From the NCBI RefSeq assembly GCF_026126425.1, contig NZ_JAFMPW010000003.1, positions 248,001 through 312,000 on the forward strand: a stretch of DNA of 64,000 nt, written 5' to 3'. Below are positions 1 through 64,000 of the stretch, one piece after another. Positions within the stretch are counted from its first letter, which is position 1, and each line of letters begins with the position of its first letter. Source of the stretch: Muriicola sp. Z0-33 (GTDB lineage Bacteria > Bacteroidota > Bacteroidia > Flavobacteriales > Flavobacteriaceae). Made by a program: the position numbers and the translations under genes. The notes below the pieces were generated by a model. The model saw only the letters and a program-made list of their open reading frames with translations, had not been told where the DNA came from and searched no databases.

Positions 1-243
1 GAAGATGGTACTCACCCGCTGCAAAAAGCGTGGATAGCCGCCCAGGCTCCACAATGTGGATATTGTCAGTCCGGGCAGATTATGCAGGCTGCGGCCCTGC
101 TCGAAAAAAATCCCAGTCCGAGCACAGAAGAAATTAAATCTGAAATGAATGGAATTTTATGCCGATGCGGAACTTATCTACGTGTTATTAAGGCAGTGAA
201 AATGGCAGCGGAAAGCAAATTAACCAATGTAAAAAGAAGTTAG
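1..243 (+). CDS. 2Fe-2S subunit of a molybdenum hydroxylase (IorA-like), C-terminal part
   Basis: The window opens inside this gene; 80 residues and the TAG stop are visible. Two paired-cysteine motifs, QCGYCQSG near the start and ILCRCGTY about 40 residues later, are the ligands of the second [2Fe-2S] cluster in small subunits of the xanthine dehydrogenase/isoquinoline 1-oxidoreductase family. This subunit passes electrons from the molybdenum centre carried by the large subunit, whose gene starts 53 bases downstream in the same direction, so the two are surely co-transcribed. The N-terminal plant-ferredoxin-type cluster must lie upstream of the window. The true substrate cannot be told from the sequence. 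Confidence 0.9.
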
Positions 244-296
244 ATGAATCCCCTTGCCGGCATACGGGTCATCAAACAAATTTCAAAGGCACGAAA

Positions 297-2471
297 ATGA
301 CGCAAACTTCTAAAACAATAAACAGAAGGCATTTCCTGAAATCCTCCGGAGGAGTTGCTTTTTTCATAGGCATATCGGGTATCTTACCTCAACTGATGTC
401 TTGCAGTGATACAAAAGTATTAGCGAAGCAAATAGAAAAGCATAAACTTACTGCCTGGGTACAACTCACGAAAGATGGACAAATTATTATCTACAATCCG
501 GCAGCGGAAATGGGTCAGGGATCAATGACTGCTTTGCCAGTTTTGTTTGCAGAGGAAATGGATGCAGACTGGTCTAAGGTAAATGTAGAGTTTTCGCCTC
601 AGAACTCGGATGTGTACGGATCCCCGGGCTGGTCCCCTGGGAGCAAACTCATGTTTACAGTAGGGAGCAGGACAACCAACAGTTATTATCAACTAATGCG
701 GAAGGCAGGCGCACAAGCGCGATATATTTTAGTGTATAGTGCCGCAAAGCACTGGGGGGTAAATATATCTGAACTGAGCACTGCCGAAAGTCTTGTGACA
801 CACAATAAAACGAATAAGTCGATAAGTTACGCAGACCTTATTCCATTTTTGGAAATGCCGGCGAACCCTTCAGATTTGAGTGAGGTAAATTTAAAGGACC
901 CTGCAGAGTTCAAACTAATTGGCAAAGAAATTCCAAGAACAGAAATTCCGTCCAAGGTAGATGGTACTGCACAATTTGCGATTGATCTGCAATTGCCAGG
1001 TATGGTTTATGGTGTATTGGAAAGGGGAAATTTACACGGCGCCAAACCTACCCTCATCAATGAAAAAGAAATATTGGAACAGGATGGGATTGTTAAAATA
1101 GTACCATTTGAATATGCTATTGGCATCATCGCCAATTCCCTGGAAAAGGCTTTACAGCTAAAAAAAATGTTGAAGATCGAGTGGAGTGATGCCCAGGCAA
1201 GTGGATTTAATTCTGATGAAGTTTTTACTGAGTATGAGAAAATAGCTGCCGGGGGTAATACAGAAAAAGCGATTGTTGAGAAAGGTAATATTAAAAAAGC
1301 TTTAGGTTCTGCGGCCAGAATTTATGAGGCAGATTACAAAAATGACTATGTATACCATGCCCAAATGGAACCCTTGAATGCGGTAATAAAAGTTGCGGAA
1401 GATAAAAATAGTGCTGAGGTTTGGGTAGGAAGTCAGCAAGGTCCCGACACTAAATTGGGAGTCCCTGATATTCTGGGCATTCCGCCCGAGAATGTTACTG
1501 TCCACTTACAGTATTTGGGCGGTGGCTTTGGGCGCAGAAGTATGAACGATTTTGTAGAGGAGTGCGCTTATCTGGCAAAAGAAATGGCACCTCAACCAGT
1601 AAAATTAATATGGACAAGAGAAGATGATCTCACTTATGGCGCCTACAGGCCGATGTCTCTTCAACGCTTACAAGTAGCTACAGATAAAAATGGTGAAATT
1701 ACCGGTTTTTCACATTGTGTTGTTGGTGATGGCGGGCATCTGGTAGCTGGTGGGGTAAGAAATGACTATTATGACATACCCAACCAATTTGCCGAATGGC
1801 GTAAAGCATCACATGGGATCCGTTTAAAGCATTGGCGTTCAGTAGGTCACGCGCCTAATAAATTTGCCATAGAATGTATGCTCGATGATATAGCCAAAAG
1901 TCAAAAACTAGATCCGGTAGCACTGAGAAGAAAATTAATGAAAAACTCCCCGAAAGCACTGGCAACCTTAGAGAAAGTAGTGGAAATTTCGGGCTGGGAA
2001 GACCCTCCTATTGCAGGCAGGGCAAAGGGTATGGCATTTGCAGAACACGGTTCATTTGGGACCGGAGTATGCGAAATTTCAGTTGATGCCACAACGGGAA
2101 AAATAAACGTGCATAGATTCTGGATTGCGCTTAATGCCGGAGTAATTGTGCAACCAGACAATGTAAAGGCTCAAATGGAAGGGGGAGTTATTATGGGAAT
2201 AAGTAGTTCGCTGCAGGAAAAGATCTCAATAATGGACGGTAAAATTCAACAATCTAATTTTAATGACTATAAGTTACTTCGTATGAACGACAGTCCTGAA
2301 AGTATTGAAGTGGCCCTGTTAAAGTCCACCGAAACCCCGGAAGGAGTTGGTGAAACGGCTACCCCAATGGTGGCAGGGGCAATAGCCAATGCCTTTCTTG
2401 CTCTTACCGGCAAAACCCTGAGGCACCTGCCCTTTACTCAGGAACGCGTACTGGAGGCTTTGAATAGCTAA
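297..2471 (+). CDS. Molybdopterin-binding large subunit of an exported molybdenum hydroxylase (IorB-like)
   Basis: This is a 724-residue catalytic subunit of the isoquinoline 1-oxidoreductase beta / aldehyde oxidase family. It binds the molybdopterin cofactor and hydroxylates an aldehyde or N-heterocycle. The N-terminus has a twin-arginine signal (R10 R11 H F L K) followed by a hydrophobic stretch and LMSC, so the folded enzyme is probably exported by Tat and may be lipid-anchored at C36. The cofactor loop GGGFGRR is at 408-414, and the GVGE motif near the C-terminus supplies the catalytic base E686. It follows the 2Fe-2S subunit gene and overlaps the convergent DUF1080 gene by 4 bases. Molybdate for it may come through the mod operon at 51-54 kb. 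Confidence 0.9.
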   Translation: MTQTSKTINRRHFLKSSGGVAFFIGISGILPQLMSCSDTKVLAKQIEKHKLTAWVQLTKDGQIIIYNPAAEMGQGSMTALPVLFAEEMDADWSKVNVEFSPQNSDVYGSPGWSPGSKLMFTVGSRTTNSYYQLMRKAGAQARYILVYSAAKHWGVNISELSTAESLVTHNKTNKSISYADLIPFLEMPANPSDLSEVNLKDPAEFKLIGKEIPRTEIPSKVDGTAQFAIDLQLPGMVYGVLERGNLHGAKPTLINEKEILEQDGIVKIVPFEYAIGIIANSLEKALQLKKMLKIEWSDAQASGFNSDEVFTEYEKIAAGGNTEKAIVEKGNIKKALGSAARIYEADYKNDYVYHAQMEPLNAVIKVAEDKNSAEVWVGSQQGPDTKLGVPDILGIPPENVTVHLQYLGGGFGRRSMNDFVEECAYLAKEMAPQPVKLIWTREDDLTYGAYRPMSLQRLQVATDKNGEITGFSHCVVGDGGHLVAGGVRNDYYDIPNQFAEWRKASHGIRLKHWRSVGHAPNKFAIECMLDDIAKSQKLDPVALRRKLMKNSPKALATLEKVVEISGWEDPPIAGRAKGMAFAEHGSFGTGVCEISVDATTGKINVHRFWIALNAGVIVQPDNVKAQMEGGVIMGISSSLQEKISIMDGKIQQSNFNDYKLLRMNDSPESIEVALLKSTETPEGVGETATPMVAGAIANAFLALTGKTLRHLPFTQERVLEALNS

Positions 2472-3052
2472 TTTTCGTTTAGCATTTGCAGCTGTATATT
2501 TCTGAATTTTACAGTACCCGTTTCCGCGGCCTGTAGCGCTATATATCCTTCAACCAGGTCTTTATTGTCAATATCAACGGTAAGTTGGTCGTTGACCCAT
2601 GTCTGGATACGACTGCCTTTACACCGTATTTTATAGGTGTTCCATTTATCCAAAGTTTCTACATATGCTTTCGGAACCTCCCTGCTTACAACAGATCCGG
2701 TTCTCCACTTTTGATCCGGGTGTAAATCCCAGATATTCATTTCATAACAATCTATATTAGATAATTCCTTTACATTACAACGCACAAATATTCCGGAATT
2801 AATTGTGCTATCCGGTTGAAACTCCAACGTCAGCTCAAAATCCTTATAACTCTTTTCTGTAATAACAAAACCAGAGTTACTTGAAGCGGTACCTACCAAA
2901 ACCCCATCATTAAAACTCCATTGGGCTTCACCTCCTTCATACCAATCCTTGCCTTGCTTTTCGAATAAAAGCAGAGTTGAAGAATTCTTTTGTCCGCAAG
3001 AGTTAATTAATAAGGCGATAATAAAAATGGCAAGAAGGTTCTGGTATCTCAT
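2468..3052 (-). CDS. DUF1080 (3-keto-disaccharide hydrolase-like) lipoprotein
   Basis: A 194-residue protein with a lipoprotein signal (LLINSC, lipid-modified C19) followed by one DUF1080 domain, a concanavalin-like beta-sandwich. The conserved core is visible as FVITEKSYKDFELTLEF, then NSGIFVRC, and WNTYKIRCKG...WVNDQLTVD. Relatives are annotated as 3-keto-glucoside or 3-keto-disaccharide hydrolases or as glycan-binding proteins, so a role in periplasmic sugar handling is an inference. Its 3' end overlaps the convergent molybdenum-hydroxylase gene. A larger DUF1080 lipoprotein lies at 53995-54783. Confidence 0.8.
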   Translation of the reverse strand: MRYQNLLAIFIIALLINSCGQKNSSTLLLFEKQGKDWYEGGEAQWSFNDGVLVGTASSNSGFVITEKSYKDFELTLEFQPDSTINSGIFVRCNVKELSNIDCYEMNIWDLHPDQKWRTGSVVSREVPKAYVETLDKWNTYKIRCKGSRIQTWVNDQLTVDIDNKDLVEGYIALQAAETGTVKFRNIQLQMLNEN

Positions 3053-3141
3053 TTATCAATATTTAAGTAATTGAATATATGAAAAATGAAGATTTAATTT
3101 CTCATAATATTGAATTATATTAGAGGTCCACCTAATTCTTA

Positions 3142-4347
3142 ATGATGATAAGAAATATTGTTTTGTTATGCCTTGTTGGCAGCATTTGTATTCAATGTAA
3201 ATCTGATAAAAAATCAAGCCCTGTCAAAGGTGAGGAGACGCTAACAGTGTCTTCCGAATTTAATTTTACATCAAACCCTCAGGAGGTTCCTGAACAAGAA
3301 ATCAAAACATTAGAAATCGGTGCTTCGGCACCTAATTTTAAGCTACCTGGAGTAGATGGAAAATATCACAGCCTTTCCGATTATGCATCTGCAGAGGTTT
3401 TAGTTATTGTTTTTACCTGTAACCACTGCCCAACAGCCCAGGCCTATGAGGAAAGAATAAAGAAAATCACTGCAGATTTCGCCAACCAAAATGTACAGCT
3501 TATTGCTATCTCCCCCAATAGCCCCTTAGGCTTACTTTATGAGGAACTGGGCTATTCTGACTTAGGAGACACTTATGAAGATATGCTAATCAGGGCAAAA
3601 GAACAAGATTTCAACTTCCCATATCTCTACGATGGGGACACCCAGGAAGTAACTCTGGCATATGGCCCAGTAGCCACACCTCATGTATTTGTTTTTAACA
3701 AGGCCAGAACTTTAGAATATGTAGGAAGAATAGACGGTTCGGAGAAACCGGGTACAGCCAATGGTGAAGATCTGCGAAATGCCATAACACAGATACTCGC
3801 CGGGAATCCAATAGACCATCCTGTTACCAAAACTTTTGGGTGTTCTACCAAATGGGGATGGAAAACAAAAATGCGCGGCAGGGTAGACAAGCAGTGGGCA
3901 GAAAAGGAAGTGGAACTAACAGAAATGAATATTGAGGAGATTAAAGGACTTCTTAAAAACGATTCGGACAAGCTAAGATTATTAAACATATGGGCTACCT
4001 GGTGTGGTCCCTGCAGATTAGAATATCCAGATTTTATTGTGGTACAGCGAATGTTTGGAGCAAGGGATTTTGAATTTGTCTCGCTCTCCGCCGATAACCT
4101 ATCCAAAAAGGAGGATGCCCTAAAATTCCTCAAAAAGTCCCAATCTGCAGTTCCCAATTATATCGCAACTACCAAAGATAAATACGAGCTCATTGAAGCG
4201 GTTGATCCAGAATGGAATGGTGCTTTACCATATACCGTATTAATAGAACCAGGAGGAAATGTAGTTTGGAGACACCAGGGCGAGGCAGACTTTCAGGAAC
4301 TGAAGAGAACCATTGTAGATCATAAAATGATTGGTAGGGTGTATTAA
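3142..4347 (+). CDS. Periplasmic lipoprotein with two fused thioredoxin-fold domains
   Basis: The 401-residue product has a lipobox (ICIQC, C19). The first domain (about 57-220) is of the peroxiredoxin/AhpC-TSA-like type with an active site C93-N-H-C96. The second domain (about 255-400) is TlpA/ResA-like with W-C288-G-P-C291. The two active sites suggest an intramolecular relay or two separate thiol tasks in the periplasm; I cannot say which. The start is one of two adjacent ATG codons (3142 or 3145). It is divergent from the DUF1080 lipoprotein and stands alone. Confidence 0.85.
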   Translation: MMIRNIVLLCLVGSICIQCKSDKKSSPVKGEETLTVSSEFNFTSNPQEVPEQEIKTLEIGASAPNFKLPGVDGKYHSLSDYASAEVLVIVFTCNHCPTAQAYEERIKKITADFANQNVQLIAISPNSPLGLLYEELGYSDLGDTYEDMLIRAKEQDFNFPYLYDGDTQEVTLAYGPVATPHVFVFNKARTLEYVGRIDGSEKPGTANGEDLRNAITQILAGNPIDHPVTKTFGCSTKWGWKTKMRGRVDKQWAEKEVELTEMNIEEIKGLLKNDSDKLRLLNIWATWCGPCRLEYPDFIVVQRMFGARDFEFVSLSADNLSKKEDALKFLKKSQSAVPNYIATTKDKYELIEAVDPEWNGALPYTVLIEPGGNVVWRHQGEADFQELKRTIVDHKMIGRVY

Positions 4348-4399
4348 ACAGATCAATAAGATTTAGTGCTCCTAAGTGTTTGAATTCTAATAATTACAT

Positions 4400-5164
4400 A
4401 TGTGCTACGATATCAAAGCCAGCCTGGAAGCCCAATTAAAAAGAGCTAGAAGAGATGGTGATTTAAATGCCATTCAGGAAATAGAAAAAAAGCTGGTTCC
4501 TTTGACAGACTTGCCTATTTTTCATGCCTCGGGCTTTAGTCATCCCAAACTATTGATCTATACAGACGCATCTCCCAAAATTCCCATCGTAGCGCAGTGG
4601 GGACTTGTACCTCATTGGGTAAAAGACAGTGTGCAACTGAAGAAATTCTGGAACAACACCCTCAATGCAAGAGGAGAAACAATTTTCGAAAAACCGGCGT
4701 TTCGTCAATCGGCCAGAGGCAATCGTTGTCTTATTTACGTAGATGGTTTTTACGAACATCATCATTATAAAGGAAAAACCTATCCTTATTATATCCATCA
4801 AAAAGATGCTATGCCCATGATCCTGGCGGGTCTTTGGAGCGAATGGGTGGATAGAGCAACGGGAGAACTATGGACTACTTTCTCCATAGTAACAACTGAG
4901 GGCAATCCTCTTTTGGCAAAAATTCATAATAATCCGAAACTTAAGGGTCCAAGAATGCCCTTAATTTTACCGGAAGACCTTGCTGATAAATGGTTAATGG
5001 ATATTGAGGAAGAATTGGATATTCAACTAATCCGGGAATTGATTCATTCGTTTCCTGAGGAGGAGTTGGAGGCCCACACGGTTCATAGGCTCAGAGGAAA
5101 GGACTATATGGGCAATGTTGCCCAAATCAGTGAAAAAGTAGACTACCCGGAATTGGTAGAATAA
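4400..5164 (+). CDS. SRAP-family abasic-site protein (YedK/HMCES-like)
   Basis: The 254-residue protein belongs to the SOS-response-associated peptidase family. These proteins form a covalent thiazolidine link between their N-terminal cysteine and abasic sites in single-stranded DNA, shielding them at forks. The catalytic set is present: C2 (exposed after Met removal), N89 and R91 in LNARGET, E119 in DGFYEH and H176 in AKIHNN. The family's usual DGFYEW reads DGFYEH here. N-terminal residues 8-32 form a charged helix often seen in Bacteroidota members. No LexA-type operator was recognised upstream. It converges on the DUF5916 gene with a 9-base gap that holds a shared hairpin. Confidence 0.9.
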   Translation: MCYDIKASLEAQLKRARRDGDLNAIQEIEKKLVPLTDLPIFHASGFSHPKLLIYTDASPKIPIVAQWGLVPHWVKDSVQLKKFWNNTLNARGETIFEKPAFRQSARGNRCLIYVDGFYEHHHYKGKTYPYYIHQKDAMPMILAGLWSEWVDRATGELWTTFSIVTTEGNPLLAKIHNNPKLKGPRMPLILPEDLADKWLMDIEEELDIQLIRELIHSFPEEELEAHTVHRLRGKDYMGNVAQISEKVDYPELVE

Positions 5165-5178
5165 GCGAGCTGCTTATT
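5160..5178. terminator. Hairpin across both stop codons of convergent genes
   Basis: AATAAGC (5160-5166) and GCTTATT (5172-5178) are perfect inverted repeats around a 5-base loop. The stem contains the TAA of the SRAP gene and the stop of the DUF5916 gene on the other strand. There is only a short T tract, so it may be a weak bidirectional terminator or a 3'-end stabiliser. Confidence 0.45.
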
Positions 5179-7378
5179 TCACCAAATCGAACATTCTTGA
5201 ATATTTAATAATAAAGCTGTTATTAAGCGGATCACCATCCTGAAGATTGTGATTATAGACAATAAACAATCCGGTATTGGCTCTTTGAAGCCAGCCAAAA
5301 CGTAGATTCACGGCCCATAGTTTGTCTACGGTGTTATTTTGAATCAGCCCCTGCAGGTACATCTGGGGAGTAAAAGAATAAGACAACTTACTGCCAAAAA
5401 TATTTGCGGTAAAATCGCCCCCTGGAAGATCAAATTTGTTGTATTGATATGTAAAAGCCGCATTGAATTTGTCTCCTGACCTTAGTCTTAAAGTACCGCT
5501 ATTTAAATACCGTTTCCCTCCAAAAGAGCCACCTGCTACCGAACGAATATTTATGGATATGGGGTTACTCTGGTTGGTGAAAAAGATGAGCTGTCCTTCC
5601 GTATGATCATAGGTGCCAGGCTGCACCACTACCCCATCAGATATTTCAAAGGCATCCAATACCCCTTCGGTAGTGACATTCATCCCCGTGTGTATTTCAA
5701 GGCCACTTTTAAACTCCCAATGATTATCTATATGCAGAAAACTGGTTTCATTAAATCCGTCAAAATTCCAGAATCCCCTATAAGAGACGTGCGGTCTGAG
5801 TTCCAGGATCTTGGAGTTCTCATTTTTTGGCCGATAATGATAAAGTATCAATCCTTCAGGTTTTCTGAATGCAGAACGGAATAAGAAGCCTACCTCCGGA
5901 TTAAAACCCTGTCCTACCTCGGTATAACCAGCGCGCATTTCCCAATTGTTCCAAACATAATCTGTTTGAAATTTAAAGGCATGTGCGTTAATGGTATCAT
6001 TAGGATCGTTTGTACGGGCGTAGAAACCAGACATTCTTGCCTTTCTTCCCAATCCTAACTTTCCATCAATGGCGTAGGTTCTGTTGTAGTCATCATCGCT
6101 TTGCAAACCGGTTCTGCTCACAAGAACAGCTCCAAGTGCTGTACGCCCTTTAAATTCATGATTTACCCTGGCTACAGTAAAGTTGTTTTTTTCAATTCCC
6201 GCTTCCTGAACATCATCTGTAAACATGCTCAATAGTCCGACATTGGTTCGGTTAAGCTTCCCCGAGAGCCTTGCTCCCCCAATAATTGGAACCACATTAC
6301 CCGAATCTCCAATACCTATCCGTCTGCTAAAAAACAGATCTACCTCACCCGGACTACCGACAGAAAAAAGTCCGGCATTCTCCAAAAAGAAAGGTCTCTT
6401 CTCTGGAAAGAAGAGGTTAAACCTGTCCAGGTTCACTTGTTGATCATCCACTTCAACCTGAGCAAAATCGGTATTATAAGTAAGATCAAGGGTTAAGCTC
6501 GGGGTGATACTGTATTTGATATCGCCACCCACATCGGCCGTAAATTCTGTTGTGGGGTCGGCCAGGGTCTGATCTGTATCGAGCCTACCTAAGGCATACG
6601 GAATAATTTTAAGGTTTCCAGGGCTTCGAAGCTTTAAACCTGTAAGTGTTCCTGCCAGTGAAAGTCTGTTTAGGTTAAAACCAATGGGCATCGCCGCCCA
6701 ATATACAATCTCATTGCTTTTTCTAATGTTCCTTCTGAAATTTATTCCCCAGTCTTTCCCGGATTGAAACCTGATCGTTCTAAGTGGTATGGCAAACTCA
6801 GCACTCCAGCCAAAATCAGCCACCTGGGTCTGCACCTCCCAACTGGCATCCCAGTTAAGGTTAAAGCCTCCGATGGTACCGCCTTGTTGCCTGTTCACAT
6901 TAAAATTACCCTGGCCTTCATTGTCTACCTGTGCATCGTATTCCACACCCAGAGAATTGGTGCCAAAAATAAAACCGTTTTGTCCGTCCTTATAGGTGTC
7001 CAAAATAAAAATAAAGGCATCCGTATTATCAAGATTGGCATCTCTAAGGGCATCCGAAACCACCAGATTCTGAGGTTCGGCATCATAACAAACTACTGAA
7101 ACATAGAACGTATCCGATGTATAAGCAATTCTTATTTCTGTCTTTTCTGTTGCCGCCAGGCCATAATTGGGTTGGGTCTGTGTCAGGTCGCCAAAGGGCA
7201 CTATGTCTTGCCAGATTCCGTCATTAATAACCTCTCCGTCAATTGTTGGGCCTGTGGTTATAGCTACTGCTTCGGCAGTAGGTCTTGTATTGGTAGTGGT
7301 TGTATTGTCCTGGGCACTAAGAGCACTGACAATTGCCAAACTGTACAAAGACAAAAAAAAGCATTTACGGAATAACAT
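5174..7378 (-). CDS. DUF5916 outer-membrane protein with an N-terminal carbohydrate-binding-like domain
   Basis: The 734-residue protein starts with a signal peptide (cleavage after SALSAQ). Next comes a CBM9-like beta-sandwich domain (about 35-240) beginning TAEAVAITTGPTIDGEV, typical of carbohydrate-binding family 9 / endoxylanase-like modules. The rest is rich in alternating aromatic beta strands ending in a terminal hydrophobic strand (FIIKYSRMFDLVK), as in an outer-membrane beta-barrel. The family is common in Bacteroidota, but its function is not established. It stands alone and is divergent from the dioxygenase-like gene at 7513. Confidence 0.85.
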   Translation of the reverse strand: MLFRKCFFLSLYSLAIVSALSAQDNTTTTNTRPTAEAVAITTGPTIDGEVINDGIWQDIVPFGDLTQTQPNYGLAATEKTEIRIAYTSDTFYVSVVCYDAEPQNLVVSDALRDANLDNTDAFIFILDTYKDGQNGFIFGTNSLGVEYDAQVDNEGQGNFNVNRQQGGTIGGFNLNWDASWEVQTQVADFGWSAEFAIPLRTIRFQSGKDWGINFRRNIRKSNEIVYWAAMPIGFNLNRLSLAGTLTGLKLRSPGNLKIIPYALGRLDTDQTLADPTTEFTADVGGDIKYSITPSLTLDLTYNTDFAQVEVDDQQVNLDRFNLFFPEKRPFFLENAGLFSVGSPGEVDLFFSRRIGIGDSGNVVPIIGGARLSGKLNRTNVGLLSMFTDDVQEAGIEKNNFTVARVNHEFKGRTALGAVLVSRTGLQSDDDYNRTYAIDGKLGLGRKARMSGFYARTNDPNDTINAHAFKFQTDYVWNNWEMRAGYTEVGQGFNPEVGFLFRSAFRKPEGLILYHYRPKNENSKILELRPHVSYRGFWNFDGFNETSFLHIDNHWEFKSGLEIHTGMNVTTEGVLDAFEISDGVVVQPGTYDHTEGQLIFFTNQSNPISINIRSVAGGSFGGKRYLNSGTLRLRSGDKFNAAFTYQYNKFDLPGGDFTANIFGSKLSYSFTPQMYLQGLIQNNTVDKLWAVNLRFGWLQRANTGLFIVYNHNLQDGDPLNNSFIIKYSRMFDLVK

Positions 7379-7512
7379 GAAGGGCAGTTGGTGATTTGCT
7401 GTTTAAATGTACCCTTTTCTTTGAATTTTTGGACTATTTCACTTAAAGTTTTTCTCTAGTTTTAGGAATGCTATTGCAAAATCTCTAAATTGGAACATTC
7501 AAGGATAATCGT

Positions 7513-8250
7513 ATGTCATTTGAACTCAGTACGGCCCAGAAATCCTTTTTTAAAGAAGAGGGATATTTGGTTATAAATCATCTCCTAAGCCAAGAGGAGG
7601 TTAACTATTACAATGAGGTCTACGAAGGATTTCTGAACAATAGTATTAATGCCTCTAAATACAGGTCTGATCTCTCAGGATCTGCAGACCCAAATTCAGA
7701 GAAAATTACCCAAATCATGGTTCCGAGTAAAGTATTTCCGGAACTCCTGGAAAAACCGTTGCATCAAAAAACACTGAGTATAGCAAAAGGGCTCCTTGGG
7801 GAGGATATGGACTTAGATTTTGACATGTTGATCAACAAAGCTCCCCATACCAATACTATTACCCCATGGCATCAGGATGCGGCCTATTGGATAGAACTCC
7901 CGGACAAAAGAGCAGTTAGTTGTTGGGTGGCTATAGACAGGGCTTTTAAAGAGAATGGCTGTATGTGGTATGTGCCTAAATCTCATCTGCAACCTTTATT
8001 GACTCATACACAAACGGGGAACAAAGGAGCACTAAAGTGCGAAGGCAGTGAAGCAAATGCTGTATGCATTGAACTGGAACCGGGTTCCTGTGTTTTGCAT
8101 CAGGGAGGCACTTTACATTATAGTCGGGGGAATACCACCTCACAACATCGTAAAGCACTTATCACTAACTTCAGGCCTGGTGAAATGATTGCGCTTGAAC
8201 GATTACAAGGAGTAGACCATACGGGAGAGCGAAAAATTAATATAAAATAA
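7513..8250 (+). CDS. Phytanoyl-CoA dioxygenase (PhyH) family protein
   Basis: The 245-residue protein is a predicted Fe(II)/2-oxoglutarate oxygenase. The facial triad reads H120-x-D122 (PWHQDAAYW) and probably H202 in LHYSRGN. R213 is placed to bind the 2-oxoglutarate carboxylate. The family hydroxylates many small molecules, and the substrate is unknown here. It leads a same-strand run with a serine hydrolase and an AhpD-like protein (gaps 27 and 17 bases), so a small catabolic or detoxifying operon is likely. Confidence 0.85.
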   Translation: MSFELSTAQKSFFKEEGYLVINHLLSQEEVNYYNEVYEGFLNNSINASKYRSDLSGSADPNSEKITQIMVPSKVFPELLEKPLHQKTLSIAKGLLGEDMDLDFDMLINKAPHTNTITPWHQDAAYWIELPDKRAVSCWVAIDRAFKENGCMWYVPKSHLQPLLTHTQTGNKGALKCEGSEANAVCIELEPGSCVLHQGGTLHYSRGNTTSQHRKALITNFRPGEMIALERLQGVDHTGERKINIK

Positions 8251-8277
8251 CTTACTCAATATAAAATTTGAACTAAT

Positions 8278-9516
8278 ATGAAGCTAAACAAGATTACCCT
8301 GCTATTAAGCCTTACTTTTATTTTATCTCTTTCTTTATTGCAGTCACAAATGGCTGCAACTCTGGAGGCGTCTAATGCCGGAATTTCGGAGGACCGGCTA
8401 GAGCGGTATGAAAATTTCCTGAAGTCGGAAATCGATGAGAGACGCATCCCCGGAGCGGTATCCCTGGTTTTCAGGAAAGGAGAAATTGTTCATGAAGCCA
8501 GCTATGGCTACTCTAGCCTGGATGATAAAAATCCTATGGGGCAAGATAATATCTTTCATATCATGTCTATGACAAAGCCCATTGTTACGGTAGCTTTTAT
8601 GATGCTCTATGAAGAAGGGCATTTCTTTTTGACCGATCCGGTTTCCAAATATCTGCCTCAATTTAAAGATTTAAAAGTGGCCAAGGATGTAAATGAGGGC
8701 AAAGACGGGGCTACAGAACCGGCCAACAAGGAAGTCACAATTCACCAGGTGCTTACGCATACCGCCGGATTTTCTCATGGCCTTGGCGGTACAAAGCTAG
8801 ATAGTGAAACTGCTCAGGCCCTGTATTTTGAACCTCAGGAAAATATAGAAAGTAGAGTAAACACCCTGGTAAGTTTACCTCTTATTGGGCATCCCGGAGA
8901 ACAATGGTATTACAGTGCTTCGCCAGATGTGTTGTCTTTACTGATAGAACATTTTTCTGGTATGAGCACCGCAGAATTTTTACAAAAAAGAATTTTTGAT
9001 CCCCTGGGGATGAATGATACAGGTTACAATATTGACAAATCTAATCAGGATAGATGGGTACCTGTGCACAATATTAATGAAGAAGGAGCATTAGTAAATT
9101 CGGAGCAACAGCTTCCCAAAGATGGGATAACGGTGTTCGGAGGTACACATGGACTTTTTTCCACAGCTTCGGACTATATGAAATTTTGCCAAATGTTACT
9201 TAATAATGGCAGTGCCAACGGGCAACAATTGCTGAGCACAAAGACAGTAGAACTAATGACCCAAAATCATGTAGGTGGATTGTATCAGGCGCCCGGCCAG
9301 GGATTCGGGCTTGGGTTTGGAGTAACCACTGACCTTGCGGCAAGTAAGTCTACCGGTTCGGTTGGACAATATTACTGGGGTGGCGCTTATTGTACCTACT
9401 TCTTTATTGATCCGGAAGAAGAACTGATTGCCATTCTTATGACCCAGCTTCAACCCTATAGCAACTACTATAGTAATAAAATGAGACAGTACATCTATCA
9501 AACGATAACAGACTAG
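8278..9516 (+). CDS. Exported beta-lactamase-family serine hydrolase
   Basis: The 412-residue protein belongs to the class C beta-lactamase / penicillin-binding-protein-like family (Pfam Beta-lactamase). It has a signal peptide (about 1-25), the catalytic S97-M-T-K100 tetrad and a Y212-S-A motif replacing YxN. A glycine-rich HGLFSTASDY segment lies near residue 295. Members of this family are mostly esterases or D-amino peptidases rather than antibiotic-resistance enzymes, and nothing here argues for resistance. It is 27 bases after the PhyH gene, probably in the same transcript. Confidence 0.87.
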   Translation: MKLNKITLLLSLTFILSLSLLQSQMAATLEASNAGISEDRLERYENFLKSEIDERRIPGAVSLVFRKGEIVHEASYGYSSLDDKNPMGQDNIFHIMSMTKPIVTVAFMMLYEEGHFFLTDPVSKYLPQFKDLKVAKDVNEGKDGATEPANKEVTIHQVLTHTAGFSHGLGGTKLDSETAQALYFEPQENIESRVNTLVSLPLIGHPGEQWYYSASPDVLSLLIEHFSGMSTAEFLQKRIFDPLGMNDTGYNIDKSNQDRWVPVHNINEEGALVNSEQQLPKDGITVFGGTHGLFSTASDYMKFCQMLLNNGSANGQQLLSTKTVELMTQNHVGGLYQAPGQGFGLGFGVTTDLAASKSTGSVGQYYWGGAYCTYFFIDPEEELIAILMTQLQPYSNYYSNKMRQYIYQTITD

Positions 9517-9533
9517 GCTAAAATAGAAATAGC

Positions 9534-10139
9534 ATGGCCTGGATTAAAACCATTTCATATACCAAAGCCGACAAAAATTTAAAGCGTATTTATGACCGTG
9601 TGGCAGGGCCGGATAAAACTGTTGATAATGTACTGAGCATTCATAGTTTAAGACCACATACCCTAATTGGCCATATGACGCTATACAAAAGTGTTTTGCA
9701 TAATAGCAATAACACATTGCCCAAGTGGTATCTGGAAGCAATAGGTATTTATGTAAGTCTGCTTAATGCATGTGAATATTGTGTATTGCATCATTCCGAA
9801 GGCCTGAGAAGGCTCTTGAACGATGCTGAGAAATACAACGCGATAATCAGTGCAATTAAAAATGAGAACTTATCCTCTTTCTTTAATAAAAAATATTTAA
9901 GCGGATTAATCTATGCTAAAGATCTTACCATAAATACGGTAAATGTATTGGAAGAAAATATAATAGAACTCAAAAATGCCGGATTCACAGAAGGCCAAAT
10001 ACTGGAAATTAATCAGGTCAGCAGCTATTTTAATTATGTAAACCGCACTGTCCTGGGTTTGGGGGTTTCGGTAAAAGGTGATATTTTAGGGCTATCACCA
10101 AAAGACGGCGAAGATCCGCGGAATTGGAATCATCATTAA
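9534..10139 (+). CDS. AhpD-like / carboxymuconolactone-decarboxylase-family protein
   Basis: The 201-residue protein has the redox motif C80-E-Y-C83-x3-H87 within NACEYCVLHHSEG, with E68 ahead of it. This is the active-site arrangement of AhpD-like alkylhydroperoxidases (the group named uncharacterised peroxidase-related enzymes). It probably reduces peroxides or acts as a thiol oxidoreductase in the cytoplasm. It lies between the serine hydrolase (17-base gap) and an exported esterase (16-base gap) on the same strand. Confidence 0.82.
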   Translation: MAWIKTISYTKADKNLKRIYDRVAGPDKTVDNVLSIHSLRPHTLIGHMTLYKSVLHNSNNTLPKWYLEAIGIYVSLLNACEYCVLHHSEGLRRLLNDAEKYNAIISAIKNENLSSFFNKKYLSGLIYAKDLTINTVNVLEENIIELKNAGFTEGQILEINQVSSYFNYVNRTVLGLGVSVKGDILGLSPKDGEDPRNWNHH

Positions 10140-10155
10140 TTTAGATTGGAATAAA

Positions 10156-11043
10156 ATGAAATCATTATTAACTACATTATTATTACTGGGATTTGCATTA
10201 CAGGGTTTCTCTCAGCAGGTTATCAATTTACCTTTTGAAGAAGACGAAGATGTCAGCTGGGAAGGTGGGGAAAAAGAGTATTATTCACAAATATGGCAGA
10301 ATGAGGTCGTTACCAATGTATCTATCCCTACAATCCAGGTATTTAAGCCAGCAAACAACAAAGCCAATGGGACCTCCGTAATAGTGGCTCCAGGAGGAGG
10401 GCTTTTTGCACTTAGTATAAAAAGTGAAGGGACAGATGTTGCCAAATGGCTTAATGAGAAAGGAATTACCGCTTTTGTGCTTAAATACAGATTAGTCCCA
10501 ACCGGGGAAGATGGTGTAAAAGAAATTTCGGAATTGGGAACTAACAACCCACAGGGCATTGAAATGAAAGTTGCCCCGGTACTACCATTGTCTATATCGG
10601 ACGGGCTCGCATCTATTGCATATGTGCGTGCTAATGCGGACCAGTTTGGTATTGCACCCGATAAAATTGGTTTTATGGGCTTTTCTGCTGGGGGAGCAGT
10701 AACCATGGGGGTAGCTTTTAATTACACAAAAGAAAACAGGCCAGATTTTATAGTTCCCGTATATCCCTGGATGACTGTTCTAGGTCCTTATCAGGTACCT
10801 GAAGACGCGCCACCTATGCTTGCAATTTGTTCTTCTGATGACCCTCTGGGACTCGCTGCCCATAGTGTTAATTTATATTCCAGCTGGTTAAAAGCAGGTA
10901 AGTCTACAGGTTTACACATGTACGCTAAAGGAGGTCATGGATATGGGATGAAGAAGCAGGGCTTACCTTCAGACCATTGGATTGCACGCTTTCATGAATG
11001 GGCTCTAGCCGAAGGCATTGTCATCCCTGAAGGAGGCTTATAA
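10156..11043 (+). CDS. Exported alpha/beta hydrolase (acetyl-esterase-like)
   Basis: The 295-residue protein has a signal peptide ending near GFSQQ. The oxyanion loop is VIVAPGGGL, the nucleophile is S177 in GFSAGG, and the acid and base are probably D228 or D229 (CSSDDP) and H261 (GGHGYG). It resembles the BD-FAE/acetylxylan-esterase-like hydrolases often found beside polysaccharide-degrading enzymes. Two further exported glycan-linked hydrolases follow it (SGNH and GH20), so de-esterification of an external glycan is a fair inference. Confidence 0.85.
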   Translation: MKSLLTTLLLLGFALQGFSQQVINLPFEEDEDVSWEGGEKEYYSQIWQNEVVTNVSIPTIQVFKPANNKANGTSVIVAPGGGLFALSIKSEGTDVAKWLNEKGITAFVLKYRLVPTGEDGVKEISELGTNNPQGIEMKVAPVLPLSISDGLASIAYVRANADQFGIAPDKIGFMGFSAGGAVTMGVAFNYTKENRPDFIVPVYPWMTVLGPYQVPEDAPPMLAICSSDDPLGLAAHSVNLYSSWLKAGKSTGLHMYAKGGHGYGMKKQGLPSDHWIARFHEWALAEGIVIPEGGL

Positions 11044-11125
11044 GGACCTTTGATATTGTTATCCGTTGAAAATAATTTGATCGGTTCGGGCAATCCGTGT
11101 ATCTTCGGCTTTAATTTTTTTTGAT

Positions 11126-11770
11126 TTGAAACGGATTACACTATTTATCTTATTTATTGCCTTTACTTCTAATGCGCAAGACCCACTTAGATTTAAAGAG
11201 GAAGTCGCACAAATCCAAAATAAATACAAAAGCATTGGGGACAGTTCTCAGGAAACTGTAGTTTTTACAGGAAGTTCCAGTATTCGTGTCTGGAACAATC
11301 TTCAGGATGTTTTCCTTGATCACCAGATTGTAAATACTGGTTTCGGAGGATCCCAGGCGTCAGACCTACTTGCCTATATAGACGAGTTAGTATTGCAATT
11401 TGAACCAGACAGGGTATTTATCTATGAAGGAGACAATGATATTTCATTTAAAAAAAGACCACGCCAGATACAGCTTGTAATGCAGGAGATCATCGATAAA
11501 ATTAGAGCGCAGTATTCAGACGCCAAAATAATACTCATCTCGGCAAAGCCCAGCATGGCACGCTGGCATCTGAGACGAAAATACAGAAAGTTAAATCGGA
11601 AATTTAAACGGCTGGCAAAACACGATAGCTCCCTTGAATATGCCAACATATGGGACATAATGCTGAGCGGTAGAAAAGTTCGTGAAGACATATTTGTAGA
11701 AGACGGACTGCACATGAACCAGAAGGGATATGAGTTGTGGTACTCGGTAATAAAACAATACATGAATTAA
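11126..11770 (+). CDS. Exported SGNH/GDSL hydrolase
   Basis: The 214-residue protein starts with TTG; this start gives a good signal peptide (cleavage after TSNAQ), and no ATG start lies near. All SGNH blocks are present: G49-S-S51 (block I, FTGSSSIRVW), G74/G75 (GFGGSQ), N104 in GDNDI and D193-x2-H196 in EDGLHMN. The family removes acyl groups from lipids or glycans. It sits between the alpha/beta hydrolase and the GH20 gene, 24 bases ahead of the latter. Confidence 0.85.
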   Translation: MKRITLFILFIAFTSNAQDPLRFKEEVAQIQNKYKSIGDSSQETVVFTGSSSIRVWNNLQDVFLDHQIVNTGFGGSQASDLLAYIDELVLQFEPDRVFIYEGDNDISFKKRPRQIQLVMQEIIDKIRAQYSDAKIILISAKPSMARWHLRRKYRKLNRKFKRLAKHDSSLEYANIWDIMLSGRKVREDIFVEDGLHMNQKGYELWYSVIKQYMN

Positions 11771-11794
11771 TAGGTATAATTTCAAATCTAAACA

Positions 11795-13426
11795 ATGAAG
11801 AATCATTTTTTAATCAACAAGCAAGGGGCCTGGATTATTCTTTTTGCAATGGTATTAACTATCAGTTCCTGTACGGGCGAAAAGAAGCAGGTAATTAATT
11901 TTCCGGCCACGGATCTGGCTATGGAAAATATGATCCCAAAACCTACAAAGATCATTCCGACTAATTCCGCATTTGGATTGGATCAGTTCACCGCTATCTA
12001 CACATCGCAAAGCGAATCAGGATTTAATGAAGTAGCGGAATTTCTCTCGGACAAAATTCAGGGGAAGACGGGCCTTAATTTGCCTGTAAACCAAAGTGAC
12101 GCTGGTACCGTAGACCGGGTAATATATATTAATAAAACAGATAGTACAGAGGTAGCTGGTTCCGAGGGATATCAATTGTATATTACCAAAGATTCTATAA
12201 TACTCAACGCCAGATCTTCAGAAGGCGCCTTCCGCGGCATTCAGACTTTAAGGCAGATCATTCCTGAAGTAAGTAATGATACGCTTGCGGAACAACCTAT
12301 CTGGCCTATCCCAACAGGGAAAATTTCTGATAATCCCAATTTTGAATACAGAGCGTCCATGTTAGATGTTGCAAGGCATTTCTTTAGCGTAGAGGATGTT
12401 AAGAAATACATAGACCTTCTGGCTTACTATAAGATTAATGTCCTTCACCTTCATCTTACCGACGATCAGGGATGGCGTATTGAAATTAAATCGTGGCCTA
12501 AATTAACAGAAATTGGAGGGAGCACTGAAGTAGGTGGTGAATCCGGTGGTTTTTACACCCAGGAAGATTATAAAGATATTGTGGCCTATGCCGCAAAGCA
12601 TTATATGACCATCATCCCGGAGGTAGACATGCCTGGGCATACCAACGCGGCCTCCGTGTCTTACCCAATTTTAAATGGCAACGGCAAAACCCCGGAATTG
12701 TATGAGGGCACACATGTAGGTTTCAGCACTTTTGATACCAGAAAAGATACGGTGTATGCATTTATTGATGACGTAGTAAGAGAAATCTCCGAAATTACCC
12801 CTGGTCCATATTTTCATATTGGAGGTGATGAGAGCCATGTCACCAAGAAAAACGACTACATCTATTTTGTGCAAAAAGTTGAAAAGATTGTTCAAAAATA
12901 TGGCAAACGAATGATAGGTTGGGACGAAGTGGCGCAGGCTAATCTTGATGGCTCTTCTGTGGTGCATTTCTGGAATAGCGAAGAGAATGCTAATAAAGCT
13001 GTGGAAAAGGGTATGAAGGTAATTCTTTCACCGGCTACAAAGGCCTATTTGGATATGGAGTACGATACGCTCTCTAAATTCGGGCTGCATTGGGCCGCCT
13101 ATATCCCTGTGGATACGGCATATATCTGGACGCCCGAGAGTTTCGCCAAAGGAGTTCCCCAAGAAAGTATTCTTGGAGTTGAAGCCCCCTTATGGTCGGA
13201 GACTATTAGCAATATAGATGAACTGGAGTACCTGGCATTTCCGAGGATGATTGGATATTCCGAACTGAGTTGGAGCACAGAAGAAAATAGAAATTGGGAC
13301 AATTTTAAAGTACGCCTTGCCAACCAGGCACCTTTCCTGGATAGAATGGACGTTAAGTATTACGCCTCCCCTAAAATAGATTGGAAAGAAAGTAAATATA
13401 GCTATAAGGAGATCTCCAAAGACTAA
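11795..13426 (+). CDS. GH20 beta-N-acetylhexosaminidase lipoprotein
   Basis: The 543-residue protein has a lipobox (TISSC, C26), an N-terminal GH20b-like domain (about 50-175) and the GH20 TIM barrel (about 183-510). The catalytic pair D345-E346 lies in HIGGDESH, and the conserved HLTDDQGWR motif sits near residue 218. It cuts terminal GlcNAc or GalNAc from chitin, peptidoglycan fragments or glycoproteins, using the substrate acetamido group. A strong terminator follows. Confidence 0.92.
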   Translation: MKNHFLINKQGAWIILFAMVLTISSCTGEKKQVINFPATDLAMENMIPKPTKIIPTNSAFGLDQFTAIYTSQSESGFNEVAEFLSDKIQGKTGLNLPVNQSDAGTVDRVIYINKTDSTEVAGSEGYQLYITKDSIILNARSSEGAFRGIQTLRQIIPEVSNDTLAEQPIWPIPTGKISDNPNFEYRASMLDVARHFFSVEDVKKYIDLLAYYKINVLHLHLTDDQGWRIEIKSWPKLTEIGGSTEVGGESGGFYTQEDYKDIVAYAAKHYMTIIPEVDMPGHTNAASVSYPILNGNGKTPELYEGTHVGFSTFDTRKDTVYAFIDDVVREISEITPGPYFHIGGDESHVTKKNDYIYFVQKVEKIVQKYGKRMIGWDEVAQANLDGSSVVHFWNSEENANKAVEKGMKVILSPATKAYLDMEYDTLSKFGLHWAAYIPVDTAYIWTPESFAKGVPQESILGVEAPLWSETISNIDELEYLAFPRMIGYSELSWSTEENRNWDNFKVRLANQAPFLDRMDVKYYASPKIDWKESKYSYKEISKD

Positions 13427-13501
13427 ACTCCCAAACTACATTTTCTACTGGAATAAATGGTGAATTACATAGTAGATTAAGGGGTTTAATAGATTTACCA
13501 T

Positions 13502-13538
13502 AAAAAATAGGGCCAGCTGATAGCTGGCCCTATTTTTT
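13502..13538. terminator. Bidirectional intrinsic terminator
   Basis: A perfect 17-bp inverted repeat (13502-13518 with 13522-13538) around a 3-base loop has the GC core GGGCCAGCT. It is flanked by A6 on the left and T6 on the right, so it can stop transcription from both the GH20 gene (+) and the amidohydrolase gene (-). Confidence 0.92.
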
Positions 13539-13560
13539 GTTCTGCTTCTTATTTTAATGT

Positions 13561-16500
13561 TTACTTCCTAATTCCAGGAACTCCTTCAGGCTTTTTGGTC
13601 TGCCAATTAAAGGGTTCAGCTTTTTGCTCCTTTGGCCATACCTCATCTAAGGTATCTGCCTTATACACCCGCCCATTCTTTATAACGTGGGTTAGTGTAT
13701 TGGTGTTTCTCAGATTATCCAGAGGATTTTTATCAAGAATTACTATGTCCGCAAGCTTACCTGCTTCCAGAGTCCCCAAATCTCCTTCAAGGCCCAATGC
13801 TGTAGCTCCATGAATAGTGGCCACCTTCAGGGCATCATGGTTGTCCATATCAGCACTTGCTACAGACCAGAGTTCCCAATGGTATCCTAGTCCCTGCAGT
13901 TGTCCATGGCTCCCTACCCCGGCAATACCATCGGCAGCTACCAAATCTTTCATAAACTCCGCATGTTTTTTAAAAACATGCTCTTCGTCCATAAACCAAC
14001 CCGGCCTTCTGCGCGATTTTTGAGCTAGCTCCTGATAAGGTGTAAAATATTGGATCTTCTTATCTCCCCAAACATCCTCTCTGGCATAGTAATAGTTTTC
14101 GGCCCATGGCCCTCCGTACGACACCAATAAGGTTGGGGTTACCGCCATTTTGGAATCTGCTATAGACTTTACCACATCTTCATAAATAGGATATATTGGC
14201 AGAGAGTGCTCATGTCCGGGATAACCATCAAGAAGTTGGGTCATATTCAATTTAAAATCCAGACCGCCTTCGGTGGTTGGCATTAGCTTTAATTCTTTTG
14301 CCGCCATTATAATCCATTGTCTTTGCTGACGATTCCCAACCAAGTACATTTTAATGCTCTTGGTATTGTAATACTCACTGTATTGTTTTAAAACTTCTTT
14401 TGCATGATCCAGACTTTCTATTTTATATCTCCAGAATCCTACCCCAGGACCGGTACTGTACACCCTAGGGCCATGCAATATTCCTGCCTGGACCATATCG
14501 GAATAGGTAAGGACATCTGTTGTGGCTGTTTGCGGGTCTCTTGTAGTGGTAACTCCATAAGCCAGATTTGCAGAATACATCCAAACCTGGTTTTTATGAA
14601 CTCCCCAACTGGGCCACATATGGGCATGGGTATCAATAAACCCGGGGGTAAGCGTTTTACCAGACATATCAAGTGTGGTTGTACCCTCCGGTACAGATAA
14701 ACTACCACTCGGACCCACAGCCTTAATCCTATTGTTCTCAACAAGGATATCTCCATTTTCGATAACCTCATCTCCTTTCATACTAATGATGCGTCCTCCC
14801 TTTAACAATAGTGTCCCTTTTGGAATATCTCTTTTATAGGCCACTTTAATCTTAAACTCTTCAGCTTCAAATTTAGGATCCTTTTTATCCTCGTCTTTCT
14901 TGTCCTCGGTTTTAGTACTGTCTTTTTTAACTTCAGTTTCCTTGAGTTCTTTTTCTTTTTTCTTAGCCTCGGCCAAACTATCTTTAAATTGCTTTCCTGC
15001 CTGTAGGTCATAACGGAAATGGCTAGCACCTAAAGACCAGTGCACCTTTTTGCTGTCTGAAGACCATGCCGGGAATTCTCCGCCCATTACAGTGAGCTTC
15101 ATGGCCGGAAATGAAGCATTGTCTGGCTTTGCAACAGATATTGTCGGGGTCTTACCATATCTGGGAATAACCACCGTAAACATATCGTTATTAATTTGTG
15201 CTAAAGCCGTTTTACCGTCAGGGGAAATGCGTATTTCGGAAGGTCTGGAAGATTTATCATTGGGTTCCTGACCACTATCGGCCGCTGGTAAATACGTGTT
15301 TTTACTGCTATCAAAATGATCTTCGCCAAAAATATCCTGAGAACCATAAGTTTCGATTCCCTTTAATTTTAAATGAACTTTCTCATCTGTGCCATCCCAT
15401 CGGATAGATACCAGCCCTTTTTGTCCATTACTGAGATAGATCCTGTCATCTACTTTGGTAAAATGCGGAAACTGCCTGCCTTTTGTTTTGTCTATATAAT
15501 TAATTTTACCCCCTTCAGTGGCAATCCAGACCAGGTCTTCCTGTCCTCTACCGGCCCGGGGCCCGATAGAATTTTCATAGACTTGTGCAGTGCCTCTGTG
15601 GAACGCTATTCTATTGCTTTTATAAGACCACTCCGGATTTGTGTAAATCCCGACTTCCCTGGTTAATTGCACTGCTCTCGGGCGCCCTTCTGTATTGATT
15701 TTATACAAATGACCCCCTCCGTTCTTCCAGCTGGTATACACAAGGAATTTCCCGTCAGGCGACCATGCAGGTTGGGCTTCTGTAAAGTCGTTAGTTGTTA
15801 ATCGCCTTGGAGTGCCATTGGGTAAATCCATAATATACAGGCGGTTTAAAGCGGTAAATGCAAGTTGAGAACCGTCAGGTGAGGGTTTAGCATCTCTAAT
15901 CTGGGTTACCAGGGCTTCTTCAGTATCTTCTATTGGATACTCAAATTTGAGTCTGGGACCCATTTCCAGCGTTACATCAACCTCGAATGGTATTTCAGTG
16001 GCAGTATTATCTGCTATTGATATGCTATACATCTTGCCCCCATATGAAGCGATTAAATTCTTATTGTCTGGTGTAAAAGACATTGCGGGTAATACCCCCA
16101 AGGGTGCAATAGATTCCTGCTCATCGCGCTGCACCGGATATGCCAGCCATTTTTCTTTTCCGGTTTTAAGATTGCGAAGCACCAATCCGGTCTCTTCTTC
16201 GAAACGCGTGCCATAAACCATCCAAAGCCCATCAGAAGACAATGTGGGGGTAAATGCGGAGCCATATCTGGAAGTGATAACTGCCATATCACTATCTTCC
16301 ATATCATAGGTGCCGATTTGGTATTGTGGCAATTGAGCATTATAATTCCATGCATTGGTTCTTCTGGAGAAGTACAGGAGTTTACCATCCGATCCAAATG
16401 CAGGGTCTATAGCCTTGACATTTTTAGGTTCGGAGAAAAGCTGACTACCGGCACCCCCATCTTTGTGATAGATGTGCATTTTAATATTTCGCCTACCTTT

Positions 16501-16980
16501 ACAACCCACGATATACTCCCCGTCGGTAGTCCATTCAGCAGAAAAGAAATTGTGCTTTTTATCTTTTGTAATTTGTTTATCCTCCTTAGAGGCTAAATCC
16601 AGCGTCCAGATATTGTCTGAACCACTTTTATCGGAGATGAAAACAATCGATTTTCCATCCGGACTGTAGCGCGGATGTACATCATACGCCAAACCACTGG
16701 TAATTTGAGTTGCCTTGCCACCGTTTATTGGGATAGAATAAATATCACCCATTAAATCAAAAACAATTTGCTGGCCGTCCGGACTTACATCTAAAGATAT
16801 CCACGTGCCCTTGGTGGTGGAAAAAGAAATTGTCCGCTCTGGTTCTAATGGAAGTTCCTTGGTTGCCTTTTTAGTACTGTCTATTTCCTTGGTGGTATCC
16901 TGTCCATAAACAAAGGAGATAAACAGGAAGCCAATTGCAAAAAAAATGGTTCGATAAAATCTATTCATTGGATATTTCAA
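13561..16980 (-). CDS. Large exported PD40 beta-propeller / amidohydrolase fusion
   Basis: The 1139-residue protein starts with a signal peptide (cleavage near YGQDT; ATG at 16968 is an alternative start). Residues about 45-650 carry repeated TolB/PD40 blades with the recurring SPDGK/SPDGS motif. A lysine/glutamate-rich linker spans about 665-705. The C-terminal amidohydrolase domain (about 715-1110) contains the metal motif H785-A-H787 and the late GVGSHGQ and GKLADIVILD motifs. This architecture occurs in exported Bacteroidota proteins often labelled Tol-Pal system protein or imidazolonepropionase-like. Actual substrate unknown. Confidence 0.88.
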   Translation of the reverse strand: MKYPMNRFYRTIFFAIGFLFISFVYGQDTTKEIDSTKKATKELPLEPERTISFSTTKGTWISLDVSPDGQQIVFDLMGDIYSIPINGGKATQITSGLAYDVHPRYSPDGKSIVFISDKSGSDNIWTLDLASKEDKQITKDKKHNFFSAEWTTDGEYIVGCKGRRNIKMHIYHKDGGAGSQLFSEPKNVKAIDPAFGSDGKLLYFSRRTNAWNYNAQLPQYQIGTYDMEDSDMAVITSRYGSAFTPTLSSDGLWMVYGTRFEEETGLVLRNLKTGKEKWLAYPVQRDEQESIAPLGVLPAMSFTPDNKNLIASYGGKMYSISIADNTATEIPFEVDVTLEMGPRLKFEYPIEDTEEALVTQIRDAKPSPDGSQLAFTALNRLYIMDLPNGTPRRLTTNDFTEAQPAWSPDGKFLVYTSWKNGGGHLYKINTEGRPRAVQLTREVGIYTNPEWSYKSNRIAFHRGTAQVYENSIGPRAGRGQEDLVWIATEGGKINYIDKTKGRQFPHFTKVDDRIYLSNGQKGLVSIRWDGTDEKVHLKLKGIETYGSQDIFGEDHFDSSKNTYLPAADSGQEPNDKSSRPSEIRISPDGKTALAQINNDMFTVVIPRYGKTPTISVAKPDNASFPAMKLTVMGGEFPAWSSDSKKVHWSLGASHFRYDLQAGKQFKDSLAEAKKKEKELKETEVKKDSTKTEDKKDEDKKDPKFEAEEFKIKVAYKRDIPKGTLLLKGGRIISMKGDEVIENGDILVENNRIKAVGPSGSLSVPEGTTTLDMSGKTLTPGFIDTHAHMWPSWGVHKNQVWMYSANLAYGVTTTRDPQTATTDVLTYSDMVQAGILHGPRVYSTGPGVGFWRYKIESLDHAKEVLKQYSEYYNTKSIKMYLVGNRQQRQWIIMAAKELKLMPTTEGGLDFKLNMTQLLDGYPGHEHSLPIYPIYEDVVKSIADSKMAVTPTLLVSYGGPWAENYYYAREDVWGDKKIQYFTPYQELAQKSRRRPGWFMDEEHVFKKHAEFMKDLVAADGIAGVGSHGQLQGLGYHWELWSVASADMDNHDALKVATIHGATALGLEGDLGTLEAGKLADIVILDKNPLDNLRNTNTLTHVIKNGRVYKADTLDEVWPKEQKAEPFNWQTKKPEGVPGIRK

Positions 16981-17027
16981 TTAAAATTAAAGTCGCTAAA
17001 TATAACCAATAAAATTGTGAAGCAATC

Positions 17028-17061
17028 AAAAAAAAGTCCGGCATTTAGGGAAATGCCAGAC
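17028..17061 (-). terminator. Terminator of the ruvX-def-DUF5606 run
   Basis: Read on the minus strand, an 11-bp stem (17061-17051 with 17046-17036, one mismatch) with a CCCT loop is followed by T8 (17035-17028). It lies just downstream of the DUF5606 stop. Confidence 0.88.
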
Positions 17062-17091
17062 ATCAGAAATAGGCGGAAATGCTAAGCAATA

Positions 17092-17517
17092 TTACTCCTC
17101 TTCGGAGTCTTCATTATCCGTAGCATCTTCTGTAAAATTGGTAATACCATGGTCGTTCAGAATATTGTACCATTGAATTACTTTTTTAATATCGCTGGGA
17201 TATACGCGATCTTCGTCATAATTAGGAAGAATCTCAAAGAAATATTCCTCTAGTTTGAGTTTGTCCTCCTTGTGTCCTATGGCAGTTCTGCCTCCCTTCT
17301 CTTTGGTCTGAATTTTTTGAAAAACTTCCCTCAACGGAAGTTCTTCATCTAAGGTATAGATCGCTATTTCCGATAGTACACTCACATTACTAGACATCCC
17401 AACAGAGACTCTCCTTTTATCTAAAAGAGATTCAGCTACAAAACCTGTTCTGGTCTGTGTCAATAATTTAAAAAGTCCTGGCCTCCCGCCAATAGACAAT
17501 ATTTTATCTAAACCCAT
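17092..17517 (-). CDS. DUF5606 family protein
   Basis: The 141-residue cytoplasmic protein begins MGLDKILSIGGRPGLFKL, the start of a small family conserved across Bacteroidota (DUF5606). The first 65 residues look like a small beta-rich domain, the rest is helical, and the tail is very acidic (TDNEDSEEE). The biochemical role is unknown to me. It is 82 bases downstream of def and probably in its transcript, which ends at the terminator just after this gene. Confidence 0.8.
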   Translation of the reverse strand: MGLDKILSIGGRPGLFKLLTQTRTGFVAESLLDKRRVSVGMSSNVSVLSEIAIYTLDEELPLREVFQKIQTKEKGGRTAIGHKEDKLKLEEYFFEILPNYDEDRVYPSDIKKVIQWYNILNDHGITNFTEDATDNEDSEEE

Positions 17518-17599
17518 CTAATATTCTAAAATTTAATTGAAATTAACTATGTAATGTCGGATGATCATCTTTTTAATACATCTACCGCTATCCTCTGAG

Positions 17600-18190
17600 C
17601 TACCTTGCTTTTTTCATGTCCGGGAAACGCATCCTGTAATCCACATTGATTTTTCCTTTCGAAATATTTGAAAGTTTCCCTTTTAATAGGCGTTTCTTTA
17701 ACGATGAAAGCTTATCTGTAAATAATATCCCTTCCAGATGGTCGTATTCGTGTTGAATTACCCTGGCTAAAAGACCGTCATACTGCTCTGTTTGGGACTT
17801 AAAATTTTCGTCGAGATAAGTAATTTTTATAGTATCCTTTCTGCTTACATCTTCACGGATATCTGGTATACTTAAACAGCCTTCATTAAATAGCCAACTT
17901 TTGCCACTTTCATCTTCCATTTTAGCATTTATAAATACCTTTTTAAACCCTTCCAACACTTTCTGTTCCTCGGGTGATAGCTCTTCATCATCTGCAAAAG
18001 GCGTTGCATCTATTACGAATAATCGTATGGGTACACCAACTTGAGGAGCCGCCAAACCAACACCACTGGCCTTATACATGGTTTCAAACATATTTGCCAC
18101 CAATTCTTTCAAATTTGGATAATCTTTCTGGATTTCCGATGCCTTTTTCCTTAGAACAGGATCTCCATATGCTAATATTGGTAAAATCAT
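17600..18190 (-). CDS. def: Peptide deformylase
   Basis: The 196-residue enzyme removes the N-formyl group from nascent proteins. The three family motifs are intact: G43-V-G-L-A-A-P-Q, E103-G-C105-L-S and Q-H147-E148-Y-D-H151, giving the Cys-His-His metal site and the catalytic Glu. An insertion around 65-80 is usual for Bacteroidota enzymes. It begins 1 base after the ruvX stop, so the two are translationally linked. Confidence 0.97.
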   Translation of the reverse strand: MILPILAYGDPVLRKKASEIQKDYPNLKELVANMFETMYKASGVGLAAPQVGVPIRLFVIDATPFADDEELSPEEQKVLEGFKKVFINAKMEDESGKSWLFNEGCLSIPDIREDVSRKDTIKITYLDENFKSQTEQYDGLLARVIQHEYDHLEGILFTDKLSSLKKRLLKGKLSNISKGKINVDYRMRFPDMKKAR

Positions 18191-18191
18191 T

Positions 18192-18605
18192 TTAATTACT
18201 TCTGTTTAAATAGGATTGAAGGATTAGTGTGGCGCTTATTTCATCGATCAGGGCTTTATTTCTTCGTTGCTTTTTTGAAAGTCCCCCGGCAACCATACTC
18301 TGTACTGCCATTTTCGAGGTAAAGCGTTCATCTTCCCGTTCCAGGTCTATATCCGGAAAAGAAGATTTTAGTTTTTTAATAAACCCTTCAATCAGTGATT
18401 CTGATTCAGAAGGCGTATTATCCATCTGCTTCGGTGCTCCAACCACCCATTTCACCACCTTTTCTTCCCGGACATATTGCTTTAAAAAAGAGATTAAATC
18501 AGCTGTAGCAACGGTTGTTAATCCAGATGCAATTAATTGCATCTCATCTGTTACAGCTATACCCGTTCTAACTCTTCCATAATCTATGGCAACTATCCTT
18601 CCCAA
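18192..18605 (-). CDS. ruvX: RuvX/YqgF family Holliday-junction resolvase-like nuclease
   Basis: An RNase H-fold protein of 137 residues implicated in 16S pre-rRNA 5' processing and recombination. The GRIVAIDYGR motif with the first acidic residue is at the N-terminus, and DERFTSKMA and DEISATLILQSYL carry the later ones. No ATG start exists. I place the start at TTG 18605 because it aligns with the normal family start just before GRIVAIDYG, and a TATTTTTG -7 element (18618-18625) overlaps the other possible TTG at 18620. def follows 1 base later. Confidence 0.93.
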   Translation of the reverse strand: MGRIVAIDYGRVRTGIAVTDEMQLIASGLTTVATADLISFLKQYVREEKVVKWVVGAPKQMDNTPSESESLIEGFIKKLKSSFPDIDLEREDERFTSKMAVQSMVAGGLSKKQRRNKALIDEISATLILQSYLNRSN

Positions 18606-18679
18606 ACTAATTTTTTGCAAAAATAGCCCATATTTTGTTATAGCTCTAAAAATTAGAAGCTTTATTACAGCTTTGGGTG

Positions 18680-18687
18680 TATCTTCG
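18680..18687 (+). promoter_or_regulatory. Possible -7 element of dapD
   Basis: TATCTTCG differs from the Bacteroidota -7 consensus TAnnTTTG at one base and lies 20 bases before the dapD ATG. The same octamer occurs 25 bases before the TTG start of the SGNH gene at 11126. No clear -33 TTG was found. Confidence 0.4.
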
Positions 18688-18707
18688 CAAAAAATTAGAA
18701 TTCACAG

Positions 18708-19523
18708 ATGGAAAAAATACGTGAAATAGTAGAATACGCCTGGGATAACAGAGAAATGCTAAAAGATGAAAACACCCAAAATGCCATAAGAAGTGTAATA
18801 GATCTTATAGATCAGGGTAGTTTAAGATGTGCGGAACCAGGACCAGATGGCTGGCAAATCAACGAATGGGTAAAAAAAGCCGTAGTACTCTACTTTCCGA
18901 TCCAGAAAATGCAAACTTTTGAGGTGGGCATTTTTGAATATCACGATAAAATTCCATTAAAAAAGGGGTATGCAGAAAAAGGCATAAGAGTAGTACCTCA
19001 TGCAGTTGCACGTCATGGAGCCTATATTTCCCCAGGAACCATTTTAATGCCCAGTTATGTAAATATTGGGGCTTATGTGGATGAAGGCACAATGGTAGAT
19101 ACCTGGGCAACAGTTGGTAGTTGTGCTCAGATTGGTAAAAATGTGCATCTCAGCGGAGGGGTAGGCATTGGAGGAGTATTAGAACCCTTGCAAGCAGCAC
19201 CGGTAATTATTGAGGACAACGCCTTTGTTGGTAGTCGATGTATTGTCGTCGAGGGGGTTCGGGTAGAGAAGGAAGCAGTTCTAGGTGCAAACGTAGTACT
19301 TACGGCTTCAACCAAAATAATAGATGTAACAGCTGATGAAGCTGTTGAATATAAAGGATGGGTGCCGGCAAGATCGGTTGTCATTCCGGGAAGTTATACC
19401 AAAAAATTCCCTGCAGGAGACTATCAGGTGCCTTGTGCATTGATAATAGGAACAAGAAAAGAGAGTACCAATAAAAAGACCTCTTTAAATGACGCCCTAA
19501 GGGAATATGATGTGGCGGTTTAG
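18708..19523 (+). CDS. dapD: Tetrahydrodipicolinate N-succinyltransferase
   Basis: The 271-residue enzyme catalyses the succinyl-CoA-dependent step of the lysine/diaminopimelate pathway. The N-terminal helical domain (1-100) is followed by a left-handed beta-helix of hexapeptide repeats (about 105-240) with motifs such as MPSYVNIGAYVDEGTMVDTW and VGSCAQIGKNVHLSGGVGIG. Length and motifs are standard. With lysA at 47.7 kb it shows that this organism uses the succinylase DAP route. A LicD-like gene follows after 11 bases. Confidence 0.97.
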   Translation: MEKIREIVEYAWDNREMLKDENTQNAIRSVIDLIDQGSLRCAEPGPDGWQINEWVKKAVVLYFPIQKMQTFEVGIFEYHDKIPLKKGYAEKGIRVVPHAVARHGAYISPGTILMPSYVNIGAYVDEGTMVDTWATVGSCAQIGKNVHLSGGVGIGGVLEPLQAAPVIIEDNAFVGSRCIVVEGVRVEKEAVLGANVVLTASTKIIDVTADEAVEYKGWVPARSVVIPGSYTKKFPAGDYQVPCALIIGTRKESTNKKTSLNDALREYDVAV

Positions 19524-19534
19524 AAAGTAATCTG

Positions 19535-20119
19535 ATGGCGTACGATATTACACTTGAAGGAAAGAACCTGGCTGAGGCAGAATTGCTTCTGAAGAATATT
19601 TCTTCCCTATTTGATAAAAGTAATATTTCTTATTGGTTAGAAGGAGGAACCCTACTGGGTATTAGACGTGAAGGCCGACTTTTGCCCTGGGATAACGACG
19701 TTGATATTTCAATAATGGAAGATCAATCAGATAAATTAGACCTGTTATTGGCTTCATTAAAAAATGCAGGGTATAGAATTCGCATAAGGAAATTCCAGGA
19801 AAGTTCTGAATATTTTAAAAAGGGTGCTATCCGAATGATTAAGATCCGAAACAAATCGTTTTTTGGATTGATAAAAGGAAAAGTATGTTTAGACATATTT
19901 GTTAAATATGCTCACAGTGGTCTTGCGTTTTGGGAAATAGATAATAAGACAAAATCCGTTCCCGAAAAATTCTATAAAACCTTTAAGAAAATCTCATTTA
20001 AAGAAGATCAATATTCAATTCCCCAGCTAACAGATGAGTACCTCAGTTATCGTTATGGCAATTGGGAAACACCTAAAAAAGATTGGGACACTTCCAGGGA
20101 TGATCAGGCCCTTAATTAA
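19535..20119 (+). CDS. LicD-family phosphotransferase-like protein
   Basis: The 194-residue protein has the LicD nucleotidyltransferase-fold signature: W-L-E-G-G-T-L-L-G-I-R (34-44) followed by PWDNDVDISI with the metal acids D53, D55 and D57. LicD proteins transfer phosphocholine or other phospho-polyols from CDP-linked donors to surface glycans. This one is shorter than the classical 270-residue LicD and ends right after the catalytic half. It is 11 bases downstream of dapD, but its role fits the surface-polymer genes that follow. Confidence 0.82.
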   Translation: MAYDITLEGKNLAEAELLLKNISSLFDKSNISYWLEGGTLLGIRREGRLLPWDNDVDISIMEDQSDKLDLLLASLKNAGYRIRIRKFQESSEYFKKGAIRMIKIRNKSFFGLIKGKVCLDIFVKYAHSGLAFWEIDNKTKSVPEKFYKTFKKISFKEDQYSIPQLTDEYLSYRYGNWETPKKDWDTSRDDQALN

Positions 20120-20137
20120 GGAGCCTCTACTTAATTA
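20113..20137. terminator. Hairpin between convergent LicD-like and TagD-like genes
   Basis: TAATTAAG (20113-20120) pairs perfectly with CTTAATTA (20130-20137) around a 9-base loop. It covers the stop codons of both convergent genes. It has no long T tract, so it is at best a weak bidirectional terminator. Confidence 0.4.
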
Positions 20138-20741
20138 GTTTAAGAGATTTTTTGAGAATTGTACTGCTCACACTAGCTGTATATGGGAAATATTCCATGG
20201 CACAGCTCACCTCAGGGTATCGCCCACGCCAATCGTCGCCGACGGAAATAGCATCTATTTGATAAGTATCAACAATGTTCTGCTTGTTTTTGTCTTCTTG
20301 CGGAATTACTTCATCTACATATTTAATTGCCTGAAGTACCCTCATTCGTTCCTCGAACGGAATAACAGGTCTTAGGCCTTTTTCTTTTTCAATTAGCTCA
20401 TCTGTAGATACACCTACGATCAGATAATCGCACAATTCTTTACTCTTTTTTAAAATGTTTAGATGACCATAATGAAATACATCAAAACATCCTGAAGTAT
20501 ACATTCTGTCGTATTTTTTTGCCTTAGTGGCCCTGGCACGAATGCTTAAGTGGGCATCATCGAAAATCTTAAATGCAATACTTCCTTTTGGATATGCTTC
20601 CAGAAGTACCTTCAGGATCTCAGGTATATCAGTATGATAATCCCCACCTATGGCATGCCCTTCAAAATGGAATTCATCAATCTTCCGAAATTTCCAATTA
20701 CCAAAGGGTTTTAGTAGACTTAATATATTGTTGTCGGCCAT
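20127..20741 (-). CDS. Cytidylyltransferase-family protein (TagD-like) with an extra N-terminal domain
   Basis: The C-terminal 125 residues are a nucleotidyltransferase of the glycerol-3-phosphate cytidylyltransferase/TagD type. They include GCFDVFHYGHLNILKKS with the HxGH active site, a VGDDWRGRYPEV loop and a final ASVSSTILK in place of RTxGISTT. It should make a CDP-polyol or similar donor. The N-terminal 75 residues are a small extra domain I do not recognise. I start at ATG 20741 (MADNN) because a TACCTTTG -7 element at 20766-20773 lies inside the longer reading frame (ATG 20786). Confidence 0.83.
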   Translation of the reverse strand: MADNNILSLLKPFGNWKFRKIDEFHFEGHAIGGDYHTDIPEILKVLLEAYPKGSIAFKIFDDAHLSIRARATKAKKYDRMYTSGCFDVFHYGHLNILKKSKELCDYLIVGVSTDELIEKEKGLRPVIPFEERMRVLQAIKYVDEVIPQEDKNKQNIVDTYQIDAISVGDDWRGRYPEVSCAMEYFPYTASVSSTILKKSLKLIK

Positions 20742-20765
20742 AGAGACATCTTTAAATACAATCCG

Positions 20766-20773
20766 CAAAGGTA
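20766..20773 (-). promoter_or_regulatory. -7 element upstream of the TagD-like gene
   Basis: On the minus strand this reads TACCTTTG, a perfect TAnnTTTG. It is 25 bases before ATG 20741 and downstream of the alternative ATG 20786, so it decides in favour of the shorter protein. No clear -33 TTG is seen. Confidence 0.6.
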
Positions 20774-20869
20774 CAAAAAAGCGCATTCTATTACTGATTA
20801 GAGAGCAAATGTCGGGGGATTAGCAGTTTCAATATTAAAGAGCAATTTCATTAGTTAGCAAATTAAAAT

Positions 20870-20877
20870 TAACTTTG
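20870..20877 (+). promoter_or_regulatory. -7 element upstream of the NTP-transferase gene
   Basis: TAACTTTG matches TAnnTTTG exactly and lies about 80 bases before ATG 20959, giving a leader of roughly 75 bases. It would drive the nucleotidyltransferase / glycerophosphotransferase-GT2 pair. Confidence 0.55.
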
Positions 20878-20958
20878 ACCCCAAATTGCAGTGATATTCT
20901 TGCGGTTATTTACTTTAAAAATACCTGGTAATATTAGTGCAATCCATAAAACCAACAT

Positions 20959-21645
20959 ATGAAAATTGTTATTCTGGCTGCCGGAATAGGATCCCGCTTG
21001 GGCAATCCGTTTCCCAAACCCCTTACCCCCTTGGCCAACGGCAAGAGCATTATGAAAATGCAGGTGGAACATCTGACCAAGTATTATAATTTGGATGATA
21101 TATACGTAGTTGTTGGTTTTAAGAAAGATCTTATCATGGAACGTTTTCCGGAGCTTACCTACATCTATAATCCTTTTTTTGATAGAACTAATACTTCAAA
21201 AAGCTTGTTGCAGGCCCTCAAAAAAAATCGGGATAAATCAGTTCTATGGCTTAACGGAGATGTTGTTTTTGATGAAAGACTACTGTCTATTCTAAACCCT
21301 TATATCAATGCACAAAAGTCCTTTGTTGCAGTTAATACCAGCAAAGTTGCCGAAGAAGAAGTAAAATATACTTTAAATAATGGGTATGTCGAGCAGCTTT
21401 CTAAAGCGGTTAAAAATGGTCTGGGCGAAGCGGTTGGAATTAACTTTATAGCCGCCAATGACATTGGTAGCTTTATAAAACGTTTGGAAGAATGCAATAA
21501 TGACGACTATTTTGAACGTGGGCTGGAGCTGGCTGTTGAAAAAGATGGTCTCCAATTGAGTGCGGTAGATATTTCTGAGTATGATTGTTTAGAAGTCGAT
21601 TTTAAAGAAGATCTCGATGATGCCAATAATTTATTCCAAAAATGA
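20959..21645 (+). CDS. Sugar-phosphate/choline-phosphate nucleotidyltransferase (LicC-like)
   Basis: The 228-residue protein is an NTP-transferase. It has ILAAGIGSRLG (5-15) with PFPKPLTPL (18-26), the nucleotide-binding signature, then a VVVGFKKD strand and the metal-binding LNGDVVFDE (about 98-106). Length and motifs resemble LicC-type CTP:phosphocholine cytidylyltransferases and short sugar nucleotidyltransferases. It would make an activated donor for the adjacent transferase, whose ATG overlaps this stop codon (ATGA). The substrate is not certain. Confidence 0.82.
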   Translation: MKIVILAAGIGSRLGNPFPKPLTPLANGKSIMKMQVEHLTKYYNLDDIYVVVGFKKDLIMERFPELTYIYNPFFDRTNTSKSLLQALKKNRDKSVLWLNGDVVFDERLLSILNPYINAQKSFVAVNTSKVAEEEVKYTLNNGYVEQLSKAVKNGLGEAVGINFIAANDIGSFIKRLEECNNDDYFERGLELAVEKDGLQLSAVDISEYDCLEVDFKEDLDDANNLFQK

Positions 21646-23483
21646 GGGTAGTACTGTTCTGTCAAAATGCCTATGCATTTGGAATTCTTGCCCCAATACG
21701 AGATGAACTGCGGCAAAAGAACTATACGTTTCTTTGGTATATTTCTAAAAAACTAATAACCAATTTCCCGTTTAAAAATGAAGATTATAGCTCTAGTATT
21801 TTAGACATTCAATTGTTTAAGAGCGATGTCATTTTTGTGCCGGGAAATGAGGTTCCAAATTATTTGCGAGGTCTTAAAGTGCAAATATTTCATGGATTAG
21901 CCGGTGAGAAGCGCGGTCATTTCAGAATACGGCATTATTTTGACCTTTACCTAACCCAAGGCCCTTACTTTACCAATAAATTTAAAGCGTTAAAGCAAAA
22001 ACATCAGAATTTTGAGGTAATAGAAACCGGTTGGCCAAAATTAGATGTATATCATGCGCTTGCCGATCAATCTGCAATAGAAAAAAAGGCCCTTCTAGAG
22101 CAATATAATACAGCTACCATTGTCCTTTATGCACCTACTTTTTCTCCAAGCCTTACTTCCGCCCCGTACTTAGTGGAAGAAATAAAAGAATTGGCAATAA
22201 ATACCGGGTATTTGGTTTTTATCAAATTCCATGACCTGATGGATTCCAAATGGATTAATGCCTATAAAACCCTGGCTAAAGAAGTTCCGGGAATCATTTT
22301 TAAGGAAGATAAGAATATCGTTAAATTCTTATTGCAAGCAGATATTCTTATCAGCGACACTTCCTCTGTTATTTATGAATTCATGTTATTAGACAAACCG
22401 GTAATTTCTTTTAGAAATATTGCTAAAAAAATATACTGGGACGACAGCAAGCAATATAGCGGATTAGCCCAAAAAGTAAAGGACAATCTCATTAATGATC
22501 CTTACGCTGCTCAAAGGTCATTTGTCGTAGAAAACTTCCATCCGTATAATGATGGTAAATCTGCGAGTAGAATGGTAGCAACAGTAAAAGAGTACATCTC
22601 CAAGGAAGGTGTACCTGAATTCCGGAAACTTTCGCTGGCCCGTAAAATGAAAATTCACTATCTCTTTGGCAGACCTGTAAAAGATATATTTAAAGGTGAA
22701 AAAAGAGCTAAGATCTCTGCAGTGCTGATTATATTTAACGAGATACTGCATATAGAAAAAGTGTTGGAAAACGTGAGTTTTGCTGATGAGATTATCATTG
22801 TTGATTCTTTTAGTACCGATGGCACATTAGAAAAAATAAGGGAATATCCGCATGTAAAACTTATAACCCGGACCTTTGTAAACTACACAGATCAAAAGTC
22901 CTTTGCCATGGAGCAAGCCACCAATGATTGGATACTTTTTCTGGATGCCGATGAGCGCCTGACCGATCCTTTAAAAAATGAGATCCTAATGACCGTAAAT
23001 TCAGATTCAAAAAAGGCTGTTGCATATTATTTCTACAGAACCTTTATGTTTAGAAATAGTAAACTTCGCTTTAGTGGGTGGCAGAGTGATAAAAATTACC
23101 GGTTGTTTAGAAAAAGTAAAGTGCACTTTGCTAAAGACAGAATTGTTCATGAAACTCTGGTGCTGCAAGGTGAATCTGATACATTAAAACACAAACTGAT
23201 ACATTATTCCTATAAAGATTATGAGGACTACAAGGGAAAAATGATTAAATACGGTCAAATGAAGGCCCAGGAAGAAATCAAAAAAAATTATACCCCAAAC
23301 ATCTACCACTTTATATTTAGGCCGTTGTACAAATTTGTTAACCACTTCTTCTTCAGACTGGGATTTCTGGACGGTAAAAAAGGATTAATCATATCTTATC
23401 TTAATGCTTTAGGGGTGTATTCTCGTTACAAGGAAATAAAACGACTCCGAAAAGCAAATTCCATGCCTTCCGTTAATAGTTGA
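21642..23483 (+). CDS. Fusion of a CDP-glycerol-type glycerophosphotransferase and a GT2 glycosyltransferase
   Basis: The 613-residue protein has two enzymes in one chain. Residues 1-345 are like TagB/TagF poly(glycerol-phosphate) transferases: IFHGLAGEKRG with H84, VLYAPTF (161-167), KFHD with H197, and the donor-site motif S238-D-T-S-S with E246. Residues 356-604 are a WaaE/LgtF-like GT2 domain with VDSFSTDGT (388-395) and the D435-A-D437 metal motif. The start overlaps the previous stop by 4 bases. The GT2 half is closely similar along its length to the separate GT2 protein encoded at 23680. It probably adds a polyol phosphate and a sugar to the same surface polymer at the inner face of the membrane. 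Confidence 0.85.
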   Translation: MRVVLFCQNAYAFGILAPIRDELRQKNYTFLWYISKKLITNFPFKNEDYSSSILDIQLFKSDVIFVPGNEVPNYLRGLKVQIFHGLAGEKRGHFRIRHYFDLYLTQGPYFTNKFKALKQKHQNFEVIETGWPKLDVYHALADQSAIEKKALLEQYNTATIVLYAPTFSPSLTSAPYLVEEIKELAINTGYLVFIKFHDLMDSKWINAYKTLAKEVPGIIFKEDKNIVKFLLQADILISDTSSVIYEFMLLDKPVISFRNIAKKIYWDDSKQYSGLAQKVKDNLINDPYAAQRSFVVENFHPYNDGKSASRMVATVKEYISKEGVPEFRKLSLARKMKIHYLFGRPVKDIFKGEKRAKISAVLIIFNEILHIEKVLENVSFADEIIIVDSFSTDGTLEKIREYPHVKLITRTFVNYTDQKSFAMEQATNDWILFLDADERLTDPLKNEILMTVNSDSKKAVAYYFYRTFMFRNSKLRFSGWQSDKNYRLFRKSKVHFAKDRIVHETLVLQGESDTLKHKLIHYSYKDYEDYKGKMIKYGQMKAQEEIKKNYTPNIYHFIFRPLYKFVNHFFFRLGFLDGKKGLIISYLNALGVYSRYKEIKRLRKANSMPSVNS

Positions 23484-23679
23484 AAACCAGGCTTCTCCAA
23501 AAATACGGCTTGATAGGACGATACCGATCTACCGGAAAGGACAATAAATAGGGCCGTATCGATAAACGGTACGCTGATCAACTTCAGCTATTTGTGATGT
23601 ATTTTTTGTAGGAATTTTCACTCTTTGTATACTATTTCTCTATTTTCTTTGTTATCATTTATATAATCCATTACCCCAA

Positions 23680-24483
23680 ATGAGAGAAATTAATAGAAAA
23701 ATCTCCGCCTTAATTATAACCTACAATGAAATTGGGTATATAGAACGTTGCCTGGAATCTGTTTCCTTTGCCGACGAAATTATCGTTGTAGACTCGTATA
23801 GCACGGATGGCACTTATGAATATTTATTAAACCATCCCAAGGTTAAGGTAATTCAAAACCCGTTTAAGGATTTTACAACTCAGAAGTCGTTTGCCTTGGA
23901 AAAGGCCACCAATAATTGGATCCTGTTCCTCGATGCCGATGAGGTGGTACCAAAGAAATTACAGAATGAAATTATAGCCACAGTCAAAACAGATAGAGAC
24001 TACGCGGCATTCTGGTTTTACCGAAAATTCATGTTTCAAAAACAGCGTTTGTACTTCAGTGGATGGCAAACCGATAAGAATTATCGTTTATTTAGGAAAG
24101 ATAAAGTCGCTTTCTCTAAAGACAGAATTGTTCATGAAACACTTCATGTGAATGGCAGGTCTGGAATATTAAAAGAGACCTTGGTACACTATTGTTACAA
24201 AAATTACAACAACTACAAAAATAAGATGCTTCAATATGGCAGACTAAAAGCCAAAGAAGCCTTCAATAAAGAAAAAAGATTCACCTATCTACATCTTATA
24301 ATTAAACCTTCATGGAAATTTCTCTTTAATTACCTATTCAGGTTGGGAGTTTTAGACGGTAAAAAGGGTGTAATTATCTGCTACTTGGGAGCTTTAGGCG
24401 AAATTGAAAGATTTAAGGAGTTAAGACGATTGGAGAAAAGACAAAAGCTGGCTCCATATCTAATAACTTCATACACCAAATAA
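23680..24483 (+). CDS. GT2 glycosyltransferase (WaaE/LgtF-like)
   Basis: The 267-residue single-domain glycosyltransferase has VVDSYSTDGT (37-46) and the D85-A-D87 metal motif. It has the WaaE-type late motifs FSKDRIVHETL and the basic, membrane-proximal C-terminal helices. Relatives add glucose or heptose-like residues to lipopolysaccharide core. It matches the C-terminal half of the fusion protein upstream so closely that the pair looks like a duplication. The 196-base gap between them holds no gene. Confidence 0.9.
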   Translation: MREINRKISALIITYNEIGYIERCLESVSFADEIIVVDSYSTDGTYEYLLNHPKVKVIQNPFKDFTTQKSFALEKATNNWILFLDADEVVPKKLQNEIIATVKTDRDYAAFWFYRKFMFQKQRLYFSGWQTDKNYRLFRKDKVAFSKDRIVHETLHVNGRSGILKETLVHYCYKNYNNYKNKMLQYGRLKAKEAFNKEKRFTYLHLIIKPSWKFLFNYLFRLGVLDGKKGVIICYLGALGEIERFKELRRLEKRQKLAPYLITSYTK

Positions 24484-24501
24484 GGAGCATCTCCCTTATT
24501 T
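24478..24501 (+). terminator. Hairpin across the GT2 stop codon
   Basis: AAATAAGG (24478-24485, containing the TAA stop) pairs with CCTTATTT (24494-24501) around an 8-base loop, followed by A/T-rich sequence. A possible terminator of the surface-polymer genes. Confidence 0.45.
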
Positions 24502-24540
24502 ATAAAATCCTCTTTTATTTAAGTTAAGACTGGAATATCT

Positions 24541-24548
24541 TAATTTTG
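24541..24548 (+). promoter_or_regulatory. -7 element upstream of the tRNA-modification gene
   Basis: TAATTTTG matches TAnnTTTG. The gene's ATG is 86 bases further on, so the leader would be about 80 bases. I saw no known riboswitch in it. Confidence 0.45.
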
Positions 24549-24633
24549 CAAGTGCTGGCTATGCGGTCGCTACGATCTCTTATGTCTTCAGCCATTATGT
24601 AATGCTGTAAAATCAATATAACTTTCATAGCAC

Positions 24634-25200
24634 ATGGGCATGCAGGAAGAAATTAAAAAAACCTTAGCGGTACTGGAACAGGGTGGAATAATACTGTACC
24701 CTACAGATACAGTTTGGGGAATTGGTTGTGATGCTACCAATGCTGTTGCTATCGAAAAAGTCTATGCATTAAAGAAAAGAGCCTCTGAAAAAGCTCTGAT
24801 CTGCCTGGTTTCAGATGATTATATGCTGGAACAACATGTAGAACAGGTCCCTGACTTGGCCTATGATATAATAGATCTTTCTACCCGGCCCACCACAATA
24901 ATTTATGATGCCCCTAAAGGTATTGCCAAAAATCTTATTGCTGAGGATAATTCTCTGGCCATAAGAGTAGCTTCAGATAAATTTTGCCAATACCTGATTA
25001 AAGCGTTTAAAAAACCCCTGGTTTCTACCTCCGCGAATATTGCCGGGCAAGCAACACCCTCCACATTTAAGGAAATAACAGATGATATTTTAAAAGGAGT
25101 TGACTATGTAGTAAATTTGGATCACGATAAAGAAAAGAAAAGCGCCTCGACCATTATTAAATTAGGTAATGATGGAGTTATAAAAGTTATCCGAAAATAA
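24634..25200 (+). CDS. L-threonylcarbamoyladenylate synthase family protein (YrdC/Sua5)
   Basis: The 188-residue single YrdC domain makes threonylcarbamoyl-AMP from threonine, bicarbonate and ATP for the t6A37 modification of ANN-decoding tRNAs. Visible motifs are GGIILYPTDTVWGIGCDATN (16-35), ALKKRASEKALICLV and the late STSANIAGQATPS nucleotide loop. It lacks the C-terminal Sua5 domain, like TsaC. Starts at 24634 or 24640 are equally possible. The CCA-adding enzyme gene follows after 52 bases, making a small tRNA-maturation pair. Confidence 0.92.
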   Translation: MGMQEEIKKTLAVLEQGGIILYPTDTVWGIGCDATNAVAIEKVYALKKRASEKALICLVSDDYMLEQHVEQVPDLAYDIIDLSTRPTTIIYDAPKGIAKNLIAEDNSLAIRVASDKFCQYLIKAFKKPLVSTSANIAGQATPSTFKEITDDILKGVDYVVNLDHDKEKKSASTIIKLGNDGVIKVIRK

Positions 25201-25252
25201 TCTCAAGAACAGGTTTTAGAGGCCAACATCCTAAAAGTACTACAGCACTATC

Positions 25253-26677
25253 ATGACATCTCAAAAGCACATAGCCGCACTATCAAACCCTGTCTTTGAG
25301 CTTATAGCAGACTCGGCAGCAGCACTTGCTGTAGATTGTTATGTAATAGGAGGCTTTGTGCGCGACTATCTTTTAAAAAGAGGCACTCCAAAAGACATTG
25401 ATATTGTGGCCATCGGCAGTGGCATTGAACTGGCTAAAAAAGTTGCTTCAAAATTACCGGGAAAACCAGAGGTGGCCGTATTTAAGAACTTTGGAACCGC
25501 CATGATAAAGTTGAAAGAACTTGAAATAGAATTTGTTGGAGCCCGTAAAGAAAGCTACTACCGGGATAGCAGAAAACCCGTAGTAGAAAATGGTACCCTG
25601 CAGGAAGATCAGAACAGGCGAGATTTCACTATAAATGCATTGGCTATTTCATTAAATAAGAAGGACTACGGGACGCTGATAGATCCTTTTAATGGCCTTG
25701 AAGATCTGGAAAACCAATTGATAAGGACCCCATTGGCTCCGGGAATTACATATTCTGATGATCCCTTGAGAATGATGCGTGCCATTAGATTCGCCGCTCA
25801 GTTAGATTTCACGATTCATCCTGAATCTCTAAAGGCCATTACTTCGCATAAAAAGCGTATTAAAATTGTATCCAGAGAACGTATTGTAGACGAATTACAT
25901 AAAATTATGGCAGCGAAAAAACCTTCAAAAGGTTTGGCACTGCTCCATAAAACCCAATTATTGTCCTATATACTGCCAGAACTTGTTGCACTGCAGGGTA
26001 TTGAGGAGGTTGAAGGGCAAAAGCATAAAGATAACTTCTGGCACACTTTGGAAGTTGTTGACAATATTGCTAAAACTACAGATAATCTATGGTTGCGATG
26101 GGCCGCCCTTTTGCATGATATAGGTAAAGCTCCTACCAAGCGTTTCGACAAGAAACTTGGTTGGACATTTCATGCCCATGAATTTGTTGGGGCTAAAATG
26201 GTTTACACCATTTTTAAGAGATTAAAAATGCCGTTAAACGACAAGATGAAATTCGTTCAAAAAATGGTGTTGATGAGTTCCAGGCCTATTGTTCTTTCTG
26301 AAGATTATGCCACAGATTCGGCAGTTCGCCGTCTTGTTTTTGATGCAGGGGATCATGTAGACGATCTTATGACCTTATGTGAAGCCGATATCACAACTAA
26401 AAACCCCAGGAAACAAAGAAAGTATAAGAACAACTTTAAACTGGTAAGACAGAAAATTATAGAGGTAGAGGAAAGGGATCATATCCGTAATTTCCAACCG
26501 CCTATCTCAGGAGAAGAAATTATGGCCACATTTAACCTGAAACCTTCCAGGGAAATAGGAATAATCAAAGAAGCTATTAAAGAGGCTATCCTGGAAGGAG
26601 AAATACCCAATGAATACGAGGCTGCAAAAAAGTATATGCTCAAAAAGGCAAAGGAGAGTGGTCTGCTTCCAAAATAA
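25253..26677 (+). CDS. cca: CCA tRNA nucleotidyltransferase with HD domain
   Basis: The 474-residue class II enzyme adds or repairs the 3' CCA end of tRNAs. The head domain has GGFVRDYLL followed by DIDIVAIG (metal acids) and the [11 protein letters not shown] motif. The neck and body follow, with an HD phosphohydrolase domain (HDIGKAPTK near residue 288) towards the C-terminus, which can trim cyclic phosphates. This arrangement is common in Bacteroidota. Confidence 0.92.
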
Positions 26678-26713
26678 ACCATTTAAATCGTTATTAAGTC
26701 GTTCCAGGATTCG

Positions 26714-26721
26714 TAATTTTG
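26714..26721 (+). promoter_or_regulatory. -7 element upstream of ctaA
   Basis: TAATTTTG, a perfect TAnnTTTG, lies 19 bases before ATG 26741. No clear -33 TTG is seen. Confidence 0.6.
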
Positions 26722-26740
26722 CCTGATCAACTCGCAATTA

Positions 26741-27775
26741 ATGAGGAAACATTACCTGAAAATTGCCAAATTATCACTTGTCCTTGTATACCTTGTAATC
26801 ATTGCAGGGGCTGTGGTCAGGATGACAGGAAGTGGAATGGGTTGTCCGGATTGGCCCAAATGTTTTGGATATTACATCCCCCCTACTGAGGAAGCGGAAC
26901 TAAAATGGAAATCACAGGCCAGCTATAAGCAGGGGCAGGTAATAATTCTGGACGAAACTCTGCGAGTGGCAAAGGAGGACTTCACCAGCGGAGACAAATA
27001 TAATAGTGAAAATTGGTCTCCATATACCAAACATAATTATGCCGTCTTCAATGCGGCTCATACCTGGACCGAATTTATAAATCGTCTTTTAGGCGCCCTG
27101 GCAGGATTAGCCACTCTAATCATGGCAATTTTTTCGATAGGATATTGGAAAGACAACAAAAGTATTACCCTGCTTTCCTGGGCTGTTGTATTGGCAATGG
27201 GATTCCAGGCCTGGCTCGGGGCAACCGTGGTATACTCTGTTCTGGAACCGGCAAAAATTACTATACACATGGTAATGGCCCTTGTGATTGTTGGGATGAT
27301 CTTGTACCTGATACATGGGACGAAATCCGTTTCTAAAGAATTTAAACACGATAAAAAGACCTTTCAATTATTTATCATAGTGTTGGCAGTTGGCCTTTTA
27401 CAAATTGTTCTTGGTACTGAGGTAAGGCAATTTATTGATGAGCAAATAGATCTTGTTGGGGAACAAGCCAGGCATTTATGGCTGCAGACCCCAAAACTAC
27501 AATTCTATATTCACAGATCATTCTCTATTTTGGTTGTAATGATCAATTTGTTTCTGGCCTATAGAATCTTTAAACTAAATCTGGGATTTGCCAAGATCAA
27601 CTGGGTACTGCTACTCTTACTACTAGAAGTCATCACCGGAATGACTATGAACTATCTCGACTTCCCCTTTGGTACACAAGCCCTGCACCTGGTATTGGCT
27701 TCCTTGCTTTTCGGGCTGCAATTCTATATGGTATTGGAAGCACTAAAAGCCAAAAAAAGCCATAAATCTTCGTAA
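26741..27775 (+). CDS. ctaA: Heme A synthase (COX15/CtaA)
   Basis: The 344-residue integral membrane protein has about eight hydrophobic segments. It oxidises heme O to heme A for aa3-type cytochrome oxidases. Signature features are MTGSGMGCPDWPKCFG after the first helix, FNAAHTWTEFINRLLGAL (H and E of the first heme site), and paired helices with HMVMALVIV and YIHRSFSILVV histidines. Residues 45-90 form the long periplasmic loop found in Bacteroidota members. No oxidase genes lie beside it. Confidence 0.95.
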   Translation: MRKHYLKIAKLSLVLVYLVIIAGAVVRMTGSGMGCPDWPKCFGYYIPPTEEAELKWKSQASYKQGQVIILDETLRVAKEDFTSGDKYNSENWSPYTKHNYAVFNAAHTWTEFINRLLGALAGLATLIMAIFSIGYWKDNKSITLLSWAVVLAMGFQAWLGATVVYSVLEPAKITIHMVMALVIVGMILYLIHGTKSVSKEFKHDKKTFQLFIIVLAVGLLQIVLGTEVRQFIDEQIDLVGEQARHLWLQTPKLQFYIHRSFSILVVMINLFLAYRIFKLNLGFAKINWVLLLLLLEVITGMTMNYLDFPFGTQALHLVLASLLFGLQFYMVLEALKAKKSHKSS

Positions 27776-27780
27776 CTTTG
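27773..27780 (+). promoter_or_regulatory. -7 element overlapping the ctaA stop codon
   Basis: TAACTTTG matches TAnnTTTG and its TAA is the ctaA stop. It lies 23 bases before ATG 27804, so the next gene can be transcribed separately from ctaA. Confidence 0.6.
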
Positions 27781-27803
27781 CCGTCACCTGAAAATTAAAG
27801 AAA

Positions 27804-28298
27804 ATGATCTACAAAATCAGGATAATCCTGGATACTGAGGAAGATATATTTAGGGATGTAGAAATAGAGGGCAAGAGTACCCTGGAAGATTTTCACAATG
27901 TCTTAACCCAGTCGTTCGGATTTTTGGGCAATGAGATGGCTTCTTTCTACACCTGTGATGAAAGATGGAATCAGGATGAAGAAATTGCGCTTTTTGATAT
28001 GAGCGAGAAGGGTTCCGATGTACGATTAATGCATGAAACCTCTGTTGAAGAAATTCTTACGACCCAAACTCCAAAACTAATCTATGTGTATGATTTCCTC
28101 AACATGTGGACCTTCTTTGTTGAATTGGCCGATATAGTTGAAAAGGAAGATGGCCGGGTGTATCCCAATGTGTTGTTTAGCTTTGGAGAGCTACCGGATA
28201 CTCCTCCTGAAAGGAAATTTGAATCGGATCCGTCATTTGATTTTGATGATACCCTCGAAAATTATGACGATATGGATTTTGATGAAAACTGGAACTAA
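27804..28298 (+). CDS. pRiA4b ORF-3-like / IS1096 TnpR-like domain protein
   Basis: The 164-residue protein begins MIYKIRIILDTEEDIFRDVE and contains LEDFHNVLTQSFGF, the core of the plasmid pRiA4b ORF-3 fold (databases often call it IS1096 element passenger TnpR). The C-terminal 20 residues are highly acidic. The name should not be read as a sign of a mobile element: copies like this are a stable chromosomal family in flavobacteria. Function unknown. It has its own promoter element and precedes the nucleoid-associated-protein gene by 74 bases. Confidence 0.8.
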   Translation: MIYKIRIILDTEEDIFRDVEIEGKSTLEDFHNVLTQSFGFLGNEMASFYTCDERWNQDEEIALFDMSEKGSDVRLMHETSVEEILTTQTPKLIYVYDFLNMWTFFVELADIVEKEDGRVYPNVLFSFGELPDTPPERKFESDPSFDFDDTLENYDDMDFDENWN

Positions 28299-28372
28299 CC
28301 GAAAGTAAACCGAAATTAACCAGGTAATATGCTTATAAAAGCAATTTTAAACTATCAATTATTAATTAATAC

Positions 28373-29431
28373 ATGATTAACCTCTACCCTACCCAAATCG
28401 AAAGTGTTTCCCTTCATCGTGTTGGCAACAAAAATAAAGGAGAACAGATTTTTCTGTCTGAGACAACATATGCTCTAGATGACGAAATTTCCGGACTGTT
28501 AAAAGAATATTTCTTTAAACCATTTAGGGAAAAGGAAGAGAACTATTACAGACTTACCCATGAGGTAGATGTAGAATTTAACGAAGTCTATAAAGCCGTA
28601 TGCGAGATCTTTGCCCAGCCGGGATCCTGTCATCTGAATTCTAAAAAACTTGCCAGACACCTTTATGAACAGTCTTCACACCCTCATATCAAAAGCGGTG
28701 AAGTATATGTAACTTATTTAACAGATGTGGTCCTTGACAATGTTAAAACAGATGCCATTGGTATATTCAAAAGCGAGTTAAAACAAGACTTCCTTCAATT
28801 TAAAGAAGAAGGTAAGAATCTGAATATAGATATCCTACAGGGGGTAAATATCAATAAGCTCGACAAAGGTTGCCTTATTTTTAATACAAATAAGGAGGAA
28901 GGCTTTAAAGTGCTTTCAATAGACAATAACAGGTACGATGCCAAATACTGGCTAGAGCAATTCCTGGACGTAGTCCCTTTAACTGATGATAATTTTTACA
29001 CCAAAAATTACCTGAAGTTTTGCCAGAATTTTGCAAAAGACGTGGTATTGCCGGCAGAAGACAAGCAGCAGGAAGTATTGTTTATGAACAGGGCAGTGAA
29101 TCATTTCGCGAAAAACGATGCCTTTGAGGAATCTAACTTTCTAAATGAAGTGATGGAAAATCCGGAGCTGATCCCGGAATTTAAACATTATAAAGTAGAG
29201 AAAGGCCCAAAATACAGTATTGAGGATGTTTCAAATTTTGAAATCGCGAATAAGGCAGTCTCTGATACCAGAAAAAAAATTAAGAATGTTATAGAGCTGG
29301 ATACGAATGTCCAGATTAAGCTCGACTTCATAAATCCCGAATCTGCAGAAAAGTTTGTGGAAAAAGGATGGGACGAGGAGCGGCAGATGTACTATTATCT
29401 GGTATACTTTAATAAAGAGCGTAAAAGCTAA
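28373..29431 (+). CDS. Nucleoid-associated protein (NdpA/YejK family)
   Basis: The 352-residue protein matches the NdpA (37-kDa nucleoid-associated) family in length and pattern. It has an N-terminal INLYPTQIESVSLHRVGNK, the SHPHIKSGEVYVTYL core strand, DKGCLIFNTNKEEGFKVLSID, and a C-terminal DNA-binding-like helical part with INPESAEKFVEKGWDEER. YejK of E. coli binds the nucleoid and interacts with topoisomerases. The gene converges on the kinase-like gene. Confidence 0.85.
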   Translation: MINLYPTQIESVSLHRVGNKNKGEQIFLSETTYALDDEISGLLKEYFFKPFREKEENYYRLTHEVDVEFNEVYKAVCEIFAQPGSCHLNSKKLARHLYEQSSHPHIKSGEVYVTYLTDVVLDNVKTDAIGIFKSELKQDFLQFKEEGKNLNIDILQGVNINKLDKGCLIFNTNKEEGFKVLSIDNNRYDAKYWLEQFLDVVPLTDDNFYTKNYLKFCQNFAKDVVLPAEDKQQEVLFMNRAVNHFAKNDAFEESNFLNEVMENPELIPEFKHYKVEKGPKYSIEDVSNFEIANKAVSDTRKKIKNVIELDTNVQIKLDFINPESAEKFVEKGWDEERQMYYYLVYFNKERKS

Positions 29432-29505
29432 TTAATTGGCATTGTTAAAATACCTCCACCTCATAACCCTTAATTGATAATTGCAAATTGTTCAATGTTG
29501 ATTGA

Positions 29506-30591
29506 TCATGGGATGTTGATCTTTTTTTCAATGATCTGCTTCATACTGACATCCTGATAATTTCGCTTGACAAAGTCTAACGCAAGTTCCAGTATTTGCC
29601 CCATAGTCTTACACTTCCTAAAATTTACATCGAGGGTAAGATCATAGATCTGGTTGCCCAGTAAGGCAATATTGTCATCCAGTGAAATATCATCAGATTT
29701 ACAGATATTCACCAGTCTGTTGATTCGGTTTCCCGAGCTAATGATTCTCTTTGCAACTATAGAACGTTCTTCAATTTTATACTGGTCTACCGATTTATGC
29801 TGTAGTTTACCTCTGACCAATTCTACCATTATATAGTTTTCTTTGAAGAACTGTGGACGGTACACCTTTAGTTTCCCTTCAAAACACTGCTGATCAAAAT
29901 CTATTGCCCTTATTCTATAGACCACATGATCAAAATCGTGTACCGGTACAATAACGTAATTATAGGAGCGCATATCTCCCAAAAGTCGAATCATACAGCG
30001 TTCATTAAATTTAACGAACTCTTTGGCAAGCTGAGATTTTTCTGATTCAGAACAGTTTGGCAACATATCTTTAATAAATACATCTCCAGGTATCCCTGCT
30101 ATATGTTCCTCAATCAGCGTGTCTTTATACACCAGAAAGTTGAGGTTGTAAGGAGATAACATATGTTCTAGTTCCAGACCATAAATTCTGGAAGCATCAG
30201 TTTTTTTTACATAGAAATAAGTAAAATTATCATTCAGGATATTCCGCACTTTAATTCTAAAGGGTTTGGAGTTCCCAAAAGTGCAGTAATCTACCGCATC
30301 TATATTTAAATATTGGAAAATACGATCACTACCATCAGAATGTAATATAGAATACACCTGCTTTAAACTCAGGTCTATTTCTTTTCTTTCCGAGTCAGAA
30401 TAATACACTCTTACCCAGAGGGTATCCTCCCCTTCAGCGTCATATACCACAACCGAACCAGCAAACCTGAGTAAGTCATCATAGAAAATAGGAATCTCTA
30501 TTTTTCGATTATACTCCTCCAGATAGGCATCCAGTTTTGTACTAACGGGATAGGCCGGTTTTTTCTTCCACATTAGACGTTCGTCAGTCAT
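29506..30591 (-). CDS. Conserved-looking protein with protein-kinase-like landmarks, function unknown
   Basis: The 361-residue cytoplasmic protein is not one I can name. Read against kinase folds it has a plausible beta3 strand FYVKK (K129/K130), an alphaC-like helix with E140/E142, a hinge-like strand LIEEHIAGIPGD (159-170), a catalytic-loop-like GDMRSYN with D206-x4-N211, and a metal-loop-like AIDFD with D231-F-D233. The spacing and the IPGD and DFD forms recall AceK and HipA-type atypical kinases. The first 120 residues are a separate beta-rich part and the last 90 are helical. It sits between the nucleoid-associated-protein gene (convergent) and the ABC exporter (divergent). Kinase activity is an inference. 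Confidence 0.55.
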   Translation of the reverse strand: MTDERLMWKKKPAYPVSTKLDAYLEEYNRKIEIPIFYDDLLRFAGSVVVYDAEGEDTLWVRVYYSDSERKEIDLSLKQVYSILHSDGSDRIFQYLNIDAVDYCTFGNSKPFRIKVRNILNDNFTYFYVKKTDASRIYGLELEHMLSPYNLNFLVYKDTLIEEHIAGIPGDVFIKDMLPNCSESEKSQLAKEFVKFNERCMIRLLGDMRSYNYVIVPVHDFDHVVYRIRAIDFDQQCFEGKLKVYRPQFFKENYIMVELVRGKLQHKSVDQYKIEERSIVAKRIISSGNRINRLVNICKSDDISLDDNIALLGNQIYDLTLDVNFRKCKTMGQILELALDFVKRNYQDVSMKQIIEKKINIP

Positions 30592-30617
30592 AGGATAATC
30601 TTATTTTAGCACATCTT

Positions 30618-30642
30618 GTAACAAAATAACGCTTTTGTCGTC
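30618..30642 (+). promoter_or_regulatory. ECF-sigma-type promoter of the ABC exporter (GTAACA-N15-CGTC)
   Basis: GTAAC (30618-30622) and CGTC (30639-30642) are separated by exactly 16 bases. This architecture fits an extracytoplasmic-function sigma factor (-35 GTAAC, -10 CGTC) and not the TTTG/TAnnTTTG housekeeping promoter. It is 35 bases before the TTG start at 30678. Three other sites with identical spacing occur in the window. Confidence 0.6.
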
Positions 30643-30677
30643 AAGTTAATATAAAGAACACAAAAACAACCACCATA

Positions 30678-31595
30678 TTGGAAACGATTCTAACCGTTAA
30701 TAACTTAACAAAGAAATTCGGATACCTTACCGCAGTAAAAGATCTTTCCTTTTCTATAGAAAAAGGAAATGTCTATGGTATACTGGGCCCTAATGGTAGC
30801 GGTAAGTCGACCACCCTTGGTATTGTCCTGAATGTAGTGAATGCTACATCCGGAGGATTCTCCTGGTTCGATGGAAATACCTCAACACACGATGCACTGA
30901 AAAAGGTGGGGGCCATAATAGAACGTCCTAATTTCTATCCCTATATGACTGCTCTCCAGAATTTAAAACTGGTCTCCAAGATCAAAGAAGTAGGGCAAGA
31001 TAAAATAGAACAGAAGTTAGAATTGGTAGGCTTGCTGGAACGTAAAGACAGTAAATTCCGCACTTATTCTCTGGGTATGAAGCAAAGGCTGGCCATTGCA
31101 TCGGCCCTTCTTAATGATCCTGAAATTCTGATTCTTGATGAACCCACTAACGGATTAGACCCCCAGGGCATACATCAGATACGACAGATTATCAAAAAAA
31201 TTGCTGCTCAGGGTACAACAATATTGCTTGCATCACATTTATTGGACGAAGTAGAAAAAGTGTGCAGCCATGTGGTTATCCTTAGAAAAGGAGAGAAATT
31301 GTATTCTGGCCGTGTAGACGGGATGTTAGCCAGTCATGGCTTCTTTGAATTAAGGACCGATTCCAGTGAACAACTCCTTAAATTTTTAGAACAGAACGAT
31401 AGTTTTGGCGAAGTAAAACAGGAAAATGGCCTTATTACAGCCTTTCTTGAGCGCGAAATGAATGCCATTGAACTTAACAAACAACTTTTTGCTTCTGGTA
31501 TTGTGCTTTCTCATCTGGTTAAACGTAAAGAAAGTCTTGAAGAGCAATTCCTGACACTTACTGAAAACTCAAACACAACTGCCGCCACAAGCTAA
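30678..31595 (+). CDS. ABC transporter ATP-binding protein
   Basis: The 305-residue ATPase starts with TTG; this start gives the normal N-terminus ETILTVNNLTKKFG. Walker A is GPNGSGKST (about 38-46), the signature motif is YSLGMKQRL, and Walker B is ILILDEPTNGLDP, all of ABC-2/CcmA type. The C-terminal 90 residues form the extra domain of this group. The permease gene follows 21 bases later. The upstream ECF-type promoter suggests stress-regulated export or membrane remodelling. Confidence 0.93.
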   Translation: METILTVNNLTKKFGYLTAVKDLSFSIEKGNVYGILGPNGSGKSTTLGIVLNVVNATSGGFSWFDGNTSTHDALKKVGAIIERPNFYPYMTALQNLKLVSKIKEVGQDKIEQKLELVGLLERKDSKFRTYSLGMKQRLAIASALLNDPEILILDEPTNGLDPQGIHQIRQIIKKIAAQGTTILLASHLLDEVEKVCSHVVILRKGEKLYSGRVDGMLASHGFFELRTDSSEQLLKFLEQNDSFGEVKQENGLITAFLEREMNAIELNKQLFASGIVLSHLVKRKESLEEQFLTLTENSNTTAATS

Positions 31596-31616
31596 AATTA
31601 GCCAAAACAAACACCG

Positions 31617-32450
31617 ATGAAAAGATTACTCGAGATAGAATTTATTAAATTATGGAACAACAGGGCCAGTAAGATCCTTATCATTTCCTATTTTGTGCTC
31701 CTTACCTCCATTGCCCTGGTTGCCGCCATAAAGTTTGATATTGGTCCGATTCAGTTTCATTTGGCCGAGCAGGGAATATTCAATTTTCCATATATCTGGC
31801 ATTTTAATACCTATGTCACTGCAATTTTCAAACTTTTTCTTGCCATAGTCATTGTCTCTATGATGGCCAATGAATACAGCAACAAAACAATAAAACAAAA
31901 CCTGATAGACGGATTGTCCAAGAAAGAATTCATACTTTCAAAATTCCTGACGGTAATTTCATTTGCTCTTATCTCCACGGTCTTTGTGTTTGGTGTTTCG
32001 ATGATTCTGGGCCTTATATATTCCGATTTTAACGAGGCTTCCATCATCTTTTCAGATCTGGAGTATCTGCTTGCCTTTTTCCTGAAACTGGTTGGGTTTT
32101 TCTCTTTTTGCCTGTTCCTGGGAATTTTTGTTAAACGTTCGGCCTTTGCGCTTGGGTTTCTTATACTTTGGGCAATTGTGGAACAACTGATTTTTGGCCT
32201 TTTAGGGTGGAAGTTTGTCAGCTGGGATACTGCCAAAATGATCAAAGGAGCATTTCCCTTAGAAGCAACGGCCAGATTGATAGAAGAACCTTTTAGCAGG
32301 CTTAATGCCGTTAAATCTGTGGCCAATCAGATTGGTGAAGAATTCTCATTCGACTATGCTGTACACTGGTATGAAATTTTAATAGTCCTGGCCTGGACAG
32401 CTATTTTTATATATTCTTCCTATGCCTTGTTGAAAAAGCGCGATCTGTAA
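31617..32450 (+). CDS. ABC-2-type permease
   Basis: The 277-residue membrane protein has six hydrophobic helices. The N-terminal cytoplasmic ERLL-type start (MKRLLEIEFIKLWNNRAS) and NEYSNKTIKQNLIDGLSKKEF after helix 2 are typical of ABC-2 permeases. It pairs with the ATPase just upstream to form an exporter. Substrate unknown. It contains no extracytoplasmic MacB-like domain. Confidence 0.9.
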   Translation: MKRLLEIEFIKLWNNRASKILIISYFVLLTSIALVAAIKFDIGPIQFHLAEQGIFNFPYIWHFNTYVTAIFKLFLAIVIVSMMANEYSNKTIKQNLIDGLSKKEFILSKFLTVISFALISTVFVFGVSMILGLIYSDFNEASIIFSDLEYLLAFFLKLVGFFSFCLFLGIFVKRSAFALGFLILWAIVEQLIFGLLGWKFVSWDTAKMIKGAFPLEATARLIEEPFSRLNAVKSVANQIGEEFSFDYAVHWYEILIVLAWTAIFIYSSYALLKKRDL

Positions 32451-32632
32451 TAGGGAATACCGGTCTTCTAAAACCACATTTTTATTGTTTTTTGGGCCCT
32501 TTTTCTATCCTTAACATCCCCCTGCTTTAGCTAGTTGAGAATTTTAACAATTAGATGGTATAATCAGTAAAGAAAGGGACTTCGGTAGTTCCCATTGCGA
32601 CTTTCTTCCTTCATTTTGGTCTATTTATCGGC

Positions 32633-32650
32633 GGCTTTATGCATAAAGCC
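32633..32650. promoter_or_regulatory. Perfect 18-bp palindrome ahead of the T9SS gene cluster
   Basis: GGCTTTATGCATAAAGCC is a perfect inverted repeat 36 bases before the first T9SS gene. It could be an operator for a dimeric regulator or a small hairpin. No T tract follows, so a terminator is unlikely. Confidence 0.4.
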
Positions 32651-32686
32651 AGATTTGTAGTATATTGTGATGTTTGAAGGAACACT

Positions 32687-35392
32687 ATGAAAAAGATTGC
32701 CTCAGCTTTATTCTTTGGTATCCTTTGTCCTGTCTTATTATTTGGCCAGGGCGAAACATCCAACTGGTATTTTGGGAATGGTGCTGGTGTCCGTTTTAAT
32801 AATAACGGTACCGTAGCCCCATTAAAAAAAGGTAAACTCAGTACTTTTGAGGGTTGTGCCACAATTTCAGATACTTTTGGAAATCTATTATTCTATACAG
32901 ACGGACTCACAGTTTACAACAGCAACCATGAGATTATGGAGAATGGCGAAGGGCTGTATGGTGATCCTTCCAGTACCCAATCTGCCCTTATAGTTCCAAA
33001 ACCAGAGGACCCTTTAATCTTCTATATTTTTACCGTAGATACCAAGACTTTTGAAGCCGATCCTGATTACGGCCTCAACTATTCGGTTGTTGATATTTCC
33101 CTGAACAAAGGCCTTGGTGCAATTACAGAAAAGAATATAAACCTTCTACCTAATTGTTCAGAAAAAATAACCGCTGTAGTCAAGGAGTGTTTTGACCAAT
33201 CTATTTGGATAATTACCCTGGCTTCTGCCAATGGTAATGATGGCATCCTAACCACCTATCATGCTTTTGAAGTAAATCCGGCAGGAGTTGTAAACAATGC
33301 GGTAAAATCTACATTACCAGACCTGAGAGTAGCCGATCCGAGAGGATATTTGAAGCTCTCTTCCGATGGTAAAAAACTGGTCAGCGCAAATGTAACGGAT
33401 GGGCTGTATATCTATGATTTTGATGACAGTAACGGACGTGTTACCAATCAGCAAGAGATAGTTATAACAGACGAAAACACTAATCCGTATGGCGTTGAAT
33501 TTTCGCCAAATAGCAGATTTCTATATGTGCATACCTCCAATAATTTACTGGGAACCGGAGGGCATTCATCTTCCTTACTGCAGTATGATTTGTCTGCAAG
33601 TGATATTGATGCTTCGATGGTGGTCTTAGATAACAGGCCTATCTTCAGGGGGGCATTGCAACAAGCTTCAAATGGTAAAATATACAGGACCATTGCAAAG
33701 AATTATAATGAGGGCACTTCTTATTTGGGTGTTATCAATAACCCTAATGAAGTAGGTGATGCGGCCGACTACAAGCACAACGCTGTATTTTTAGAAGGAA
33801 AAAAGGCCACCCAGGGTCTTCCTCCTTTTATTCAATCTTTCTTTGGGAATACGGCTCTGGTTACGGATGAAAACGGAGCAGGGATCAGTACACTCAATTT
33901 ATGTGTGGGAGATCCTTTTACTTTAGAAGTAGAAGCCTTTCCGGATGCCACTTATACCTGGGAAAAAGACGGCCTTCCATTAAATGTTGCCGGGGATAAT
34001 ATTTATGACATCCCTGTTTCCAATGAAGGTGATTCAGGACGGTACAGACTTGAGATTACCTTTGATGATCCGGCTAAATGTCCCATTATCGGAGAATCAC
34101 AAATCAGGGTATTACCAGTACCCGATGCCATTGTGAATCTGGCACAATGCGATATTGATGCTATTGATACTACGGATGGTATTACCCGAATTAATCTGGA
34201 GTTGTTAAATGAGGATCCCGACCTGCAGTTTACATTCTATAATTCAATTGCCGACAGAATTATTGACCAACCAATTACAGGAACAGACCAATTTGAGAAT
34301 ACCCAACCTTTTAATCAAACCATTTATTACAAAGCCATTAATAGTTTAGGGTGTACCAATGAGGGTGAGATTCAGCTCGAAGTTAGCCCGGTAGATATTG
34401 TAAGTAGTGCCTTAGGCCCTGTTTATAGTTGTGATGAGATACCGGAAGATGCTGTACTTAGAAGTACATTTAATCTGGATGATATTGCCGAATCCTATGG
34501 AGATATAGAAGTGGATTTTTATGCTTCTTTAACCGATATGTCTTTAGAGCAGAACTTGTTAACCGGCTCAATAAACTCGGAGTCAACAACATTGTTCGCC
34601 AGGTTGGCCAGCGATAATCAATGCCTGGGAGTGGAGGAAATAAGTTTAGTGGTAAACCCTACCCCTTTTACCGAGATGCAGGCATCTTACTTGTTGTGTA
34701 CAGATAGTCCGGGGCTGGCCATTGAAGGTCCTGTAGGATTTGATAGTTATCGGTGGATAAAGGTTGATGGTTCAGCTGAAAATGTTATTGCAGGGGGCCA
34801 GAGCACCTTAATTTCCTCCGTCGGGAATTATATACTAGAGACCCGCTATAACTATTATATAGGTGATAAAAAATACGCATGCGATAATAGCGTTGCTTTT
34901 AGCGTTCTCCCATCTAATATGGCTGTTTTTCAAGAGGTTCAGATTAAAGACTTTTCTAATAGAAATACGGTTCAGGTAGTAGTAAGCGGTGAGGGTTCCT
35001 ATTCTTATTCACTTGATGGCATAACATATCAACAAAACAATTTGTTTGATGACGTAGCTCCTGGATCCTGGACAATTTATGTCAAAGATGATAATGGTTG
35101 TGGTATCAGTGAAAGGGAAATTGCAGTAATGGGATATCCTAAATTCTTTACACCTAACGGGGATGGTGTAAATGATTTTTGGCAACTGGATGGGGTAGAA
35201 AATTTATTGGCAACCGATGCCTATATTTCTATCTATGACAGATATGGCACATTTGTTACTCAGATAAATCCCAAAGATCAGGGATGGAATGGGGATGCCA
35301 ATGCGCAAATGCTACCGGCCTCAGATTATTGGTTCAAAATAAACCTTAAGGACGGTCGGCAATTTAAAGGGCATTTTGCATTGAAAAGGTAG
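32687..35392 (+). CDS. Large secreted T9SS type B sorting-domain protein
   Basis: The 901-residue protein has a signal peptide (cleavage near LFGQG). Residues 25-385 look like a beta-propeller starting NWYFGNGAGVRFNN, a common start of flavobacterial gliding-associated proteins. Ig-like segments span about 390-740. The type B sorting domain (817-901) begins YPKFFTPNGDGVNDFW and ends LKDGRQFKGHFALKR. The domain directs export through the type IX secretion system. The product is probably surface-attached or released. It leads a same-strand run of four such genes (gap 33 bases to the next). Confidence 0.9.
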   Translation: MKKIASALFFGILCPVLLFGQGETSNWYFGNGAGVRFNNNGTVAPLKKGKLSTFEGCATISDTFGNLLFYTDGLTVYNSNHEIMENGEGLYGDPSSTQSALIVPKPEDPLIFYIFTVDTKTFEADPDYGLNYSVVDISLNKGLGAITEKNINLLPNCSEKITAVVKECFDQSIWIITLASANGNDGILTTYHAFEVNPAGVVNNAVKSTLPDLRVADPRGYLKLSSDGKKLVSANVTDGLYIYDFDDSNGRVTNQQEIVITDENTNPYGVEFSPNSRFLYVHTSNNLLGTGGHSSSLLQYDLSASDIDASMVVLDNRPIFRGALQQASNGKIYRTIAKNYNEGTSYLGVINNPNEVGDAADYKHNAVFLEGKKATQGLPPFIQSFFGNTALVTDENGAGISTLNLCVGDPFTLEVEAFPDATYTWEKDGLPLNVAGDNIYDIPVSNEGDSGRYRLEITFDDPAKCPIIGESQIRVLPVPDAIVNLAQCDIDAIDTTDGITRINLELLNEDPDLQFTFYNSIADRIIDQPITGTDQFENTQPFNQTIYYKAINSLGCTNEGEIQLEVSPVDIVSSALGPVYSCDEIPEDAVLRSTFNLDDIAESYGDIEVDFYASLTDMSLEQNLLTGSINSESTTLFARLASDNQCLGVEEISLVVNPTPFTEMQASYLLCTDSPGLAIEGPVGFDSYRWIKVDGSAENVIAGGQSTLISSVGNYILETRYNYYIGDKKYACDNSVAFSVLPSNMAVFQEVQIKDFSNRNTVQVVVSGEGSYSYSLDGITYQQNNLFDDVAPGSWTIYVKDDNGCGISEREIAVMGYPKFFTPNGDGVNDFWQLDGVENLLATDAYISIYDRYGTFVTQINPKDQGWNGDANAQMLPASDYWFKINLKDGRQFKGHFALKR

Positions 35393-35425
35393 TCCTGCTT
35401 AATTGAAAAAGGAAATATTGGAAAT

Positions 35426-37162
35426 ATGCCAAAAAAGGTACTCTTTTTTGTTTGCGTACTCCAGGCCTTGATGGCTGCTGGGCAAGACTGCCCTGTTCTT
35501 ACCAGCCCTGTAAATGGAGCAGTAGATGTTCCGGTTGATACTACCATATCATGGACTGAGGCAGATCCAAGTGTCCCCGGTTATATTATTTCTATCGGGA
35601 CTACCCCGGGAGGTACTGATATTATTGATCAACGATCACTGGGAAGGGCCAACAATTATATCCCTCCCCTGGGATTACCGGAGAATACAGAAATCTTTGT
35701 TACCATCACATTATTCTTTTTTAATCAACCCAATATAACCTGCGCCAGTGAATCTTTCAGAACTGTTGATGTCACTACAGCTCCTTCATGCTCTGTCCTT
35801 AGAAATCCGATTGATGGAGGTACCAATGTCAATACAGGAACAAATATTGCGTGGAACTATGCTCCAACAGCTACCGGCTACCGTTTATCCATAGGGACAA
35901 CACCAGGTGGGGTAGACCTACTGAACGACCAGGATCTTGGCAATACCTTGTTTTACAACCCCCCGGTAGAATTCCCCCCCAGTACTCCCATTTTTGTAAG
36001 AGTAGTTCCCTATAACGAAAATGGTTCTGCAATGCCCTGCTCTGAGGAAAGTTTTACAACTGGAGTGGTCGCAACACTTCCGAGTTGTGCTACCATGGTC
36101 TCACCTGCCAATGGCGAAGTAAATGTTTCTCTGACCCCCATCCTGGAATGGACCCCTGTTGTAGGAGCAACTGGCTATAGAGTAACTATAGGTAACACTC
36201 CCTTTACTGCTGAGGTAGTTGATAACGGTATTTTTCCAACTAATTCTACTCTGGTCATAGACTTTGAACCCAACAGAACGTTTTTTATCACCATAATCCC
36301 ATTTAATGATGCAGGTGATGCTATCGGTTGCGCACAGGAATCGTTCTCTACTTTACTGGGATGTGGTCCGTATCTGGACGTAGTTACCGGTGAAATAACA
36401 ACATTGAACCCTGAAATTAATTTTCCTGATACTATTTCCTTTTGTGAAAATTCAGCCCCTTTTACTACTTCAGCATCAGATACTGCTGACGGCTTCAGAT
36501 GGTTCAAAATAGATCAATTTGGCAATGAAACATTAATTTCAGACACCGCCGATGTAACAATTATGGAGACAGGTGAATACAGATATGAAGCCTATAATAC
36601 CGTTGCTCAAACGGGGGGCACCATTGAATGCCCAACTTCCAAAATATTTGAGGTGCTTTCCTCAGAAGTGGCAACTATAACTGACATTAATATAACTGAA
36701 GGAGCAACCGGCCTCAGGGTAGAAGTTCTGGCAAGTGGAATAGGAGATTATGAATATGCCCTGGATGACACCAACGGTCCGTACCAGGATAGCAGGGTTT
36801 TTACAAATATTACACCGGGATCCCATACTGTTTATGTCAGGGACAAAAATGGCTGTGGCATAGTTCAGCAACAAATTGAACAGGATATCACTGTAGAAGG
36901 ATTTCCAAAGTTTTTCACCCCTAATGGGGACGGAATCAATGATTATTGGCAGTTTATTCCACCGCCATTAGCCGGCGGCAATACAGTGAGTGTCATACAT
37001 ATTTTTGACAGGTTTGGAAATCTTCTTGTGCAACTTGATCCAATTTCATTAGGATGGGATGGCAATTTTAACGGGCAACCGCTGCCCTCTTCAGATTATT
37101 GGTACAGTGCAAGAGATAATTTGAATAACGAGATTAGAGGTCATTTTGCACTAAAACGCTAA
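35426..37162 (+). CDS. T9SS type B protein with three Fn3-like repeats (paralog 1)
   Basis: The 578-residue protein has a signal peptide, then three repeats of about 95 residues, each with a pattern of the type CP-x-L-x-P-NGA-x2-VP-x-D-x-TI-x-W and GY-x-ISIGTTPGGTDI. An Ig-like part (about 320-430), a GDYEYALDDTNGPYQ module and the type B sorting domain (493-578) follow. The next gene starts at its last base (37162). The product is predicted to be secreted and possibly adhesive. One more repeat than its two neighbours. Confidence 0.88.
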   Translation: MPKKVLFFVCVLQALMAAGQDCPVLTSPVNGAVDVPVDTTISWTEADPSVPGYIISIGTTPGGTDIIDQRSLGRANNYIPPLGLPENTEIFVTITLFFFNQPNITCASESFRTVDVTTAPSCSVLRNPIDGGTNVNTGTNIAWNYAPTATGYRLSIGTTPGGVDLLNDQDLGNTLFYNPPVEFPPSTPIFVRVVPYNENGSAMPCSEESFTTGVVATLPSCATMVSPANGEVNVSLTPILEWTPVVGATGYRVTIGNTPFTAEVVDNGIFPTNSTLVIDFEPNRTFFITIIPFNDAGDAIGCAQESFSTLLGCGPYLDVVTGEITTLNPEINFPDTISFCENSAPFTTSASDTADGFRWFKIDQFGNETLISDTADVTIMETGEYRYEAYNTVAQTGGTIECPTSKIFEVLSSEVATITDINITEGATGLRVEVLASGIGDYEYALDDTNGPYQDSRVFTNITPGSHTVYVRDKNGCGIVQQQIEQDITVEGFPKFFTPNGDGINDYWQFIPPPLAGGNTVSVIHIFDRFGNLLVQLDPISLGWDGNFNGQPLPSSDYWYSARDNLNNEIRGHFALKR

Positions 37163-38613
37163 TGCTAAGGAAATTCATTTATATCGCCGTTTTTCTATTG
37201 CCTCTTTGGGTGAGTGCTCAGTCATGTCCTAAACTTTCATATCCCGCTAATGGTTCTGTAGGCATCCCGGTAGATGCTACCATAACCTGGCCGGCTGTGG
37301 ACGGAATTGTTGGATACCTGATTTCACTAGGCACAACACCAGGTGGAGGTGACATCCTGTCCAGAAGATCTGCAGGGCTAATTAATTCATATACGCCTGA
37401 ACTTGGGTTGCCCGAAAATACACTGATCTACGTACGGATAGAGCTGTTTATTGCAGATCAGCCTCTTAAAATTTGCGCTATAGAATCTTTTACCACAGAG
37501 GACGTAACTACCCCTCCTTTATGTACCAACTTAAGCCTCCCTCTTAATGGGGAATCAGGGGTTCGGGTAACAACAGAAATTGTCTGGAATTACGCTTCTA
37601 AGGCCACTGGTTATAGATTAACTGTGGGCAGCTCCGCTGGGGCATCGGATATTATTGACGATTTGGATGTGGGTAATACCTTAAGTCATAATCTTTCTGA
37701 GAACCTGCCACAGGACGAAACTATATACGTGAGGATACAGCCCTATAATGAAAATGGGGATGCGGCAGGATGCACTGAAGAAAGTTTTAATACAGGCGCT
37801 GCTGTTTTTAATTGCGGGCCATTCATTGATCCTGTAAGCGGTCAGTCTATCAATTTGCGCCCTGTAGTAGATTTTCCTAATGTGGTAGGACTTTGCCAAA
37901 ATAATATTCCCGCAACAGTAGAAAGTAATGATCAGGCCCACGGATTTCGCTGGTTCAGTGTCAATGAGGATGGGTCCGAAACCCTGTTATCAACAAACAG
38001 GACCGTATCCATATCTTCTCTTGGTAGCTATAGATACGAAGCCTATAACATTATAGAAGAACTTGGTAATAGCATAGAATGCACTAGCGTGGTTGATTTC
38101 TCCGTGGTTTTTTCTGATGTCCCGCAGATAAGAGAGATCAATGTCCTTAGAAATGCAGACGGACTACAGGTTGAAGTTCTTGCAGAAGGAATTGGAGATT
38201 ATGAATTTGCTCTGGATGATATTGATGGTCCCTATCAGGATGGTAATGTATTTACTCAGGTCTCGTCTGGTGCCCATGATGTATTTGTCAGAGATAAGAA
38301 CGGATGCGGGGTAAGCAGGGGATTGGTGGAAGCAGAGTTGAGTCAGAGCGATTTTCCAAAGTTTTTTACGCCAAATGGTGATGGAATTAATGACTTTTGG
38401 CAGATACGGCCGTCAAAGGAAGGAAGAGTAAAACAGTTAGAATACCTCCAGGTATTTGACAGGTACGGAGTATTGCTGACACAAATAACGCGTTCTTCCA
38501 ATGGATGGGACGGCAGTTTTAACGGAAGACCCCTGCCTTCTGCGGTCTATTGGTTTAAGGCTGAAGATAATTATCAGAATATCGTTCGTGGTTATTTTTT
38601 ATTGAAAAGATAG
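37162..38613 (+). CDS. T9SS type B protein with two Fn3-like repeats (paralog 2)
   Basis: The 483-residue protein has a signal peptide ending LWVSAQS, two Fn3-like repeats (about 20-120 and 122-215), an Ig-like part, the GDYEFALDDIDGPYQD module and a type B sorting domain (398-483, DFPKFFTPNGDGINDFW). It is clearly a duplicate of the flanking genes. Its ATG uses the last base of the previous stop, so translation is coupled. Confidence 0.88.
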   Translation: MLRKFIYIAVFLLPLWVSAQSCPKLSYPANGSVGIPVDATITWPAVDGIVGYLISLGTTPGGGDILSRRSAGLINSYTPELGLPENTLIYVRIELFIADQPLKICAIESFTTEDVTTPPLCTNLSLPLNGESGVRVTTEIVWNYASKATGYRLTVGSSAGASDIIDDLDVGNTLSHNLSENLPQDETIYVRIQPYNENGDAAGCTEESFNTGAAVFNCGPFIDPVSGQSINLRPVVDFPNVVGLCQNNIPATVESNDQAHGFRWFSVNEDGSETLLSTNRTVSISSLGSYRYEAYNIIEELGNSIECTSVVDFSVVFSDVPQIREINVLRNADGLQVEVLAEGIGDYEFALDDIDGPYQDGNVFTQVSSGAHDVFVRDKNGCGVSRGLVEAELSQSDFPKFFTPNGDGINDFWQIRPSKEGRVKQLEYLQVFDRYGVLLTQITRSSNGWDGSFNGRPLPSAVYWFKAEDNYQNIVRGYFLLKR

Positions 38614-38654
38614 TTTTGGATGGAGGCAGATCTGTACACTGAACAGCAAGCAAA

Positions 38655-40115
38655 ATGCGGATAAAAGCAAGACCATTTATTATATTGCTCTTTATAATGA
38701 GCGGACAGTTGTCTATAAGTCAGACTTGTCCCGTTATAGATTTTCCGTTAGATGGGGCAATAGACATTCCTATTGACGCTACCATTAGCTGGCCAGCTGT
38801 GAATGGTATAAATGGTTATGTCATCTCCCTGGGAACCTCAGTGGGAGGAACAGACATCCTGAATAGCCATCCTACCGGACAGAACAATTTTTATACCGCC
38901 CCGCTGGGATTGCCAGATGATACTCAGATCTTTGTTAGCCTCAGTTTAATTCCTTTTGATGGGCCGCCCATTGTTTGTACCGGTATCGTATTTAACACCG
39001 AAGACGTTATCGTACCGCCTCCATGCACGTTATTAACCGGTCCGGATAATAACGCTTCCAATGTAACTATTGTAACCGACTTAAGTTGGGCTTATGCCCC
39101 ATCTGCAACGGGGTACAATATTTCTATAGGCACCACCCCCGGAGGCACTGATATTCTTAACAATCTGGATGTAGGCAATGTGTTGCTTTATGAACCGGAT
39201 GCGGACCTGCCTCAATTTGCGGAAATTTATGTTCAAATTACCCCCTATAATGAAAATGGTATAAGTGCGGGATGCGTGGAAGAAAGTTTTTTTACTGGTC
39301 CGGCCATGGATTATTGCGAACCCTTCATTGATGAAGTTAGCGGGGAATTAATCTCACTCAGGCCCGATATTGAATTCCCGGATATCGTTGGCATCTGTAG
39401 TGATGAACTGCCATTTGTTATCTCGAGCCAGGATACCGCCGAAGGTTTCAGATGGTACAAAACCAATTTGGGTAGTCCGGAAACCTTGCTTTCAGAGCAG
39501 CGTGAACTTCCCCTGACCGAACCCGGGAGGTATCGCTATGAACTATATAACTCTATTGTTGTCTCTGGTATAAGGATAGAATGTGCCAACTCTAAGTTAT
39601 TTGAAGTAGTGGTATCGGAAATAGCTACAATAAATACTATTGATATTGTAGATACATCAGGCGGAAAGGAAATTACCATTAATGCCAGTGGGATGGGAGA
39701 TTATGAATACGCACTAGATAACGCCGACGGCCCTTATCAGCAAAGTCCGGTTTTCCTGAATGTACCATCCGGGCTCCATACTGCCTATGTACGTGATAAA
39801 AATGGCTGCGGTACTACTAAACGGGCCGTTGACAGGGACCTGACAACAGATGATTTCCCAAGGTTCTTTACGCCAAATGGCGATGGTATAAATGATTACT
39901 GGCAATTTATCCCCCCTGAAGAAAATTTTCAGATACGACTTGCATCTATCTTAATTTTTGACCGATACGGCAGCCTTCTTGCCCAATTCCGACCAGATGA
40001 TCCGGGTTGGGATGGCAGGTATAAAGGCACTGCTTTACCCTCTTCAGATTATTGGTTCAAAGCATTTGTAACCAACGGCCCGGAGATTAATGGCCATTTT
40101 GCATTAAAACGTTAA
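38655..40115 (+). CDS. T9SS type B protein with two Fn3-like repeats (paralog 3)
   Basis: The 486-residue protein has the same layout as paralog 2: signal peptide, two repeats with ISLGTSVGGTDI and ISIGTTPGGTDI motifs, the GDYEYALDNADGPYQ module and a type B sorting domain (401-486). It is the last of the tandem series, 41 bases after paralog 2 and 60 bases before uvrB, with no strong terminator between. Secreted, function unknown. Confidence 0.88.
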   Translation: MRIKARPFIILLFIMSGQLSISQTCPVIDFPLDGAIDIPIDATISWPAVNGINGYVISLGTSVGGTDILNSHPTGQNNFYTAPLGLPDDTQIFVSLSLIPFDGPPIVCTGIVFNTEDVIVPPPCTLLTGPDNNASNVTIVTDLSWAYAPSATGYNISIGTTPGGTDILNNLDVGNVLLYEPDADLPQFAEIYVQITPYNENGISAGCVEESFFTGPAMDYCEPFIDEVSGELISLRPDIEFPDIVGICSDELPFVISSQDTAEGFRWYKTNLGSPETLLSEQRELPLTEPGRYRYELYNSIVVSGIRIECANSKLFEVVVSEIATINTIDIVDTSGGKEITINASGMGDYEYALDNADGPYQQSPVFLNVPSGLHTAYVRDKNGCGTTKRAVDRDLTTDDFPRFFTPNGDGINDYWQFIPPEENFQIRLASILIFDRYGSLLAQFRPDDPGWDGRYKGTALPSSDYWFKAFVTNGPEINGHFALKR

Positions 40116-40175
40116 GTGCAAATATTAGCAGTTAATCTTTTGCCTGAAACCATCTGCCTTTTGTATTTTTAAAAA

Positions 40176-42164
40176 ATGAAATTTAAAGTTGTTTCGGATT
40201 TTAAACCCACAGGCGATCAGCCGCAGGCCATACAGCAATTAACAGAAGGAATAGAGTCTAATGAAAGGTATCAGACCCTTTTAGGTGTAACAGGTTCGGG
40301 GAAAACATTTACAGTAGCAAATGTGATTGAAGAAGTACAGCGACCCACACTGGTATTGGCGCATAATAAAACGCTGGCAGCGCAACTTTATTCCGAGTTC
40401 AAGCAATTCTTTCCGGAAAATGCAGTGGAATACTTTGTATCCTATTATGACTACTACCAGCCAGAGGCATATATCCCAACGAGTGGACTTTATATAGAGA
40501 AAGACTTGTCTATAAATGAAGATATTGAGAAATTACGCCTTAGTGCCACTTCATCCCTACTCTCGGGAAGAAGAGATGTACTGGTAGTGGCCTCCGTTTC
40601 CTGCCTATATGGAATAGGTAACCCGGTAGAATTTCAGAAGAACGTCATCTCTGTACATAAAGACCAGGTAATTTCACGGACAAAATTTTTACATCAGCTG
40701 GTTCAAAGTCTTTATTCCAGAACGACGGCCGATTTCAGAAATGGCAATTTCAGGGTTAAAGGAGATGTCGTTGATGTTTTTCCAAGTTATGCGGATCACG
40801 CTTTCAGAATTCATTTTTTTGGAGACGAAATTGAAGAAATTGAGGCCTTTGATCCATTTAAGAATAAATTAATAGAAGTCTATGAGAACCTGAATATTTA
40901 TCCGGCTAATATGTTTGTTACTTCACCGGATATTCTACAAAATGCCATTCATCTTATTCAGGAAGATCTGGTTAAGCAATTGAGTTATTTTAAGGAAATT
41001 GGGAAACCATTGGAAGCTAAACGACTGGAAGAACGTACCAATTTCGATCTCGAAATGATACGTGAATTAGGGTATTGTTCCGGAATTGAGAATTATTCCA
41101 GATATCTGGATGGCCGGGAACCAGGAACCAGGCCTTTTTGTTTATTAGACTACTTTCCGGATGATTATCTGATGATAGTAGACGAAAGTCATGTCACCAT
41201 TCCCCAGGTACATGCAATGTACGGAGGTGACCGTTCCCGAAAGGAAAATCTGGTAGATTATGGCTTTCGATTGCCAGCTGCAATGGATAATCGGCCTTTG
41301 AAATTTGAGGAATTTGAAGCTTTGCAAAATCAGGTTATCTATGTAAGTGCTACACCAGCGGATTATGAACTTCAACATAGTCAGGGCGTTTATGTTGAAC
41401 AGGTAATACGGCCAACGGGGTTATTAGATCCGGTTATTGAAGTAAGACCTAGTCAGAATCAAATTGACGACCTGGTAGAAGAAATTCAACAAAGAGTAGA
41501 AAAGGATGAGCGTACCCTTGTTACCACCCTTACCAAAAGGATGGCAGAAGAACTTGCCAAATATCTCGCAAGAATCCAAATTAGGTGCAGGTACATACAT
41601 AGTGATGTGGATACTCTGGAGCGTGTTGAAATTATGCAAGACCTCAGAAAAGGCATCTTTGATGTTCTTATCGGTGTTAATCTACTCAGAGAAGGTCTTG
41701 ATTTACCGGAGGTATCTCTTGTAGCAATTCTGGATGCAGATAAAGAAGGATTTTTAAGAAGCAACAGATCACTTACACAAACTGTTGGAAGAGCTGCCAG
41801 ACATCTCAATGGAAAGTCAATAATGTATGCCGACAAGATTACCGTCAGTATGCAAAAAACAATTGACGAGACTAATTACAGGAGAGAGAAACAAATAAAT
41901 TACAATCTGGAAAACAACATAACTCCTAAAGCATTAAATAAGAGTTTGGACAATGCCCTTGCAAAAAATTCGGTCTCTACTTTTCATTTTGAAAAGGAGG
42001 AAATACGGGCAGCTGAACCAGACATTAATTATCTGACCAAGGCCCAAAAAGAGCAACTCATTAGAGACAAAAGAAAGGCCATGGAAAAGGCAGCAAAAGA
42101 ACTCGATTTTATGCAGGCCGCCAAGCTGAGAGATGAGATAAAAACACTTCAAAAACAGCAGTAA
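40176..42164 (+). CDS. uvrB: Excinuclease ABC subunit B
   Basis: The 662-residue nucleotide-excision-repair protein verifies damage handed over by UvrA and recruits UvrC. It has Walker A GVTGSGKT (37-44), the strand-clamping beta-hairpin around YYDYYQPEAYIP (90-101), helicase motifs (DESH; LLREGLDLPEVSLV; QTVGRAARH) and a C-terminal UVR helical hairpin that binds UvrC. Length is standard. A candidate promoter TTTG-N21-TATTTTT lies just ahead of it. No SOS box was recognised. Confidence 0.98.
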   Translation: MKFKVVSDFKPTGDQPQAIQQLTEGIESNERYQTLLGVTGSGKTFTVANVIEEVQRPTLVLAHNKTLAAQLYSEFKQFFPENAVEYFVSYYDYYQPEAYIPTSGLYIEKDLSINEDIEKLRLSATSSLLSGRRDVLVVASVSCLYGIGNPVEFQKNVISVHKDQVISRTKFLHQLVQSLYSRTTADFRNGNFRVKGDVVDVFPSYADHAFRIHFFGDEIEEIEAFDPFKNKLIEVYENLNIYPANMFVTSPDILQNAIHLIQEDLVKQLSYFKEIGKPLEAKRLEERTNFDLEMIRELGYCSGIENYSRYLDGREPGTRPFCLLDYFPDDYLMIVDESHVTIPQVHAMYGGDRSRKENLVDYGFRLPAAMDNRPLKFEEFEALQNQVIYVSATPADYELQHSQGVYVEQVIRPTGLLDPVIEVRPSQNQIDDLVEEIQQRVEKDERTLVTTLTKRMAEELAKYLARIQIRCRYIHSDVDTLERVEIMQDLRKGIFDVLIGVNLLREGLDLPEVSLVAILDADKEGFLRSNRSLTQTVGRAARHLNGKSIMYADKITVSMQKTIDETNYRREKQINYNLENNITPKALNKSLDNALAKNSVSTFHFEKEEIRAAEPDINYLTKAQKEQLIRDKRKAMEKAAKELDFMQAAKLRDEIKTLQKQQ

Positions 42165-42203
42165 TTACTTAAATTTACGGAAGTTTAGTGAAATACACCA
42201 AAA

Positions 42204-42241
42204 TATAAACTATATATCTAAGTAATATAAATTATATATCT
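42204..42241. repeat. Two-copy 22-bp-period direct repeat
   Basis: TATAAACTATATATCT (42204-42219) and TATAAATTATATATCT (42226-42241) differ at one base and are separated by AAGTAA. It is a short, AT-rich repeat just downstream of uvrB. Confidence 0.6.
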
Positions 42242-42425
42242 GAATTTAAAATAGTTATATACTTTTTTTAGACAAGTCTAAAACCTAATTTTTATCGATT
42301 TCAGCCTCAATTCGTTACTATTTTGAACTTTTATCACCTGCAGAATGTTCTTATGAGAAACTGTGGATTCCGCCTCTGAAATCACCTGATTTTTCCAGTA
42401 TCAAAATTAGGAGATCAGGTCTTAA

Positions 42426-42454
42426 TTGCCGGTTGAAATAAGGTGTTATATTTG
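42426..42454 (+). promoter_or_regulatory. Orphan Bacteroidota-type promoter
   Basis: TTG (42426-42428), an 18-base spacer and TATATTTG (42447-42454) match the -33/-7 pattern. No recognised gene follows on this strand until 44006. It could drive a small RNA or a 15-residue peptide starting at 42462. Confidence 0.45.
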
Positions 42455-42699
42455 CCATACTATGAAGGAAAATAATGCTGATATTTCATCAATAATAATT
42501 TGGAAATAATCCTTATCAAAGGTCTCCCCTATTTACCTATTTCACAATAGAGTTATGGTCTAAATCTATATCTGAATTATGGGTTTTAATACCGCTTTTC
42601 TAAAACAGAAATGAGTTTACGGCTTGTTGTATTCTGAGGCGAAGATATATTTTAAAGACAATAATTCTTCAGTACTCATTTCTAACTAACTCATATTAT

Positions 42700-42739
42700 A
42701 AAAAAAGAGCGCCGCATCTATAATGAGATGAAGCGCTCT
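42700..42739 (-). terminator. Terminator of hsp20
   Basis: On the minus strand an imperfect stem built from GAGCGCTTCATCT and AGATGCGGCGCTC around a 6-base loop (42738-42707) is followed by a T7 run (42706-42700). It lies about 70 bases downstream of the hsp20 stop. Confidence 0.85.
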
Positions 42740-42805
42740 CCAACTAACTAACCAAACAAACCAACTAATGTGCAAACCCGAATGGGTAGTACACAATGTT
42801 ATTTT

Positions 42806-43234
42806 TTATTTCCCAATTGAAATCATTCTTTTAGGCTTGGGAAGTGCCTCATCTTTTTTAGGTAATGTAAACTTTAAAATTCCGTCCACATAGGAAGCGT
42901 CTATCTTATCTTCATCAATTGTCTCTGGAAGAGTAAATGACCTTTTAAATGATGTGCGTGAAAATTCTCTGCGGGTGTAATTTTCCTCTTCAACCTTGCT
43001 TTCTGTTTCTGCCTCGGCTGAGATAGTCATGATGTTATTGTCTACCTCAACATTAAAATCATCTTTTTTCATTCCAGGCACTGCAAGTTCCAGTTCATAA
43101 TCTTTTTCATTTTCCTTGATGTTCACAGCTGGTAGTGTTCCGCCAGAATTCTCCATACCCCCAAACCAATCGGGCTTAAATATTTCATCCATCAAAGAAG
43201 GAAAAACCAAATTGCTTCTTCTAATAATACTCAT
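42806..43234 (-). CDS. Hsp20/alpha-crystallin small heat-shock protein
   Basis: The 142-residue ATP-independent chaperone has the alpha-crystallin domain at about 38-135: VNIKENEKDYELELAVPGM, FNVEVDNNIMTIS and the closing DASYVDGILKFTLPKK. The C-terminal I-x-I-like RMISIGK anchors oligomers. It stands alone, with a strong terminator downstream. I saw no CIRCE element upstream, so control by HrcA is not supported. Confidence 0.94.
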   Translation of the reverse strand: MSIIRRSNLVFPSLMDEIFKPDWFGGMENSGGTLPAVNIKENEKDYELELAVPGMKKDDFNVEVDNNIMTISAEAETESKVEEENYTRREFSRTSFKRSFTLPETIDEDKIDASYVDGILKFTLPKKDEALPKPKRMISIGK

Positions 43235-43467
43235 ATCTTTTCTTTTTAAAACAGATCCTAAGACCGTTATGTTTAACTGATTTTTTTCGTTCGATAAGTA
43301 TAGGTCAAAGGATATACCATAATCATTTTACTGCCTTTTTGTCGCTAAACCTAGGTGTAATAGTGCCATAATGGCGTAAATGCGATAAAATTGTAGAGAA
43401 GTGAAATGCAGAAAAGGAATAATCGGTTACCAGGCCTGAAGTTTAGCTGGCCATCTTAGTACTTACT

Positions 43468-43869
43468 TCAGTTATAATGTGCCTTAAAAATATTGATAAG
43501 CACATCAGGAGGCACCACTTTATTTGGATATCTGTGCATTACAGTTAAAACCTGCTCAATAGCGGATGGAGGCAATCCCATTCCCAGGCCTACGTTATGC
43601 AATTTGCCAATTTCTAATTGATGTTGTTCCTGGTCAACATTCATCAACAGTACCAGTCTGTGAAATTGCAGTATTCTTTCTGCCTGGGTTTTCGGCATAA
43701 TTTTTTCCACTTTAGTATCCAGAAGGGTGTCAAATGCGGCTTTATCCACACCAAGTAACGCAGCTACCCCCAATAGAAAATCGTATTCGGCGTCCTTTAT
43801 TTCGTGATCGGTCCTTGCAAAGGCGATCATTTCAGACAAGATACTTAACTTCTCCTTTAAGGAATTCAT
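43468..43869 (-). CDS. TerB-like domain protein
   Basis: The 133-residue all-helical protein has the pattern of the tellurite-resistance TerB fold: LSEMIAFARTDHEIKDAEYDFL with an acidic D-x2-I-x-DAE metal-type motif, then MNVDQEQHQLEIGKL and a second half with LPPSAIEQVLTVM. Databases sometimes name relatives excinuclease subunit B by error transfer; it has no UvrB feature. There is no tellurite-resistance context. The gene stands alone between hsp20 and DUF1456. Confidence 0.7.
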   Translation of the reverse strand: MNSLKEKLSILSEMIAFARTDHEIKDAEYDFLLGVAALLGVDKAAFDTLLDTKVEKIMPKTQAERILQFHRLVLLMNVDQEQHQLEIGKLHNVGLGMGLPPSAIEQVLTVMHRYPNKVVPPDVLINIFKAHYN

Positions 43870-44005
43870 AGTTTAGGACATTGGTTGGCAAGCAGTTATA
43901 CCCTAATATAACTACAAAATATGGGGTTTCGTATACTTTTTTAGTAAAACCAACATTCTTCAGTGCTCCTGAAATTTTTATAATAACTTGCACAAAAGAT
44001 CTACG

Positions 44006-44353
44006 ATGACCAATAATGATATTCTAAAGAAATTGAGGGTTGCCCTGAAACTGAGAGATGATGAGATTGTAGAAATTCTAAAATTGGTAGATTTCCGAAT
44101 CTCTAAAAGCGAGATTGGAGCATTTTGCAGGAGCGAAAATCACCCGAAATACAGAGCCTGTGGAGATCAGGTTTTAAGAAACTTTCTCAATGGTTTGGTG
44201 ATTCATTTAAGAGGCACCAAAGAACATCCCAGAAACCCAGGAGATGTTTTGTTTAAAACAAAAACAGCACGGTCAAAACCACGTTCAGAGAATAAAAGCA
44301 GGCAAAAACCCATTTTGGGAAACGTGAAATATAAAAACAAAAAAAAATCCTGA
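44006..44353 (+). CDS. DUF1456 (YehS-like) protein
   Basis: The 115-residue protein starts at ATG 44006 (MTNNDILKKL); the upstream in-frame TTG at 43988 adds residues not typical of the family. Two DUF1456 helical repeats are visible: ILKKLRVALKLRDDEIVEIL and the longer second unit ending GLVIHLRG, each with a conserved arginine and paired acids. The last 30 residues are basic (KTARSKPRSENKSR), suggesting nucleic-acid contact. E. coli YehS function is unknown. The stop codon lies inside a terminator hairpin. Confidence 0.87.
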   Translation: MTNNDILKKLRVALKLRDDEIVEILKLVDFRISKSEIGAFCRSENHPKYRACGDQVLRNFLNGLVIHLRGTKEHPRNPGDVLFKTKTARSKPRSENKSRQKPILGNVKYKNKKKS

Positions 44354-44374
44354 CTATTCTTATAGTCAGGATTT
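44345..44374. terminator. Bidirectional terminator overlapping the DUF1456 stop codon
   Basis: A perfect 13-bp stem, AAATCCTGACTAT (44345-44357) with ATAGTCAGGATTT (44362-44374), has a 4-base loop and is flanked by A and T tracts. The TGA stop (44351-44353) lies in the left arm. It can also serve the convergent small-protein gene at 44396. Confidence 0.85.
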
Positions 44375-44395
44375 TAATGATCTAACAGTTGTTTC

Positions 44396-44725
44396 TTATT
44401 CTGTTATTCTTACCGGAACAGTATAGGTCTTACCTTCTCTGTATTCCTGTAATTCTACTTTCTCATAGTTTAATCTGCTTTTAACAAAACTTTCCAAATT
44501 AGCGTTGTCAGTATCTACTGAAAGCACTACAATTTCCCGATCTCCATTTACTGTAAACTTAACTTCTGCCGTTAAATCGTTATCAACGATAAAAGAATTG
44601 TTTTCTAATAATTCCCCTATTTGGGCAGATAGGTCATTGCTTGGGTTTTTGGGTTTGTCAGCATTTGCTAAAAGAGTTCCTGCTGAAAGTAACATTGCTG
44701 CGAATAATAAACTGAATTTTCTCAT
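44396..44725 (-). CDS. Small exported protein with a TonB-C-terminal-like pattern (paralog A)
   Basis: The 109-residue protein has a signal peptide (cleavage after TLLANA) and a mature part of about 88 residues. The core VKFTVNGDREIVVLSV, then LESFVKSRLNYEKV and a final GKTYTVPVRI give a beta-alpha-beta order that recalls the C-terminal domain of TonB-like proteins, but there is no membrane helix or proline linker. It is about 40% identical by eye to the gene at 44965. Both share an ECF-type promoter. Function unknown; an envelope-stress role is inferred. Confidence 0.75.
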   Translation of the reverse strand: MRKFSLLFAAMLLSAGTLLANADKPKNPSNDLSAQIGELLENNSFIVDNDLTAEVKFTVNGDREIVVLSVDTDNANLESFVKSRLNYEKVELQEYREGKTYTVPVRITE

Positions 44726-44774
44726 GATTTGTTTGTTTAATGATTGAATGATTAATTGATGAATATGTATAAAA

Positions 44775-44799
44775 GACGACCTGAATTTAAATATGTTAC
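44775..44799 (-). promoter_or_regulatory. ECF-sigma-type promoter of small exported paralog A
   Basis: On the minus strand GTAACA (44799-44794) and CGTC (44778-44775) are separated so that GTAAC-N16-CGTC holds exactly. The start codon is about 50 bases downstream. The leader contains ATTCATCAATTAAT, also present ahead of paralog B. Confidence 0.65.
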
Positions 44800-44919
44800 A
44801 TTGAAAATTAATTTTAACATAATTTTAATCAATACCCCCTTTCTTTTAGTGATTGTAAATCAGCAGGTCTGGCAACTCTTACACAATTCATTTTTTTTAT
44901 TTAAATATGATATGATATA

Positions 44920-44957
44920 GAAAATATTCAGGAAACACGGTTAGGTGTTTCCTGAAT
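44920..44957 (-). terminator. Terminator of small exported paralog B
   Basis: A perfect 13-bp stem (44957-44945 with 44938-44926) around a 6-base loop lies 8 bases after the stop, followed on the minus strand by a short ATATTTT tract. Confidence 0.75.
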
Positions 44958-44964
44958 TATAAAC

Positions 44965-45300
44965 TTAAGAGGTAACCAGTACAGGAATTACGTATTTTTT
45001 CCCTTCTTTAAAATTGCTAACATCCACTTTTTTGTAGTTGAGTCTGTTTTTAATCAATTTCTCCATTTGTTCTGTATCGGCCTGGACATCCAGAACGACA
45101 ATTTCCCTGTCCTCGTTTAAAGTGAACAAAACTCTTCCCTTTAAATCCTGATTCTCAACCTGTATTGCGTCATTACCAATAAGGTCTTTGATTTGATAAG
45201 CTAAACTTTTTGCTGGTTTCGGCTTTACGACTTCAGCCGCCGTTAGGCTGCTTAACGACAATACTAATACTGCCGCCATAATGTAACTGAGTTTTTTCAT
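44965..45300 (-). CDS. Small exported protein with a TonB-C-terminal-like pattern (paralog B)
   Basis: The 111-residue protein has a signal peptide (cleavage near SSLTAA) and the same core as paralog A: VLFTLNEDREIVVLDV, LIKNRLNYKKVDV and GKKYVIPVLVTS. The two genes are tandem but have separate promoters and terminators. Conservation of the promoter as well as the protein points to a shared induced function, perhaps periplasmic binding. I cannot assign a biochemical role. Confidence 0.75.
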   Translation of the reverse strand: MKKLSYIMAAVLVLSLSSLTAAEVVKPKPAKSLAYQIKDLIGNDAIQVENQDLKGRVLFTLNEDREIVVLDVQADTEQMEKLIKNRLNYKKVDVSNFKEGKKYVIPVLVTS

Positions 45301-45347
45301 GATGATGATGATTTAAAATGTTAATTAATTGATGAATTATACAAATA

Positions 45348-45372
45348 GACGATCATTTATTACGAATGTTAC
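45348..45372 (-). promoter_or_regulatory. ECF-sigma-type promoter of small exported paralog B
   Basis: On the minus strand GTAAC (45372-45368) is followed after 16 bases by CGTC (45351-45348). The next base after GTAAC is A and CGTC is followed by T, as at paralog A and at 60033. Confidence 0.65.
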
Positions 45373-45483
45373 CCTATTTATTTCGTTTAACTAATAATTA
45401 ACTACTTACGGTGTTAATGTTATAATAATTTATCAGAATATTATTTTAAAACGCAGGATTACTTATAAAAAGTGCAGTAAAAA

Positions 45484-45515
45484 GCAAAAAAAACAGCGCT
45501 ATAAAGCGCTGTTTT
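45484..45515 (-). terminator. Terminator of sucC
   Basis: AAAACAGCGCT (45490-45500) pairs with AGCGCTGTTTT (45505-45515) around ATAA. On the minus strand the stem is followed by a T tract. It lies 26 bases after the sucC stop and could also work on the other strand. Confidence 0.85.
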
Positions 45516-45540
45516 CTTATGATGGATATTGTTTGTCTTC

Positions 45541-46734
45541 CTAACTAAGTACCTCCTTAACTTTATCCGCGGCTTCCTGAAATTGTACAGCAGAATGAAC
45601 GGCCAGTCCGGAATTATCTATAATCTCTTTGGCCAATTCAGCGTTGGTTCCCTGTAACCTAACAATGATAGGTACTTTTATGGCATCTCCCATATTCTTG
45701 TATGCATCTACTACTCCCTGGGCTACCCTGTCGCATCTGACTATTCCCCCGAATATGTTGATCAGAATGGCCTTTACTGCCGGATCTTTAAGAATGATCC
45801 TAAACGCCTCTTCCACTCTTTTAGCATCTGCGGTTCCGCCTACATCAAGGAAATTTGCGGGTTCCCCTCCTGCCATTTTTATAAGATCCATAGTTGCCAT
45901 GGCCAGGCCAGCACCGTTGACCATGCAACCAACGTTACCATCCAGGTCAACATAATTTAGCCCTACCGATCTCGCCTCTACCTCAATAGGATTTTCTTCT
46001 CTTAGATCCCGCATTTCTGCGTATTGTTTTCTTCTGTATAGCGCATTATCATCTATGGCTACTTTAGCATCTACTGCCATAATCTTATCATCTGAAGTCT
46101 TCAATACCGGATTTATCTCAAAAAGACTGGCATCACTTTCTACAAATGCTTTGTATAAAGAACTTACGAATCTTGTCATTTCTTTAAAAGCTGTTCCCGA
46201 AAGACCAAGATTGAAGGCTACCTTTCTGGCCTGAAAAGGCAATAGCCCAGTGGCTGGATCTATTTCTTCGGTAAATATCAGTTCCGGGGTCTCTTCAGCT
46301 ACCTTCTCGATATCCATTCCCCCTTCTGTGGAATACATGATCATATTTCTTGCCGTTGCCCTATTGAGTAATACCGACATGTAAAATTCATTGGTTTCGC
46401 TTTCTCCCGGATAATACACATCTTCAGCTACCAATACCTGGTGTACCTTCTTTCCTTCAGCAGAAGTTTGGGGGGTAATAAGACGCATGCCTATGATATT
46501 TCCGGCAATCTCTTCAACCTCTCCAAGATTTTTAGCAAGTTTAACACCGCCGCCTTTTCCTCTGCCGCCTGCATGAACCTGGGCTTTGATTACATGCCAT
46601 GATGTTCCGGTCTCCCGTGTGAGTTGCTTAGCCGCCTCAACAGCTTCCTGGGCATTATGTGCAACAACTCCTCTTTGCACACGCACACCAAAACTGGCCA
46701 ATATTTCCTTTCCCTGATACTCGTGAAGATTCAT
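45541..46734 (-). CDS. sucC: Succinyl-CoA synthetase (ADP-forming) beta subunit
   Basis: The 397-residue TCA-cycle enzyme subunit has an N-terminal ATP-grasp domain (MNLHEYQGKEILASFGV, KAQVHAGGRGKGGGVKLA) and a C-terminal CoA-ligase domain with VNGAGLAMATMDLIKMAGG and NIFGGIVRCDRVA. The alpha subunit sucD is not adjacent, as is frequent in Bacteroidota. A terminator lies directly downstream. Confidence 0.97.
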   Translation of the reverse strand: MNLHEYQGKEILASFGVRVQRGVVAHNAQEAVEAAKQLTRETGTSWHVIKAQVHAGGRGKGGGVKLAKNLGEVEEIAGNIIGMRLITPQTSAEGKKVHQVLVAEDVYYPGESETNEFYMSVLLNRATARNMIMYSTEGGMDIEKVAEETPELIFTEEIDPATGLLPFQARKVAFNLGLSGTAFKEMTRFVSSLYKAFVESDASLFEINPVLKTSDDKIMAVDAKVAIDDNALYRRKQYAEMRDLREENPIEVEARSVGLNYVDLDGNVGCMVNGAGLAMATMDLIKMAGGEPANFLDVGGTADAKRVEEAFRIILKDPAVKAILINIFGGIVRCDRVAQGVVDAYKNMGDAIKVPIIVRLQGTNAELAKEIIDNSGLAVHSAVQFQEAADKVKEVLS

Positions 46735-46759
46735 AAAAAATAGTTCTTAGGTTCGATTG

Positions 46760-46767
46760 CAAAAATA
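46760..46767 (-). promoter_or_regulatory. -7 element of sucC
   Basis: On the minus strand this reads TATTTTTG, a perfect TAnnTTTG, 26 bases upstream of the sucC ATG. No -33 TTG was seen at the usual distance. Confidence 0.55.
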
Positions 46768-46898
46768 GGAAACCGCAGGCATTTACACTAATGATTTACT
46801 ACCCCCATATAAAAAAAATCTAAATTGTAATATATACCAATTCAGAGTTCAGCGTTTTTTAATCAACTATACTTTCAGGGTTTTTGTCAATAAGCTAT

Positions 46899-47537
46899 TT
46901 ACACTTTGAAATCTTTAAAATCAAGGGGGTCAAAATTTCTGAAATGTCCATTCATATCAATGATTTCCTTGGTTCTGTTTACTTCCTTCAGCACCTGAAT
47001 AGTACCAATTAAATGCGCTTTTATGTAACTAAGTCGCTCACTTTCTCTAGGAAGTTGCAGTAGTTCGTATTCCTGTTCAAATGAAAGTCCCATTTTATGT
47101 GCAAGGGCATAACTATTAAAATGATCTATTGGCATAGCAGTAAAAGGCACATCCATGAGGTTATAAAGTTCTTCAATCTTATCGAGCACTTTGAGTTTCA
47201 ATTCCTTTTCACCATCATTTACATTATCCAGAAACTGCACTACGCCGCCCGCATAGCGTTTACCGTCCATCTCATTGTCGAAGGTGAGTACTTTAAATGC
47301 TTGTCTCGCAACACAGACAACATCCATTGCCCCACTCTCATAGGTGGTTACGACCTCCATAAGCTGTACCTCGGTCCCATATGCTATACTATCATTTATA
47401 TATACCGGAATCCCAAAAGTTATAGCTTCTGACCGACAATCATTGATTAAATCCTTATAACGATCTTCAAAAATATGCAAGGGTACCTTCTCCCCAGGGA
47501 AGAATACAGACTGCAAAGGAAACATTGGTAATTTCAT
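46899..47537 (-). CDS. LON-substrate-binding-domain protein
   Basis: The 212-residue protein consists of the N-terminal (LAN/PUA-like) domain of Lon without the ATPase and protease: MKLPMFPLQSVFFPGEKVPLHIFEDRY, then FGIPVYIND and VCVARQAFKVL. I start at ATG 47537 because the upstream in-frame ATG (47591) adds 18 residues not seen in the fold. Such stand-alone proteins may present substrates or act as unrelated regulators; the role is unproven. It is divergent from lysA. Confidence 0.85.
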   Translation of the reverse strand: MKLPMFPLQSVFFPGEKVPLHIFEDRYKDLINDCRSEAITFGIPVYINDSIAYGTEVQLMEVVTTYESGAMDVVCVARQAFKVLTFDNEMDGKRYAGGVVQFLDNVNDGEKELKLKVLDKIEELYNLMDVPFTAMPIDHFNSYALAHKMGLSFEQEYELLQLPRESERLSYIKAHLIGTIQVLKEVNRTKEIIDMNGHFRNFDPLDFKDFKV

Positions 47538-47652
47538 CAGCTTATTTTCTTTAAAAATACAAAGCGCATCAGACTGTCGCAAACCATACATAAAATAAGA
47601 TTTGTTATAAATATAACAAAATGTTGTATTTTTTAATATATGTTGATTTTTT

Positions 47653-47684
47653 TTTGTTCAACACCTTCTGGTGGCCTAGCTTTG
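47653..47684 (+). promoter_or_regulatory. lysA promoter (TTTG-N20-TAGCTTTG)
   Basis: TTTG (47653-47656) and TAGCTTTG (47677-47684) have the ideal Bacteroidota -33/-7 form. The -7 box lies 17 bases before ATG 47702, well inside the longer reading frame that begins at 47621, so it fixes 47702 as the start. Confidence 0.8.
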
Positions 47685-47701
47685 TAATAAAGCAGAAGCA
47701 A

Positions 47702-48943
47702 ATGAAACCCTCAAATTTATTAAATATTGCTAAGAAGTTTGGCGATCCTGTTTACGTATACGACTCAGAAAAAATTATTTCTCAGTTCAATCGTCTTACT
47801 AATGCCTTTGGCAGTGTTCAAAAGTTAAAATTAAATTATGCTGCAAAGGCATTGTCCAATATTACCATACTGCGGCTAATGAATAGTCTGGGCAGCGGAC
47901 TGGATACGGTATCTATTCAGGAAGTACAACTTGGCCTTTTAGCGGGTTTTAAGCCGGAGGATATTATTTTTACTCCCAACGGAGTTTCTTTGGAAGAGAT
48001 AGAGGAAGCAGCTGCGCTGGGAGTAAGAATAAACATTGACAACCTCTCAATATTGGAGCAATTTGGAAGCAAGCATCCGGATATTCCTGTTTGTATCCGT
48101 ATTAATCCACATGTAATGGCAGGCGGAAATTCTAATATTTCCGTAGGGCATATAGATTCAAAATTCGGCATTAGCATTCATCAGATTCCACATTTATTGA
48201 GGATTGTAGATCTTACCAAAATGCATATTAACGGGATTCATATGCATACCGGAAGCGATATCCTTGATATTGATGTCTTCCTATACGCCTCCGAAATCTT
48301 ATTTGAAACGGCCAAAAACTTTAAAGATTTGGATTTTATAGATTTTGGCAGTGGGTTTAAGGTTCCCTATAAAGAAGGAGATATCCAGACCAATATTGAA
48401 GAACTAGGGCAAAAGCTTAGTGGGCGTTTCAATGAGTTCTGCAAAGAATACGGCAAAGAGCTTACACTGGCTTTTGAACCTGGAAAATTCCTGGTAAGCG
48501 AAGCCGGCTATTTTCTGGCCAGGGTAAATGTAGTCAAGCAGACTACCTCAACAGTTTTTGCAAGTGTAGACTCTGGTTTTAATCATTTGATCAGGCCAAT
48601 GTTATATGGTGCTGCTCATCAGATTACAAACATATCTAATCCAAAAGGCAGGGAACGCTACTATAGTGTAGTGGGGTATATCTGTGAGACAGACACCTTT
48701 GGCAATAACAGAAGGATCAATGAAATTAGTGAAGGAGATATCTTGTGTTTTAAAAATGCCGGGGCCTATTGCTTTACTATGGCTAGTAATTACAATTCCA
48801 GATATCGTCCGGCAGAAGTACTTTGGCATAACGGGAAGGCCGTACTTATTCGCAAGCGAGAGACTTTTGATGATCTGATCAAAAATCAAGTAGATGCAAA
48901 AGACCTTTTTGAGCAGAATAATAAAAAGCTCCTGGTTAAATAA
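47702..48943 (+). CDS. lysA: Diaminopimelate decarboxylase
   Basis: The 413-residue PLP enzyme makes lysine from meso-diaminopimelate. The PLP lysine lies in KLNYAAKALSN, with HMHTGSDI and IDFGSGFKVPY for phosphate binding, EPGKFLVSEAGY, and the catalytic CETDTFG cysteine near the C-terminus. The start at 47702 (MKPSNLLNIAKKFG) is set by the promoter just upstream. The fusion to an aspartokinase known in some bacteria is absent. Confidence 0.96.
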   Translation: MKPSNLLNIAKKFGDPVYVYDSEKIISQFNRLTNAFGSVQKLKLNYAAKALSNITILRLMNSLGSGLDTVSIQEVQLGLLAGFKPEDIIFTPNGVSLEEIEEAAALGVRINIDNLSILEQFGSKHPDIPVCIRINPHVMAGGNSNISVGHIDSKFGISIHQIPHLLRIVDLTKMHINGIHMHTGSDILDIDVFLYASEILFETAKNFKDLDFIDFGSGFKVPYKEGDIQTNIEELGQKLSGRFNEFCKEYGKELTLAFEPGKFLVSEAGYFLARVNVVKQTTSTVFASVDSGFNHLIRPMLYGAAHQITNISNPKGRERYYSVVGYICETDTFGNNRRINEISEGDILCFKNAGAYCFTMASNYNSRYRPAEVLWHNGKAVLIRKRETFDDLIKNQVDAKDLFEQNNKKLLVK

Positions 48944-49077
48944 TCGCGATAAAATTCAAAAATCTACCTTATTATTATGGTTTGGTTACTAAGATCTTCC
49001 ATTATTTAGGGTGATATTGCCTATGCGCTTTTTCTTGTTATAATGGGCTGATCAAAATATTCTACCTGATTTTTCGT

Positions 49078-49085
49078 TAGTTTTG
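49078..49085 (+). promoter_or_regulatory. -7 element of the secreted thioredoxin gene
   Basis: TAGTTTTG matches TAnnTTTG. The transcription start would fall near 49091, which leaves a 30-base leader for ATG 49121 but only 12 for ATG 49103. Confidence 0.55.
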
Positions 49086-49120
49086 GTACAGTATTTGGAC
49101 TAATGCCTCAAAAAGATACA

Positions 49121-49654
49121 ATGAAAACTTTCACCCCATCATTATCAAAATTTGTGCTTCTGTTGGTTTTTGGCCTTATCTCCTTCACGGTCAACGCCCA
49201 GGAAGTGACATGGCTTAGCTGGGATGAAGCCGCTGTTTTAGCCGCAAACGACAAAAAACCGAAGAAGATATTTGTAGACGTCTATACAGATTGGTGTGGT
49301 TGGTGCAAAAAAATGGATAAAGACACTTTTCAGAACGCCACTGTTGCCAAATATATGACAGACAATTTCTATATGGTAAAGATGGACGGAGAAGGCAAAG
49401 AGCCTATAGAATTTAAAGGAAAGACCTATAAATATGTGGCTGCAGGGAAAAGAGGCTATCATGAATTGGCAGCTGCCCTACTTCAAGGGCGTCTAAGCTA
49501 TCCTACCGTAGTATTTTTGGATGAAAAACTCAATATGCTCTCTCCGGTACCAGGTTATCAAAAGCCCAAACCCTTTCTTAACATTGCTAAATATTTTGGC
49601 GATGATATCTATAAAGAAAAAGACTGGAAAACCTATAGCGGGCAGGTAAAATAA
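49121..49654 (+). CDS. Secreted thioredoxin-family protein
   Basis: The 177-residue periplasmic thiol-disulfide protein has a signal peptide (cleavage after SFTVNAQ) and the redox motif C59-G-W-C62 within YTDWCGWCKKMD. It is of the DUF255/Thioredoxin_7 type with a SYPTVVFLDEKLNML cis-proline strand. I start at ATG 49121 because it gives a normal signal peptide and leader; ATG 49103 is possible. It probably keeps periplasmic cysteines reduced. It stands alone and converges on the Gfo/Idh gene. Confidence 0.88.
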   Translation: MKTFTPSLSKFVLLLVFGLISFTVNAQEVTWLSWDEAAVLAANDKKPKKIFVDVYTDWCGWCKKMDKDTFQNATVAKYMTDNFYMVKMDGEGKEPIEFKGKTYKYVAAGKRGYHELAAALLQGRLSYPTVVFLDEKLNMLSPVPGYQKPKPFLNIAKYFGDDIYKEKDWKTYSGQVK

Positions 49655-49689
49655 TTGAAACCAAAATAGGCAGTTTAAACCTATAATAG

Positions 49690-50790
49690 TCAACGCCTTA
49701 TAAAAACAGTCTTCGCTGTTTTTGAACTTTCAGAGGCGGCTTGAAGAATTTCCATAACTATCATGTTATTTTCCAAAGTATAAGGACTAAAGGGAGTCAG
49801 GACAATCTCCTTATTAATTACTGCAGCCAGTAATGAAAAAGGATCATCATATGGAGCCGGCCTTTCTTCCAGCGATATAGTTTCTTCATCAAACCCGTCG
49901 TATCCTTCAGAGATCCGGATTCTTAAGTTATTGCGATCATCTGCAAAGATGGCACCATATTCACCATAGACCTCCATATCTTTCCTGCCTATGGGCCAGT
50001 TCCAGGAAGCCTGAATAGTGGCGTTTGCCTTAGCATACTTTAATATAATTGTAGCATCATCATCAACATTGGGATTGTTTTCAGCCTGCAATTGCTGGGT
50101 AATTGCGGTTACACTTTGCGGTTTCTCACCCCGTTGCAACCATGTCATTAAATTGGCTCCATAACATCCAAAATCCATTAGCGCACCTCCTCCATTAAGC
50201 ACAGGATCTGTAAGCCACTCCAAAAACTCTTTATTGACCCCTATCTTCTTAGGACCCTTATGTCCGTCTCTGATCACCACCTTGCGCAACTCCCCCACTT
50301 TGCCGTCATGCAGCAAATCATAGGCTCTTTTATTGGTGGGATACCAGCTGGTCTCATAATTGGTTAGCAATACAATATTATGCTTCTTGGCTAGTAACTC
50401 CATTTTTTGTGCATGCTCAAGATTCACTGCCAATGGTTTTTCAACCATCACATGTATACCTTTTGGAGCGCATGTCTCCACCACCTCTAAATGCTGAAAT
50501 ATAGAACCAAATGCCGCGACTGCCTGGGGCTGGGTATTGGTGATTAAATCATCAAGATTATCAAAGACAATATCCATTGAAAATCCATGCTGCTTAGAAT
50601 AGCGCAACGCCAATTCCCTATTGGGTTCAACAATGCCTACCAGTTTAACGTCTGTATGATCCTTTCTCCCAAGTATCCAATGTACGTGTGAATGTGTAAG
50701 GCCAGCGACTCCCAGTCTTAATGGCGTTTCCTGGGCCTGGATACCTCCGGCGATCAGCAGGACCATTAGGTATAATAATGGTTTTAACAT
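49690..50790 (-). CDS. Exported Gfo/Idh/MocA-family oxidoreductase
   Basis: The 366-residue NAD(P)-dependent sugar oxidoreductase has a signal peptide (cleavage after GGIQAQ), unusual for a dinucleotide enzyme but common in this family in Bacteroidota. The Rossmann start is LRLGVAGLTHSHVHWI, with VGIVEPN as the second strand end, and the catalytic EKP motif lies in MVEKPLAVN. It may act on sugars in the periplasm with tightly bound cofactor. It follows a TfoX-like gene by 2 bases, so they form an operon. Confidence 0.88.
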   Translation of the reverse strand: MLKPLLYLMVLLIAGGIQAQETPLRLGVAGLTHSHVHWILGRKDHTDVKLVGIVEPNRELALRYSKQHGFSMDIVFDNLDDLITNTQPQAVAAFGSIFQHLEVVETCAPKGIHVMVEKPLAVNLEHAQKMELLAKKHNIVLLTNYETSWYPTNKRAYDLLHDGKVGELRKVVIRDGHKGPKKIGVNKEFLEWLTDPVLNGGGALMDFGCYGANLMTWLQRGEKPQSVTAITQQLQAENNPNVDDDATIILKYAKANATIQASWNWPIGRKDMEVYGEYGAIFADDRNNLRIRISEGYDGFDEETISLEERPAPYDDPFSLLAAVINKEIVLTPFSPYTLENNMIVMEILQAASESSKTAKTVFIRR

Positions 50791-50792
50791 GT

Positions 50793-51116
50793 TTATTTAG
50801 GTTCCAGACTTAGTACGTATTCATAACTTTCATTGAGGTACTTGGCAAGAGTATCCAGGTCTTCCAACATTTCTTCAGGGATAAGTATATATCCTCTCAT
50901 TGTAGCACCATAAGATGTATATAAAGTAGTATTAAAGGCTTTTAGGTATTTCTCTTGTACCTCTTTTGAAAACCTAATCCCCAATCCACCATTTTTATTC
51001 AATAATGAAAACATATATCCATTAGCAGAGGTATAGGGCATGGTTTTACCCTTTCGCTCAAATCTGGGACATTTGGCGACCAGTGCATCATAAATTGCCA
51101 ATTTTTTTTCCCACAT
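50793..51116 (-). CDS. Small TfoX-N-terminal-like protein
   Basis: The 107-residue cytoplasmic protein has KGKTMPYTSANGYMFSLLNK, then GIRFSKEVQEKYL and YGATMRGYILIPEEML, which recalls the TfoX/Sxy N-terminal domain and related YjbR-like folds. It has no TfoX C-terminal domain, so a competence role is not implied. It is 2 bases upstream of the Gfo/Idh gene. Assignment of the fold is tentative. Confidence 0.6.
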   Translation of the reverse strand: MWEKKLAIYDALVAKCPRFERKGKTMPYTSANGYMFSLLNKNGGLGIRFSKEVQEKYLKAFNTTLYTSYGATMRGYILIPEEMLEDLDTLAKYLNESYEYVLSLEPK

Positions 51117-51235
51117 ATTGTTAACTCCATTTGCCTGTTCACCTCTTTACACTCCTCTCGGTAAGGATATAAATTTATCTTTTCCATTTGCGCGCTTCTA
51201 TTGCAACATGGTACTTAAATATAGGAAAAATACTG

Positions 51236-52123
51236 TTAATCCATTGTAGTTTCAACCTTATAAAGAATAGGATTGAAAGCTTTAGAGGCCACCACTACCT
51301 TATCACCTATCTTTAAATTTCTAATTTCCGGTTCCTGAACTATGACCTTGACCAGATCAGATTGTATAAGTACCGTTACAATATACACCACTTCTTCCTG
51401 CTCTATTTTCAGTACTTCGCCTGTAAATTTAAATTTGCCACTTATCCTCCTGTTCATAAATACTTCTTCCGGGTGCCCTTGTTGGATTATTTTCCCATTT
51501 TCCAAAATATAAAGTTTGGAAGAAAGCTTGATAATTTCACCAATATCATGACTAATAAGTATTGTGGTAAGGTTTAGGTGCCGATGTGCATCAAGAATAT
51601 AATCTTGCAGCTTTAGCCTTATTTTGTTATCCAGTGCGGCCAAAGGTTCATCGAGTAGGAGAATTTCCGGTTGCTGTACCAATGCCCTTGCCAATGCGAC
51701 TCTTTGTTTTTGACCACCAGAAAGCTTGTCTGGTTTTATATCTTGTAATGCTTCTAATTCAATGATATTGATCAGTTCCGCAATAATATGGTCAGACTCC
51801 CCTTTCGGCAAGGCGAACTCCAGATTTTCGCGAACCGTCATATTCGGGAATAAAGCATAGTCCTGGAAAACATAGCCAATTTTCCGCTTTTGTGGACTCA
51901 GGCTTATTTTATTTTCAGCGTCGAACCAGGTTCTTCCATTCACAATTATTTTACCACTATCCGGCTTCATAAGTCCGGCTAACATTCTTAAGGTTGAAGT
52001 CTTACCTGCTCCTGATTCGCCATAAAGGGTAATCAATTGTCCTTTTTCAATGACAGTATTAAGCTTAAGGTGCATTATGCCCTCTGCTGCCCGTAATTTT
52101 TTCCCAATATCTAACTCGATCAT
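51236..52123 (-). CDS. modC: Molybdate ABC transporter ATPase
   Basis: The 295-residue ATPase has Walker A GESGAGKT (35-42), the LSGGQKQRVALARAL signature and Walker B LLLDEPLAALD. The C-terminal 75 residues form a TOBE domain (FTGEVLKIEQEEVVYIV) that binds molybdate for feedback control. I start at ATG 52123 because it overlaps the modB stop as ATGA; the longer frame from 52180 would run into modB. Last gene of modA-mop-modB-modC. Confidence 0.94.
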   Translation of the reverse strand: MIELDIGKKLRAAEGIMHLKLNTVIEKGQLITLYGESGAGKTSTLRMLAGLMKPDSGKIIVNGRTWFDAENKISLSPQKRKIGYVFQDYALFPNMTVRENLEFALPKGESDHIIAELINIIELEALQDIKPDKLSGGQKQRVALARALVQQPEILLLDEPLAALDNKIRLKLQDYILDAHRHLNLTTILISHDIGEIIKLSSKLYILENGKIIQQGHPEEVFMNRRISGKFKFTGEVLKIEQEEVVYIVTVLIQSDLVKVIVQEPEIRNLKIGDKVVVASKAFNPILYKVETTMD

Positions 52124-52794
52124 TTCCAAAATCTTTTGATATACTTCCCATTCACCAGATATACCCCAAGCAGTATGCAAAAAGTTATGCCAAATAGTAC
52201 CAAAGAGTAAAAATTGGCAGCTCCATAATTCAGAGCTTCCACCTCATCATATATAGCAATTGAAGCTACCCTGGTCTCTCCGGGGATATTGCCCCCTATC
52301 ATAAGAACTACCCCAAACTCTCCAATGGTATGTGCAAAGGAAAGGACAATCCCTGTTAGCAAAGAGGCTTTAATATTGGGGAGTTGAACTTTAAACAGCG
52401 TACTGAGTTTAGATTTTCCCAAAACAAATGCAGCCTCTGTCAGCGAAGTTGGTAACCCAGACAGTCCGGCTTGTATAGGATGCACCATAAAAGGCAGGCT
52501 GTAAAAAACCGAGGCTATTACCAGTCCGGGAAATGAGAATAATAATTTTACGCCTAACCAACTATCTAGCCATGCACCAAATGCATTACCGGGGCTAAAG
52601 GCTACCAAAAAGTAAAATCCCAACACCGTGGGCGGAAGTACCAAAGGCATACTCACCAGGGTCTCTACTACCGGCTTGATACGAGATTTGGATTTACTTA
52701 ACCAATAAGCCAGTGGAATTCCCAGCAACAACAAAAATATGGTGGTTACCACCGCCAGTTTAAATGTCAGGATTAAAGGAGACCAGTCTAACAT
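52120..52794 (-). CDS. modB: Molybdate ABC transporter permease
   Basis: The 224-residue inner-membrane permease has five to six helices. It has the ModB/CysT pattern: VSMPLVLPPTVLGFYFL, SFPGLVIASVFYSLPFMV and the EAA loop EAAFVLGKSKLSTLFKVQLPNIKAS that docks ModC. It overlaps mop by 7 bases and modC by 4, so the operon is tightly coupled. Confidence 0.95.
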   Translation of the reverse strand: MLDWSPLILTFKLAVVTTIFLLLLGIPLAYWLSKSKSRIKPVVETLVSMPLVLPPTVLGFYFLVAFSPGNAFGAWLDSWLGVKLLFSFPGLVIASVFYSLPFMVHPIQAGLSGLPTSLTEAAFVLGKSKLSTLFKVQLPNIKASLLTGIVLSFAHTIGEFGVVLMIGGNIPGETRVASIAIYDEVEALNYGAANFYSLVLFGITFCILLGVYLVNGKYIKRFWK

Positions 52795-53192
52795 TCCGAT
52801 AGTATTATTTCATTAAGTTTTATCAATGCTATTACCTTGTCCCCTTCCTTCAATTGCATTTTACGGATGGCTTCTGCAGCCGCTACAGCAACTATTATTC
52901 CTGCTGCAGATTGCAGTACCAACCTGCTCAGCAATACTCCCATTTCTATATTACTGATGGTTGCCGGAATTTGATTCTGCATGCTGATACCAGGAATATC
53001 ATCATTAGCAATAACCACTTCGGTTTCTTTAAAGAGCAAATTTAGTTCTACCCCTTCCTGAAGATAAGGTGCCGTTTGAGGAGTGTCTATAACGATACTT
53101 TTAAGAGTTATTGCCTCCCCTAATGTCAGTGTCACCAAAGACATGCTTCCGTTAACTGTGATTTCAGCTATATGTCCTTTTAGACTATTCAT
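52788..53192 (-). CDS. Free-standing molybdate-binding di-TOBE (Mop) protein
   Basis: The 134-residue protein has two Mop/TOBE units, MNSLKGHIAEITVNGSMSLV and QIPATISNIEMGVLLSRLVL, the second ending in the VIALIKLNEIILSE strand. Such domains store molybdate or pass it to ModC or to cofactor synthesis. It is the second gene of the mod operon, overlapping modA by 8 bases and modB by 7. A regulator would need a helix-turn-helix domain as in ModE; none is present. Confidence 0.85.
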   Translation of the reverse strand: MNSLKGHIAEITVNGSMSLVTLTLGEAITLKSIVIDTPQTAPYLQEGVELNLLFKETEVVIANDDIPGISMQNQIPATISNIEMGVLLSRLVLQSAAGIIVAVAAAEAIRKMQLKEGDKVIALIKLNEIILSEC

Positions 53193-53958
53193 TTGTTAAA
53201 TATCCATAGTTTTTCAATAGCAATTTAGCCTCCTGGGAAAACAAATATGCATAGAATTCTTTTATATCGGCTAAATGGGTCTGATCTCTTTTTATTAGCA
53301 CCGCTCCCTGTTGTATTGGTTTGTAGGAGGCACTATCGAGTGGTATCCAACTGCCTTTATCTTTTAACTCGGGAGATAAAACTACGGCCGCTGCCGTAAA
53401 ACCAAGTTCTGCCGATTTGGATGAAATAAATTGATTGGTCTGTGAAACGCTTTCCCCATATACTAATTTATGGTCCAGGCTATCATATAAGTCATAATGG
53501 TCTAATACTTCAATGGCGGCCTTACCGTAAGGTGCAATTTGTGGATTTGCCAGTGCAATATGGTGAATTGAGTTTTCTTTTAACAGGGCAATTGAAGGTT
53601 GCAATCCTTCAATGGTTGTCCAGAGCACCAACTGCCCATAGCCATAACTTTGAGGGGGTTCATGCGCTAAACCAGCACTGGAAAGTGCTAAAGGGTACTT
53701 CATATCCGCAGACACAAAAATGTCATACGGTGCACCTTCGGTTATTTGTGCAGTTAATTTGCCGGAAGAGCCTATTATTAAATCGCATTTGATCCCCGAT
53801 TCATTTTCAAACTGTTTAACTATTGCCCTCATGGCATACTGCATATTGGCAGCGGCAGCTATCGTTACTTTTGGATTTTTCTCACCATCAGTACAGCCAG
53901 AAAAGGTAAAGAGGAAAGCGATGGTTATTAAAAGTAATACTCCTCTGTGACAGCTCAT
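53185..53958 (-). CDS. modA: Molybdate-binding periplasmic protein
   Basis: The 257-residue substrate-binding protein has a lipoprotein-type signal (FTFSGC) followed by VTIAAAANMQYAMRAI, the molybdate-binding start of ModA. IIGSSGKLTAQITEGAPYDIFVSADMK and the NPQIAPYGKAAIEVL loop complete the ligand site. First gene of the operon; a TAAATTTG -7 element precedes it. It delivers molybdate for enzymes such as the molybdenum hydroxylase at the left end of the window. Confidence 0.94.
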   Translation of the reverse strand: MSCHRGVLLLITIAFLFTFSGCTDGEKNPKVTIAAAANMQYAMRAIVKQFENESGIKCDLIIGSSGKLTAQITEGAPYDIFVSADMKYPLALSSAGLAHEPPQSYGYGQLVLWTTIEGLQPSIALLKENSIHHIALANPQIAPYGKAAIEVLDHYDLYDSLDHKLVYGESVSQTNQFISSKSAELGFTAAAVVLSPELKDKGSWIPLDSASYKPIQQGAVLIKRDQTHLADIKEFYAYLFSQEAKLLLKNYGYLTNE

Positions 53959-53989
53959 TTATATGCCGTTTTTGAATCGATTCTGAATT

Positions 53990-53997
53990 CAAATTTA
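53990..53997 (-). promoter_or_regulatory. -7 element of the mod operon
   Basis: On the minus strand this reads TAAATTTG (TAnnTTTG), about 32 bases upstream of the modA ATG and overlapping the stop codon of the upstream DUF1080 gene. It allows the mod operon to be transcribed on its own. Confidence 0.5.
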
Positions 53998-54783
53998 GTT
54001 CAGTTCGCGGATCTTAATATTTCTGAAGGAAACCATTCCGGGGTGGTCCTGAAAACAAATACTTCCCTTGGAGAATTTTCCAAATCCACTCCAGCGGGCT
54101 TCCCCAAGATATTCTGACTCCTTGTCATCCGATCTGCCGAATTTACTTTCTTTAACCAGGGCCTCCCATTCCGGACCCCGAAGAGGAAAAGAATTGATAA
54201 GTTCCCCATTGAGGACAACCTCACCAATATTGCTGCGATAATCAATCTTTATACGATACGTATTCCATTCATTGGCCGGATTAACCTTTAAAGCTTCTGA
54301 AGGTGCCGATAAATCATATAATGCACCAACGAAATGTTTACGTGCTTCTAAATCTTCTAATGCATTTTGTATTTCCATTTCACCTCCCAGTGCCGAATGA
54401 GGATCTTCGTAAATAGCAGCATCCAGGATTTGCACCTCCTGGCCGGTTTGATAGGGATATTTGTACTTCTTGTCTTCCTGTACCCCCCACATAAATCCAC
54501 TGTTGCCCCAGGGGGCTATTTTCCAATCGAACTGTATTTCAAAATTCTCATAAATGGCGTCGGAAAGTAAGCTTGCATCCCCTTCCCCGGATTCCATATC
54601 TGAAACCCCGTTAAATATGAGGACGCCATTTTCAACAATCCATCCCTTTTTGTTTCCATCATCCTGAAAAATATGCCAGCCGTCCAGGGAGTCATCAACT
54701 AGAAGGACTTTCCACTCGCTTTTCTTTTCGGTACAATTAACAAATGTCAGTACCACCACAAGAGATAAAAGCAGATGTTTCAT
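53995..54783 (-). CDS. DUF1080 lipoprotein (larger type)
   Basis: The 262-residue protein starts at ATG 54783 (MKHLLLSLVVVLTFVNC), which gives a clean lipobox; ATG 54807 would add 8 charged residues before it. The DUF1080 fold is marked by DDSLDGWHIFQDD, NFEIQFDWKI with WGNSGFMWGV, the QVLD-type QILDAAIYEDPHS loop, EWNTYRIKIDYRS and a final SFRNIKIREL strand. Such proteins bind or cleave 3-keto sugars in the periplasm. A smaller member lies at 2468. Confidence 0.87.
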   Translation of the reverse strand: MKHLLLSLVVVLTFVNCTEKKSEWKVLLVDDSLDGWHIFQDDGNKKGWIVENGVLIFNGVSDMESGEGDASLLSDAIYENFEIQFDWKIAPWGNSGFMWGVQEDKKYKYPYQTGQEVQILDAAIYEDPHSALGGEMEIQNALEDLEARKHFVGALYDLSAPSEALKVNPANEWNTYRIKIDYRSNIGEVVLNGELINSFPLRGPEWEALVKESKFGRSDDKESEYLGEARWSGFGKFSKGSICFQDHPGMVSFRNIKIRELN

Positions 54784-54911
54784 ATTAGTTTTTTTTAGTT
54801 CTACCATGAATTCAGAGAATAACAGCGTTGTCCCCTGACACTTACTAAAGGTAAGTTATTCGATGTGCATTTCAAACAGGTTTAAAGGCAATCCCAGCCA
54901 CCGACTAAATT

Positions 54912-55463
54912 TTAGGTAATTATTTGATACCTCATTTCCACCATGCCGTCTTTATATGCCGTCAGGTCTTTAAGGTGCAATTGCTGTTCTATCCCTATAT
55001 AGTCAAAAAACAACAATCCGTCTCCGAGTAAGACCGGTAGCATTGAAATGATTAATTCGTCTGCCAATTTTAAACGAAGAAAGTCTTTGGTTAAACTGGC
55101 TCCTCCTACCATCCAAATGTTCTTATAGCCGGGTTTCAGAAGGTTGTTCACAAGTTTGGGCAAGTCCCCGGAGTAGAATTCTACAGTTGCCCTATCAGAT
55201 TTTAAAGCCCTGTTGGTTAGCACAAAAGTAGGAACATCCCCATAAGGCCAGCCATGCTCCAGGGCATGCTCATATGTCGCTGAACCCATAACATAGCAGT
55301 CTATAGCATTTAACACCTCTGCAATGCGTTCTTCAGTAAGGGTAACACCTTGCTCGTAATTGTCTGCGGATTGCATCCAGGAAATACTATTGTCTTTTTT
55401 AGCTATAAAGCCATCAAGACTGGCAACCATATGAACAGTAATTTTAGAGTCAGCTTTTGTCAT
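54912..55463 (-). CDS. Dihydrofolate-reductase-family (RibD C-terminal-like) protein
   Basis: The 183-residue NADPH-dependent reductase of the RibD_C type begins ITVHMVASLDGFIAKKD and includes CYVMGSATYEHAL and KNIWMVGGASLTKDFL (dinucleotide loop). It is neither the essential folate DHFR nor a complete RibD, and the substrate is unknown. It is the third gene of a run with a quinone-oxidoreductase-like enzyme and a pirin (gaps 14 and 44 bases). Confidence 0.85.
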   Translation of the reverse strand: MTKADSKITVHMVASLDGFIAKKDNSISWMQSADNYEQGVTLTEERIAEVLNAIDCYVMGSATYEHALEHGWPYGDVPTFVLTNRALKSDRATVEFYSGDLPKLVNNLLKPGYKNIWMVGGASLTKDFLRLKLADELIISMLPVLLGDGLLFFDYIGIEQQLHLKDLTAYKDGMVEMRYQIIT

Positions 55464-55507
55464 TTTTAATCTCCATAAATAAAACTTTTATGTCCAATAA
55501 ACATTAA

Positions 55508-56395
55508 TCAAGACTTGGGTCGTAACTCTGGAATAGGAATATAAGTAGTATCCCCGGCCACTTGAGGAAATTTTTTGTTTTTCCAATCTTCTTTGGCCTT
55601 TAGCAGTCGCTCTTTACTGTGGGATACAAAATTCCATAATAGGTAATGTTCTTGTGACAGAGGTTCACCCCCAAAAAGCAAAAGTTGAGTGCCTTCTTCC
55701 AGGCATATTTCACATTGTTCATTGGTCTTACTGATGAGCATTTGCCCTGCCTCGACTTTTCCGCTGCTTTCCGTAATAGATCCCCGGACTATAACAAAAG
55801 CTACTTCCCCATTGAGCTGACCACTCAGATCTAATGTTGTTGCTTTTTCGGCATATATATCAACCATAAACAGCGGCGAGTACCCTTGTAAAGGAGACGA
55901 CCTTCCAAAGGCATTTCCGGCAATTAGTTTTATGCTAAGCAGCCCCTGCTGCCAGCTCGGGAGATCCTTGCCCGGATAATAATCAAAGTGCGGTGCTATT
56001 TCCTCTTTTTCCCGGGGTAAGGCTACCCAAATCTGATAGCCATGCATGATAAATTCCTGCCCTTCGCGCCTGTGCTTCGGAGTCCGCTCTGTATGTGTGA
56101 CACCGCTCCCCGCAGTCATAAAGCCAACATCTCCAGGAGTAATCAACTGTACGGTTCCAATACTATCTTTATGCTCTATTTCGCCTTCAAAGAGATAGGT
56201 AAGTGTACTTAGGCCAATATGAGGATGTTGATCCACATCTACGTATTTGCCATCTCCCATTTTTGCAGGTCCCATATGATCAATAAATGTAAAAGGCCCC
56301 ACTTGGCGTTTCTTGCGAAATGGCAGCAATCTCCCAACCATAAAATTTCCCAGATCCGCTTGTCGCTCATTGACTAAAAGTTTGTTATTTGCCAT
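55508..56395 (-). CDS. Pirin-family protein
   Basis: The 295-residue bicupin starts ADLGNFMVGRLLPFRKKRQ and has the N-terminal metal site HPHIGLSTLTYLFEGE with the later GSGVTHTERT and HGYQIWVALPREKE. Some pirins are quercetinases or redox-linked regulators; the role here is unknown. The C-terminal cupin ends with HYLLWNFVSHSKER. It is 14 bases after the zinc-type oxidoreductase gene. Confidence 0.93.
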   Translation of the reverse strand: MANNKLLVNERQADLGNFMVGRLLPFRKKRQVGPFTFIDHMGPAKMGDGKYVDVDQHPHIGLSTLTYLFEGEIEHKDSIGTVQLITPGDVGFMTAGSGVTHTERTPKHRREGQEFIMHGYQIWVALPREKEEIAPHFDYYPGKDLPSWQQGLLSIKLIAGNAFGRSSPLQGYSPLFMVDIYAEKATTLDLSGQLNGEVAFVIVRGSITESSGKVEAGQMLISKTNEQCEICLEEGTQLLLFGGEPLSQEHYLLWNFVSHSKERLLKAKEDWKNKKFPQVAGDTTYIPIPELRPKS

Positions 56396-56409
56396 GATTT
56401 TAAATGTAC

Positions 56410-57378
56410 TTAAATCTTCACCACTAATTTTCCCTTGGCCCTATTGTCTTCCATATATTGGTGGGCAATAGCTACTTCATCTAATGAAAATACCCTGTCT
56501 ATATTTAAATTGATATTGCCCTTTTCCACTTCATCTATAAACTCTTGTAGCAATTCCTTTGAGAGGTTTGCAGCATCCCCGGCATAGATAGTTAATTTCC
56601 CCATTGATGGAATATCATACATAGGAGAAAAATCTTTTATGGTCCAGGAATTTCCTAAAATACCTGTCATACAAACAACCCCTTTATGGGCAATGCTTCG
56701 CAATGAATCTCTTAAGGTAGTAGTGCCAACCAATTCTAGCACTTTATTAACCCCAGAAGGATATATCTCCTTTACTTTCTCCGCAATCTGGCCGTCATCA
56801 ATGACCACATGGTCTGTTCCATTTTCCAATAAAGCCTGCCGCTTTTCAGGATTTCGCGTAGTAGATATAACTTTCAGACCTTTTGCCTTGGCAAGCTGGC
56901 AAGATAGCATCCCAATGGAAGAAGTACCCCCTCTGATTAATAAAGATTCTCCTTCCCGAATCTCGAGGGCCTCATTTAAAGAACCTGAGGTGGTCTGAAA
57001 CATCTCAGGTATGGCGCCAATAGTTTCCCAGGACAATTTGCTCTTAAAGGGAAAAACAATTTTCAATGGCACAGTAGTGAATTCGGCATAGCCTCCATCA
57101 AAAGATCTGCCCATTTCTCCCATTATTGCAGCAACCTGCTGTCCTTTCTCAAAAGTACCGGATGGGTCTTTCTCTATAATTCCAACACATTCTATGCCCT
57201 GTATTCTCGGAAATTGAACTCCGGGAGAATCTCCCCGCCTTGTGAAGAGTTCCGATCGGTTTAGGCCAAATGCCTTTATCTGGATGAGTACCCAGCCAGG
57301 ATGCACAACAGGCATGGGAACTTCCTGAATTTTAATGACATCCGGATCACCGGCCCTGGTTGTAACGGCTGCTTTCAT
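56410..57378 (-). CDS. Zinc-type alcohol dehydrogenase-like / quinone oxidoreductase
   Basis: The 322-residue MDR-family enzyme lacks the zinc-binding cysteines, so it is of the NADPH:quinone oxidoreductase type. The N-terminal GroES fold has GLNRSELFTRRGD, and the Rossmann loop is IRGGTSSIGMLSCQLAKAKG. The last part reads YMEDNRAKGKLVVKI, usual for the group. It leads a short run with pirin and the DHFR-like gene. The aquaporin-arsC genes lie 82 bases upstream on the same strand and may share its transcript. Confidence 0.9.
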   Translation of the reverse strand: MKAAVTTRAGDPDVIKIQEVPMPVVHPGWVLIQIKAFGLNRSELFTRRGDSPGVQFPRIQGIECVGIIEKDPSGTFEKGQQVAAIMGEMGRSFDGGYAEFTTVPLKIVFPFKSKLSWETIGAIPEMFQTTSGSLNEALEIREGESLLIRGGTSSIGMLSCQLAKAKGLKVISTTRNPEKRQALLENGTDHVVIDDGQIAEKVKEIYPSGVNKVLELVGTTTLRDSLRSIAHKGVVCMTGILGNSWTIKDFSPMYDIPSMGKLTIYAGDAANLSKELLQEFIDEVEKGNINLNIDRVFSLDEVAIAHQYMEDNRAKGKLVVKI

Positions 57379-57460
57379 AATGCTTTTTTAATGGCTGTTT
57401 CATTAAAAATACATTTTAGTTTGCCATTCTCGGTCCATAATCAAATTAAAAGGCCTCGTA

Positions 57461-58240
57461 TTAGTTAGAATTCTTTTCCAATAACCTATTAAACAAACTG
57501 GCCGCCGTTCCTCCAAGAAGCGGAGCAATAATATATACACTAAAAAAGCTCAATGGATATTCAGGAAATGCAGAAATTCCCCAGCCACCGAAATAAGCTA
57601 CAATCCTTGGTGCAAAATCTCTTGCAGGATTAAATCCCCCCTGGGTAAATGGAGCAATCAAACATATTAAAAGTGTCACAGTCAGACCAATTAAAACCGG
57701 AGTTAAATTATCAATTTGTGCTTTCTTCTCTGTTAATCTGTAAATCACAAAAACCAGTATAAATGTGCCAAGTCCTTCCATGAACCCGGCCTTTAGAGGA
57801 GTAATTTTAATGAAATCCGCAAAACCCGGATTAGGAAAAAATTCCCCGAACATCATAGCCGATCTGTAAGAATCCGGACCGCCCCGCACAATAGCATTGG
57901 CATTTTCATAAAAAGCAATACTGTCATTAAAGATTACAAATATTAAAATTGCGGCAGCAAAAGCTCCTAAAGTCTGGCTAAGTATATAAAACGGGAGCTT
58001 TTTAAAAGATAATTTATTAGACATACACATTCCTAGGCTTACGGCCGGATTAATATGGGCGGGGCATATGTTTCTTACACAAAATATGGCTAAGGCCACC
58101 CCAATCCCCCATATGATAGCAACTTCCAATAAACTTCCGAATCCATCAAACAGCACTGCTACAGCTATTGCGCCGCAACCAAATAAAACTAAGATTAAAG
58201 TGCCGATAAATTCACCTAGGTATTCTTTAAAACTATTCAT
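57461..58240 (-). CDS. Aquaglyceroporin (MIP family), arsC-linked
   Basis: The 259-residue channel has six membrane helices and both NPA half-helices, N64-P-A66 (HINPAVSLG) and N204-P-A206. The second is followed by R207-D208 (FNPARDF), the glycerol-facilitator signature. It can conduct uncharged glycerol, and by family knowledge arsenite. Its start overlaps the arsC stop by 8 bases, so it is co-translated with the arsenate reductase. This fits the AqpS-type arsenic export known from Sinorhizobium meliloti. Confidence 0.92.
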   Translation of the reverse strand: MNSFKEYLGEFIGTLILVLFGCGAIAVAVLFDGFGSLLEVAIIWGIGVALAIFCVRNICPAHINPAVSLGMCMSNKLSFKKLPFYILSQTLGAFAAAILIFVIFNDSIAFYENANAIVRGGPDSYRSAMMFGEFFPNPGFADFIKITPLKAGFMEGLGTFILVFVIYRLTEKKAQIDNLTPVLIGLTVTLLICLIAPFTQGGFNPARDFAPRIVAYFGGWGISAFPEYPLSFFSVYIIAPLLGGTAASLFNRLLEKNSN

Positions 58241-58862
58241 TCAACTGAATTAAGGAGAACACATAAAACAGTTCAGTGGCAATTTGAAGACTTCGCTCAT
58301 GATATTTTTCAGCCTGTTGTTCTGTATTGTCAAAAGCTTTAGGGTCCTCATAGGTGACAGGAAAACGCACTTCTGCTCCTGCAACAAAAGGACAACCCTC
58401 GTCTGCCTGAGAGCAGGTCATAATAGCGGCGAATGCGGCTTTGGGATTAAATTCGCTATCCAGCTCTTTGGAAAATCCCATAATTGGATGTTCATTGTCT
58501 GCGTATTTTATACAGTAGATGGGATTGTTGTCTTCTGATAGTTTTAGAATTTCAAAACCCGATTGCTTTAGTGTGGTAACCACCATGGGAAAAAGAGCGG
58601 TTGCTTCGGTTCCTCCGGAATAGCAACTGAGATTATTTACGTTAAAATAATATGCCATAGTTTGTGCCCAAACTTGTGAGAGGTGACTTCTGCGCGAATT
58701 ATGGGTACATATAAAATTTAAACGGATCTTCTGGCCGGCATTTACCTTAGACTGCAAGAAATCTATCAAAGGTTGAAGTATCTTTTTACGCCGTTCCGGG
58801 ATACTTTTAGTATCTAAAGAATTGATTGTCTTTTGGATCTTTTCGAATACCATGGCATGCAT
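58233..58862 (-). CDS. arsC: Thioredoxin-coupled arsenate reductase (LMW-phosphatase fold)
   Basis: The 209-residue protein has the low-molecular-weight phosphatase P-loop FICTHNSRRSHLSQ with nucleophile C52, and a second cysteine pair C150 and C157 in MTCSQADEGCPFV. The seven-residue spacing matches C82/C89 of the Staphylococcus and Bacillus ArsC redox relay. The TYEDP loop provides the catalytic Asp. Its N-terminal 45-residue extension is longer than in the 130-residue ArsC proteins. No arsR or arsenite pump gene is visible nearby. Either ATG at 58862 or 58853 can start it. Confidence 0.88.
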   Translation of the reverse strand: MHAMVFEKIQKTINSLDTKSIPERRKKILQPLIDFLQSKVNAGQKIRLNFICTHNSRRSHLSQVWAQTMAYYFNVNNLSCYSGGTEATALFPMVVTTLKQSGFEILKLSEDNNPIYCIKYADNEHPIMGFSKELDSEFNPKAAFAAIMTCSQADEGCPFVAGAEVRFPVTYEDPKAFDNTEQQAEKYHERSLQIATELFYVFSLIQLNE

Positions 58863-59014
58863 GTGGGTTTATTTTTTTGATGGAATGACAATATTAATTC
58901 TAAAAGTTGTTTGTTCCTAAAATTTCCAATTCCAATAACCCTAACATAACTTTTTATTTATTATTCTCTAACACAGGAATTGTAACTATCCATGTGACGG
59001 ACTCTATTAGCCAT

Positions 59015-59908
59015 TTACTTCTTCCAGACACTCACTTTTTCATCATGGGCTGTATACAAGATTAAATTGGGGGTTGGCGCAGCTCCGCTAAAATCTAACC
59101 TGGATGAAAACAACAACTTTTCAGTTCCATAGAATGCCACCCAATGCGGCACTTGTGGTGCTTGTATTTGCAATAGGGTTTTGCGCACCCCTTTGCTATT
59201 GAAAACATCAAATGATCTGTTTCCCCAGTACGCCAGCAGTAATTCTCCGTCTTTAAAATCTGCATCAAATATCTGATTTCTGTTTAACGGAGCGTCCTTT
59301 ATTTGAACATCGAGCAAATTGGACCAGGTCCTGATTATTTTGCCATCTCTGTTGGCCAACCAACAAGAATTATCGCCTAGCAGCAATATTAAATTATTAT
59401 TTATTGCACGTATTCTTTTAACCGGCGCCTCGAACTCCAGGAATTTTTCGGGGTTTTGACCTCTTTTAAGGCAATACACGTATGGATAACGACCAAAAAC
59501 AATTTCCTGCTCAGATTTCATAAAAAAGCCCCCATCCCCTATTCTCCATCTATCTGTAAACCAATCCCACATTACAATGGGTTGTTCCCCTATACGGGTT
59601 TTAAGTACCCTAATATCAAAAGTATCATTCGATTGGATGTATCGCTGTTCAATTATGTAAATACTGCTGCCATTTGCATAAAAAAAGTAATCGCTCGCAG
59701 CAAATTCTGATTTTAAAAGTATTTCTGGTTCTGCTCCCGGTCTCCATATCATCACACAGGCATGATGCTGAGTATCATCAATTGGGCTAACATAGGACCA
59801 TAATACATGCTCCCCAACCGTTATCATATTTCCTCCAGGATGTGCATGGGTCTTAATTGAACTAATTAGAATGGTAATAAAGAGTGCTATTTTAAAATCA
59901 ATTTTCAT
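59015..59908 (-). CDS. Exported protein of unknown function, propeller-like
   Basis: I do not recognise this 297-residue protein. It has a signal peptide (cleavage near KTHAHP). The mature part is rich in short beta strands with repeated motifs of the kind HVLWSYVSP, DIRVLKTRIG, GKIIRTWSN and GVRKTLLQI, suggesting a small beta-propeller like those in PQQ/NHL proteins. No catalytic motif is clear. It stands alone, 106 bases downstream of the arsC start on the same strand. Confidence 0.65.
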   Translation of the reverse strand: MKIDFKIALFITILISSIKTHAHPGGNMITVGEHVLWSYVSPIDDTQHHACVMIWRPGAEPEILLKSEFAASDYFFYANGSSIYIIEQRYIQSNDTFDIRVLKTRIGEQPIVMWDWFTDRWRIGDGGFFMKSEQEIVFGRYPYVYCLKRGQNPEKFLEFEAPVKRIRAINNNLILLLGDNSCWLANRDGKIIRTWSNLLDVQIKDAPLNRNQIFDADFKDGELLLAYWGNRSFDVFNSKGVRKTLLQIQAPQVPHWVAFYGTEKLLFSSRLDFSGAAPTPNLILYTAHDEKVSVWKK

Positions 59909-60032
59909 TTAACAGTATCTATACTAAATATAATCAAATTAGGCCTTAAAAAGAACAACTCTCTGTTAGTGACGACCAACTTAAATAGACCTCACCACTT
60001 TGAATTGTAATCTGATTTTTCTTCATAAAACC

Positions 60033-60057
60033 GTAACAAAAATCAAATAGAGGCGTC
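60033..60057 (+). promoter_or_regulatory. ECF-sigma-type promoter of the TPR lipoprotein gene
   Basis: GTAACA at 60033 and CGTC at 60054-60057 hold the same GTAAC-N16-CGTC spacing as the three other sites, followed by T. ATG 60121 is 64 bases downstream. A short hairpin (TCTCATT with AATGAGA, 60056-60072) starts in the -10 region and would lie mostly in the leader. Confidence 0.6.
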
Positions 60058-60120
60058 TCATTTATAATGAGATTTATATTTCATAAATAATTGATTGTTT
60101 AGCTAACCCATCAAATTAAA

Positions 60121-60816
60121 ATGAAACTCAAAACCTTATTATTTCCTGCGCTCATATTTGTCATTGTTATTGGCTGCTCTAATGGCATAGATTATTCTCC
60201 TGAACATATTGCCGCAACCTCCGGACGTTACCTTTACAACCAGGATGATGTTATTGAAGTGTTTTACCAGGACAACACCCTTTATTTGAACTGGAGAGGC
60301 GCAGAAAAGATTAAACCACTGGCCCTGGATGAAAACACTTTTTTTGTAGAACAGATCTATGAAAAATTGCATTTTGTGCAACATCCGGAAACTAAAGAAA
60401 GGTATTTGTCTGTGCTATCTAAAGAGGACGAAAGTGAAATCACCTACGATTATTTAAAAGTGGATGACAGTTTTAAATCCCCAAGCATGTATCTTAAAAA
60501 TAAGGAATATGATAAAGCGCTTGGAGGTTATATTCAGATCCAAATGCAAGACTCCACAAGTGTTCTGATTAATGAAAGGGAATTTAATAGCCTTGGCTAT
60601 AAATATTTGAGTAATGAAGAATACGATGATGCCATAGCGGTGTTTAAAATTAACGTGGTATTATACCCCGATAGTGATAATGTATATGACAGTCTGGGAG
60701 AAGCCTTTTTAAAGGCTGGAGACAGCGTGCAAGCTTTTGAAAACTATTCAAAAGCATTAGAACTTAACAACGCCAACAGAAGGGCCAAGGCTTTTGTGGA
60801 AGCTTATAAAAAATAA
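60121..60816 (+). CDS. TPR-repeat lipoprotein
   Basis: The 231-residue protein has a lipobox (IVIGC, C19), a beta-rich region (about 25-120) with a YNQDDVIEVFYQDNTLYLNW pattern, and two C-terminal TPR repeats (about 155-230) including YKYLSNEEYDDAIAVFKIN and EAFLKAGDSVQAFENYSKA. The beta-rich start resembles the domain placed before TPRs in several Bacteroidota exported hydrolases. Partner and function are unknown. An ECF-type promoter ahead of it points to envelope-stress control. Confidence 0.82.
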   Translation: MKLKTLLFPALIFVIVIGCSNGIDYSPEHIAATSGRYLYNQDDVIEVFYQDNTLYLNWRGAEKIKPLALDENTFFVEQIYEKLHFVQHPETKERYLSVLSKEDESEITYDYLKVDDSFKSPSMYLKNKEYDKALGGYIQIQMQDSTSVLINEREFNSLGYKYLSNEEYDDAIAVFKINVVLYPDSDNVYDSLGEAFLKAGDSVQAFENYSKALELNNANRRAKAFVEAYKK

Positions 60817-60835
60817 TATTTAATCCAAGCCCGGT

Positions 60836-61540
60836 TTATTCTATTTCAAAATAGACCGTCACCGTACTTTGTATCCCAATTTTTTCAAATTCGATGTCAA
60901 TTGGAATGTAATCCCCTTCACTTTCAGCATTCATCCCCCTTATATTAATTCCTGTAGCTTTGGTCCTGAGCAAAGTTGTGAAATTGGTATTTAAGTCTGA
61001 TATATAAATTGCTTTTCCCAATTGCTGATTCAGGGGTTTAAGCATGGCTGTTGCCTGCAATTTGGCTTTGGCAACCGCCTTTTGCTTCAGGGTAATTTTT
61101 AACTGTTCAATTTTTGAATATTCTGTTTTGCTTAAATGCACATTTGAGATTTCAATGGCCTCGAGGCCAACGATGACCTTACCGGCAGTTGCCGCATCAT
61201 AAACAAGGAGGGTGTATGCCTTATTCTTTAAAACATCGGTTCCTCTTAGAAAATACTTTTTAAAATTACTCGTAACATCCGAGAGTGTTAATTGCTTTTT
61301 GGTATCAATTCCAAGGGCAATTAGTTTAGTGTTCATTTTTTTCTCCAGTTCCTCTACTGATGTTCTCCCTTTTGTGTCTTTTTCTGTGATCAGAATAGAC
61401 AGGTAAATCCTGTCCGGAATTACCAGACTGTCTATGGTAGCAGTTGTTTCCAGATATGATTTATCTATAAAGTTTTTTGTTTGTGCAATGCCATTAAATG
61501 CAATTATGCTAAAGCATAATAAAAGTCCGATTTTTTTCAT
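60836..61540 (-). CDS. Exported SIMPL-domain (DUF541) protein
   Basis: The 234-residue protein starts at ATG 61540 (MKKIGLLLCFSIIAFNGIAQ, a signal peptide); the upstream in-frame ATG at 61570 adds charged residues before it. The SIMPL fold is marked by the IPDRIYLSILITEKDTKG segment, a long helix AVAKAKLQATAMLKPLNQQLGKAI and the final VTVYFEIE strand. SIMPL proteins of E. coli (YggE) and mammals are poorly understood, and YggE has been linked to oxidative stress. It converges on the TPR gene with a 19-base gap. Confidence 0.88.
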   Translation of the reverse strand: MKKIGLLLCFSIIAFNGIAQTKNFIDKSYLETTATIDSLVIPDRIYLSILITEKDTKGRTSVEELEKKMNTKLIALGIDTKKQLTLSDVTSNFKKYFLRGTDVLKNKAYTLLVYDAATAGKVIVGLEAIEISNVHLSKTEYSKIEQLKITLKQKAVAKAKLQATAMLKPLNQQLGKAIYISDLNTNFTTLLRTKATGINIRGMNAESEGDYIPIDIEFEKIGIQSTVTVYFEIE

Positions 61541-61596
61541 GATGTTTTTTTTTAAATCATTTTCATTCAACGAAACTATACTATAATTAGGGTTCC

Positions 61597-61604
61597 CAAA
61601 AGTA
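61597..61604 (-). promoter_or_regulatory. -7 element of the SIMPL gene
   Basis: On the minus strand this reads TACTTTTG (TAnnTTTG), about 57 bases upstream of ATG 61540. It gives a leader of about 50 bases. Confidence 0.5.
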
Positions 61605-61702
61605 AGAATGAGCGAATGCCCCTTTTTAGTTAGCTATTATACCCTTTATACAGGTAATTTGAAATGATGTTCTACTCTAAATGGCATTTACCAGAGGTAA
61701 TT

Positions 61703-62578
61703 TTACCCCATCTGTGGTGCCGGGAGGAGTTCTTTTCGCTTACTCCAATAATATATTGCAAAACAAATGCCAACTATAGGCAGAACAATTCCAAACTCAT
61801 CTATATAATAAGGCGTGCTCCCAGTGTCTTCCGTCAAAGGGGTGAAAATTCGCTGGATAAATAAATTATGACTGGCATGTAAGATCACAGCGGTCCATAA
61901 ACTTCCGGATTTAATTCGAAACCAGGTATAAATAAAGCTCATGCTTATGATAAGTACCATAAAACAAGACATCGCATACCAGGAAGGCGTTCCACTGTTA
62001 TAATCAGCAAAGAGCAATATAGGTAAATGCCATGCACCCCAAATAAAACCGGAAATCAGGGAAGTCCTGGTAAATCCCTGAGTCTTATATAATTCAGGCA
62101 CTAGAAATCCTCGCCATCCAATTTCTTCACCTAATGCACTGGAAGCACTTCGGATAGTTCCAAAAATTCCAAACAAAATAAAATAAGACGCTATTACAAG
62201 GCCATTTCCAATTTCACCAAAACCAAATGCTTCTGTAAGCCTGGTAACATATGCTTTGTCATAAAAACCGCCCCAACCAAATACCCATATCACCAGATAC
62301 GCTATGAATGCATATATCAAAGGAATCAGGTAGCTCCAAATCTGGTATTTTGTCTTTCCCCATTTCCATCCCAGATCAGAAATATTCCTCCCCAATATCT
62401 TCATGGTTATCAAAGCCGCAATGCCCGGGCACCACATAAGTCCCATTGTAAATTGCCCCCAACCGCTGCTCAATGTACCGGAATAAATAATCAGGAAATA
62501 AAAGATACTACTTAGTGCCAGGGTGATTGATAGAAATAGTATAACTGGCTTGTATTTATTAGGAGGTACTTTTTCCAT
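61703..62578 (-). CDS. CPBP-family intramembrane protease
   Basis: The 291-residue protein has eight hydrophobic segments. The CPBP (Abi/CaaX-like) motifs are E151-E-I-G-W-R156 and H184 in WGAWHLPIL, with HASHN in a later helix, consistent with a membrane-embedded glutamate protease fold. Bacterial members act in immunity protein maturation or as unknown peptidases; the substrate here is not known. It stands alone. Confidence 0.9.
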   Translation of the reverse strand: MEKVPPNKYKPVILFLSITLALSSIFYFLIIYSGTLSSGWGQFTMGLMWCPGIAALITMKILGRNISDLGWKWGKTKYQIWSYLIPLIYAFIAYLVIWVFGWGGFYDKAYVTRLTEAFGFGEIGNGLVIASYFILFGIFGTIRSASSALGEEIGWRGFLVPELYKTQGFTRTSLISGFIWGAWHLPILLFADYNSGTPSWYAMSCFMVLIISMSFIYTWFRIKSGSLWTAVILHASHNLFIQRIFTPLTEDTGSTPYYIDEFGIVLPIVGICFAIYYWSKRKELLPAPQMG

Positions 62579-62748
62579 ATAAGTCTTAGGTTAATTAATG
62601 TCTGATGATCGGAAAGCTTGTTTCCTAATTTAATTAGAAGATGGAAAATAGTTAAATTTAACAAGAGAGTGTTACAAAAGAAGCTAATAATTGTCCTCTA
62701 ACAATGCTAATTGAAACTTGTACCTAAGGAAGCAGGTATCACATGCCC

Positions 62749-63747
62749 TTAAAGCTGTGAAAAGGCCAACTCCCGATTGTACTTATTCCGATAAGCTTTT
62801 GGAGATAGTCCGCAATATTTTCTAAAAGTGGTTCTAAACGCTTTTTCGTCAATATAGCCCACACCGTACATTACCTCCAGAATGGTGTCCGTAGAGGATT
62901 CCAGTTTCTTTTTTGCAGCTTCAATTTTAACCCGTTGAATATATTCCAAAGGCGTATTTGCAGTGGCCTTTTTAAACCTTCTTAAAAAACTACGCCCGTT
63001 CATGTTTACCTTTTCAGCAATTTTTGAAATGCTGAGCTTTTGCTGATAATTATTCTCTATATAATGTTGCGCTTTTTTAATGCTTTCGTCAGTATGTCCC
63101 TTTTGTCCGCTAAAGATGATGAACTCGCTCTGACTCACTCTGTCAAATTCTATTTCAGATAACTTTGAACACCAAATTGCAACTTCCCTTCCAAAATAAC
63201 GCTCAATTAAATAAAGTGTAAAATTCAGGATAGAGTATGCCCCACCACTGGAGTAAATACCATTGTCCTCACAGATGATTTTTTCGGGCATCAGGTGCAC
63301 GGCAGGATATCTTCTTTGGAATTGTTCATGGGCCGTCCAGTGTGTCGCACACGACTTCCCATTTAAGAGTCCTGTTTCTGCCAGAAGGAAAGCCCCTTTG
63401 CACAAACTGGCAATTTCCGCATCATTTTCTATTCTTTGTTTCCTGATCCATGGTACAAATTCCCTGTTATTAAATAGCTCCTTTTCCATGTCGCCACTTA
63501 ATGGTGATACTATAATCAAATCGGTATTTAGTACCTCATGAATAGTGGCAGTGGGCTGAACACTGAATAGCCCCTGGTATACTACCGGCTCTTCAGATAA
63601 TCCGACAAGGTCTACTTGAAATGCAACTGTTTTCAGCTTATTCAGCCTTTTGTAATACGTATTGGCCATTTTTAATAAATTGTAGGGAGCGATTATAGTA
63701 TCTACTATACTGCTACCCGCTGGGACTAATACACTAATATGTTTCAT
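62749..63747 (-). CDS. GlxA-type transcription regulator (DJ-1/PfpI plus AraC domain)
   Basis: The 332-residue regulator starts at ATG 63747 (MKHISVLVPAGSSIVD). The N-terminal DJ-1/PfpI-like domain (about 1-190) has the nucleophile-elbow cysteine C116 in SLCKGAFLLAETGLL. The AraC domain (about 225-325) has two helix-turn-helices: ISKIAEKVNMNGRSFLRRFK and MYGVGYIDEKAFRTTFRKY. It is divergent from the ABM-like gene, and the two promoters lie within a 138-base gap, so it probably controls that gene. The inducer is unknown. Confidence 0.92.
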   Translation of the reverse strand: MKHISVLVPAGSSIVDTIIAPYNLLKMANTYYKRLNKLKTVAFQVDLVGLSEEPVVYQGLFSVQPTATIHEVLNTDLIIVSPLSGDMEKELFNNREFVPWIRKQRIENDAEIASLCKGAFLLAETGLLNGKSCATHWTAHEQFQRRYPAVHLMPEKIICEDNGIYSSGGAYSILNFTLYLIERYFGREVAIWCSKLSEIEFDRVSQSEFIIFSGQKGHTDESIKKAQHYIENNYQQKLSISKIAEKVNMNGRSFLRRFKKATANTPLEYIQRVKIEAAKKKLESSTDTILEVMYGVGYIDEKAFRTTFRKYCGLSPKAYRNKYNRELAFSQL

Positions 63748-63765
63748 GAGATACCGAATTTTACA

Positions 63766-63796
63766 CAAAAATATAAAATCAAATTGTCGTAAACAA
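63766..63796 (-). promoter_or_regulatory. Promoter of the GlxA-like regulator
   Basis: On the minus strand TTG (63796-63794), 20 bases and TATTTTTG (63773-63766) fit the -33/-7 pattern, 19 bases before ATG 63747. Confidence 0.55.
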
Positions 63797-63844
63797 CCCT
63801 TTAATATGTCGTATTAGACACCTTATTATAGGCTGATAATGACA

Positions 63845-63852
63845 TACATTTG
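63845..63852 (+). promoter_or_regulatory. -7 element of the ABM-like gene
   Basis: TACATTTG matches TAnnTTTG and lies 33 bases before ATG 63886. The -33 part is weak (a TTAT at 63823). A weak promoter of this kind would fit activation by the divergent AraC-type regulator. Confidence 0.55.
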
Positions 63853-63885
63853 TAGTATACAAATCATTATTAAAACAAATACAAA

Positions 63886-64000
63886 ATGGAAAATCAGGAA
63901 ATCACAGTAGTTTACAAATGGACAGCCAAGGCTGGAAAAGGGGAAGAACTCCGATCAATTTATCAGGATGTAGAAAAGCAAATGAAGGATACAGAACCGG
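63886..64000 (+). CDS. Antibiotic-biosynthesis-monooxygenase-like (ABM) protein, 5' part
   Basis: Only the first 38 residues are in the window (MENQEITVVYKWTAKAGKG, then EELRSIYQDVEKQ). They fit the ABM fold's opening strand and helix: a beta strand, then a basic loop with KAGKGEE, then a helix. ABM proteins are small monooxygenases or quinol-handling enzymes. The gene is cut by the window end. It shares its upstream region with the GlxA-like regulator. Confidence 0.6.
   Translation, partial: MENQEITVVYKWTAKAGKGEELRSIYQDVEKQMKDTEP

Follow-up and report, generated by a model that had tools for sequence, protein, structure and literature searches.

The window, the whole stretch of 64,000 nucleotides of Muriicola sp. 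Z0-33 DNA that was analysed, contains on its minus strand an intact open reading frame (29506-30591, stop codon included) that encodes a protein of 361 residues. A first-pass annotation, in which the ORF, its coordinates and the quoted residue numbers were exact, had described this protein as unrecognised and as carrying the landmarks of a divergent protein kinase. The adjoining gene at 28373-29431 encodes the 37-kDa nucleoid-associated protein NA37 (PF04245, E 2.5e-54) and is convergent to the candidate kinase gene, with which it shares no operon. On the other flank a divergent ABC transporter operon starts at 30678 (PF00005 and an ABC-2 permease). Because it lies between a convergent gene and a divergent operon, the candidate kinase gene is apparently transcribed alone. 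Most close relatives from the same family share this arrangement, which is not seen further out. The identity of the nucleoid-associated neighbour, to which attention had been drawn earlier, is confirmed; as a clue to function the neighbour has no weight. The window further encodes, at 27804-28298, a PRiA4_ORF3-like protein of 164 residues with an acidic tail (PF07929), found beside the NA37 gene in close relatives.

No model of Pfam or NCBIfam matched the query alone or any of 45 diverse family members; the top scores were at chance level and inconsistent from member to member, and curated kinase-family models gave 0 matches in the same 45. Neither PADLOC, tried with two family members, nor the PDB sequences yielded a match, and a literature search found no paper describing the family. 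The protein is therefore indeed unrecognised, as had been proposed from its sequence.

Homologues of the same length were found by whole-genome searches in 33 of 60 relatives, in 96 of 295 genomes of the class and in 80 of 296 genomes of the phylum, so that roughly one in four to one in three of the sampled Bacteroidota genomes carry the family. Identity is mostly 40-89% over 330-360 residues, which is nearly the full length, and there is nearly always one copy per genome. A scan of genome contigs returned 393 relatives among 416 candidates, the best 80 of which belong to Flavobacteriaceae-type genomes. The plasmids and viral contigs that were searched contained no relative; together with the negative PADLOC result this led us to reject a mobile or defence origin. 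Several weak distant matches, including one in genome G375 (by sequence a FolC-type folylpolyglutamate synthase) and one on contig 44 of genome G580 (a secreted-type protein), were dismissed as chance. In genome G348 (L203:1688-1923) the gene survives as a degraded relic that is spread over two frames and interrupted by stop codons, which records a loss in one lineage; the gene can therefore be lost. Genome G287 has a normal copy and, on its contig 3 (L164:4019-5122), a divergent second one located between clpP and clpX on the same strand.

Residue conservation was assessed in three sets of homologues gathered by BLAST alone, blind to motifs (111 close, 29 more distant and 19 phylum-wide sequences), and in a larger set of 247 sequences (effective number about 103), entry to which required the GDMx..N motif. 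The motifs follow one another in the order of a protein-kinase-like active site, and can be placed as follows:

30256..30279, minus strand: candidate nucleotide-binding glycine loop, F105-R112 (FGNSKPFR), putatively between beta1 and beta2
30205..30207, minus strand: K129, candidate ATP-binding beta3 lysine; invariant
30160..30195, minus strand: residues 133-144, candidate alphaC with E142 (invariant) and E140 (98%)
30082..30120, minus strand: candidate beta5 and hinge, T158-D170 (TLIEEHIAGIPGD), with E161/E162-x3-G166; E161, H163 and G166 invariant
29959..29979, minus strand: candidate catalytic loop, G205-N211 (GDMRSYN), D206-x-R/H208-x2-N211; D206, M207 and N211 invariant
29890..29901, minus strand: candidate metal-binding DFG equivalent, D231-Q234 (DFDQ); all four invariant

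In all 111, 29 and 19 BLAST-gathered sequences K129, E142, E161, G166, P168, D206, M207, N211, D231, F232 and D233 are invariant. Conservation of the motif residues is far beyond chance. Across more than 200 homologues K129, E142, E161, H163, G166, D206, N211, D231, F232 and D233 are invariant or nearly so, and in the 247 sequences the same holds for C103, N107, P110, Y127, D132, R135, G138, S146 and P147 and for H163, K190, V213, Q234, Y244, P246, N252 and Q270. Within the candidate glycine loop N107 and P110 are invariant, R112 reaches 99% and G106 95%, and the core AlphaFold model, itself of low confidence, has strands on both sides of it. Position 208 is always basic (R in 77% and H in 23% of the 247 sequences). 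In members that we guess to belong to the Rhodothermia the loop reads GDMHAGN or similar, which resembles the ABC1 and APH loops still more closely.

These data bear directly on the residues singled out by the first-pass annotation. D206, N211 and D231, whose conservation throughout the family was to decide the matter, are invariant across the phylum. Of the pair K129/K130, offered as the beta3 lysine, K129 stands and K130 drops out, being a lysine in 46% of the weighted 247-sequence set. Both helix glutamates hold, E140 as a nearly invariant residue; we prefer E142 over E140 as the candidate ion-pair glutamate. The candidate alphaC is a helix in the AlphaFold model of pLDDT 41.7 and lacks that form in the model of pLDDT 52.9.

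The spacing of the motifs is kinase-like in one part and unusual in another. From E162 in the hinge to the catalytic D206 there are 44 residues (43 in lineages with a one-residue deletion), from N211 to D231 there are 20, and from K129 to the hinge there are 33. Downstream of D-x4-N the chain continues with hydrophobic strands and I-D-F-D. In PKA, APH and HipA the last distance is about 45-55, and 33 residues is short for a kinase N-lobe. A pattern describing the catalytic block fits 163 of 170 family ORFs and, among about 1,840 other ORFs, a single one, located in a locus that had been fetched for APH kinases; one further hit, a family member that the sorting rule had overlooked, is left out of this count. 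Since the pattern was written after the family had been seen, it speaks for the rarity of the block and is no independent test.

Two AlphaFold models were made from 70 close homologues that are 82-89% identical to the query. The first model had a pLDDT of 41.7 and the second, restricted to the core (90-345), one of 52.9. In these low-confidence models strands lie near 96-102, 111-116, 123-129, 152-155 and 158-161, the last of them running into the hinge EEHIAG, followed by helices at 169-179 and 182-205 that lead to the GDMRSYN loop, strands at 211-219 and 222-230, D231-F-D-Q and further helices. Both thus give the kinase order of strands, long helix, catalytic loop, beta-hairpin, D231 and helices; because of their low confidence they support this order of elements and not the fold. 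With either model Foldseek returned no significant match. Kinases were frequent among the hits of the second model, with E >0.5 and TM about 0.10-0.15, and are not used as evidence. VIA-align aligned a small sheet only (best Z 5.3, rmsd 2.1 over 47 residues), and its kinase rows, at Z 3.3-4.5, prove nothing. The hhalign probabilities against HipA, APH, ABC1 and CotH were at most about 1%, no better than those against 17 non-kinase control families. When the profile was aligned locally with those of HipA and of APH, the best alignment in each case put GDMrsyN on the known catalytic loop, at non-significant scores. Mean-field covariation in the 247 sequences was dominated by gap columns and was uninformative.

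The lack of any significant sequence, profile or fold match to a kinase and the short stretch between K129 and the hinge leave some room for a different fold, either another ATP-binding one, for which ATP-grasp is the nearest idea, or an unrelated hydrolase or transferase. ATP-grasp enzymes likewise use a strand lysine and a hinge glutamate, and the hinge motif EE(H)IxG is shared with them. On the other hand, the helix 182-205 that in the low-confidence models runs straight into D-x4-N, the hairpin and I-D-F-D is kinase anatomy and foreign to ATP-grasp, and the hinge spacing resembles that of ABC1. We therefore regard a non-kinase fold as unlikely.

Among the known kinase families the comparison with UbiB/ABC1/ADCK (PF03109) is at least as good as that with HipA. 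The UbiB/ABC1 proteins share with the family a hinge E-x3-G located 44 residues before the catalytic Asp (the value in 9 of 9 ABC1/UbiB sequences with a hinge identified by the rule used for the family), the loop D-x-H(or R)-x2-N and the I-D-F that comes after it, and in both no insert is seen between alphaE and the catalytic loop. The family lacks, however, the KxGQ motif of UbiB/ABC1, by sequence and alignment, as well as the Ala-rich loop, has 20 residues between N and D where ABC1 has 13, is much more compact from Lys to hinge, and gives neither a Pfam nor a profile match; a PF03109 search matched two other genes of the genome and left the candidate kinase gene unmatched.

HipA (PF07804) shares the D-x-H/R-x2-N that is aligned in the best local profile alignment, as well as a G-loop with K/R-P after it, and its N-to-D spacing of 17-18 residues compares with 20 in the family. 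The HipA_C HMM, however, matched neither the genome of the window nor the 45 members, the family has no HipA N-terminal domain and no HipB partner (the genes adjoining the candidate kinase gene encode NA37 and the ABC transporter, and no HipB antitoxin gene was found there), and it has DFD-Q where HipA has YD. HipA is moreover part of a toxin-antitoxin module, whereas the family is single-copy and widely conserved. The likeness to HipA suggested in the first-pass annotation is therefore confined to the catalytic loop and to the spacing from N to D. For the likeness to AceK (PF06315) suggested alongside it nothing was found in support: AceK, compared by Pfam scan alone, has the general kinase motif order in common with the family and gave no match in the 45 members.

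The APH, choline kinase and fructosamine kinase group (PF01636 and relatives) has the same G-D-x4-N followed by I-D-F/W-D/E. Its N-to-D distance is 12-16 residues compared with 20, the insert that is usual in this group between alphaE and the catalytic loop is missing in the family, and the family keeps a basic residue at D+2; the APH HMM matched 6 other places in the genome and left the candidate kinase gene unmatched. CotH kinases (PF08757) had no match in genome G000 or in the Pfam scans of the family. Taken together, the family looks nearest to UbiB/ABC1 and to HipA/APH, and looks like a member of none of the families tested.

The explanation that we favour is a catalytically competent kinase of the PKL superfamily, belonging to a separate family within the Bacteroidota, with either a protein or a small molecule as its substrate. 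We consider this probable, an estimate that is carried by the motifs because the fold is unproven. The earlier reading of the protein as a divergent protein kinase is accordingly probably right in kind: conservation, motif order, hinge spacing and the basic D+2 residue speak for it, and the fold is the part that stays unproven. In the mechanism that we infer, which comprises fold, use of ATP, phosphotransfer chemistry and kind of substrate, Mg-ATP would be bound between a small N-lobe (three strands, alphaC and two more strands) and a helical C-lobe, with TLIEEHIAG as the presumed hinge. K129, putatively paired with E142, would position the phosphates, D206 would activate the acceptor hydroxyl, N211 and D231 (with D233) would hold the metal, and R/H208 may stabilise the transferred phosphate.

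A kinase fold could also have been put to other chemistry, such as AMP transfer as in SelO or glutamylation as in SidJ, or could act as a regulatory scaffold. The DFD-Q in place of DFG and the additional invariant residues H163, Q234, Y244, P246, N252 and Q270, which plain kinases lack, would fit such a role. All canonical catalytic positions are nevertheless invariant, including the catalytic Asp that is often lost in pseudokinases, and we rate this possibility as improbable, slightly more so than that of a different fold.

Within the kinase reading the main question is the nature of the acceptor. Genomic context offers one clue. In 8 genomes of 6 families (loci L152, L153, L155, L156, L158, L159, L160 and L161) bshA lies directly upstream of the family gene in the same orientation, the two being separated by -4, 1, 5, 5, 19, 43, 47 and 86 nt. 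In the three cases tested the upstream gene matches the BshA equivalog TIGR03999 with 552-577 bits. The bshA product is the bacillithiol glycosyltransferase, with which bacillithiol synthesis starts. The linked genes are 8 of the ten sequences in one deep monophyletic group (support 0.83), and the linkage is a single ancestral operon that has persisted while the families diverged rather than a repeated independent linkage; outside that clade the family gene has no link to bshA. This is the only genomic clue to the substrate, and it points to thiol metabolism. In two other loci (L169 and L170) a gene that by eye is flavodoxin-like ends 3-6 nt before the homologue, which in turn overlaps a downstream gene for a small membrane protein that is rich in Cys and, by eye, RseC-like. 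The flavodoxin context (two genomes) and the clpP/clpX context (one genome) are leads only.

The operon with bshA would suit a PKL kinase of the APH, choline kinase or fructosamine kinase style, with the same fold as in our favoured explanation, that phosphorylates a small molecule such as a sugar or thiol intermediate or a repair product, perhaps as part of bacillithiol metabolism or close to it. Enzymes that are strongly conserved and encoded once per genome often serve metabolism. Small molecules are the substrates of most bacterial PKL proteins other than the Ser/Thr kinases (PMC4702295). Against this stand the confinement of the bshA link to one clade and the basic residue kept at D+2, which is generally missing in small-molecule kinases (PMC4702295). 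With regard to bacillithiol in particular, BshC is present in 274 of the 295 class genomes and 291 of the 296 phylum genomes and the family gene in 96 and 80, respectively, which indicates that bacillithiol is made without need of the family gene; because BshC is nearly universal, its co-occurrence with the family says nothing for or against a role there. We regard a small-molecule kinase of this kind as possible, though clearly the lesser prospect.

An acceptor that is a protein, either through Ser/Thr or as the enzyme's own chain, appears the more likely, on the strength of the conserved basic residue at D+2. Eukaryotic-type protein kinases generally have a basic residue two positions past their catalytic Asp, most small-molecule kinases lack it, and UbiB, which has a His there, may phosphorylate peptides (PMC4702295). 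Of the overall probability that we give to the kinase reading, the larger part, roughly even odds, goes to a protein acceptor, and the rest, rather under a third, to a small-molecule acceptor. A more far-reaching and rather unlikely reading is that of a phylum-wide, single-copy kinase family, missed by the kinase models searched, that acts on a conserved cellular protein and had its origin in the bacillithiol (redox) system, to which the operon with bshA in one deep clade would point.

If the kinase reading is correct, marine and soil Bacteroidota, among them Maribacter, Cellulophaga, Zobellia and numerous other genera, would share a conserved kinase that goes unnamed in the curated family libraries searched, with an N-lobe more compact than is usual for kinases. 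As a single-copy gene with no paralogue it should lend itself readily to deletion and assay, and its operon with bshA supplies a concrete first hypothesis. The family would then also be a useful test case for finding kinase families that curated profiles fail to reach.
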